From positions 1 through 29,060 of IMG/VR virus record IMGVR_UViG_3300000117_006915: 29,060 nucleotides of DNA. The stretch is one strand, 5' to 3'. The position numbers were made by a program, and so were the translations under genes. The stretch comes from a virus. The notes under the pieces were generated by a model. That model saw only the letters and a program-made list of their open reading frames with translations. It did no database searches and was not told the origin of the DNA. Positions 1 to 29,060 of this stretch are shown here, one piece after another. The stretch's first letter is position 1. Each line of letters opens with the position of its first letter.

Positions 1-124
1 AGTACCACGAACAGGTCTTAGGGATAATTTAGTGAACAATAACCACGTAACAAACCTTCCTAATATTAGTCAAATACAATCTAAATATGATACTAGATTT
101 GATGATAGAGGATATTATGTTTAA
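1..124 (+). CDS. C-terminal end of a truncated upstream protein, probably virion
   Basis: An open frame enters from the left edge and stops at TAA 122-124, giving about 40 residues that end in RFDDRGYYV. Its start lies outside the window. No domain is recognisable in this tail. Because the next three genes look like tail-fibre or appendage components, a virion structural role is the likeliest reading, but that rests on context only. A ribosome binding site for the next gene (AGGAA near 131-135) follows directly. Confidence 0.55.
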   Translation, partial: VPRTGLRDNLVNNNHVTNLPNISQIQSKYDTRFDDRGYYV

Positions 125-144
125 ATATAAAGGAACTTTAAAAT

Positions 145-468
145 ATGTCTGACGTAATGAGAAATGCCGTAGCTGGCACTAATGATGTAAAAAATGGTGC
201 TGCTGTTGTACACTTAAATAAAATAGATGGTATTATTTCATCTCATGAAGGAAAGAACGAAGGAGGTATTCATGGTGACATAGAAGCAAGACTAACTGAC
301 AAAAATGATGATGTAAATTATTATGAAATACCTGAAGCTATCAACGGTGGTGGCTTTACTCCTACTCCTACAATAACACCTACTGTAACTCCAACATTGG
401 GTGGTGCTAGTCCAACACCAACCCCGACTTATACTCCAACACCAACCCCAAGTTCTACTCCAGCATAA
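145..468 (+). CDS. Small protein with Thr/Pro-rich stalk-like tail, probable virion appendage component
   Basis: 107 residues preceded by an AGGAA ribosome binding site about 9 bases upstream of the ATG. Residues 1-70 are polar and match no family I recognise. Residues about 71-107 are low-complexity Thr/Pro/Ser with repeated TPTPT units, the kind of extended rigid linker found in phage fibres and secreted surface proteins. No signal peptide is visible. It sits between a truncated upstream frame and a tail-fibre-type domain protein, so a structural or decoration role is inferred. It could instead be a remnant of a larger fibre protein. Confidence 0.6.
   Translation: MSDVMRNAVAGTNDVKNGAAVVHLNKIDGIISSHEGKNEGGIHGDIEARLTDKNDDVNYYEIPEAINGGGFTPTPTITPTVTPTLGGASPTPTPTYTPTPTPSSTPA
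358..465 (+). repeat. Thr-Pro codon repeat region
   Basis: Degenerate tandem repetition of ACT/ACA/ACC-CCT/CCA/CCC codons encodes the TPTPT-rich tail of the preceding gene. Codon choice varies along the tract, so the amino-acid repeat is conserved better than the DNA repeat. This suggests selection for the protein feature rather than recent slippage. Confidence 0.6.
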
Positions 469-481
469 AGTTTAAAATATC

Positions 482-766
482 ATGCCTTTATATACAACTA
501 TATCTTTGAAAAGCGGTATCCACAACAGATTACAATATGCTAGTGAAATATTAGCTAGTGGAGAACCAGCAGTAGCTACAGACAGCGGAATACTAAAAGT
601 AGGAGATGGATTAACCGCGTGGTCAGGATTACCATCTGTAGGTGTACCCAGTAATCCTTTTGGGACTACTGGTGCTAGTGGAATATTAAATATGGTAAAA
701 ATTACTCAAGCTAATTATGATGCTATTTCTTCTCCAGATTCTAATACCCTATATTTTATAATATAA
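482..766 (+). CDS. Tail-fibre/Mtd N-terminal-type domain protein
   Basis: 94 residues. The segment around residues 18-53 contains ASGEPAVATDSGILKVGDG followed by a Trp and LPSVG. This is the hallmark of the small N-terminal domain found in phage tail fibres and receptor-binding proteins such as the major tropism determinant (GE-a-x-D-x-x-x-L-k-x-GDG-x-x-x-W). The C-terminus, ITQANYDAI...NTLYFII, is another motif common at the ends of phage appendage proteins. The combination points to a virion protein, probably part of a fibre or spike. It is unusually short for a receptor-binding protein, so it may be an adaptor or one of several fibre pieces encoded as separate polypeptides. Confidence 0.7.
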   Translation: MPLYTTISLKSGIHNRLQYASEILASGEPAVATDSGILKVGDGLTAWSGLPSVGVPSNPFGTTGASGILNMVKITQANYDAISSPDSNTLYFII

Positions 767-768
767 TT

Positions 769-870
769 ATGGCAGTAAAAACAGACACATCAATTACTAC
801 TATATACATAGGCAGCGCGACAGTTGCCAAAATCTACTTAGGCAGTACACAAATTTACACTAGTTCTTAA
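769..870 (+). CDS. 33-residue beta-motif protein, probable appendage peptide
   Basis: A short frame starts two bases after the stop of the previous gene and ends at TAA 868-870. The product is almost entirely alternating hydrophobic/polar residues and contains an internal near-repeat, IYIGSATVAKIYLGSTQIY, where IYIGS and IYLGS recur about 12 residues apart. IYLGS-type motifs occur at the ends of phage tail proteins. No clear Shine-Dalgarno is present, so translation may depend on coupling to the upstream gene. The repeated beta motif and tight spacing support it being real, but the small size keeps confidence moderate. Confidence 0.5.
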   Translation: MAVKTDTSITTIYIGSATVAKIYLGSTQIYTSS

Positions 871-879
871 TCGTATTTA

Positions 880-908
880 TTGCCTTAATTAAGGTGTATC
901 TATATATA
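880..908 (+). promoter_or_regulatory. Possible promoter in the structural/membrane gene gap
   Basis: TTGCCT (880-885) is followed after 17 bases by TATATA (903-908), each matching four of six sigma-70 consensus positions, in the only notable gap (871-944) of the left part of the window. It overlaps two palindromes (883-894 and 899-910). In such AT-rich DNA a match of this quality can occur by chance. Confidence 0.25.
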
Positions 909-910
909 GA
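883..910. repeat. Two adjacent 12-bp perfect palindromes
   Basis: CCTTAATTAAGG (883-894) and TCTATATATAGA (899-910) are each perfect palindromes, four bases apart, between the virion-type genes and the membrane cassette. Neither is followed by a T-run, so they do not look like intrinsic terminators. They could be operator sites or an mRNA processing signal. Confidence 0.45.
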
Positions 911-944
911 GATATTACAGTAAATATAGGTCTGGTGTATTTAT

Positions 945-1406
945 ATGATGAGCAAACCTGGATATAAAACTAGTGAATTTTGGTTTACATTAGTAAGCTT
1001 TGTTATTAGTGGATTATTTATATTTGGAGTAATTACAGAAGCTGACACTAAAGATGATTTGATTAGTGTGTCAACTCATGTTGTTGAAAGTATTATACTA
1101 ATTGGTGGTCAATTTGCTTTTTTCTCTAGATATTTATCAGAAAGAAGAGCAAGACAAGAGAAAGAAGATAGGGTAAGTAAAGAACTTGAAGACTATATTG
1201 GCGTAGACAAAGAACATAAAAGTGTTAACATAAATACTGCTAGTATAGGAGAACTAATACAATTACCACATATCGGTCCAGTAACTGCACAAAAAATTGT
1301 AGACTATAGAAGTAAAGAAAATTTTTCAACACCAGAACAATTGATAGACATCAACGGAGTGGGCGAACAAGTTTTTAAAGAAATTAAACCATATATAATC
1401 ACATGA
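945..1406 (+). CDS. Holin-like membrane protein with C-terminal ComEA-type helix-hairpin-helix domain
   Basis: 153 residues. Two hydrophobic segments (about residues 12-29 and 46-63) are followed by a charged Arg/Lys/Glu helix. The C-terminal 60 residues carry a classic ComEA-like double helix-hairpin-helix: VNINTASIGELIQLPHIG, then GPVTAQKIVDYR and INGVGEQVFKEI. In the family, NINTA-x-x-x-EL-x-x-LPGIG domains bind double-stranded DNA without sequence specificity. The N-terminal half resembles small two-helix phage holin-like proteins. A membrane-tethered DNA-binding protein is the direct inference; whether it acts in lysis, DNA entry or packaging is unknown. Start may be 945 or 948 (ATGATG); no strong ribosome binding site is visible. 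Confidence 0.65.
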   Translation: MMSKPGYKTSEFWFTLVSFVISGLFIFGVITEADTKDDLISVSTHVVESIILIGGQFAFFSRYLSERRARQEKEDRVSKELEDYIGVDKEHKSVNINTASIGELIQLPHIGPVTAQKIVDYRSKENFSTPEQLIDINGVGEQVFKEIKPYIIT

Positions 1407-1416
1407 GGTAAAAGAA

Positions 1417-1893
1417 ATGAGCGATTTAACAACTAAAGAATTAATCAGAAAAGAAGTAGAAAATTTAATTAACGAAACTAAAAAGTCGCTGTCAGATGTA
1501 AAAAGATTTGCCGTTAGTGAAGTATGGAAAATCTTACAGTTATTAACAGCTGTTGTAATTCAGTTGATTGAAAATTTTGGTAAAGATCTTAGTAGTCCAG
1601 AGAAAAAGAAACTAGCATTAGAATTAATTGGTAGTTTTTATGACAAGATTTTTACTTATGTTGATCTTCCATGGATTCCATCTGTACTAGAACCAATCAT
1701 TCATAGCCATGTTAAAAGTTTCTTGATGATACTCGTTAGTTCAGGAATTGATGCTATGGTTGCAACATTTAGACAAGTTGGAGTTTTTACACCCAAGGAA
1801 ACTGTTAAGGTGGAAGCTACTATAGGCGGAGTTGAGAAAAATCCTATTGTTGAGAATTTCTTAGATAATATAAAAAAAATAGTGAGGAGCTAA
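1417..1893 (+). CDS. Helix-rich protein of unknown function in membrane cassette
   Basis: 158 residues with a GAGGT-like ribosome binding site about 7 bases upstream. The protein is predicted by eye to be almost all helix: an amphipathic N-terminus (residues 1-30), a hydrophobic stretch around residues 35-52, and a longer moderately hydrophobic stretch around residues 83-117 containing PWIPSVLEP and MILVSSGIDAMV. The pattern fits a peripheral membrane or LLH-holin-like protein, but I cannot assign a family with certainty. It lies 10 bases after the HhH membrane protein and 1 base before the next membrane gene, consistent with one operon. Confidence 0.55.
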   Translation: MSDLTTKELIRKEVENLINETKKSLSDVKRFAVSEVWKILQLLTAVVIQLIENFGKDLSSPEKKKLALELIGSFYDKIFTYVDLPWIPSVLEPIIHSHVKSFLMILVSSGIDAMVATFRQVGVFTPKETVKVEATIGGVEKNPIVENFLDNIKKIVRS

Positions 1894-1894
1894 A

Positions 1895-2299
1895 ATGAAT
1901 TTTACACAAAGTTTTGAGGAGTTTAGTAGTAGCTTAGGGCCTATGGATCTGGCTTTGTATGCTGGTGCTGGTATAATTATATGGGTATTGTTTAAGGATA
2001 GACTAAGTCCCGTGCAAAAACTAGTAACAGATGCAATTGCTAGTCTTAAAGAATATTTTTCAGATCTTAAAAAGGAAAACACTACACCTGTAATTAAAGT
2101 ACCAGAACATCTCAAAGATGCTCCTGTGGAAGCACAAAATTTATTTTTCGATCTTGTTGTTTCTTGGAAGCAAACTAGAGATTTGGCAGAAAAAAGTGGC
2201 TGTGAAAAAGCTGTTCAGGTAGCAGATGAAATGTTTCCTTACCTGAGTCCAACAATTTGTCAAGATAAAAAACCAGTTAAAAAGGATTATGAACTATGA
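1895..2299 (+). CDS. Single-pass membrane protein, unknown function
   Basis: 134 residues. A hydrophobic segment at about residues 18-35 (ALYAGAGIIIWVLF) is flanked by an acidic N-terminus and a K-D-R boundary, suggesting a single N-terminal anchor with the rest soluble. The soluble part is mostly helical and has two cysteines near residues 103 and 122. The GAGGAG ribosome binding site lies inside the end of the upstream gene, one base before whose stop this gene begins. The anchor-plus-helix shape is reminiscent of inner-membrane spanins, but no diagnostic feature is present. Its stop overlaps the next start as ATGA. Confidence 0.55.
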   Translation: MNFTQSFEEFSSSLGPMDLALYAGAGIIIWVLFKDRLSPVQKLVTDAIASLKEYFSDLKKENTTPVIKVPEHLKDAPVEAQNLFFDLVVSWKQTRDLAEKSGCEKAVQVADEMFPYLSPTICQDKKPVKKDYEL

Positions 2300-2796
2300 A
2301 AAATAGTGTTCTGTTATTAATAGGCGCAATACTTTTATTTGTTGGTCTTGTAAAACCAGATTTAAGTAATGTGTATACGCCAGGATCTTCTGTGAATGTA
2401 GTAGAAGGCTGTGTAACTGATGCTCCTTCTGATGATAATTTATTAGCTAAGTCTAAAGTTGTAGTGGATATTTTAAAATCTTCTGATGACTCTACAAAAA
2501 AAGGAGATTGTCTTAAGTTAACATCATTGTATTGTGACTTGGCGACATTGGTTGAGCTAGATGGTGAAGATAAAGTCATTACGGATACACTAACAATTAG
2601 AGAAGCTAACAGTTTATCTGGTAAAATGTTGAGATTAAACATCAAAGATAAATATCCTAATTTAGCCGAAGCTGCAAAAGATGTAATTGTAGCTGGTATT
2701 GGAGATCAAGATGTTGCTCTAACACCAGAACTACGTAAGAAAGCTGCTGAATCTTTCAGGGCTTTATCTTGGGCTTTTTATCAAGGATCTAAATAA
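2296..2796 (+). CDS. Exported or membrane-anchored protein, unknown function
   Basis: 166 residues. The N-terminus (MKNSVLLLIGAILLFVGLVKP) is a signal peptide or signal anchor with a short basic n-region and a hydrophobic core at residues 4-18; no lipobox Cys is at a suitable place. The mature part has three cysteines (GCVTD, GDCLKL, LYCDL) that could form disulfides outside the membrane, and a helical C-terminus. Start and stop overlap both neighbours (ATGA at 2296, TAATG at 2794-2798), so translation is coupled. Function not recognised; the setting suggests a cell-envelope role shared with the peptidase downstream. Confidence 0.55.
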   Translation: MKNSVLLLIGAILLFVGLVKPDLSNVYTPGSSVNVVEGCVTDAPSDDNLLAKSKVVVDILKSSDDSTKKGDCLKLTSLYCDLATLVELDGEDKVITDTLTIREANSLSGKMLRLNIKDKYPNLAEAAKDVIVAGIGDQDVALTPELRKKAAESFRALSWAFYQGSK

Positions 2797-3722
2797 TGCC
2801 TAGAATGACACCAGAACAATTGTATAACGAATATCGCAAAGGCTTTAATGGTTGTCTTTGGGAACAGCATGTCTATGATGAGTTAATTGAAACTTCTAGA
2901 TATGCTTACTTTAAAGATGGCTCTAAAAGAATTAAGAATAGTGGTAAAGGCAAGTTATCAACTCCTTTTAAATCTGTTTTACATTTTGATAAACATGCAT
3001 ATGTAGAAAGACAAACTACAGGAGACTGTGTTTCACATGCTACTCGTAATGGATGTGACTTAACTAGAGCAGTTGAAATACATATTAAAGGAGACAGAGA
3101 AAGTTGGATTGCTAGAGGCGCTACCGAAGCTATATATGGCTGTAGAGGTCATGGTGGTCAGGGCATGAGTTGCAGTCGTGCTGCTACTTTTGTAAGTCAA
3201 ACAGGAGGTGTTCTGGTTAGAAAAAATTATCCTGGAGTTGCCGACTTTAGTAAGTACAATGGGAGTATGGGTGCTAAATGGGGATCTAGAGGCTTACCAG
3301 ATAAAGTAATTGAAAAAGCAGATGATCATCAAATTAAAACAGTTTCTTTAATTAAAACCGTAGAAGAAGCTAGAGACGCATTAGCTAATGGGTATGGTTT
3401 AAGTGTATGCTCTAGTTATGGATTTTCTAACAAAAGAGATAAGAAGGGTTTTGCAAGAAAAAGTGGCAGTTGGGCCCATGCAATGTCCTGGACAGCTTGT
3501 GATGATACTGGTGACGAACCAGCATTTTTAGTACAAAACAGCTGGGGTAAATGGAACTCTGGTGGTCATCCAGAATGGGGTCCAATTCCAGATGGTTCTT
3601 TTTTGATACATGCAAATGTAGCAGAAGGTATGTTAAGGCAAAACGGAGCTTATGCCTTTAGTGATTTTAATGGATTTCCACCACAAAAACTCCCGGACTA
3701 CGGTTTCGTAGATTACTTATGA
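2796..3722 (+). CDS. Papain-like cysteine peptidase (C1 family type)
   Basis: 308 residues. The catalytic set of papain-like peptidases is visible in order: Gln73 (oxyanion hole) and Cys78 in RQTTGDCVSHA, His228 in SWAHAMSW, and Asn248 in VQNSWGKW. The spacing and the NSWG motif match family C1 rather than NlpC/P60 amidases. No signal peptide is visible, although it sits among genes for exported and membrane proteins with which it is translationally coupled on both sides (TAATG upstream, ATGA downstream). Possible roles are processing of virion or host proteins, or cleavage of cell-wall peptide bridges during lysis. The fold is clear; substrate is unknown. Several extra Cys residues near 110-125 could form disulfides. 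Confidence 0.8.
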   Translation: MPRMTPEQLYNEYRKGFNGCLWEQHVYDELIETSRYAYFKDGSKRIKNSGKGKLSTPFKSVLHFDKHAYVERQTTGDCVSHATRNGCDLTRAVEIHIKGDRESWIARGATEAIYGCRGHGGQGMSCSRAATFVSQTGGVLVRKNYPGVADFSKYNGSMGAKWGSRGLPDKVIEKADDHQIKTVSLIKTVEEARDALANGYGLSVCSSYGFSNKRDKKGFARKSGSWAHAMSWTACDDTGDEPAFLVQNSWGKWNSGGHPEWGPIPDGSFLIHANVAEGMLRQNGAYAFSDFNGFPPQKLPDYGFVDYL

Positions 3723-3874
3723 AATTATTAGATAAAATAGCTTTAAATAGCCTTATAAAAACAATTACTAATTTTATATTAGCAATTTTAAAAATGTTTA
3801 AACCCGGTGACATAACGGCACCAAAACCCAAAAGGCCGTTAAAAGATTTATTAGATAGGATCTTTAAAAAATGA
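3719..3874 (+). CDS. 51-residue basic amphipathic peptide, coupled gene
   Basis: A short frame starts at ATG 3719 inside the stop of the peptidase gene (ATGA) and ends at TGA 3872-3874 inside the start of the next gene (ATGA again). Such double coupling is unlikely by chance and supports a real gene, filling what would otherwise be a 150-base gap. The product begins MKLLDKIALNSLIKTI, continues as a hydrophobic/amphipathic helix to about residue 27, then has a Pro/Lys-rich turn (APKPKRPL) and a second amphipathic helix. It may be a small membrane-active protein such as a holin regulator. No homology recognised. Confidence 0.5.
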   Translation: MKLLDKIALNSLIKTITNFILAILKMFKPGDITAPKPKRPLKDLLDRIFKK

Positions 3875-4170
3875 AAACTCTAGCTTCTTGCATATTAATT
3901 GCTGTAGTAGCTTTTTCTGCATCAAAAACAAACTATAGTACAACTTCTGTAGTAACTTTAGTCGGTGCTAAAATTTCAGCAGAACAAAAAGAAACTGTAG
4001 TTAAAAAACATAAAAGAAAAGATTGTCCTGTTTGCAAAGGTAAAGGATGGTATATTAGTGGTGACGGTATCGCTAAAGTTAGTTGTGGATATTGCGAACC
4101 AGATAATGAAAGTTCAAACGACGCAACAGTTATCATTAACCCAACAATAACATCAATCAATGAGCAATAA
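3871..4170 (+). CDS. Secreted protein with DnaJ-type cysteine-rich zinc finger
   Basis: 99 residues. The N-terminus (MKTLASCILIAVVAFSASK) is a clear signal peptide, with cleavage plausible after the Ala/Ser-rich c-region; a Cys at position 7 lies too early for a good lipobox. The body carries CPVCKGKGW and, 18 residues after the first Cys pair begins, CGYC. This forms one C-x2-C-x-G-x-G ... C-x2-C zinc knuckle pair like the cysteine-rich region of DnaJ. Zinc knuckles in exported proteins are less usual, since cysteines there tend to oxidise. It could act as a zinc or thiol-redox module in the periplasm. Overlaps neighbours on both sides. Confidence 0.6.
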   Translation: MKTLASCILIAVVAFSASKTNYSTTSVVTLVGAKISAEQKETVVKKHKRKDCPVCKGKGWYISGDGIAKVSCGYCEPDNESSNDATVIINPTITSINEQ

Positions 4171-4531
4171 AGTATTAGAAGATGTAGCACAAACTATATC
4201 CAACAAATCAACAGCAGAAAGTAAAGACGAAAACTTTGGTAGTATTATTTTAACTATTATGATTATAGGTATTATTTTAAATTTAGTTAGAATAATTCAG
4301 CACTGTGATAAAGAACAAACGTCAGAATCTTGTGCAAAAAGAATTAAGAAAGTTTGTGATAGAAATTCTTGGTATACTGTGATGAGAATTAGAAAAACCA
4401 TTAGACAATCTATTGGAATGGAAAAATACAGAACATATGGTAGAGCTATGGTTAAATCAATTATGGATACAGGTAATGAACTCACGGAAGAAAAACTTAT
4501 AGAAATAGTGGAGGCATCAAATAATGTTTAG
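4160..4531 (+). CDS. Single-pass membrane protein, unknown function
   Basis: 123 residues, overlapping the upstream gene by 11 bases. A polar N-terminus of about 27 residues is followed by a strong hydrophobic segment (IILTIMIIGIILNLV, about residues 29-43) and a basic C-terminal domain of about 75 residues rich in Arg/Lys helices (AKRIKKVCDR, MRIRKTIRQSI). By the positive-inside rule the C-terminal domain should be cytoplasmic. Two cysteines (49, 58) flank a short loop and a third lies at about 66. No family recognised. It belongs to the coupled membrane cassette. Confidence 0.55.
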   Translation: MSNKVLEDVAQTISNKSTAESKDENFGSIILTIMIIGIILNLVRIIQHCDKEQTSESCAKRIKKVCDRNSWYTVMRIRKTIRQSIGMEKYRTYGRAMVKSIMDTGNELTEEKLIEIVEASNNV

Positions 4532-4775
4532 TTTATTAGTATGGGCAGTCTATGGTATATTTGTAGGCGCTATTGCCAAAAGTTTAGTTCCGGGAGAAGA
4601 AAATTTTGGTTTTTTCAAAACTATTGCATTAGGAGTTTGTGGTTCTTATATGGGAGGCGCTATACATTATATGTTAGGTTTTAATTCTGAACTAGAACCA
4701 TCCGGTATATTTTTGGGAGTAGCTGGTGGTGTAATTAGTTTAGTATTATATAATAAATTAACAGAGAAAAAATAA
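4524..4775 (+). CDS. GlsB/YeaQ/YmgE (transglycosylase-associated) family membrane protein
   Basis: 83 residues with three hydrophobic segments (about 2-18, 29-47, 59-76). The region GAIAKSLVPGEENFGFFKT followed by a Gly-rich helix with MGGAI matches the pattern of small GlsB/YeaQ/YmgE proteins (G-x-IA-x-x-L-x-PG ... G ... GG). These are bacterial stress-associated inner-membrane proteins of unclear activity. In a phage, a three-helix protein of this size next to other membrane proteins is a reasonable holin candidate. It begins inside the end of the upstream gene (8-base overlap) with GGAGG about 7 bases upstream of its ATG. Confidence 0.65.
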   Translation: MFSLLVWAVYGIFVGAIAKSLVPGEENFGFFKTIALGVCGSYMGGAIHYMLGFNSELEPSGIFLGVAGGVISLVLYNKLTEKK

Positions 4776-4778
4776 AAT

Positions 4779-5054
4779 ATGAGTAATCATTTTGAATATT
4801 TTGATTCTATAGTATATGATATAAATACTATAGATATTTATGTAGAAGATATGGCTAACCCAGGTATTATAGCTTCTGAAGCAAAAAGCCACATAGATTC
4901 GTTAGGTGATGACCTTAGTCCTAGAGAAATAACCTCTACATTATTGTCGTGGTCTGATAAAATTTTAAAAGTAGACATAAAGGATGCTGCTCTTAATATA
5001 ATTTTAAGCACAGAGGTTGAACCAGACCTTAGTGACCAATTTCACGATCATTAA
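4779..5054 (+). CDS. Small acidic protein, unknown function
   Basis: 91 residues, starting three bases after the previous stop. It is strongly acidic with few Lys/Arg, has no membrane segment, and looks helical. No motif recognised. It is the last gene of the membrane cassette before a 20-base gap and the sugar genes. A small soluble acidic partner, inhibitor or chaperone for one of the upstream products is possible but unsupported by sequence. Confidence 0.5.
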   Translation: MSNHFEYFDSIVYDINTIDIYVEDMANPGIIASEAKSHIDSLGDDLSPREITSTLLSWSDKILKVDIKDAALNIILSTEVEPDLSDQFHDH

Positions 5055-5074
5055 ATTTCTCACATAGGATAAAC

Positions 5075-6061
5075 ATGAAAACAGTACTGATCACCGGAGC
5101 TTCCGGTTTTCTAGGATCGCATTTTGTAGAAGAGGTTCTAGTTAACACGGATTGGAATATAGTAGCATTATGTAGACTCACTTATGTAGGAGACATGGAA
5201 AGAATTGTTAGTAGTCTACACGTAAAAGAAAATGCTCATAGAATTAAAATAGTATATCATGATTTAAAGTTTGAACTACCTCCGCATACTGTTGAGGCAA
5301 TTGGCGAGGTAGATTATGTGGCTCATATAGCAGCAAATAGTCATGTTACTCGTAGTATTAGTCATCCTAAACAATTTGTTGAAGATAATGTTATGGGAAC
5401 ACTAAATTTATTGGAATGGTATAGAAAGTATTCTCCTAAAGCATTATTTATTAATTATTTAACCGATGAAGTTTTCGGACCAGCACCAGACGGTTACGAC
5501 TTTAAAGAGGATGATAGATGGCGACCTAGTAATCCATATAGTGCTAGCAAAGCTGGTCAAGGAGCATTAGGGATATCTTATTACAATACATATAAACTTC
5601 CAATTATTCATACCTACACAATGAATCTTTTTGGAGAAAGACAACATAAAGAAAAATTTGTCGCGTTAGCTATTGATCTTATTAATAAAAATCAACCAGT
5701 TAAGATACATGCTAAGTTAGATAAGCAAGGCAACGTAGAATATGTAGGACAAAGACATTGGCTTCACGCTAGAAATGCAGCAAATGCCACCTTGTTTTTA
5801 TTTAATCATGGAGAAGCAGGAGAACACTATAATGTGGTTGGAGACGTTGAGTTATATAATGACGACATGGTTCAAAGATTAGCAGAATTAATGGGTAAAA
5901 AACCTAGACTACAATATGTTGATTTAGAAAAAAGCAGACCCGGTCATGACAGAAGATACAGTCTAGACGGTAGCAAATTGCGGAATATGGGATGGCAACA
6001 GCCTATTAGTTTTGATGAATCATTGACCAAAACCATAGATTGGATGCTTAGTGGTGGATAG
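5075..6061 (+). CDS. rmlB: dTDP-glucose 4,6-dehydratase-like enzyme (extended SDR)
   Basis: 328 residues. An N-terminal Rossmann motif TGASGFLGSHF binds NAD(P). RmlB signatures follow: ANSHVTRSI, the catalytic TDE triad in LTDEVFG (S/T-D-E in the family), YSASKAG (catalytic Tyr-x3-Lys) and SRPGHDRRYSLD near the C-terminus. The family converts dTDP-D-glucose to dTDP-4-keto-6-deoxy-D-glucose. Length is close to bacterial RmlB. It is followed directly, with overlap, by an RmlC-like gene, which supports this substrate over CDP-glucose or GDP-mannose. Product likely feeds 6-deoxysugar attached by the glycosyltransferases downstream. Ribosome binding site AGGAT lies about 6 bases upstream. Confidence 0.85.
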   Translation: MKTVLITGASGFLGSHFVEEVLVNTDWNIVALCRLTYVGDMERIVSSLHVKENAHRIKIVYHDLKFELPPHTVEAIGEVDYVAHIAANSHVTRSISHPKQFVEDNVMGTLNLLEWYRKYSPKALFINYLTDEVFGPAPDGYDFKEDDRWRPSNPYSASKAGQGALGISYYNTYKLPIIHTYTMNLFGERQHKEKFVALAIDLINKNQPVKIHAKLDKQGNVEYVGQRHWLHARNAANATLFLFNHGEAGEHYNVVGDVELYNDDMVQRLAELMGKKPRLQYVDLEKSRPGHDRRYSLDGSKLRNMGWQQPISFDESLTKTIDWMLSGG

Positions 6062-6542
6062 ACACAGTACTCATATAGATAATTGTTTTTGGATAGAACC
6101 AACTGTATTCAAAGACCACAGAGGTACTTTTTGCGAAATTTTCAAGAATTCACATTCTGATACCTCATTTAAACCTGTTCAGTCAAACTATAGTTCTTCT
6201 AAAAAAGGTACGTTACGAGGCATACACAGAACACCTTATTCAAAATATGTTACTTGTGTTAGTGGTTCTGTTTATGATGTTTGTGTAGATTTAAGACCAA
6301 CAAGCAAAACTTATGGTCAATATTTTGGTATTGAATTAACAGGTTCTAAATTTAATAGTTTGTACATTCCTGAATTTTGTGGCCATGCGTTTTTGGCACT
6401 AGAAGATTGTGTTTTAATATACCAACAAGATCATGAGTATAATAGTAAGTTGGATCAAACATATTGTTATAAAAACTATAATATAGAATGGCCAGAAGAG
6501 CCAACAATAATTTCTGATAAAGACAGTAATATTTGCAAATGA
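6051..6542 (+). CDS. rmlC: dTDP-4-dehydrorhamnose 3,5-epimerase-like enzyme, GTG start
   Basis: About 163 residues of cupin fold. Family landmarks: RGTFCEIF near the N-terminus, QSNYSSSKKGTLRGIHR (catalytic His in R-G-x-H), YVTCVSGSVYDVCVDLR, IPEFCGHAFLAL (the GxxHGF region), and WPEEPTIISDKD at the end. RmlC epimerises C3 and C5 of dTDP-4-keto-6-deoxyglucose to give dTDP-4-keto-L-rhamnose; 3-monofunctional relatives exist, so the product is not certain. The frame begins with two GTG codons at 6051 and 6054 and has no upstream ATG. Initiation is at one of them, overlapping the end of rmlB, so translation is probably coupled. Confidence 0.8.
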   Translation: MVDRHSTHIDNCFWIEPTVFKDHRGTFCEIFKNSHSDTSFKPVQSNYSSSKKGTLRGIHRTPYSKYVTCVSGSVYDVCVDLRPTSKTYGQYFGIELTGSKFNSLYIPEFCGHAFLALEDCVLIYQQDHEYNSKLDQTYCYKNYNIEWPEEPTIISDKDSNICK

Positions 6543-6543
6543 T

Positions 6544-8715
6544 ATGTGGCAATCTAATCAAGAAACAGCAAGATTATGTAGAGATCTAAATCATTTAATA
6601 CCAGATGATTTTTGCTTTCAAACATATATATCGTTAAATGCAGATCTACAAAAGAATGGTATTACTAATGAGCTAAAAGCTAAAGAACATTATTTATTGT
6701 TTGGGTTAAAAGAAAATAGACAATATAAAACAGTAGAGACTGTTGCGATAAAGTCTCAGCAAACATCTTTAAATAGAGCTGTAAACAAATGGCAAGCTAT
6801 TTGTAATAATACAAAAATTATTTTTAAAAAAACAAATAATCCTAAAGTTACGATAGTTATACCCAGCCATAATAAACCCTATTACACTTTAGCCTGCTTA
6901 GAGTCTTTACGTAAAACAGATATGATTAAGGACTGCGAAATTATTGTGGTCAACGATTGCTCTGCAGATAACACTATACAAGTTTTACAAGAATATGTGG
7001 AGGGTATAGTAGTAATTAATAATGAAACCAATCTTGGTTTTGTGGAATCTTGTAATGTTGGAGCAAATTTATCGAAGTCTCCATACATCATGTTTTTGAA
7101 TAATGATACCATAGCTTTAAAAAGAACAGTATCTGAATTATATAATATAATAAAAAAAGATGATATTGGAGCAGTTGGTGGTATGATTATCATGCCAAAC
7201 GGCCTTTTACAAGAAGCTGGTTGTATAGTATTTAAAGAAGGTTCTTGTTTTGGTTATGGTAGAAATGATGATCCTTTTAAAGCTGAATACAATTATTGTA
7301 GAGAAGTAGACTTTTGTTCTGGCGCGTTGTTGATGACTAAAAAAAATCTTTGGAAAGAAGCTAAAGGTTTTGATAGTAATTATAGTCCTGGTTATTATGA
7401 AGAAGTAGATTATTGTATGACTCTTAAGTTAATGGGTTATAAAATTATTTATCAGCCTCTATCTAAAATATATCATTTTGAATATAGTACATTTGCTAAT
7501 GAAGCTTTAAAAATTCAACAAGTAAATAGAGGTAAATTTTTTAATAAATGGAAAAAACTATTACAAACTTTCCCTTCAAGAAAAGATGACACATACAGGA
7601 TAAGATCTACGAATACAAACAAAAGACTTTTATATATTGAAGATATAGTACCAGATCCTAAAAAAGGACAAGGATACCCAAGATCATACGATATTTTAAA
7701 ATATATAGCATCTTTAGGCTTTCAAATAACAGCCTATACAACATGTCAAGAGACAGACACAGATGAACATTTATTATCAGAATTACAACAGTTAGGTATA
7801 GAGATAGTTAGAAATAATTTGGATTTTAAAAAGTTTATAACTAGCAGAAGAAATCTTTATGATATTGCTTTTATTAGTAGGCCCCATAATGCTGAAAAAC
7901 ATATGGAAGATATCAAGTCTAATAATAATGCTAAAATAATATATGACGCTGAAGCTATATATGCAAACAGAGAACTTTTACAGGCAGAAATTATTGAAGG
8001 AGCAAAACTATCCGATAAAGTTAAAGACAGACATAGAGCAAAAGAATTTGAAATAACTAAATCTGCCGATATAATATGTGTTGTTTCTGATTATGAAAAA
8101 AGTTTTTTTGATAAATATAAAGCTCCTCAAACTAAAATCTTAGGTTTCCAACACCCTGTTAAGTTTACAGACAAGTCTTATGATGACAGAAAAGATATTT
8201 TGTTTGTTGGGGCCATTGTAAACGAAAGTAAATATAATCCTAATTATGACTCTATCATGTATTTTATTAATAATATATGGCCCAAAGTATCTAGTAATTT
8301 AAAATGCAATTTGTTAGTGGTTGGCCATAATAAATCTCCCAACTTAAAACAATTAAATAACAACAATAATATTAGAGTTGTAGGGAGTGTAAAAAAATTA
8401 GATACTTACTATAATAACTGTAGGTTGTTTATTGGTCCAACAAGATTTGCAGCAGGAATACCACACAAAGTAACTAATGCTGCTGCTCATGGCTTACCTT
8501 CAGTGGTATCCCCACTGCTTGCAAAACAGTTAGGATGGTTAAATAATAAAGAATGTTTAGTTGGTGAAGATGACAATGATTTTGTGGACAAAATATGTGC
8601 AATGTATACTGATAAATATATTTGGTTAAATATTAGAAAAAATATGAAAACATATGTAAAAAACAAATTTAGTACAGAAACTTTCCATACTTGTTTAGAC
8701 GAAATTTTATTGTAA
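6544..8715 (+). CDS. Bifunctional glycosyltransferase: GT2-like plus GT4-like domains
   Basis: 723 residues in three parts. Residues about 20-60 form a short module ending HYLLFGLKENRQY, also present in the next gene. Residues about 95-330 are a GT-A (family 2) domain: VTIVIPSHNKPYYTLACLES, VVNDCSADNT, NETNLGFVESCNVG, the metal-binding LNNDT and, later, GYYEEVDYC (ED-type motif). Residues about 355-723 are a GT-B domain with IEDIVPDPKKGQGYPR and the terminal NNCRLFIGPTRFAAGIPHK...AHGLPSVVS. Two-domain enzymes of this kind build or extend glycans in sequence. It likely uses sugars from the adjacent Rml-type enzymes. Starts one base after the rmlC stop. Confidence 0.85.
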   Translation: MWQSNQETARLCRDLNHLIPDDFCFQTYISLNADLQKNGITNELKAKEHYLLFGLKENRQYKTVETVAIKSQQTSLNRAVNKWQAICNNTKIIFKKTNNPKVTIVIPSHNKPYYTLACLESLRKTDMIKDCEIIVVNDCSADNTIQVLQEYVEGIVVINNETNLGFVESCNVGANLSKSPYIMFLNNDTIALKRTVSELYNIIKKDDIGAVGGMIIMPNGLLQEAGCIVFKEGSCFGYGRNDDPFKAEYNYCREVDFCSGALLMTKKNLWKEAKGFDSNYSPGYYEEVDYCMTLKLMGYKIIYQPLSKIYHFEYSTFANEALKIQQVNRGKFFNKWKKLLQTFPSRKDDTYRIRSTNTNKRLLYIEDIVPDPKKGQGYPRSYDILKYIASLGFQITAYTTCQETDTDEHLLSELQQLGIEIVRNNLDFKKFITSRRNLYDIAFISRPHNAEKHMEDIKSNNNAKIIYDAEAIYANRELLQAEIIEGAKLSDKVKDRHRAKEFEITKSADIICVVSDYEKSFFDKYKAPQTKILGFQHPVKFTDKSYDDRKDILFVGAIVNESKYNPNYDSIMYFINNIWPKVSSNLKCNLLVVGHNKSPNLKQLNNNNNIRVVGSVKKLDTYYNNCRLFIGPTRFAAGIPHKVTNAAAHGLPSVVSPLLAKQLGWLNNKECLVGEDDNDFVDKICAMYTDKYIWLNIRKNMKTYVKNKFSTETFHTCLDEILL

Positions 8716-8716
8716 T

Positions 8717-9751
8717 ATGACACAAGAGCTTCCAAATAATTTTGAATGGAAACAATACTTATTTCATAATTATGATTTGGTATCTGCTGGTATAAATAAT
8801 CAGGAGGATGCAGAAAAACATTATTTACAATATGGCAAAGATGAAGCAAGAGATTATCGAGCTACGCCACTTTGTGCTATGGCGATAGATAAATTAGTCG
8901 ATAGCGATATTGAATTAACAAAATTTAATAACTCTTTAGAAGCTGTTGTTCTCTTGTTAACAGGTAAAGAAATAGAGAATGGCTTGTACTCTAGGTTTTG
9001 TACAGAATTAGAAACACATACAGATCCTGTAGATTTAGACTTTGTCATTATTACAAAACAAAACCTTAAACAGGCTATAGATGTTGAATTGTTTCAAAAG
9101 TTATTTAATTCTGTTACTATTATATGTATCGACATACCTAAAGAATACGATATATATTATAATAAAGACAGCGGAAAAGAATACGCAACAATCCCAGATT
9201 ATGGTTACTATTCTGGTCCTAACTATACATTTTATAAATCTTTCGATTGGTTGCAAAAGTATAACACTTGTTTATTTTTAGAATGTGATTGTTATTTTGG
9301 TAACGATTGGGCTAATAAACTGAAAGGTTTTGTCAGATACAGTGGGGATTTTTGGATATGTGGATCTATATATGACGGAACAGAACAAAAGATAAAAGAT
9401 GTTGGCAACAAAAGGTTGACTGTGATGAACACACATATAAATGGAGGAACAGCATTATACGCTACCGGTAATAAAGAATTTATTAAGTTTTTACGCTTAT
9501 CAGAAAATTACCTAAAGTCATATGTGCAAGAGGTAAATCCAAAAGCAGCGTATGATTATTTTATAAAAGAATCTCTTGATTGTTTGTTCACATTATTTAT
9601 AGACCCAAACAATATAAAAGTAGCAAAGTTCATTAACAGAAAATATTTGGTTAACAATCTTATTCTAAATTATTCAGATAATGCAAGTAACAATATAGAA
9701 ATATCAGATATAAACAAAATATATGACTACGCAATTCTACATAAAAAATAA
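8717..9751 (+). CDS. Putative glycosyltransferase sharing an N-terminal module with the preceding enzyme
   Basis: 344 residues. The N-terminus (about residues 8-47) repeats the module of the upstream enzyme: F-x-W...Y...N-x-DL...GI...A-x-x-HYLQYGKDEARDY. The remainder contains CLFLECDCYFGNDW, a DxD-like acidic motif after a hydrophobic strand, and NGGTALYATG, typical of the late acceptor-side loop of GT-A enzymes. I cannot name the family. A role as a glycosyltransferase acting on the same acceptor as its neighbour is inferred from the shared module and from gene order, beginning one base after the upstream stop. Confidence 0.6.
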   Translation: MTQELPNNFEWKQYLFHNYDLVSAGINNQEDAEKHYLQYGKDEARDYRATPLCAMAIDKLVDSDIELTKFNNSLEAVVLLLTGKEIENGLYSRFCTELETHTDPVDLDFVIITKQNLKQAIDVELFQKLFNSVTIICIDIPKEYDIYYNKDSGKEYATIPDYGYYSGPNYTFYKSFDWLQKYNTCLFLECDCYFGNDWANKLKGFVRYSGDFWICGSIYDGTEQKIKDVGNKRLTVMNTHINGGTALYATGNKEFIKFLRLSENYLKSYVQEVNPKAAYDYFIKESLDCLFTLFIDPNNIKVAKFINRKYLVNNLILNYSDNASNNIEISDINKIYDYAILHKK

Positions 9752-9763
9752 TATTATTTGCTA

Positions 9764-9792
9764 TTGACATAATGCCTATTTTGACATATCAT
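9764..9792 (+). promoter_or_regulatory. Candidate sigma-70 promoter at the dCMP deaminase gene
   Basis: TTGACA (9764-9769, perfect -35) is followed after 17 bases by TATCAT (9787-9792, five of six -10 positions). Transcription would begin near 9799, which is the second ATG of the deaminase gene and the start that best fits the family. TTGACATA is also repeated at 9781-9788, 17 bases downstream of the first copy. Confidence 0.45.
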
Positions 9793-10266
9793 AGTAGTAT
9801 GAGACCCGACTGGAATAATTACTTTTTAGGCATCGCTAAGTTGATTTCTCAACGTAGCCACGACATACATACTCAACACGGCTGTGTCATTACAGATCAA
9901 CATAATAGAATATTAGGTGTGGGATACAATGGCTTTCCCAAGGGTATGGATGACTCTGCTTTGCCAAAAACAAGACCGGAAAAATATCATTGGATGATAC
10001 ATGCAGAAAGAAATGCATTATCTAATTGTGTAATCAGACCAGATAATGGAATAGCTTATGTAACAGGACAAAGCTGTAACGATTGTATAATGTCTTTATG
10101 GCAAGAAGGCATACAAAAAGTTGTGATGGCGGATTGTCATGGCACTCATCTATTTGATCAGTGTGAGAAAGAAAAATTCGACCTCTTCGTACACCAAACA
10201 AAAATAAGTATAGAAAAAGTTAAAACAGACTTTTCTTGGATCAAAAATTTAGCTGGTGTATTATAA
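9772..10266 (+). CDS. Deoxycytidylate (dCMP) deaminase
   Basis: 164 residues from ATG 9772, or 155 from ATG 9799. Zinc-dependent deaminase motifs are clear: MIHAERNAL (His ligand and catalytic Glu in HAE) and SCNDC (the two Cys ligands, with Ser in place of the more usual Pro). VGYNGFPKGMDD is the N-terminal substrate-binding signature of dCMP deaminases. The enzyme converts dCMP to dUMP, feeding dTTP synthesis. Family members usually begin near RPDWNNYF, which favours 9799 (MRPDW), but neither start has a recognisable ribosome binding site. A candidate promoter overlaps the 5' end. It starts a nucleotide-metabolism block with nrdJ. Confidence 0.88.
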   Translation: MPILTYHSSMRPDWNNYFLGIAKLISQRSHDIHTQHGCVITDQHNRILGVGYNGFPKGMDDSALPKTRPEKYHWMIHAERNALSNCVIRPDNGIAYVTGQSCNDCIMSLWQEGIQKVVMADCHGTHLFDQCEKEKFDLFVHQTKISIEKVKTDFSWIKNLAGVL

Positions 10267-10298
10267 AAATAACTTAACGTTTTAAATGTCTTTAGCCC

Positions 10299-10327
10299 TT
10301 GCAAAACTCTAACTCATGATTTATCAT
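10299..10327 (+). promoter_or_regulatory. Candidate sigma-70 promoter for the ribonucleotide reductase gene
   Basis: TTGCAA (10299-10304) and TATCAT (10322-10327) are separated by exactly 17 bases in the 121-base gap before nrdJ. The -10 is identical to that of the candidate at the deaminase gene. ATGATttATCAT (10316-10327), a short dyad, overlaps the -10 and could be an operator. AGCCCT (10294-10299) and AGGGCT (10353-10358) form a wider inverted pair around the site. Confidence 0.5.
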
Positions 10328-10376
10328 ATTTATGAAATGATCACTTCTTTCCAGGGCTCACTCAAGAATAATTTTT

Positions 10377-10382
10377 AAGGAG
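10377..10382 (+). promoter_or_regulatory. Strong ribosome binding site of nrdJ
   Basis: AAGGAG lies five bases upstream of ATG 10388, at the end of a roughly 50-base leader. It is one of two such strong sites in the window; the other precedes ssb. Most other genes rely on overlap or weak sites. Confidence 0.7.
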
Positions 10383-10387
10383 AAACG

Positions 10388-12586
10388 ATGTCGGCATTGA
10401 ATGAACTTCAGAACTATACCTTTGTTAGTAAGTATGCTCGCTGGATAGAAAGCGAAAATCGCAGAGAAACATGGAAAGAAGCCGTAGATCGCGTTAAGGA
10501 TATGATGCATACTCAATATGATGACAAATCCGTATCAGAAGATATAGATTGGGCATATGATTTGATGTTGAAAAAAAGAGTTTTAGGCAGCCAAAGAGCT
10601 TTACAGTTCGGCGGAGATCCCATTTTAAAACGTCACGCAAAAATATATAACTGCACAAGCTCATATTGTGATAGATTAAGATTCTTTCAAGAATGCTTTT
10701 GGCTATTGCTCTGCGGAAGCGGTACTGGATTTAGTGTACAAAAACACCATATCAATAAACTTCCTACCTTGTCACAAAATAAAAAAGATAAAAGGAAAGG
10801 TGTAAAATATAAGATAGAAGACAGTATTGAGGGGTGGGCCGATTCTTTAGGTGTATTATTGAGTTCATATTTTAATAAGCCTAGTGAATCTAGGTTCTCT
10901 GAACATAAAGATCAATACATTGTTTTTGACTATAGTAATATTAGAGAAAAGGGAGCCCAATTATCTTCTGGAGTAGGTAAAGCTCCTGGTTTTGAGCCAC
11001 TACAAAATGGTTTAGAAAAAATTAGAGAATTATTGGAGGCGTGCGTTGAGAGAAAACAGAAAAAACTCAGACCAATTGATGCTTATGATATTATTATGCA
11101 CTCAAGCGATGCTGTATTATCTGGTGGTGTTCGCAGAAGTGCGTCGTTAGCACTATTTAGTTCTGACGATGAAGAAATGGCTAAAGCTAAAACAGGCAAC
11201 TGGTATGTTGACAACCCTCAGCGTGCCAGAAGCAATAATTCAGCGCTACTACTAAAAGACAGCACAAGTTATGAGCATTTTGCAAAACTCATGGATTCTG
11301 TTAAAGAATTTGGTGAACCAGGTTTTATCTGGAGCGATTCTACCGAAATGACTTTTAATCCTTGTGTTGAAGTAGGTATGTGGCCAGTAGATGAAGCAAC
11401 TGGAAAATCAGGTTGGCAGGGATGTAATCTTTCTACTATCAATTGCTCCTCTGTAGTTGATGAAGAAGATTTTTATGAAAGATGTAAAGCTGCTGCAATC
11501 ATTGGTACGCTACAAGCAGGTTTTACAAATTTAGAATATTTGGGTAAAACAACCAATGCTATTTTTGAAAGAGAAGCTTTACTAGGCGTTTCCTTAACTG
11601 GTATCATGGAAAAACATGAATTAGTATTAACGGAAAAAGTTTTGAAAAAAGGAGCAAAAATTGCCGTAGATACCAATAAAGCTCTAGCTAAAAAAATACG
11701 CATTAATCAAGCAGCAAGAGTTACGTGCTTAAAGCCTGAAGGCACAAGCAGTAGTATGCTTGGTACAAGTTCTGGCATTCACCCACATCATGCCAAAAGA
11801 TATATTAGGCATGTACAAGCTAATGTGTTAGAGCCTCCTTACCAATATTTTAAAAGTTATAATCCACAAGCTTGTGAAAAATCTGCATGGTCTGCTAATG
11901 ATACAGACGAAGTTGTAAAGTTTCCTATAGAAGTACCCGATGGATCGAAATTAAAAAATCAACTACCAGCTGTAGAGATGCTAGGGGTTGTAAAAGATGC
12001 TCAAAGAAATTGGGTTCATTCTGGCAAAAATAGATCACTATGCACACAAGATTTCCTTAGTCATAATGTTAGCAATACTGTAACCGTGCAACCAGACGAA
12101 TGGGAAAATGTTACAAAATTTATTTATGATAACAGAAAGTTTTTTGCTGGTATTAGTCTGATACCTCAAAGTGGAGATAAAGATTACCCCCAAGCTCCAT
12201 TTACAACTGTTTACACTAGTAGAGAAATTGTAAAAGAGTATGGAGACGCCGGTTTGTGGTGCTCTGGATTAATTGAACTAGGTTTAAATGCTTTTGATAA
12301 TAGTTTATGGTCAGCATGTGACTATATTACATTATCTCAAGAAACAGATGAAGACAGTGAGGATAAAAAGTTATTTGCTGTTAAGATGCACCGATTTGCT
12401 AAAAAATATTTTGATGGAGATCTAAAAAGATTAACGTACTGCATGAAAGATGTTTATAATTGGAAGATATATAAAGACTTGTATGATAGTTTTGCTAAAG
12501 TTGACTATACACAACTTATGGAAACTGAGGATAATACTGTAGGAATAGAGGAAATTAGTTGTGCCGGTGGCGCTTGTCTAATTTAA
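10388..12586 (+). CDS. nrdJ: Adenosylcobalamin-dependent (class II) ribonucleoside-triphosphate reductase
   Basis: 732 residues, close to the monomeric Lactobacillus leichmannii-type enzyme. Active-site features: Cys89 in KIYNCTSS and Cys346 in QGCNLSTIN as the redox pair; Asn324, Cys326 (thiyl radical) and Glu328 in FNPCVE; and the C-terminal relay pair Cys725/Cys730 in SCAGGACLI. SGGVRRSASLALFSSDD is a conserved class II segment. It reduces NTPs to dNTPs and needs B12 but not oxygen, so the phage depends on host or environmental cobalamin. Its own promoter candidate and strong ribosome binding site suggest high, separately set expression. I see no B12 riboswitch in the short leader. Confidence 0.93.
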   Translation: MSALNELQNYTFVSKYARWIESENRRETWKEAVDRVKDMMHTQYDDKSVSEDIDWAYDLMLKKRVLGSQRALQFGGDPILKRHAKIYNCTSSYCDRLRFFQECFWLLLCGSGTGFSVQKHHINKLPTLSQNKKDKRKGVKYKIEDSIEGWADSLGVLLSSYFNKPSESRFSEHKDQYIVFDYSNIREKGAQLSSGVGKAPGFEPLQNGLEKIRELLEACVERKQKKLRPIDAYDIIMHSSDAVLSGGVRRSASLALFSSDDEEMAKAKTGNWYVDNPQRARSNNSALLLKDSTSYEHFAKLMDSVKEFGEPGFIWSDSTEMTFNPCVEVGMWPVDEATGKSGWQGCNLSTINCSSVVDEEDFYERCKAAAIIGTLQAGFTNLEYLGKTTNAIFEREALLGVSLTGIMEKHELVLTEKVLKKGAKIAVDTNKALAKKIRINQAARVTCLKPEGTSSSMLGTSSGIHPHHAKRYIRHVQANVLEPPYQYFKSYNPQACEKSAWSANDTDEVVKFPIEVPDGSKLKNQLPAVEMLGVVKDAQRNWVHSGKNRSLCTQDFLSHNVSNTVTVQPDEWENVTKFIYDNRKFFAGISLIPQSGDKDYPQAPFTTVYTSREIVKEYGDAGLWCSGLIELGLNAFDNSLWSACDYITLSQETDEDSEDKKLFAVKMHRFAKKYFDGDLKRLTYCMKDVYNWKIYKDLYDSFAKVDYTQLMETEDNTVGIEEISCAGGACLI

Positions 12587-12611
12587 TTCTAATCTTATAG
12601 AGGTAAAAATT

Positions 12612-13334
12612 TTGAGAAAAAGAAAAACTAAAAAACCTATTGATGCCACAAATAAGCTAAGACCTAACGAAGAAGAATCCAATATTATTGGTTTTAAAAA
12701 TAGGTTGAAGCCTAGAACCATAAATCAAAAAGACTATATTAGAACTGTAGCAGAAAATACTGTTACATTTTGTCAAGGCGTTCCAGGTAGCGGTAAAACG
12801 CATATAGCTATTGGAATGGCTTTAGAATATATTATTGATTTTAAGGTAGAAAAAATTGTTATAACTAGACCTGTAGTCGAAGCGGGAGAAAAACTAGGCT
12901 ACTTACCGGGTACAGCAGAAGAAAAACTACATCCTTATCTACTTCCTTTATTTGATGAAATTAATTATTTCTTACAAATGCAAAGTTATACAAAATTAAA
13001 AGTAGGTAGAAAAATTGAAGTTGTCCCTCTAGGGCTAATGAGAGGCAGAAGTTTTCATAACGCTTTTATTGTAGCTGATGAATGTCAAAATGCATCATAC
13101 GACCAACTAAAGATGCTTTTAACACGTATTGGTATGAATAGTAAAATGGTACTTACTGGGGATGTCGCACAATCTGATTTACAAAAACAGCAACAGGGTG
13201 GTTTTTTACAATTAATAAACCGTCTGCATGATATCAATGGAGTAGGCACCTGCAAGTTAGAAACTAGCGATATTGTTAGAAATCCAATTATAGCAGATAT
13301 AGTTCATAGATTAGATAATGATGAACAACCATAA
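12612..13334 (+). CDS. phoH: PhoH-like ATPase, TTG start
   Basis: 240 residues. Walker A is GVPGSGKT (residues 56-63) and Walker B is AFIVADECQN; VITRPVVEAGEKLGYLPG and MVLTGDVAQSD are PhoH signatures, the latter the sensor/motif III region. PhoH proteins are NTPases, often with predicted RNA helicase activity, and are widespread in marine and freshwater phages with unsettled function. A Lys/Arg-rich N-terminal stretch (RKRKTKKP) may bind nucleic acid. The start is TTG 12612, supported by AGAGGT at 12599-12604; no ATG is available before the conserved region. The 3' end overlaps the HNH gene by 17 bases. Confidence 0.9.
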   Translation: MRKRKTKKPIDATNKLRPNEEESNIIGFKNRLKPRTINQKDYIRTVAENTVTFCQGVPGSGKTHIAIGMALEYIIDFKVEKIVITRPVVEAGEKLGYLPGTAEEKLHPYLLPLFDEINYFLQMQSYTKLKVGRKIEVVPLGLMRGRSFHNAFIVADECQNASYDQLKMLLTRIGMNSKMVLTGDVAQSDLQKQQQGGFLQLINRLHDINGVGTCKLETSDIVRNPIIADIVHRLDNDEQP

Positions 13335-13893
13335 CAGAAAATGCTTAGTACTTAATTGTGATTTTACTCCAATGTGTATTATACATTGGAAAAAAGCTAT
13401 TGTGTGGCAACTTAAGTACTTGCATAATTTCACTGGTAGTATCCAGATATTAGAACAGTATAATGACAATATAATTTGTCCAAATAATAAGCTTATACCT
13501 GTACCTGCTGTTGCTAGAACCACAAGATATTTTAAATCATCTAGAATTAATGTTAAATTATCCCGCAAAAACTTATTTACTAGAGACAACAACAGTTGTC
13601 AATATTGTGGTAAAAAGCTATTAAGAAGCCAACTGACTTATGATCATATCATACCTAAATCTAGATTTAAAGACAATAAGATGTGTACTAGTTGGACTAA
13701 TGTAGTAACCGCTTGCAGAAAATGTAATACTAAAAAAGGTAATAAAACTCCACAAGAAGCAAATATGACACTTCTTTCTCAGCCTATTATCCCAAAATTT
13801 TCTCCAAAATACTTGCCTTGGTACCAAGAAGTGATTACTATAGATACAGAGTCCAAAGACATATGGGAAAAATACATCGGCAGCTTTATATAA
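13318..13893 (+). CDS. HNH endonuclease
   Basis: 191 residues. The HNH core spans about residues 92-150: CQYCGKKL, LTYDHIIPKSRF (D-H with catalytic His), SWTNVVTACRKCNTKKG and NKTPQEANM. Four Cys form the structural zinc site. The N-terminal 70 residues (LNCDFTPMCIIHWKKAIVW) match the extension of a common stand-alone HNH group found in bacteria and phages. It may act as a nicking or homing-type nuclease or in DNA processing; nothing shows it to be inside an intron, since neighbouring genes are intact. Overlaps the end of phoH by 17 bases and has two adjacent ATG codons (13318, 13321). Confidence 0.88.
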   Translation: MMNNHNRKCLVLNCDFTPMCIIHWKKAIVWQLKYLHNFTGSIQILEQYNDNIICPNNKLIPVPAVARTTRYFKSSRINVKLSRKNLFTRDNNSCQYCGKKLLRSQLTYDHIIPKSRFKDNKMCTSWTNVVTACRKCNTKKGNKTPQEANMTLLSQPIIPKFSPKYLPWYQEVITIDTESKDIWEKYIGSFI

Positions 13894-13894
13894 A

Positions 13895-14266
13895 ATGAAT
13901 AAATACTATACAATTTCTGGTTCGGAAGATTATGTTGATGAAGATAAATCTCCTAGATTAGAAACAGATAACACAGATACTTTGTATGCTAAAGCTATCT
14001 TGTCTAGAAAACCAAAACATATAGTTTCCAATACAAATCTAGGAGTTGATAATAACTCATATAAATTCTATATAGCGATTGACGCTAAAAGACAGGCATA
14101 TGATCCAACAAACAAAAATCAACCCACAGCTAATTTTATAGACAGAACTTGTAAATCAAAATATAGTTTTCTAGAAGTTAATTATTACATCTTTAATAAG
14201 TATTTAAAGTTTTTAACTAGTCAAAACTCTGCATGGATTAAAGAAATAAATAGGGATTTAGTATAG
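13895..14266 (+). CDS. Paralogue A of a duplicated phage protein, unknown function
   Basis: 123 residues. It shares a clear pattern with the gene at 14919-15293: YYTISGSEDYVDEDKSPR against FYTAIGQEDFLDDNNNPR, then N-x-DT-x-x-AK-x-I, a Y-DP-N segment in the middle, and a C-terminus of the type FNKYLKFLTSQNSAWIKEINRDL. No motif points to catalysis. The order of conserved blocks suggests a small beta-rich N-terminal part and a helical C-terminal part. It begins one base after the HNH stop. Confidence 0.6.
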   Translation: MNKYYTISGSEDYVDEDKSPRLETDNTDTLYAKAILSRKPKHIVSNTNLGVDNNSYKFYIAIDAKRQAYDPTNKNQPTANFIDRTCKSKYSFLEVNYYIFNKYLKFLTSQNSAWIKEINRDLV

Positions 14267-14267
14267 T

Positions 14268-14618
14268 ATGCCAGTTTATACTTTTCAGTGCTGTAAATGC
14301 AATCATGTATTTGAAATTTTTGCTAGTTATAGCAATTACGATAATTCTGCTAATCAATCAAAATGTCCTCAATGCAATAGCAAGAAAATAGAAAGATCTT
14401 ATAGTACAGATTTACAGAACATAACAGGTAGTGTGGTTAAGTCTGATGACCAAATAAAACTGGGAGATTTAGCAAATAGAAACAGGGATAGAATGAGTGA
14501 CGATCATAAAGCACATTTATATCATAAGCATAACGAATATAAAGATTCTGCGTTTCAAAAACCAATGCCAAATGGTTCTAAAAAAATTAGAAAAGGACCT
14601 AAAACTAAATGGACGTAA
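14268..14618 (+). CDS. FmdB-family zinc-ribbon protein
   Basis: 116 residues. The N-terminus MPVYTFQCCKCNHVFE followed by CPQCNSKKIERSYS is the FmdB-type zinc ribbon: two C-x2-C knuckles about 25 residues apart, preceded by P-x-Y-x-F-x-C. The rest is a charged, Lys-rich tail without known domain. FmdB proteins were named as putative regulators and are frequent in marine phages; their true role is not established. Flanked by the two paralogous genes (with one unknown gene between it and the second) and overlaps the next gene by 10 bases. Confidence 0.8.
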   Translation: MPVYTFQCCKCNHVFEIFASYSNYDNSANQSKCPQCNSKKIERSYSTDLQNITGSVVKSDDQIKLGDLANRNRDRMSDDHKAHLYHKHNEYKDSAFQKPMPNGSKKIRKGPKTKWT

Positions 14619-14926
14619 ATATAGAACAAAAGATAAAAGAAATTATGGAAGATCCGGAAAAAAGGTCTGAGTTTTTTCAATATGACGAATTAGATACTGC
14701 TCCGAGACAACTAACAGATGCAGCTCATGAAATAGTCTTTAGTGTAGAATCTAGTATTTTTGAACAGAATGAGAAGAAAGAAAACACAAAGCTAAAGAAA
14801 ATACATAAAACAAATTTTCATATGCCAGTACCAGAAAATGCTGATGCTATAGAGTATATGCAAATTTTTTTAAAACATTTCCAAGAATCTTTAGTAAATA
14901 CAGCAAAGGAACTCAAAGATGGATGA
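14609..14926 (+). CDS. Small acidic helical protein, unknown function
   Basis: 105 residues starting inside the end of the FmdB gene. Acidic first half with a likely helix (IEQKIKEIMEDPEKRSEFF), a Lys-rich middle (KKENTKLKKIHK), and a C-terminal helix. No recognised domain. The stop overlaps the start of the next gene by 8 bases, so expression is coupled to FmdB and the second paralogue. The three could work as one unit. Confidence 0.5.
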   Translation: MDVNIEQKIKEIMEDPEKRSEFFQYDELDTAPRQLTDAAHEIVFSVESSIFEQNEKKENTKLKKIHKTNFHMPVPENADAIEYMQIFLKHFQESLVNTAKELKDG

Positions 14927-15293
14927 TTTTATAACAACCGCAAAAAATGATAAGATAGTGTCTGGTGATGATGAATTTTATACAGCTATAGGACAAGAAG
15001 ACTTTTTAGATGACAATAACAATCCCAGAACTAAAGAAAATCAGGACACTGTCTTTGCTAAAAAGATATTTCGTGATAATGGATCTTATCGACTTATGAT
15101 AAAGTGCGACAGTTCAAGCAAGCCGATAGATCCTAATAATCAACTCGGCAATGATCAGGATTCGTATAGTTCTGCATACAGACAAGATTCAAAATTTATT
15201 ATGGTTAACCAAAAAGCTTTTGATTATTATATAAGTTTCTTGAAAACTGGCGTAAAGTCATGGCTATTAAATACTGAAAGGGAATTAATATAA
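14919..15293 (+). CDS. Paralogue B of a duplicated phage protein, unknown function
   Basis: 124 residues. Carries the same block order as the gene at 13895-14266: EFYTAIGQEDFLDDNNNPR, ENQDTVFAKKIF, SYRLMIKCDSSSKPIDPNNQ, and a C-terminus FIMVNQKAFDYYISFLKTG followed by SWLLNTERELI. Compared with paralogue A it has an extra N-terminal extension of about 18 residues. AAGGA at about 14906 serves as ribosome binding site. It ends as TAATG with the next gene. Duplication of a non-catalytic small protein within 1 kb suggests related but distinct partners. Confidence 0.6.
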   Translation: MDDFITTAKNDKIVSGDDEFYTAIGQEDFLDDNNNPRTKENQDTVFAKKIFRDNGSYRLMIKCDSSSKPIDPNNQLGNDQDSYSSAYRQDSKFIMVNQKAFDYYISFLKTGVKSWLLNTERELI

Positions 15294-15616
15294 TGGGAAG
15301 AATAACTAAGGCACAGTCTTATGCAATTAGATGGCTTGACAGTGAAAGCATGTCTCCAGAAAATATTGCATCAGAATTGAATTTAACTGTTAAACAAGTT
15401 GGTAGCATTTTAGAAAAAAATGCTGCTTCAAAAGGTGATATAAAAACTAAAACAGAAAAGGTTTCAGCAGCTAAAAAACTTATGGTAAATGAAACAGGTG
15501 GTGGGAAACCTGGTGTCACCGTAATGACAGGGGAAGCTTCGCAAGTCATTGAACAATCAAAGCCAAGTCAATCTATTAGAAACCCAGAATCATATATCTA
15601 CAAACCTAACCAATAG
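15293..15616 (+). CDS. Small protein with predicted helix-turn-helix and conserved C-terminal peptide
   Basis: 107 residues. Residues about 5-40 (TKAQSYAIRWLDSE, then MSPENIASELNLTVKQVGSI) fit a helix-turn-helix of the sigma/LuxR-like kind: the segment IASELNLTVKQVGSI reads as turn plus recognition helix. The C-terminal half is low in structure and ends VTVMTGEASQVIEQSKPSQ and SYIYKPNQ, which looks like a linear docking peptide. A DNA-binding or transcription-related role is inferred from the HTH pattern alone. Linked by TAATG to paralogue B. Confidence 0.5.
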   Translation: MGRITKAQSYAIRWLDSESMSPENIASELNLTVKQVGSILEKNAASKGDIKTKTEKVSAAKKLMVNETGGGKPGVTVMTGEASQVIEQSKPSQSIRNPESYIYKPNQ

Positions 15617-15624
15617 GTGGGTCT

Positions 15625-16044
15625 GTGTATATATCGAAATATTCTAATGGTAAAGAAGTCTCTGCTGCTCAATATATTACTGAGATAATATGCGAGAAAC
15701 AAGCAAAGAGACAAAGGAAAGACTTACATTATAGATTTTGGTTAAATAAAGAATGGGAGAAATTTTATAAAAGCCAAATTGGTACTGCTCATAAGCTATT
15801 AAAAAAGTATGATGCTAAAGCCATAATAAGAGCACTTAAGAATCCTAAAACTAGAAACACGTATTCATTAAGAGCTCCTTATTTGTTACCTGTTATAAAA
15901 TTAGAACAAGAAAAACTAGGAACAGAAAATAATGAACTTTCAAAACCAATTGAAAGAATTGATGGTAAAACATTTAGAAAAAGAAAAACAAAAAGTAACA
16001 TATTATCTAAATTAGAGGATATAGAAGATGAGCATAAAAACTGA
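15625..16044 (+). CDS. Basic protein of unknown function upstream of recA, GTG start
   Basis: 139 residues from GTG 15625, supported by AGGTGG at 15615-15620; no earlier ATG exists in the frame after the previous stop. The protein is Lys/Arg-rich. An aromatic N-terminal block (AAQYITEIICEKQAKRQRKDLHYRFW) is followed by EWEKFYKSQI, a helix AHKLLKKYDAKAIIRAL, and a tail KTFRKRKTKSNILSKLEDIE. Composition suggests nucleic-acid binding. It overlaps the RecA gene by 17 bases, so a role in recombination or DNA processing is plausible but unproven. Confidence 0.55.
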   Translation: MYISKYSNGKEVSAAQYITEIICEKQAKRQRKDLHYRFWLNKEWEKFYKSQIGTAHKLLKKYDAKAIIRALKNPKTRNTYSLRAPYLLPVIKLEQEKLGTENNELSKPIERIDGKTFRKRKTKSNILSKLEDIEDEHKN

Positions 16045-17038
16045 TATTAAAAAAAGTTTTGGAGACGATATTATATTATCAGGCAATTCTGTCATAGATA
16101 AAAAAATAATAAACATACCCATTAGTCCTTCTTTAGATATAGCTTTAAATGGAGGCATACCAGAAGGTAGTTTTGTTATCTTGACAGGACAACCTAAATG
16201 TGGTAAAACTACAACTTCTCTCTATGTTGCTGCAATCGCACAAGAGAAACAATATGCTCATGGAGATTTTGCTGACGGTAGAGAAGTGTACTATCTAAAC
16301 ATAGAAGGTAGATTGAAAAAGAGAGACTTGAATGGTATTAAAGGTTTAGACTTAGATAAATTTCACATTATAGGATCTAAAACTGGTAAAATATTACATG
16401 CCGAAGAATATCTACAAATTGGAGAAAGAATTATTAATGAAGTTCCTGGATCAGTTGTTATTATTGATTCGTACTCAGCCCTTTGTACCGAGTCAGAAAT
16501 TACTTCTGATATGAGTAAAATGCAAAGAGCAGATGGTGCTAAATTATTAGCAAAGTTTTGCAGAAAAGTAGCTAATGTTATTCCTGTTAATAAGAATATT
16601 GTGATTGGTATTACTCATTTAATGGGCAATCCCGGTTACGGTAGTAGCGAATGGAAAGAAAAATCTGGCCAAGCCATTGCATATCAAACAGACATTAAGT
16701 TAAAAGCTGCATATTTTAAAGCGTGGAATGTAGGCAAAGAAGAAACTCAAATTGGACAAACTATTGATTGGCAGGTTATATGTTCCGCTTTAGGGCCTCC
16801 TGGAGCCAAAATAACAAGCTATATTAGATATGGTGTCGGAGTTGATAAGGAAATGGAATTATTTAATTTAGCGACGGATTTGGGCCTTATAGACAAAGGT
16901 GGTGCTTGGTACACCTTCTCTACTGTTAAAGACACCCCTAAATTTCAAGGGGGAGAAAAAGCTAGAGATTTCATTGCACAAAATCCTAAAGTCTATGATA
17001 GTCTTTGGAAAGAAGTCAAAACAACCATGGGAATATAA
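16028..17038 (+). CDS. RecA/UvsX-like recombinase
   Basis: 336 residues. SPSLDIALNGGIPEG leads into Walker A GQPKCGKTT (residues 54-62), and SVVIIDSYSAL is the Walker B strand. The region ITHLMGNPGYGSSEWKEKSG with QAIAYQTDIKLKA matches the L1/L2 DNA-binding and motif-4 area of RecA-type recombinases. The family forms ATP-dependent filaments on single-stranded DNA and drives strand exchange. Closest in layout to phage RecA/UvsX proteins; host RecA usually has a longer C-terminal domain. Coupled to the upstream basic protein (17-base overlap) and to the nuclease gene downstream (TAATG). Confidence 0.88.
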   Translation: MSIKTDIKKSFGDDIILSGNSVIDKKIINIPISPSLDIALNGGIPEGSFVILTGQPKCGKTTTSLYVAAIAQEKQYAHGDFADGREVYYLNIEGRLKKRDLNGIKGLDLDKFHIIGSKTGKILHAEEYLQIGERIINEVPGSVVIIDSYSALCTESEITSDMSKMQRADGAKLLAKFCRKVANVIPVNKNIVIGITHLMGNPGYGSSEWKEKSGQAIAYQTDIKLKAAYFKAWNVGKEETQIGQTIDWQVICSALGPPGAKITSYIRYGVGVDKEMELFNLATDLGLIDKGGAWYTFSTVKDTPKFQGGEKARDFIAQNPKVYDSLWKEVKTTMGI

Positions 17039-17442
17039 TGAACATCAGTGATTTAGATGACAATATCCAAAAATGGTCCTTGAAAGGACACATAGCAAAA
17101 GGTAGTAGACTAAATAAGTCTGGTTTACATCTAAAAGCTAGAAAATTAATTAAAGAATGTTTCCCGACTTTACAGATATTAGAAGAGGTTGGAGCTCCAA
17201 TTAGAAAAAATGAAACTTTGTATCTTGACTTTTATCTACCATTGAGTAAAACTTGTATAGAGGTTCATGGTGAACAGCATTACAAATTTGTTCAATTTTA
17301 TCACAATAATACTTTAGGCTTTTTAAAACACAGAAAAAGAGATCAACAGAAAAAAGAATGGTGTGAAAAAAACGATATCAAGTATGTAGAATTACCTTAT
17401 TCAGAATCAGAAGAAGAATGGCGAAATAGGCTAGTAACATGA
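17038..17442 (+). CDS. PD-(D/E)XK-superfamily nuclease, Vsr/homing-endonuclease-like
   Basis: 134 residues from ATG 17038, which overlaps the recA stop as TAATG; a longer in-frame start at 17005 lies inside recA and is less likely. The core YLDFYLPLSKTCIEVHGEQH supplies the Asp ... Glu-x-x-x-Glu/Gln-x-His pattern of compact phage nucleases of this superfamily. It is followed by RKRDQQKKEWCEKNDIKYVEL, the helix and strand typical after the catalytic strand. The N-terminal basic region may contact DNA. Probably cuts branched or nicked intermediates in recombination, inferred from its place next to recA. Exact family uncertain. Confidence 0.65.
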   Translation: MNISDLDDNIQKWSLKGHIAKGSRLNKSGLHLKARKLIKECFPTLQILEEVGAPIRKNETLYLDFYLPLSKTCIEVHGEQHYKFVQFYHNNTLGFLKHRKRDQQKKEWCEKNDIKYVELPYSESEEEWRNRLVT

Positions 17443-17921
17443 AAACAACTAAAGAAGAACTAGAACATTGGGACACTATCTTAGATGAATATGAGCAAGG
17501 TATGGGATTGCCTAATTATATTACTAGTGGTCTACCAGCTGAAGAACTTAATGAATATTTAACTATGTCTAGAGATGTTTTGGAAAAGGTTACTCCAGAC
17601 CAGTGTGGAGAAATAGCTTACAGGCTATCTCAATTTGCGTTCCATGTACAAAGAACTATTAATAGAGAAATTGCTAGGTACAATTGGTCAGATGACAAAA
17701 TAAAAGAAGTTATTGCTGACGAAATAAATAATTACAAAGGATATGGATACATAGAAAAGTCTTTACAGGCAATCAAGCATAACTCTAGAGCAGATGCTTT
17801 GAATAAAATTAAAAGATATGCTAAACAAAGAATGGATAGACTTTCATATATAGCTAATACTTTAAAAAATTTATCAGATATTATTATTTCAATACAAAGG
17901 AATAAGGTGAAAAATGGGTAA
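17439..17921 (+). CDS. Helical protein next to recA, candidate UvsY-type recombination mediator
   Basis: 160 residues, starting as ATGA in the nuclease stop. The C-terminal two thirds are all-helical with a pattern AYRLSQFAFHVQRTINREIA, a W near residue 87, EINNYKGYGYIEKS, a basic helix (DALNKIKRYAKQRMDRLSYI) and a final helix with SDIIISIQRNK. UvsY-type mediators are small helical proteins with basic helices, encoded near uvsX in T4-like phages. Size, helicity and location fit, but the sequence resemblance is too weak to assert. Could equally be another accessory replication factor. Confidence 0.5.
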   Translation: MKTTKEELEHWDTILDEYEQGMGLPNYITSGLPAEELNEYLTMSRDVLEKVTPDQCGEIAYRLSQFAFHVQRTINREIARYNWSDDKIKEVIADEINNYKGYGYIEKSLQAIKHNSRADALNKIKRYAKQRMDRLSYIANTLKNLSDIIISIQRNKVKNG

Positions 17922-18339
17922 TGTAGATACAGATAAATTAAAGCAACTGCTTTATGCTATGATAGAAACATTGGATGGAGATAATACGGAAACAGATATT
18001 AATGCCGTGACAGAAGATGCACCTCCTGTGACAGAAGATACAAGTGTAAAACCTGTTAAACAAACTCCTAAATCTAACAACCCTAATGTTAGGAAAAGAC
18101 AGCCTTATGGTTTAGAAGAAAATTTGTTTTTAGATATGCCAGAAAAAGATATGCATAAAAATGATGTCGCTATTGATCAAAAGCTTAAATCTTCCCAGCC
18201 TGTTGTTAGAAATCGTACAGCTGCTCTAATTGACGTAAAATGCCGGGTCTGTGGCAAAGAAGAGTCTGTTAGTGGCCAGTTGATTATTGATGGTGTAAAT
18301 AGATACAAGTGCAATGGGTGCGCTAGAGGAGCCGGTTAA
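17914..18339 (+). CDS. Protein with C-terminal zinc ribbon, unknown function
   Basis: 141 residues, preceded by AAGGTG. The first 100 residues are acidic and probably disordered, including a tandem repeat VTEDAPPVTEDT encoded by GTGACAGAAGAT at 18007 and 18028. The last 35 residues form a zinc ribbon: KCRVCGKEESV and YKCNGCARGAG. A disordered acidic arm plus a small zinc domain suggests a binding adaptor, possibly for the helicase or recombinase neighbours. It abuts dnaB as TAATG. Function unknown. Confidence 0.55.
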   Translation: MGNVDTDKLKQLLYAMIETLDGDNTETDINAVTEDAPPVTEDTSVKPVKQTPKSNNPNVRKRQPYGLEENLFLDMPEKDMHKNDVAIDQKLKSSQPVVRNRTAALIDVKCRVCGKEESVSGQLIIDGVNRYKCNGCARGAG

Positions 18340-19799
18340 TGATATTGTGTGATCCCGCTGCCGAAAGAGCAGTTTTGAGTTCAATAATGCAAGGCGGTGA
18401 CAAAGCTTTCTTGGATATTGCTGATTTAATTGATGAACAAACTTTTACTATAGACAGTAATCAATATCTATTTCAGTGTCTGAAACATATAGCTGAACAA
18501 GAAACCTGTTCTCATATAGACATAGCTTCAGTATTCTCTACTGCTCAAGAACTAGGACTGTCTAATCTATTAAATACTAAGCAAGAATCGCAGCATATTA
18601 AAGCAATCAAAGATTTTCCTGTAGACGGTAATAACGCAAGAAAGTTTGCTGCAAAAATTAAAAAATTACAAATTGCTAGAAATTTACATTCGGAACTTAA
18701 AGATACACAAAATAAAATCTTAGACGTAAGTGGCAATGAATCAATAGCTTCTATATTAAGTATAGCAGAAGATGCCGTATTTGATTTCTCTTCTAAACTT
18801 GTAGACTCTGAAACTGCTCCTAGTACAGTCGGAAACGCAATAGAAGAGTATGTGGATTATTTAGAAACGAATCCAGTAGACCAAATAGGTATTTCTACAG
18901 GCTTCCCTGTTTTCGATAAAGCTATAGGAGGAGGCTTAAGAAAGAATACTATCAATGTTATAGCTGCTAGACCTAAAACTGGTAAAACTTTGCTTTCTGA
19001 TAACATGGGTTTTCACATAGCAAACGAACTCAATATACCCGTCCTTAATATGGACACAGAAATGACTAAAGAAGATCACATACATAGAATCTTAGCTATG
19101 TCCACTGAAGTGGAAATTAATAAAATTGAATCAGGAAAATTTGCGGAGTCTCCAAATATGAGAAAGAAAATTAGAGATTCTGCAAAAAATATATCCAAAA
19201 TACCTTTATATCATAAAAGTATCGCAGGTAAACCTTTTGAAGAACAGTTAGCTGTTATGAGAAGATGGATAGTTAAAGAAGTAGGTTTAAAACCAGATGG
19301 CACAGCAAATGATTGTGTTATATTCTATGATTATCTTAAACTTATGGATAGTCAAGGCATGTCGCAAGACCTCAAAGAATATCAGGTTCTAGGTTTTATG
19401 ATGACTTCTTTACATAATTTTGCTTGCAAATATGGTATTCCTGTGGTAGCATTTGTACAGCTAAATAGAGATGGTATAACTAAAGAAAGTACCGATACAG
19501 CTAGTGGCTCCGATAGAATTATATGGCTGTGTAGTAATTTTACAATATTTAAAAGAAAGACTGATGAAGAAATAGCTGAAGATGGACCAAATGCTGGTAA
19601 TAGAAAGCTATTGCCTGTTATTAGTCGTCATGGTGGAGGATTGGATGATAATGATTACATCAACTGTAATATGAAAGGTTGGTGTGCAAAAATTACAGAA
19701 GGTCAAACAAGACTAGAATTAACTAATGGTAGTACTCCTGATAACGATGGGTTTATAATAAATGATAACGACGAAAACCAAACAATCGACTTTTCCTGA
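18339..19799 (+). CDS. dnaB: Replicative DNA helicase, DnaB-like
   Basis: 486 residues. N-terminal DnaB domain (PAAERAVLSSIMQGG, residues about 6-110), linker, then a RecA-fold motor: TGFPVFDKAIGGGL, Walker A ARPKTGKT (residues 210-217), a Walker B region CVIFYDYLKLM, VAFVQLNRDG (H3-like), and an SGSDRIIWLCSN region. It unwinds DNA at the fork as a hexamer and would pair with the primase that follows. The Walker B strand reads FYDYLKLM, slightly unlike the usual VVDYLQL. It overlaps the primase gene by 38 bases if the latter starts at 19762. Confidence 0.9.
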   Translation: MILCDPAAERAVLSSIMQGGDKAFLDIADLIDEQTFTIDSNQYLFQCLKHIAEQETCSHIDIASVFSTAQELGLSNLLNTKQESQHIKAIKDFPVDGNNARKFAAKIKKLQIARNLHSELKDTQNKILDVSGNESIASILSIAEDAVFDFSSKLVDSETAPSTVGNAIEEYVDYLETNPVDQIGISTGFPVFDKAIGGGLRKNTINVIAARPKTGKTLLSDNMGFHIANELNIPVLNMDTEMTKEDHIHRILAMSTEVEINKIESGKFAESPNMRKKIRDSAKNISKIPLYHKSIAGKPFEEQLAVMRRWIVKEVGLKPDGTANDCVIFYDYLKLMDSQGMSQDLKEYQVLGFMMTSLHNFACKYGIPVVAFVQLNRDGITKESTDTASGSDRIIWLCSNFTIFKRKTDEEIAEDGPNAGNRKLLPVISRHGGGLDDNDYINCNMKGWCAKITEGQTRLELTNGSTPDNDGFIINDNDENQTIDFS

Positions 19800-20916
19800 T
19801 CAAGCCAAACTAAAGGTGATGTCAGATCGACTTTGTGATAACATAGAAGAATTGCTAGATATATTAGATGTTGAAGATTATAAAATTTCTGATAAGATGG
19901 TAATTTGTAGTTGCCCAATACATGGAGGAGATAATGATTCTGCATTTAATTTATATCATACAGGAGATTCTTATAGGGGCAATTGGAAATGTAGAACTCA
20001 TGGTTGTGAAGAAACATTCAAGTCGTCTATTTTAGGATTTATAAGGGGTTGTCTATCTAAAAAAAGATTTGACTGGCCCAACAATACTGATGAAATATGT
20101 ACATTTAAAGAAACGATAACGTTCGCAGAACAATTTTTAGGAGACAAGTTAAATAATATAAAAGTCAACAATAAAGATAAAGAAAAAAGTCTTTTTGTTA
20201 ATGCTGTAAAATACATTAGTAGCAATAAACCTGACGAATCACAAAAAATATCTAGAGCATCCATTGTTAATTCCTTAGACATCCCCTCTAAATATTTTGT
20301 TTCTAGGGGGTTTAGTAAAAATATTCTAACAAAGTATGATGTTGGAGATTGTACAAAAAGTGGTAAACCAATGTCGGGTAGGGCCGTTGTTCCTGTGTAT
20401 GACAATAATCGACAATACATGATAGGTTGTACTGGTCGTGCCACAACGGATAAGTGTGATAAATGTAATCATTATCACTTAAGCGATAAATGTCCAGATA
20501 AAGAGTCCTTATATCTTCACTGTAAATGGAGACATAACTACGGATTTAAAACACAAAACTATCTCTATAATTATTGGTTTGCTCAAGAACATATAAAAGA
20601 ATCCCGATCAGTAATTTTAGTAGAGAGTCCAGGAAATGTATGGAGGTTAGAAGAAGCAGGTATACATAATTCTGTTGCAATTTTTGGATCTTCTTTAGCT
20701 GATATTCAAAAAATGATTTTAGATACTTCTGGCGCTATGACGATATATACAATAATGGATAACGATGATGCTGGAAAAAAAGCGGCAGAAAATGTTCACA
20801 AAAAATGTGAGAGGACCTATAATATAGTAGACATTCAGATCAACGATCAGGATGTTGCTGCAATGACGGTGGAACAAATACAGGACTTTATTAAACCAAG
20901 GTTGGAGTATGTCTGA
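19762..20916 (+). CDS. dnaG: DnaG-type primase with CHC2-like zinc finger and TOPRIM domain
   Basis: 384 residues from ATG 19762; a second start at 19819 exists but the ribosome binding signal AAAGGTG abuts it. N-terminal zinc finger: CSCPIHGGDNDSAFNLY (Cys49/51 region, His) with WKCRTHGCEE. TOPRIM catalytic residues: Glu288 in LVESPGNVW and Asp333/Asp335 in MDNDDAG. It makes RNA primers for the fork. An additional Cys/His cluster, CDKCNHYHLSDKCPD, lies between the two domains. Short compared with bacterial DnaG because the helicase-binding C-terminal domain is missing. Overlaps dnaB at the 5' end and the dNMP kinase at the 3' end. Confidence 0.88.
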   Translation: MITTKTKQSTFPDQAKLKVMSDRLCDNIEELLDILDVEDYKISDKMVICSCPIHGGDNDSAFNLYHTGDSYRGNWKCRTHGCEETFKSSILGFIRGCLSKKRFDWPNNTDEICTFKETITFAEQFLGDKLNNIKVNNKDKEKSLFVNAVKYISSNKPDESQKISRASIVNSLDIPSKYFVSRGFSKNILTKYDVGDCTKSGKPMSGRAVVPVYDNNRQYMIGCTGRATTDKCDKCNHYHLSDKCPDKESLYLHCKWRHNYGFKTQNYLYNYWFAQEHIKESRSVILVESPGNVWRLEEAGIHNSVAIFGSSLADIQKMILDTSGAMTIYTIMDNDDAGKKAAENVHKKCERTYNIVDIQINDQDVAAMTVEQIQDFIKPRLEYV

Positions 20917-21649
20917 TAAAAATATTATTGCTTTTTCAGGAAGAAAGCAATCAGGGAAAAATACTTGCGTTAATTTTATATATTCTACTTTTATGGTAAA
21001 TCTCGGTGTTGCTAAAAAAGTAAAGATTAATAATTATGGATTAATTGAAGTAAGTGATCTACTTGGAGATAAGGGGTATGCTGGATCGTTTGATCCATCA
21101 CACATGCATAGTTCTAATGACTACGTCGTTCAACAACTATGTAACAAAATGGACCCCTTTATAAAAGTATACAGCTTTGCAGATCCACTAAAAAAAGATG
21201 TATGTATCAATATTTTGGGGCTAACTCATGATCAATGCTATGGTTCCGATAAAAATAAAAACGAACTAGTAGATTGTTTTTGGCCCGAAACTGACGCTAG
21301 AATGACCGCTAGAGAAGTTATGCAATATGTTGGTACAGATATATTTAGGACTATTAAATCAGATGTGTGGACATCCGCAATTATTTCTAAAATAAAAAGA
21401 GATGGTAGTCAATTATCTCTAATAACCGATTGCAGATTTCCTAATGAAGTAGAATGTATTCAAAATAACGAAGGTATTGTTGTTAGGCTTGACAGAAACA
21501 CCTGTGATTCTACACATGTTAGTGAAACAGCGCTAGACAAAGATAACTATGATTGGAATAAGTTTGATTATGTTGTTGAAAACAATGATTTGGATATATA
21601 TAATCAGTCAATACAAATAGAAAAATTACTTAACGAGGTGGTATCATAA
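20909..21649 (+). CDS. Deoxynucleoside monophosphate kinase
   Basis: 246 residues. P-loop FSGRKQSGKNT at residues about 9-19. TAREVMQYVGTDIFR, SLITDCRFPNEVE and STHVSETAL match the phage dNMP kinase family typified by T4 gene 1, which phosphorylates dNMPs toward dNTPs. The family is restricted mainly to phages. It works with the ribonucleotide reductase and dCMP deaminase upstream to supply dNTPs. The start overlaps the primase stop, and its end holds the GAGGTG ribosome binding site of the next gene. Confidence 0.85.
   Translation: MSDKNIIAFSGRKQSGKNTCVNFIYSTFMVNLGVAKKVKINNYGLIEVSDLLGDKGYAGSFDPSHMHSSNDYVVQQLCNKMDPFIKVYSFADPLKKDVCINILGLTHDQCYGSDKNKNELVDCFWPETDARMTAREVMQYVGTDIFRTIKSDVWTSAIISKIKRDGSQLSLITDCRFPNEVECIQNNEGIVVRLDRNTCDSTHVSETALDKDNYDWNKFDYVVENNDLDIYNQSIQIEKLLNEVVS
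21635..21640 (+). promoter_or_regulatory. Ribosome binding site deciding a non-AUG start
   Basis: GAGGTG lies inside the end of the dNMP kinase gene. In the frame of the nuclease downstream there is no ATG, GTG or TTG in reach, only ATC 21643, ATA 21646, ATA 21649 and ATT 21652. The conserved N-terminal motif of the nuclease begins immediately after these codons. Confidence 0.5.
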
Positions 21650-21651
21650 TA

Positions 21652-22695
21652 ATTACATATTTTCGTAGTTCTAGTTATAACACACATAATATGTGTGAAC
21701 AACAATATTTGTTTGACTATGTACTAGGCTATAGATCTCCGTCAAATAAAAAAGCAGACAAAGGAACTATAGTTCACAAGGCTCTAGAAATACTAGCCTT
21801 TGTTAAATATACCGTACAAAATGGAGATTCTACTTTTGAAGATGATATCCTTGGTACTATTAATGTATATAATTATGATTTAGACGATATTATAGAAAGG
21901 GTTTATAATTATTATACTACTGGATTTAGTCACCATGATTGGTCAGACAAAGATTTTAGAGATTGCAGAAAGTGGACATATAAAGCAATAGAATATGCAG
22001 GAGGTATGTTTGATCCAAGAAACAGAAACATCCTTTATCCTGAACAAAGATTTGACATCACTATTAATAAGCCTTGGGCAGAGTATGAGTATGAGCTACC
22101 TGATGGAGAAAAACTAAAAGGTAATTTATCAATTAAAGGAACAATTGACTTAATTACACAACCAGCAGAAAATACTTTAGAAATTATAGATTGGAAAACA
22201 GGCAGAAGATTAAATTGGGCAACTGGTGAAGAAAAAACCCAAGAAAAACTTGAAGTAGATCCTCAGCTGATGATATACTTTTATGCTGTCCAAAAACTGT
22301 ACCCACACATTGAGACATGTATTATTACAATATATTTTATTAATGATGGTGGTCCTTTTAGCATGACTTTTCATAAGTCTGATATGCAAAAAACAGAAGA
22401 TCTATTAAGACAAAAGTTTTATCATATAAAAAATACAAAAAGACCCAAGCTATCTAAAACATGGAAGTGTACTAAGCTATGTCATTATGGTAAAAATTCT
22501 TTTAAAGACAATCCCGATATATTGCCGATACTAGAGTATAGAGATGGACAGGTTTGTAATCCGGGATATAACATGACAATGTGTGAACAGGTCGCTCACG
22601 ATATACAACTAAAAGGTTTAGAAAATGTAGTTGACGAATACACAGTACCAGGGTATAATGTAGGTCATTACAAAGCCCCAGGAAGTATTGAATGA
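21652..22695 (+). CDS. Cas4/AddB-like PD-(D/E)XK exonuclease with Fe-S cysteines, probable AUU/AUA start
   Basis: About 347 residues if read from ATT 21652. The frame is open from 21634. ITYFRSSSYNTHNMCEQQY is the usual N-terminal block of RecB/Cas4-type phage nucleases and would be lost if the first ATG (21691) were used. Nuclease motifs: GTIVHKALE, GTIDLITQ and IIDWKTGRR (D at 22189, K at 22195), and DPQLMIYFYA. A Cys in NMCEQQY plus C-terminal WKCTKLCHYGK and Cys residues near VCNPGY and TMCEQ fit the four-Cys Fe-S cluster of AddB/Cas4 enzymes. Likely trims DNA ends during recombination. Exact start among ATC/ATA/ATA/ATT is uncertain. Confidence 0.8.
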   Translation: MTYFRSSSYNTHNMCEQQYLFDYVLGYRSPSNKKADKGTIVHKALEILAFVKYTVQNGDSTFEDDILGTINVYNYDLDDIIERVYNYYTTGFSHHDWSDKDFRDCRKWTYKAIEYAGGMFDPRNRNILYPEQRFDITINKPWAEYEYELPDGEKLKGNLSIKGTIDLITQPAENTLEIIDWKTGRRLNWATGEEKTQEKLEVDPQLMIYFYAVQKLYPHIETCIITIYFINDGGPFSMTFHKSDMQKTEDLLRQKFYHIKNTKRPKLSKTWKCTKLCHYGKNSFKDNPDILPILEYRDGQVCNPGYNMTMCEQVAHDIQLKGLENVVDEYTVPGYNVGHYKAPGSIE

Positions 22696-24563
22696 AAAAC
22701 TATATACCTTTACATGTTCACAGCCACTATTCTTTATTAGATGGTCTGTCTAAGCCTAAACAAATAGCAAGACGATGTAAAAAAATTGGTGTTAAAAGTT
22801 GTGCTATTACTGATCATGGCTCCATATCCGGTGCTGTACAAATACATCAGACCCTTAAATCAAGTGGGATAAAACCTATTTTAGGTTGTGAATTGTATTT
22901 GTCTTTTGATGATTCTAGTATTAAAACCCCAGAAAATAGTAAACTCACGCACTTCCTAGTCCTTGCTAAAAACTTGGAAGGATGGAAGAATTTAATTAGA
23001 ATAGTTTCTGAATCTAATAATCCAAATAATTACTATCGGAAACCTAGACTGTCAGTAAATAAATTACAAGAGATTGTTAAAGGTAAAAACTTAATTGCTT
23101 TTTGTGGACATATGGGTTCTTATATACCTGATATTATAGCAAATAATCCTGATAATTATCAAAAACCCTGTTTAAACTTTGTAGATCAAATGAAAGACAT
23201 ATTTGGCAAAGACAATTTTTTCCTTGAGACACAGTTGATGGATCAGGAATATATGCCAAAACAGTTAGAGTTAACAGAGACAATAAGAAAAATAGCATCT
23301 ATTACGAAAACTAAAGTCATATGTACTCCAGATGCTCATTATTCAGAGCAAGAAGATGCAACAGACCAAAGAATACTATTATGCAATAATATAAAAACAA
23401 CCTTGACAGATATTAACAAAAAAATGCTAGACGGACAAGATGTCCCCTTTAGTTGTTTTTTTAAGTCTGATAAATATTACATTTTATCTCCCGAAGAAAT
23501 GGCAGAACTACACACAGAAGAAGAAATAGAAAATACACAATTAATAGATAGTATGTGTGAAGAATATGATATATTACACAAACCTGTTCTTCCTCCTTTT
23601 AAATGTCCAAATGGACAAAATCCAGATGAATATTTAAGACAGTTATGCCGTAACGGTTGGAGAGATAAAATAGCTAATGTAGTGCCTAAAGATCAACACT
23701 CTAGTTATACGGAAAGAATCAAACAGGAACTGTCGGTTTTACAAGGGGCTGACCTATCTAGTTATTTTTTAATTGTTGCCGATATAGTGGATCGTGTGAG
23801 ATCTCAAAGCTGGTTGCCAGGTCCTGGTAGAGGTTCAGCAGCTGGTTGCTTGGTTTCATACTTAATTGGTATTACTTCAATCGATCCAATGAAATATGGT
23901 CTTATCTTTGAAAGGTTCTATAATTCCGGTAGAAACACAGAAGGTAGAGTTTCTATGCCAGATATTGATGTGGATGTTCCGATTAACAAAAGAGAAGACA
24001 TTATATCATATATCAGAGAAAAATATGGAGAAAACAAAGTTTCTCAAATGATTACATTTAATACAATGAAAGGAAGAGGAGCGTTAAAAGAAGTATTAAG
24101 AGTTTACGGAAATATAAGTTTTGACGAAATGAATCAGATTACAAAGTGTATACCCGATGAAGCTAAAATTGCTGATGAATTACAAGAAATGAAAGATGAC
24201 TATGGAGAAGCTTCTATAATTAGATGGGCATTAGAAAACAATAATGATAAGCTTAAAGAATGGTGCTCTGTTAGTAAAGACGGAAATAAATTAAAAGGCC
24301 CTCTTGCAAAAAGGTTTGAGCAGGCTATTAGATTAGAGGGCACAAAATCTAATCAATCAAAACATGCTGCCGGTGTAGTTATTAGTAGTCACAACTTAGA
24401 TACAATGTGTCCGATGATTTACGATACAAAAAACAAAACCACAATTGCTGGCATGGAAATGCAAGATCTAGAATCTTTGGGTATTATAAAATTTGATATT
24501 CTTGGTGTGGCTATGTTAGATAAAGTTATGTCAATATCAGATACACTATCGCATGGAGAATAA
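22692..24563 (+). CDS. dnaE: DNA polymerase III alpha subunit, N-terminal part (PHP and palm)
   Basis: 623 residues. The PHP domain is first, with metal ligands intact: His8/His10 in LHVHSHYSLLDG, Asp41/His42 in ITDHG, Glu67 in LGCELYL, then FCGHMGSY and TPDAHYS. The polymerase part carries GPGRGSAAG and all three catalytic Asp: Asp424/Asp426 in MPDIDVDVP and Asp602 in IKFDILG. It stops 21 residues after Asp602, before the fingers. The rest of the enzyme is a separate gene at 25426-27051. N plus C parts total 1164 residues, the length of a complete DnaE. Intact PHP residues suggest an intrinsic exonuclease. No intein motif is seen at the end. Confidence 0.9.
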   Translation: MKNYIPLHVHSHYSLLDGLSKPKQIARRCKKIGVKSCAITDHGSISGAVQIHQTLKSSGIKPILGCELYLSFDDSSIKTPENSKLTHFLVLAKNLEGWKNLIRIVSESNNPNNYYRKPRLSVNKLQEIVKGKNLIAFCGHMGSYIPDIIANNPDNYQKPCLNFVDQMKDIFGKDNFFLETQLMDQEYMPKQLELTETIRKIASITKTKVICTPDAHYSEQEDATDQRILLCNNIKTTLTDINKKMLDGQDVPFSCFFKSDKYYILSPEEMAELHTEEEIENTQLIDSMCEEYDILHKPVLPPFKCPNGQNPDEYLRQLCRNGWRDKIANVVPKDQHSSYTERIKQELSVLQGADLSSYFLIVADIVDRVRSQSWLPGPGRGSAAGCLVSYLIGITSIDPMKYGLIFERFYNSGRNTEGRVSMPDIDVDVPINKREDIISYIREKYGENKVSQMITFNTMKGRGALKEVLRVYGNISFDEMNQITKCIPDEAKIADELQEMKDDYGEASIIRWALENNNDKLKEWCSVSKDGNKLKGPLAKRFEQAIRLEGTKSNQSKHAAGVVISSHNLDTMCPMIYDTKNKTTIAGMEMQDLESLGIIKFDILGVAMLDKVMSISDTLSHGE

Positions 24564-24565
24564 TA

Positions 24566-24745
24566 ATGCAAAAAACATTTCAAGAAATTGTAGTTGGTCA
24601 AGCTTTCAAGTTCAATAACCAACAATATGTAAAAATGAATACTGTTAAAGTCAGTTGTTGTAAAAGTGCTAATTGTTATGTTGCTGATAATCATAGAGTG
24701 CAACATTTTATTCGTCCAGATCAGAAAGTGGAGGTGTCAGATTAA
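24566..24745 (+). CDS. 59-residue Cys-containing small protein between the dnaE halves
   Basis: A short frame starts three bases after the dnaE N-part stop, with TGGAG at 24554-24558, and ends at TAA 24743-24745. The sequence has a beta-rich start (FQEIVVGQAFKFNNQQYVKM), then VKVSCCKSANCYVADN and a C-terminal VQHFIRPDQKVEV. The pattern of a small FxxLxVGxxFxFNxxxYxK domain followed by a Cys pair occurs in phage small proteins of unknown function. The GGAGGTG site of the next gene sits in its last codons. It may be a small Zn or structural accessory of the split replicase. Confidence 0.6.
   Translation: MQKTFQEIVVGQAFKFNNQQYVKMNTVKVSCCKSANCYVADNHRVQHFIRPDQKVEVSD
24730..24736 (+). promoter_or_regulatory. 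Strong ribosome binding site before an AUU start
   Basis: GGAGGTG lies six bases (counted from GGAGG) ahead of ATT 24741, the codon directly before the conserved first strand of the exonuclease. No ATG, GTG or TTG is suitably spaced in that frame. Confidence 0.5.
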
Positions 24746-25433
24746 TAGTCAAAAAATTTGTGTTTTTGATTTAGAAACAGACGGTTGCAATCCAGAAGTT
24801 TGTAGTCCGGTTCAGATTGCAGCCGTGATCGTTGATCCAATCAAATTGGAAGTGGTGCCAGATTCAGAATTTAATATTTGTTTAAAGCCTGAAGCACTAC
24901 AAGACAATCCAAAATATGCCTATGATGATTCTGATGTTTTGGATTTTCATGCCAAAGTCAAAGGCACAACTAAAGCAGAAGTCCTTAAGTCTTGGAAAAA
25001 GTACCAAAAACAAGAACAAGCATGGAAGATGTTTGTAAGCTATTTGCAGATGTACCACACAAGATCTGTTAAAAAGAATTGCTTTAGTGCTCCTATTGCT
25101 GCTGGTTACAACATTAATCGGTTTGATTTACCAATTATTAATAGGTTGAGTCAAAAATATAAAAATGTTAACAAGGAAAATAAGACTGATATATTTTATC
25201 CTAGAGATGTTTTAGATATTATGAATGTTATTTTTTATTGGTTTGAGAACAATAATGAATTAAAAAACTATACTCTTGATAATCTTAGAGATTATATGGG
25301 ACTATCCAAGGAAAATGCTCATGATGCTCTCAAGGACGTACAAGACACCGCAGAGATACTGATTAGGTTTATGAAATTATTTAGAAGTTTGTCACCAAAG
25401 ATTAAGTTTAGAAACGCCTTTAATAATGTCTGA
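24741..25433 (+). CDS. dnaQ: DnaQ-type 3'-5' proofreading exonuclease (DEDDh), probable AUU start
   Basis: About 230 residues read from ATT 24741. Motifs of DEDDh exonucleases are complete: ExoI ICVFDLETDG near residue 5, ExoII AGYNINRFDLPII, and ExoIII HDALKDVQDTAEIL. The family removes misinserted nucleotides as the epsilon partner of DnaE. The nearest upstream ATG (24666) would add 25 residues that overlap the small Cys gene in another frame and have no ribosome binding site; GGAGGTG before ATT 24741 favours a non-AUG start that overlaps the preceding TAA. It sits between the halves of the polymerase, and its stop overlaps the start of the C-part (ATGTCTGA). Confidence 0.85.
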   Translation: MNSQKICVFDLETDGCNPEVCSPVQIAAVIVDPIKLEVVPDSEFNICLKPEALQDNPKYAYDDSDVLDFHAKVKGTTKAEVLKSWKKYQKQEQAWKMFVSYLQMYHTRSVKKNCFSAPIAAGYNINRFDLPIINRLSQKYKNVNKENKTDIFYPRDVLDIMNVIFYWFENNNELKNYTLDNLRDYMGLSKENAHDALKDVQDTAEILIRFMKLFRSLSPKIKFRNAFNNV

Positions 25434-27051
25434 GTATTATACTTTTGATTGCGGCTGTAAATTTGAAATAACAGGAAGCAATTTAGAATTTCCCAGGATA
25501 CAATTTGAACCCAAGTTAGAAAAAATTAACTTAGAATGTTCTAAGACTTGGGATTTAATTTCTTCTGGTAATACAAAAGGTTGCTTTCAGTTGGAGTCTA
25601 GGCTTGGCCAAAGTATGGCCAAAAGACTCAAACCAAGAAATATTGAGCAGCTATCTGCGCTAATTAGTATTCTAAGACCTGGATGTTTAGAGGCTATCAG
25701 AGATGGTAAAACAGTATCTAATCATTATATAGACAAAAAGAATGGCCAAGAATCTGTAGATTACTATCATCCTATTCTTAAAAGTGTTTTGGAAAAGACA
25801 TATGGAGAAATGATCTATCAAGAACAAGCTATGGAAATATCTAGAGTCGTATCTGGATTTAATCTGCAAGAAGCAGATGTTCTCAGAAAAGCTATTGGTA
25901 AAAAGAAAGCCGACTTAATGGCTGAGGTTAAAACATCTTTTCTTGAAGGTGCTAAAAAGATCAATGAAGTAGATGTAGAAACAGCCGAAGAAATATTTGG
26001 TTGGATTGAAAAAAGCCAAAGATATAGCTTTAATAAGTCTCATGCTGTAAGTTATGCAATGAATGCTTACTTATCAGCTTTTACAAAAGCGCATTTCCCC
26101 AGAGTGTTTTTTGCTTCATATCTAAAGTTTGCAAAAGACAAAATTGATCCTCAACAAGAAATCAAAGAACTTGTGAGGAACGCAAACGAAATGGATATCA
26201 ATATACAAACTCCAGACATTAGAAACCTTAATGAGCTATTTGCAATAAAAGATCGAAAGATATTTTTCGGGCTTACAGACATTAAGGGTTTGGGCAAATC
26301 AGTATACAAAAAGATATTAGAAATTTTAGAAAAAGATAAGATAGACATTAAGTCTCTTAGTTGGTATGATATGCTTAACAAAGTGCTATGCAAAATTAAT
26401 ACCACTGCAACTAAAGCTATCATATCTTGCGGTGCATTAGATTATTTTAAAATGTCTAGAACAAAAATGCTTTTTGAATATGAAATTTTTAATACTTTGA
26501 CAAAAAAAGAAATGGAAAAATGTCAAGAAGCAATATCTAATAAAGACAATAATCTTAAACAGATATTAACAGAATTGTTGACAAAAAGAGTCAATGTTAA
26601 AAGAAAAGAAATAATAAATAATCTTATTACTTCTATAAACAAACCCCCGTATTCTTTAACGGATAAAATAGAATGGTTGTCTGATTCAGAAAACTCTTTA
26701 TTGGGAACCTCTATTACATGCTCTAAACTGGACTCTTATAAAATAGAAATGACAAATACTAATTGTAAAGACTTTAAGAGAACATATAAGACTGATGATA
26801 TTATATTAGCAGCAGAAGTTGTGGGTGTTAATGTAACTAAAACTAAAAATGGTAAAAATCCTGGTGCTGAAATGGCGTTTATCACTGGTGAAGACCAATA
26901 TGGTTTACTAGACTCTATTATTCTCTTTCCAGAAACATGGACATCATATAGGACTCATGTGTTTGAAGGAAATGTATTAATCTTTACTGGCAAAAAGTCA
27001 AAAAACAAGGATAGTCTAATAGTAGAGAAATGTTTTATACCTAAGCCTTGA
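25426..27051 (+). CDS. dnaE: DNA polymerase III alpha subunit, C-terminal part (fingers, tandem helix and OB)
   Basis: 541 residues. After about 45 residues of unusual N-terminus containing FDCGCKFEI and NLECSKTW (possible metal-binding Cys), the standard DnaE order resumes: CFQLESRLGQSMAKRLKP, a fingers block with YGEMIYQEQAMEISRVVSGF, RKAIGKKK, SFNKSHAVSYAMNAYLSAF, FFGLTDIKGLGKSVYKKI, ENSLLGTSITCSKLDSY, and a C-terminal OB-like region from about residue 460. No obvious beta-clamp pentapeptide and no tau-binding tail are seen. It lacks catalytic Asp residues, so it must pair with the N-part. No intein C-terminal motif is present. Confidence 0.88.
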   Translation: MSEYYTFDCGCKFEITGSNLEFPRIQFEPKLEKINLECSKTWDLISSGNTKGCFQLESRLGQSMAKRLKPRNIEQLSALISILRPGCLEAIRDGKTVSNHYIDKKNGQESVDYYHPILKSVLEKTYGEMIYQEQAMEISRVVSGFNLQEADVLRKAIGKKKADLMAEVKTSFLEGAKKINEVDVETAEEIFGWIEKSQRYSFNKSHAVSYAMNAYLSAFTKAHFPRVFFASYLKFAKDKIDPQQEIKELVRNANEMDINIQTPDIRNLNELFAIKDRKIFFGLTDIKGLGKSVYKKILEILEKDKIDIKSLSWYDMLNKVLCKINTTATKAIISCGALDYFKMSRTKMLFEYEIFNTLTKKEMEKCQEAISNKDNNLKQILTELLTKRVNVKRKEIINNLITSINKPPYSLTDKIEWLSDSENSLLGTSITCSKLDSYKIEMTNTNCKDFKRTYKTDDIILAAEVVGVNVTKTKNGKNPGAEMAFITGEDQYGLLDSIILFPETWTSYRTHVFEGNVLIFTGKKSKNKDSLIVEKCFIPKP

Positions 27052-27075
27052 CTATATCCGATTAGGTTTTATAAT
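27048..27075 (+). promoter_or_regulatory. Near-consensus sigma-70 promoter of ssb
   Basis: TTGACT (27048-27053, five of six) is followed after 16 bases by a perfect TATAAT (27070-27075). The -35 overlaps the dnaE C-part stop. Transcription would start near 27082, giving a leader of about 36 bases. Confidence 0.7.
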
Positions 27076-27105
27076 ACATTGTGTTGGTTTTGGGAATTTT
27101 ACTTT

Positions 27106-27111
27106 AAGGAG
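27106..27111 (+). promoter_or_regulatory. Strong ribosome binding site of ssb
   Basis: AAGGAG six bases before ATG 27118 fixes the start of ssb and excludes the longer in-frame ATG at 27079, whose extra 13 residues are not SSB-like. Confidence 0.7.
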
Positions 27112-27117
27112 ACGATA

Positions 27118-27513
27118 ATGAATCTTGTAATTTTAAGAGGTAATCTAGCTAGAGATCCTGAACATAGAAAAGTTAACACTGGAGGTAAGGATACTACAGT
27201 TGTAAATTTTACTGTTGCAACTTCTAGAGAATATACAAAAGCTAACGGCGAAAGGGATAAGGTTACTTCATTTATTAATTGTGAAGCATGGGATACTGGT
27301 GCTGAAATTATTGCAGAATCTTTCAACAAGGGAGATTTAGTAATGGTTGAAGGATCTTTGCGAAATGATTCATGGGAAAAAGATGGCGTTAAGCATAATA
27401 GTTTTAAGGTTAGGGTGAATAATTTTTCTAAGCTTACTAAGCTATCTAGATATAAGAAAGACCAAAGTGCTCAGTCTGATTCTTCTGGCAAAGAAGAAGT
27501 TGTTGCATTTTAA
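27118..27513 (+). CDS. ssb: Single-stranded DNA-binding protein
   Basis: 131 residues from ATG 27118. The OB fold begins MNLVILRGNLARDPEHR, with VVNFTVATSREY, FINCEAWDTGAEIIAESFNKG and VMVEGSLRNDSWEKDG, all standard bacterial SSB landmarks. The C-terminus is short and ends KEEVVAF, a weak version of the acidic tip (usually DDDIPF) that recruits partner proteins. It coats ssDNA for the phage replisome. It has its own promoter and terminator, so it is a single-gene unit able to be made at higher level than the replication operon, as its stoichiometric role requires. Confidence 0.93.
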   Translation: MNLVILRGNLARDPEHRKVNTGGKDTTVVNFTVATSREYTKANGERDKVTSFINCEAWDTGAEIIAESFNKGDLVMVEGSLRNDSWEKDGVKHNSFKVRVNNFSKLTKLSRYKKDQSAQSDSSGKEEVVAF

Positions 27514-27532
27514 TTAATTTCTATTTTCTTTA

Positions 27533-27562
27533 AGGGGGTCTGAAAAGACCCCTATTTTTATA
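27533..27562 (+). terminator. Intrinsic terminator after ssb
   Basis: GGGGTC (27535-27540) pairs with GACCCC (27547-27552) around the loop TGAAAA, followed by TATTTTTATA. The stem is GC-rich in an AT-rich background and sits 20 bases after the ssb stop. Confidence 0.85.
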
Positions 27563-27563
27563 T

Positions 27564-29060
27564 ATGAGTAAACTTAAAATATTAATGTGTTCAGAAGCTA
27601 GTTTTCTGAGTTCCGGATTTGCTACTTACACAAGAGAAATCCTTAATAGGCTATACGAAACAAATAAATATGAAATAGCAGAATTTGCTAGTTATTCACA
27701 TGTCAATGATCCTAGAGACAAAGACATACCGTGGAGATTGTATGCTAATGCTGTAAGAGATGAAGACCCTAGATACAAAGAGTATTCAGCTAGACCAGAC
27801 AATGCTTTTGGCAGATGGCGATTTGATAAAGTTGTTGTTGATTTTAAACCTGATGTAGTAATAGACATAAGGGATTATTGGATGAGCTCTTATCAAGAAC
27901 TATCTCCATGCAGACCATATTTTCACTGGGTACTAATGCCAACCATCGACTCTGCACCACAACAACAATTGTGGATGGACACATATTTATCTGCGGATGC
28001 TGTTTTTACATATTCTGATTGGGGAGCAAATGTTTTAAAAGAACAATCTAGCAATCATATAAATTACATAGATACGGCATCTCCGGGAGTAGATCTAAAT
28101 ACATTCAGAATTAAAGATACTCAACAATGTAAAGCAAGTTTAGGTATTGATCAAAACAGTGTCATTATAGGCTCTGTAATGAGAAACCAAAAAAGAAAAC
28201 TAATCCCTAGATTGTGTGGAGGATTCAGAAAACTTTTAGATGAATATGAAAAAAGCAATAGTTTTATAGGTAAAAATTTATATCTTTATTTACATACTAG
28301 CTGGCCTGATGCTGGCTGGGATTTACCAGAAGTACTGAAAGAAAATAGATTATCTAATAGGGTTCTATTCACTTATGTATGTAAAAGCTGTAACGATGTC
28401 TCTTCACAAGTTTTTTCTGGTCCTAGTATAGTGTGTCCTAAATGCTTAAATAAAACTAAGGTTTTTCCAAGTGTTAGTTCTGGAATTAGCACCGACCAGC
28501 TATCTACAATATACAACACTTTCAATCTTTACGTTCAATATGCCATATGCGAAGGTTTTGGTATGCCTCAGGTCGAAGCTGCTGCTTGCGGAGTGCCAGT
28601 TGCTACTGTAAACTATAGTGCTATGTGCGATATTATAAATAAGCTTAAAGCATATCCTATTAAAGTAGATGCTGAATTTAAAGAATTAGAAACAAGGGCC
28701 ATAAGAGTCTATCCAGATAATGATGACCTGATTCAAATAATCAAAAAAGTATTAAATCTACCCAAGAATATTGTAGATAAAAAAAGAAAAAAGATTAGAG
28801 AATTAACTGAGAAGTTTTATGATTGGGATATTATAGCACAAAAATGGGAAAAATATTTAGATTCATTGGTTGACAGCAGATATCACTCCGATTGGTCTCA
28901 AATAAAGCAACTAGAGGGTTTAGAGAAGGTTACAGACATAGAGCCATCTCAAAATATAGAACAGATGTTATTGATGTGCCACAAAGGTTTAGGGGATATA
29001 GAAAAAATTTCTTCTAGCAGAATGTTACATTTTTTAAATGATATAGATAATGGATTCCAA
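27564..29060 (+). CDS. GT4-like glycosyltransferase with inserted zinc ribbon, incomplete at right edge
   Basis: ATG 27564 opens a frame that stays open to the end of the window (499 codons). The N-terminal domain (LKILMCSEASFLSSGFATYT) and C-terminal ICEGFGMPQVEAAACGVPV follow the GT-B retaining pattern (E-x-FGMP-x-x-E-A-x-ACG-x-PV). Between them, YVCKSCNDVS and IVCPKCLN place four cysteines (C273/C276 and C291/C294) as a rubredoxin-like zinc ribbon where the canonical enzymes have a short loop. The remaining ~150 residues form a tail of unknown function. It starts just after the ssb terminator, without a clear ribosome binding site. Probably glycosylates virion or host surface; substrate unknown. 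Confidence 0.8.
   Translation, partial: MSKLKILMCSEASFLSSGFATYTREILNRLYETNKYEIAEFASYSHVNDPRDKDIPWRLYANAVRDEDPRYKEYSARPDNAFGRWRFDKVVVDFKPDVVIDIRDYWMSSYQELSPCRPYFHWVLMPTIDSAPQQQLWMDTYLSADAVFTYSDWGANVLKEQSSNHINYIDTASPGVDLNTFRIKDTQQCKASLGIDQNSVIIGSVMRNQKRKLIPRLCGGFRKLLDEYEKSNSFIGKNLYLYLHTSWPDAGWDLPEVLKENRLSNRVLFTYVCKSCNDVSSQVFSGPSIVCPKCLNKTKVFPSVSSGISTDQLSTIYNTFNLYVQYAICEGFGMPQVEAAACGVPVATVNYSAMCDIINKLKAYPIKVDAEFKELETRAIRVYPDNDDLIQIIKKVLNLPKNIVDKKRKKIRELTEKFYDWDIIAQKWEKYLDSLVDSRYHSDWSQIKQLEGLEKVTDIEPSQNIEQMLLMCHKGLGDIEKISSSRMLHFLNDIDNGFQ

Follow-up and report, generated by a model that had tools for sequence, protein, structure and literature searches.

A full-length DNA polymerase III alpha encoded in two pieces around an exonuclease gene in a clade of viral contigs

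Split forms of the replicative polymerase DnaE have been described before. In cyanobacteria the protein is encoded in two pieces, which are joined by a split intein (PMC3919608). The group 2.2 jumbo phages carry a minimal Pol III alpha that is divided between two proteins, has no intein and is thought to reconstitute the enzyme (PMC7824862). Split genes have further been described for a PolB with an intein in phage MIJ3 (PMC6892783), and for the polymerase genes of OM43 phages (PMC10580990).

Here we analyse a locus from a single IMG/VR virus record without end repeats; by "the window" we mean the whole of this stretch of DNA, 29,060 bases in length. It encodes a DnaE in two pieces, as in cyanobacteria, but without a detected intein and with the break at another site. 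With the jumbo phages it shares the two proteins and the lack of an intein. The jumbo-phage enzyme is, in the description given of it, minimal and without PHP, with its two genes distant from each other and a PolB alongside (PMC7824862), whereas that of the window is full length, with PHP, helix-hairpin-helix (HhH) and OB regions, its genes are adjacent with an exonuclease gene between them, and PolB was found in 0 of 18 relatives. The MIJ3 gene is likewise a replicative polymerase gene in pieces, but it is a PolB, and its intein is reported to sit with an endonuclease at the break. The OM43 polymerase genes are likewise split, but the account cited leaves their family unspecified and has a small ORF of unknown function at the break. 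Searches of literature listings that cover few subscription journals found no report of a full-length phage DnaE split without an intein, nor of one whose halves enclose an exonuclease.

The two halves and the proteins encoded between them

The plus strand of the window carries genes for a DnaB-like helicase, a Toprim primase, a dNMP kinase, a PD-(D/E)XK nuclease, the N-terminal half of DnaE (alpha-N), a small protein (S), an exonuclease (X), the C-terminal half of DnaE (alpha-C) and SSB, with the DnaB, primase and SSB genes flanking the split dnaE operon. The features of the operon are listed in Table 1. Coordinates, gene order and lengths (623 + 541 = 1164 residues) given in a first-pass annotation of the sequence all check out.

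Table 1. Features of the split dnaE operon in the window
Feature	Positions	Strand	Basis
alpha-N, N-terminal half of DnaE (PHP, palm with D424, D426 and D602, thumb), 623 aa	22692..24563	+	Pfam; PDB alignment; residue invariance
S, 59 aa, predicted SH3-like barrel with invariant F14, C31, C32 and N36	24566..24745	+	49/49 representatives; model
X, DEDDh 3'-5' exonuclease, likely proofreader	24741..25433	+	PF00929; DEDDh residues; probable ATT start after GGAGG
alpha-C, C-terminal half of DnaE (fingers, HhH, OB), 541 aa	25426..27051	+	Pfam; PDB alignment; model; fold search
N-terminal extension of alpha-C with CGC	25426..25515	+	Cys conservation; without counterpart in the PDB alignments

Both halves are homologous to DnaE, and we therefore assign the split protein to the DnaE-type C-family polymerases. 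Its hallmarks are present: PHP, a PF07733 palm with three Asp, fingers and tandem HhH. Palm and fingers lie in two ORFs (22692-24563 and 25426-27051) rather than on one chain. In alpha-N, Pfam recognizes PHP (PF02811, E 4.7e-36) and PF07733 (E 3.4e-73), and alignment with the Pol III alpha of Thermus and M. tuberculosis places the three catalytic residues D424, D426 and D602 in the expected motifs, as had been read from the sequence at first pass. The fingers, tandem helix and OB regions assigned there to the second half were recovered as well, the fingers (PF17657, E 2.9e-45) and HhH (HHH_6, E 7.3e-12) by Pfam and the OB region, which has no Pfam match, by alignment with the E. coli structure 5fku and by a model. 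This model of alpha-C (50 sequences, single chain) has a mean pLDDT of 85.2, and its best Foldseek match is Pol III alpha, with an E of 2.1e-21 over 536 alignment columns. Alpha-C seems to lack the tau-binding C-terminal domain, because its alignment with 5fku stops at E. coli residue 1055, with 16 residues of the protein to go.

The PDB alignments put the break in a short segment connecting the KFD strand of the palm with the fingers, where it had first been noted. The alignment of alpha-N reaches Taq residue 625 and that of alpha-C picks up at Taq 645 (E. coli 587); in place of about 19 Taq residues, alpha-N has 14 and alpha-C has 30. The cyanobacterial break lies further along the protein, at the (C)FN site. 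We take the RYSFNK stretch of alpha-C to be the equivalent of that site; it is internal to alpha-C and intact, which bears out the claim that the two breaks differ. An intein family search of alpha-N and alpha-C of the window gave no match, again as claimed, and a search of the window and five further loci against Rfam at gathering scores found no known intron. The Cys-containing N-terminal extension of alpha-C is real and conserved: among the representatives, C9 and C11 are kept in 50/51, and C38, which sits just past the extension, in 51/51.

X matches PF00929 with an E of 2.5e-11, and its DEDDh residues are conserved (D10 in 49/51, E12 in 50/51, D129, H194 and D199 in 51/51, with gaps in the remainder). 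By profile it is nearer to ExoI and to ExoX-like or PolC-type exonucleases than to any specific epsilon family. The start given by the ORF finder, a GTG at 24666, probably makes the protein too long; the ATT at 24741 is the probable true start, because a GGAGG at 24730 precedes it by six bases. The same pair of GGAGG and ATT is found in L002 and L003, and the ATT stands at the same place in L004. Taking ORF-finder starts, X and alpha-C overlap or touch in 62 of the 92 loci with the order alpha-N, S, X, alpha-C, and S and X do so in 84 of them. The nearest match to X, in Bacteroides phage DAC19, was considered as a DnaE neighbourhood and rejected; the homologue there adjoins genes for a terminase and a DNA ligase instead. 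Position and residues suggest that X is probably the DEDDh proofreader of the split polymerase, to which it would bind.

S evolves fast outside its invariant residues. It is predicted to fold as an SH3-like barrel (model pLDDT 93.9), and its function is not implied by the fold matches, all of them weak: domain I of EF-P/eIF5A (Foldseek E 0.045, with none below 0.001; VIA Z 5.0, rmsd 2.4 over 53 aligned residues) and small uncharacterised phage proteins (best E 5e-4). By sequence, 22 of 48 members match phrog_2183, of unknown function, while the S of L041 as query found no relatives in annotated phage records at E 1. S was undetected in the basal members L108, L110 and L112, the last with a gap of 36 nt between alpha-N and X, and in the MAG contig L125. 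As a general rule, two roles for S can be rejected. It is not a bridge required for the split, which L108, L110 and L112 have without a detectable S; nor is it the partner of the Cys extension, since the extension occurs without S (L110, L112) and S without the CGC part (L107). The extension more likely belongs to the split itself, because it is kept in L110 and L112, in which S was undetected.

Conservation and origin of the split

Two scans of viral contigs gave 234 stretches with relatives of alpha-C, of which 80 loci were kept, and 42 with relatives of alpha-N (41 loci). The order alpha-N, S, X, alpha-C is found in 92 of 119 loci, and a further 11 have it with alpha-N broken once more. Three lack a detectable S, 11 carry only part of the set, and two have an unsplit dnaE that is just 29-30% identical. 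The halves are thus separate in 106 loci (92 + 11 + 3), which, less the window and six duplicate contigs, leaves 99 IMG/VR contigs besides the window with X between the halves; the most distant is about 43% identical in alpha-C. Clustering the 98 complete alpha-C proteins and that of the window gives 51 groups when the threshold is 90% identity, and 20 when it is 70%. In 50,697 annotated phage records, none of the best-ranked matches to either half exceeds 34% identity. Two short contigs, L124 and L125, are binned with Flavobacteriales and Lokiarchaeota MAGs, which is weak evidence of a host.

D424, D426 and D602 are Asp in all 47 representatives with an unbroken alpha-N. Of the PHP metal residues, D17, H42, H87, H140, D214 and H216 are each kept in 46/47 and E67 in 47/47. 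H8 and H10 could be read in 36/47; the remaining 11 equal the number of carriers in this set of a cassette that interrupts the gene at that point, which is described below. PHP metal residues and a DEDDh exonuclease, the combination noted at first pass, are both present, with their residues kept in nearly all representatives. Alignment A2 lacks L057 (of 51 representatives) and alignment A3 lacks L067 (of 49).

In a FastTree phylogeny of 83 DnaE rows (56 split, 9 unsplit phage and 18 bacterial, with unbroken alpha-N only), the split rows form one side of a single branch with a support of 100; the unsplit phage rows include long branches. Read most simply, the split arose once and has been maintained since.

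Is there another replicase? In 18 long relatives (52-223 kb; like the window, records without end repeats and maybe fragments) we found no second dnaE, which the first-pass annotation had named as a finding that would count against it, and neither PolA nor PolB. Each has one locus for the N-terminal half of DnaE, in two adjacent pieces in six of them. A family search in 12 long relatives found no match to a bacterial beta-type sliding clamp.

How the halves may work together

We propose, with a probability of roughly 0.8, that alpha-N and alpha-C form an obligate two-piece DnaE replicase with one active site, assembled non-covalently. Our inference of joint, non-covalent action draws on the residues kept, on this being the sole replicase detected and on no intein being detected at the break. 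The half with PHP, palm and thumb and the half with fingers, HhH and OB would dock across the segment between palm and fingers and so build a single active site. Closely packed or overlapping genes may aid this assembly, and the Cys extension of alpha-C may take part in the docking. X would act as an epsilon-like proofreader together with the PHP-bearing half, while S would be an accessory SH3-like subunit that is dispensable for the split.

The presence of the identical break in 99 other contigs from many metagenomes excludes the sequencing or assembly error that had been raised against the split at first pass. As the catalytic residues are also invariant and the halves stay open at 43-98% identity, the chance that we are looking at an artefact or a decaying pseudogene is negligible. 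The conservation of palm Asp, fingers and HhH alike, and the DnaB, primase and SSB genes around the operon, also speak against separate roles for the halves, in which alpha-N would be a PHP nuclease, alpha-C would bind DNA and a host polymerase would copy the phage DNA, and make this idea extremely improbable. Slightly less remote, but still very improbable, is covalent rejoining through some element that escaped recognition, for instance a split intein of very divergent sequence. Split inteins do occur elsewhere in the alpha-N of two relatives, L035 and L066, and the Cys residues of the alpha-C extension are conserved. However, the intein family search gave no match at the break between the halves, the 14 residues of alpha-N past its aligned part are too short for the N-terminal part of an intein, and no Asn-Cys/Ser/Thr junction is conserved in the extension.

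The role of X is where an alternative carries most weight, although it too is unlikely: X could be an unrelated, free exonuclease of the operon, with PHP alone proofreading. The PHP metal residues are kept in nearly all representatives, the nearest profiles to X are ExoI-like, and bacteria with DnaE1 only are described as usually having one active proofreader (PMC12926913), all of which count for a PHP-only arrangement. Against it, X lies between the halves in 106 of the 106 loci in which they are apart, counting duplicates and the window.

Further breaks and a two-hairpin cassette in relatives

In some relatives dnaE is broken again. In L035, L036 and L066, alpha-N is interrupted at PGRG|SAAG (residue 381), with an intein-N-like tail on one side and an intein-C-like head on the other, and between these lies a free endonuclease-like ORF with weak Pfam matches below cut-off. 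TIGR01445 is above cut-off in L035 and L066, so trans-splicing does exist in the dnaE of these relatives. Fractured genes with split inteins were reportedly described by Dassa et al. in 2009; their layout resembles the interior of alpha-N in these three loci, not the break between alpha-N and alpha-C and not the window. In L019 and L028-L034, alpha-N is broken at the catalytic ISMPDIDVD. In the two of these that were examined, L019 and L028, the middle ORF passes LAGLIDADG_3 and the piece that follows gains an extension of about 90 residues; in L028 this piece has no intein match. L036 and L040 have an additional ORF of 227-231 aa between alpha-N and S, without a Pfam match, and in L248 alpha-C is spread over two frames.

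The start of alpha-N is odd in 21 loci. A cassette is found here that places a stop within the PHP motif: a mini-ORF of the form M...Y-x-P-L-H-V-H-S, with TAA or TAG right behind the Ser codon, then 6-9 nt, an NCN codon and H/M-Y/F-S-L-L-D-G in the frame of alpha-N. It is present in about 60 contigs (61 by pattern scan), not in the window. The scan and the loci already in the set gave 42 distinct cassettes, of which 40 were parsed; L234, in another gene and probably a chance match, and L207, which has the same layout with HDSLLDG and falls outside the pattern, were left out. Ahead of the gap, none of the 40 cassettes departs from Y, P, L, H, V, H and S. The search pattern wholly or partly sets V, both H, S and the stop, which leaves Y (2 codons), P (2) and L (5) as the columns that carry information. 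The stop directly follows the Ser codon in 40/40, as is built into the pattern. All 40 also share S-L-L-D-G behind the gap, with H or M and then Y or F ahead of it. The His/Met codon is offset from the Ser codon by 9 nt in nine cassettes, by 10 in 15, by 11 in 15 and by 12 in one, so the frame is not kept across the gap.

A hairpin stands on either side of the stop. HP1 (ATGGACGTG/CACGTCCAT) is largely fixed by the pattern and has one compensated pair, while HP2 occurs in the variants AAGTGAAT/ATTCACTT, TAGAGAAT/ATTCTCTA, AGCGAAT/ATTCGCT and TAGCGA/TCGCTA. Over 35 distinct sub-sequences, 87.5% of cells pair, compared with 36-54% when slid, and 37 cells change on both sides, compared with 15 in shuffles; the counts of pairs and of pair types are not above shuffles (163 and 286 of 500). 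The longest HP2 helix averages 7.1 with its own partner, 5.9 with swapped and 5.1 with shuffled ones. Five carriers fold better than their shuffles (z -3.1 to -5.1) and two non-carriers no better. Carriers sit on scattered branches, requiring at least 12 changes among the 56 split rows. The same residue is encoded by identical codons at a rate of 0.71 in the cassette, partly forced by the search pattern, compared with 0.48 in the next 90 codons and 0.42 at the same place in non-carriers. The scattered carriers and the codon identity fit spread between lineages or a constraint on the RNA.

How would alpha-N be made from such a gene? A single type of readthrough or frameshift for all cassettes is excluded by the mixed offsets. 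Re-initiation behind the stop would find a start codon in the alpha-N frame within 40 codons in 38/40 (TTG 20, ATG 10, GTG 8), the exceptions being L044 and L254. A direct start in the alpha-N frame inside HP1 could use an ATG that is present in 12/40, all with offset 10 and including L044. This leaves L254 alone with neither, and with no ATG, GTG or TTG near; in L225 a TTG lies 4 nt upstream of the mini-ORF. Recoding by offset class is conceivable, in which the stop would be read through at offsets 9 and 12 and the frame shifted by +1 at offset 10 and by -1 at offset 11, but every type would insert residues into the PHP motif and the +1 shift is barred in L027 by a second stop. All three readings are weakened by the coding pattern ahead of the gap. 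We lean instead, with moderate confidence, towards a bypass in which the ribosome would take off at the Ser codon, cross the stop and land on the NCN codon. This would yield PLHVHS-HYSLLDG, an uninterrupted canonical protein with the PHP motif restored exactly. It counts against the hop that take-off and landing codons are identical in 11/40 and both encode Ser in 26/40, with a Thr or Ala codon at the landing site in the others.

Translational bypass is described for T4 gene 60, for yeast mitochondria and, as a likely case, for a Streptomyces phage terminase (PMC5009743). As described for T4 gene 60, the cassette has a sense codon followed by a stop, flanking hairpins and a downstream resumption in any frame. 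The differences are that its bypass is putative, that the gap to the landing codon is 6-9 nt compared with the 50 reported for T4, that take-off and landing codons agree in just 11/40 and that it lies near the start of the gene, hence with little nascent peptide. In the literature listings, again with few subscription journals, no report of a bypass element in dnaE was found. If the bypass is true, a replicative polymerase gene would be home to a new family of elements for programmed translational bypass, and about 40 distinct natural sequences would join the few cases known (PMC5009743).

Taken together, it is about an even bet that the dnaE of this clade has been broken repeatedly and its product kept whole throughout, by non-covalent assembly, by trans-splicing, at an intein-less LAGLIDADG break in the catalytic Asp motif and by a spreading bypass cassette. 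Replicative polymerases are normally single chains; here the only replicase detected in the clade is permanently in two chains, and in some members in three. The break between alpha-N and alpha-C is a natural, intein-free split point in DnaE. Such a clade, in which the gene for the likely proofreader separates the halves of the replicase, offers a natural experiment in what keeps a polymerase fold whole and in how an essential gene withstands being broken repeatedly.

Further breaks in dnaE of related loci

In loci L019 and L028, from contigs related to the window, the break in alpha-N (the PHP and palm half of DnaE) falls in its catalytic motif PDIDVD. A LAGLIDADG ORF separates the two pieces, and the piece that follows it carries a new extension some 90 aa long. 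A search for an intein at this break gave no family match in L028. With alpha-C included, the dnaE of the PDIDVD-break loci is in three pieces. Three other relatives carry an intein break at PGRG|SAAG in alpha-N, where a free endonuclease-like ORF separates the pieces.

Coordinates of broken alpha-N genes and of endonuclease-like ORFs
Locus	Position	Feature
L019	4140-7133	alpha-N in two frames, broken at PDIDVD
L028	4126-7119	alpha-N in two frames, broken at PDIDVD
L029-L034		alpha-N in two frames, broken at PDIDVD
L035	4044-7123	intein-split alpha-N
L036	3327-6406	intein-split alpha-N
L066	4050-7126	intein-split alpha-N
window	13318-13893	HNH or homing endonuclease-like ORF
window	17005-17442	HNH or homing endonuclease-like ORF

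The two window ORFs adjoin PhoH and UvsX genes. Elsewhere, two frames (317 and 205 aa) make up alpha-C itself in L248, and dnaE-like frames are apparently broken at other places in Bacillus phages Jayan (L120; 410 + 634 aa) and vB_BpsS-140 (L122; 363 + 852 aa).

Probable exonuclease start and host hints

The exonuclease gene X of the window probably starts at ATT (24741-24743), behind GGAGG. The same pair occurs in relatives L002 and L003, and L004 has ATT at the equivalent position. Two short related contigs (L124 and L125), binned with a Flavobacteriales and a Lokiarchaeota MAG, hint weakly at a host.

A two-hairpin cassette in alpha-N

A cassette of two hairpins occupies the 5′ end of alpha-N in L010, L012, L044, L054, L074, most of L204-L264 and other relatives, its carriers being scattered over the tree. 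The stop of the cassette falls within the PHP motif (PLHVHS|HYSLLDG), after which coding resumes independent of frame. The cassette is a candidate programmed translational bypass element.
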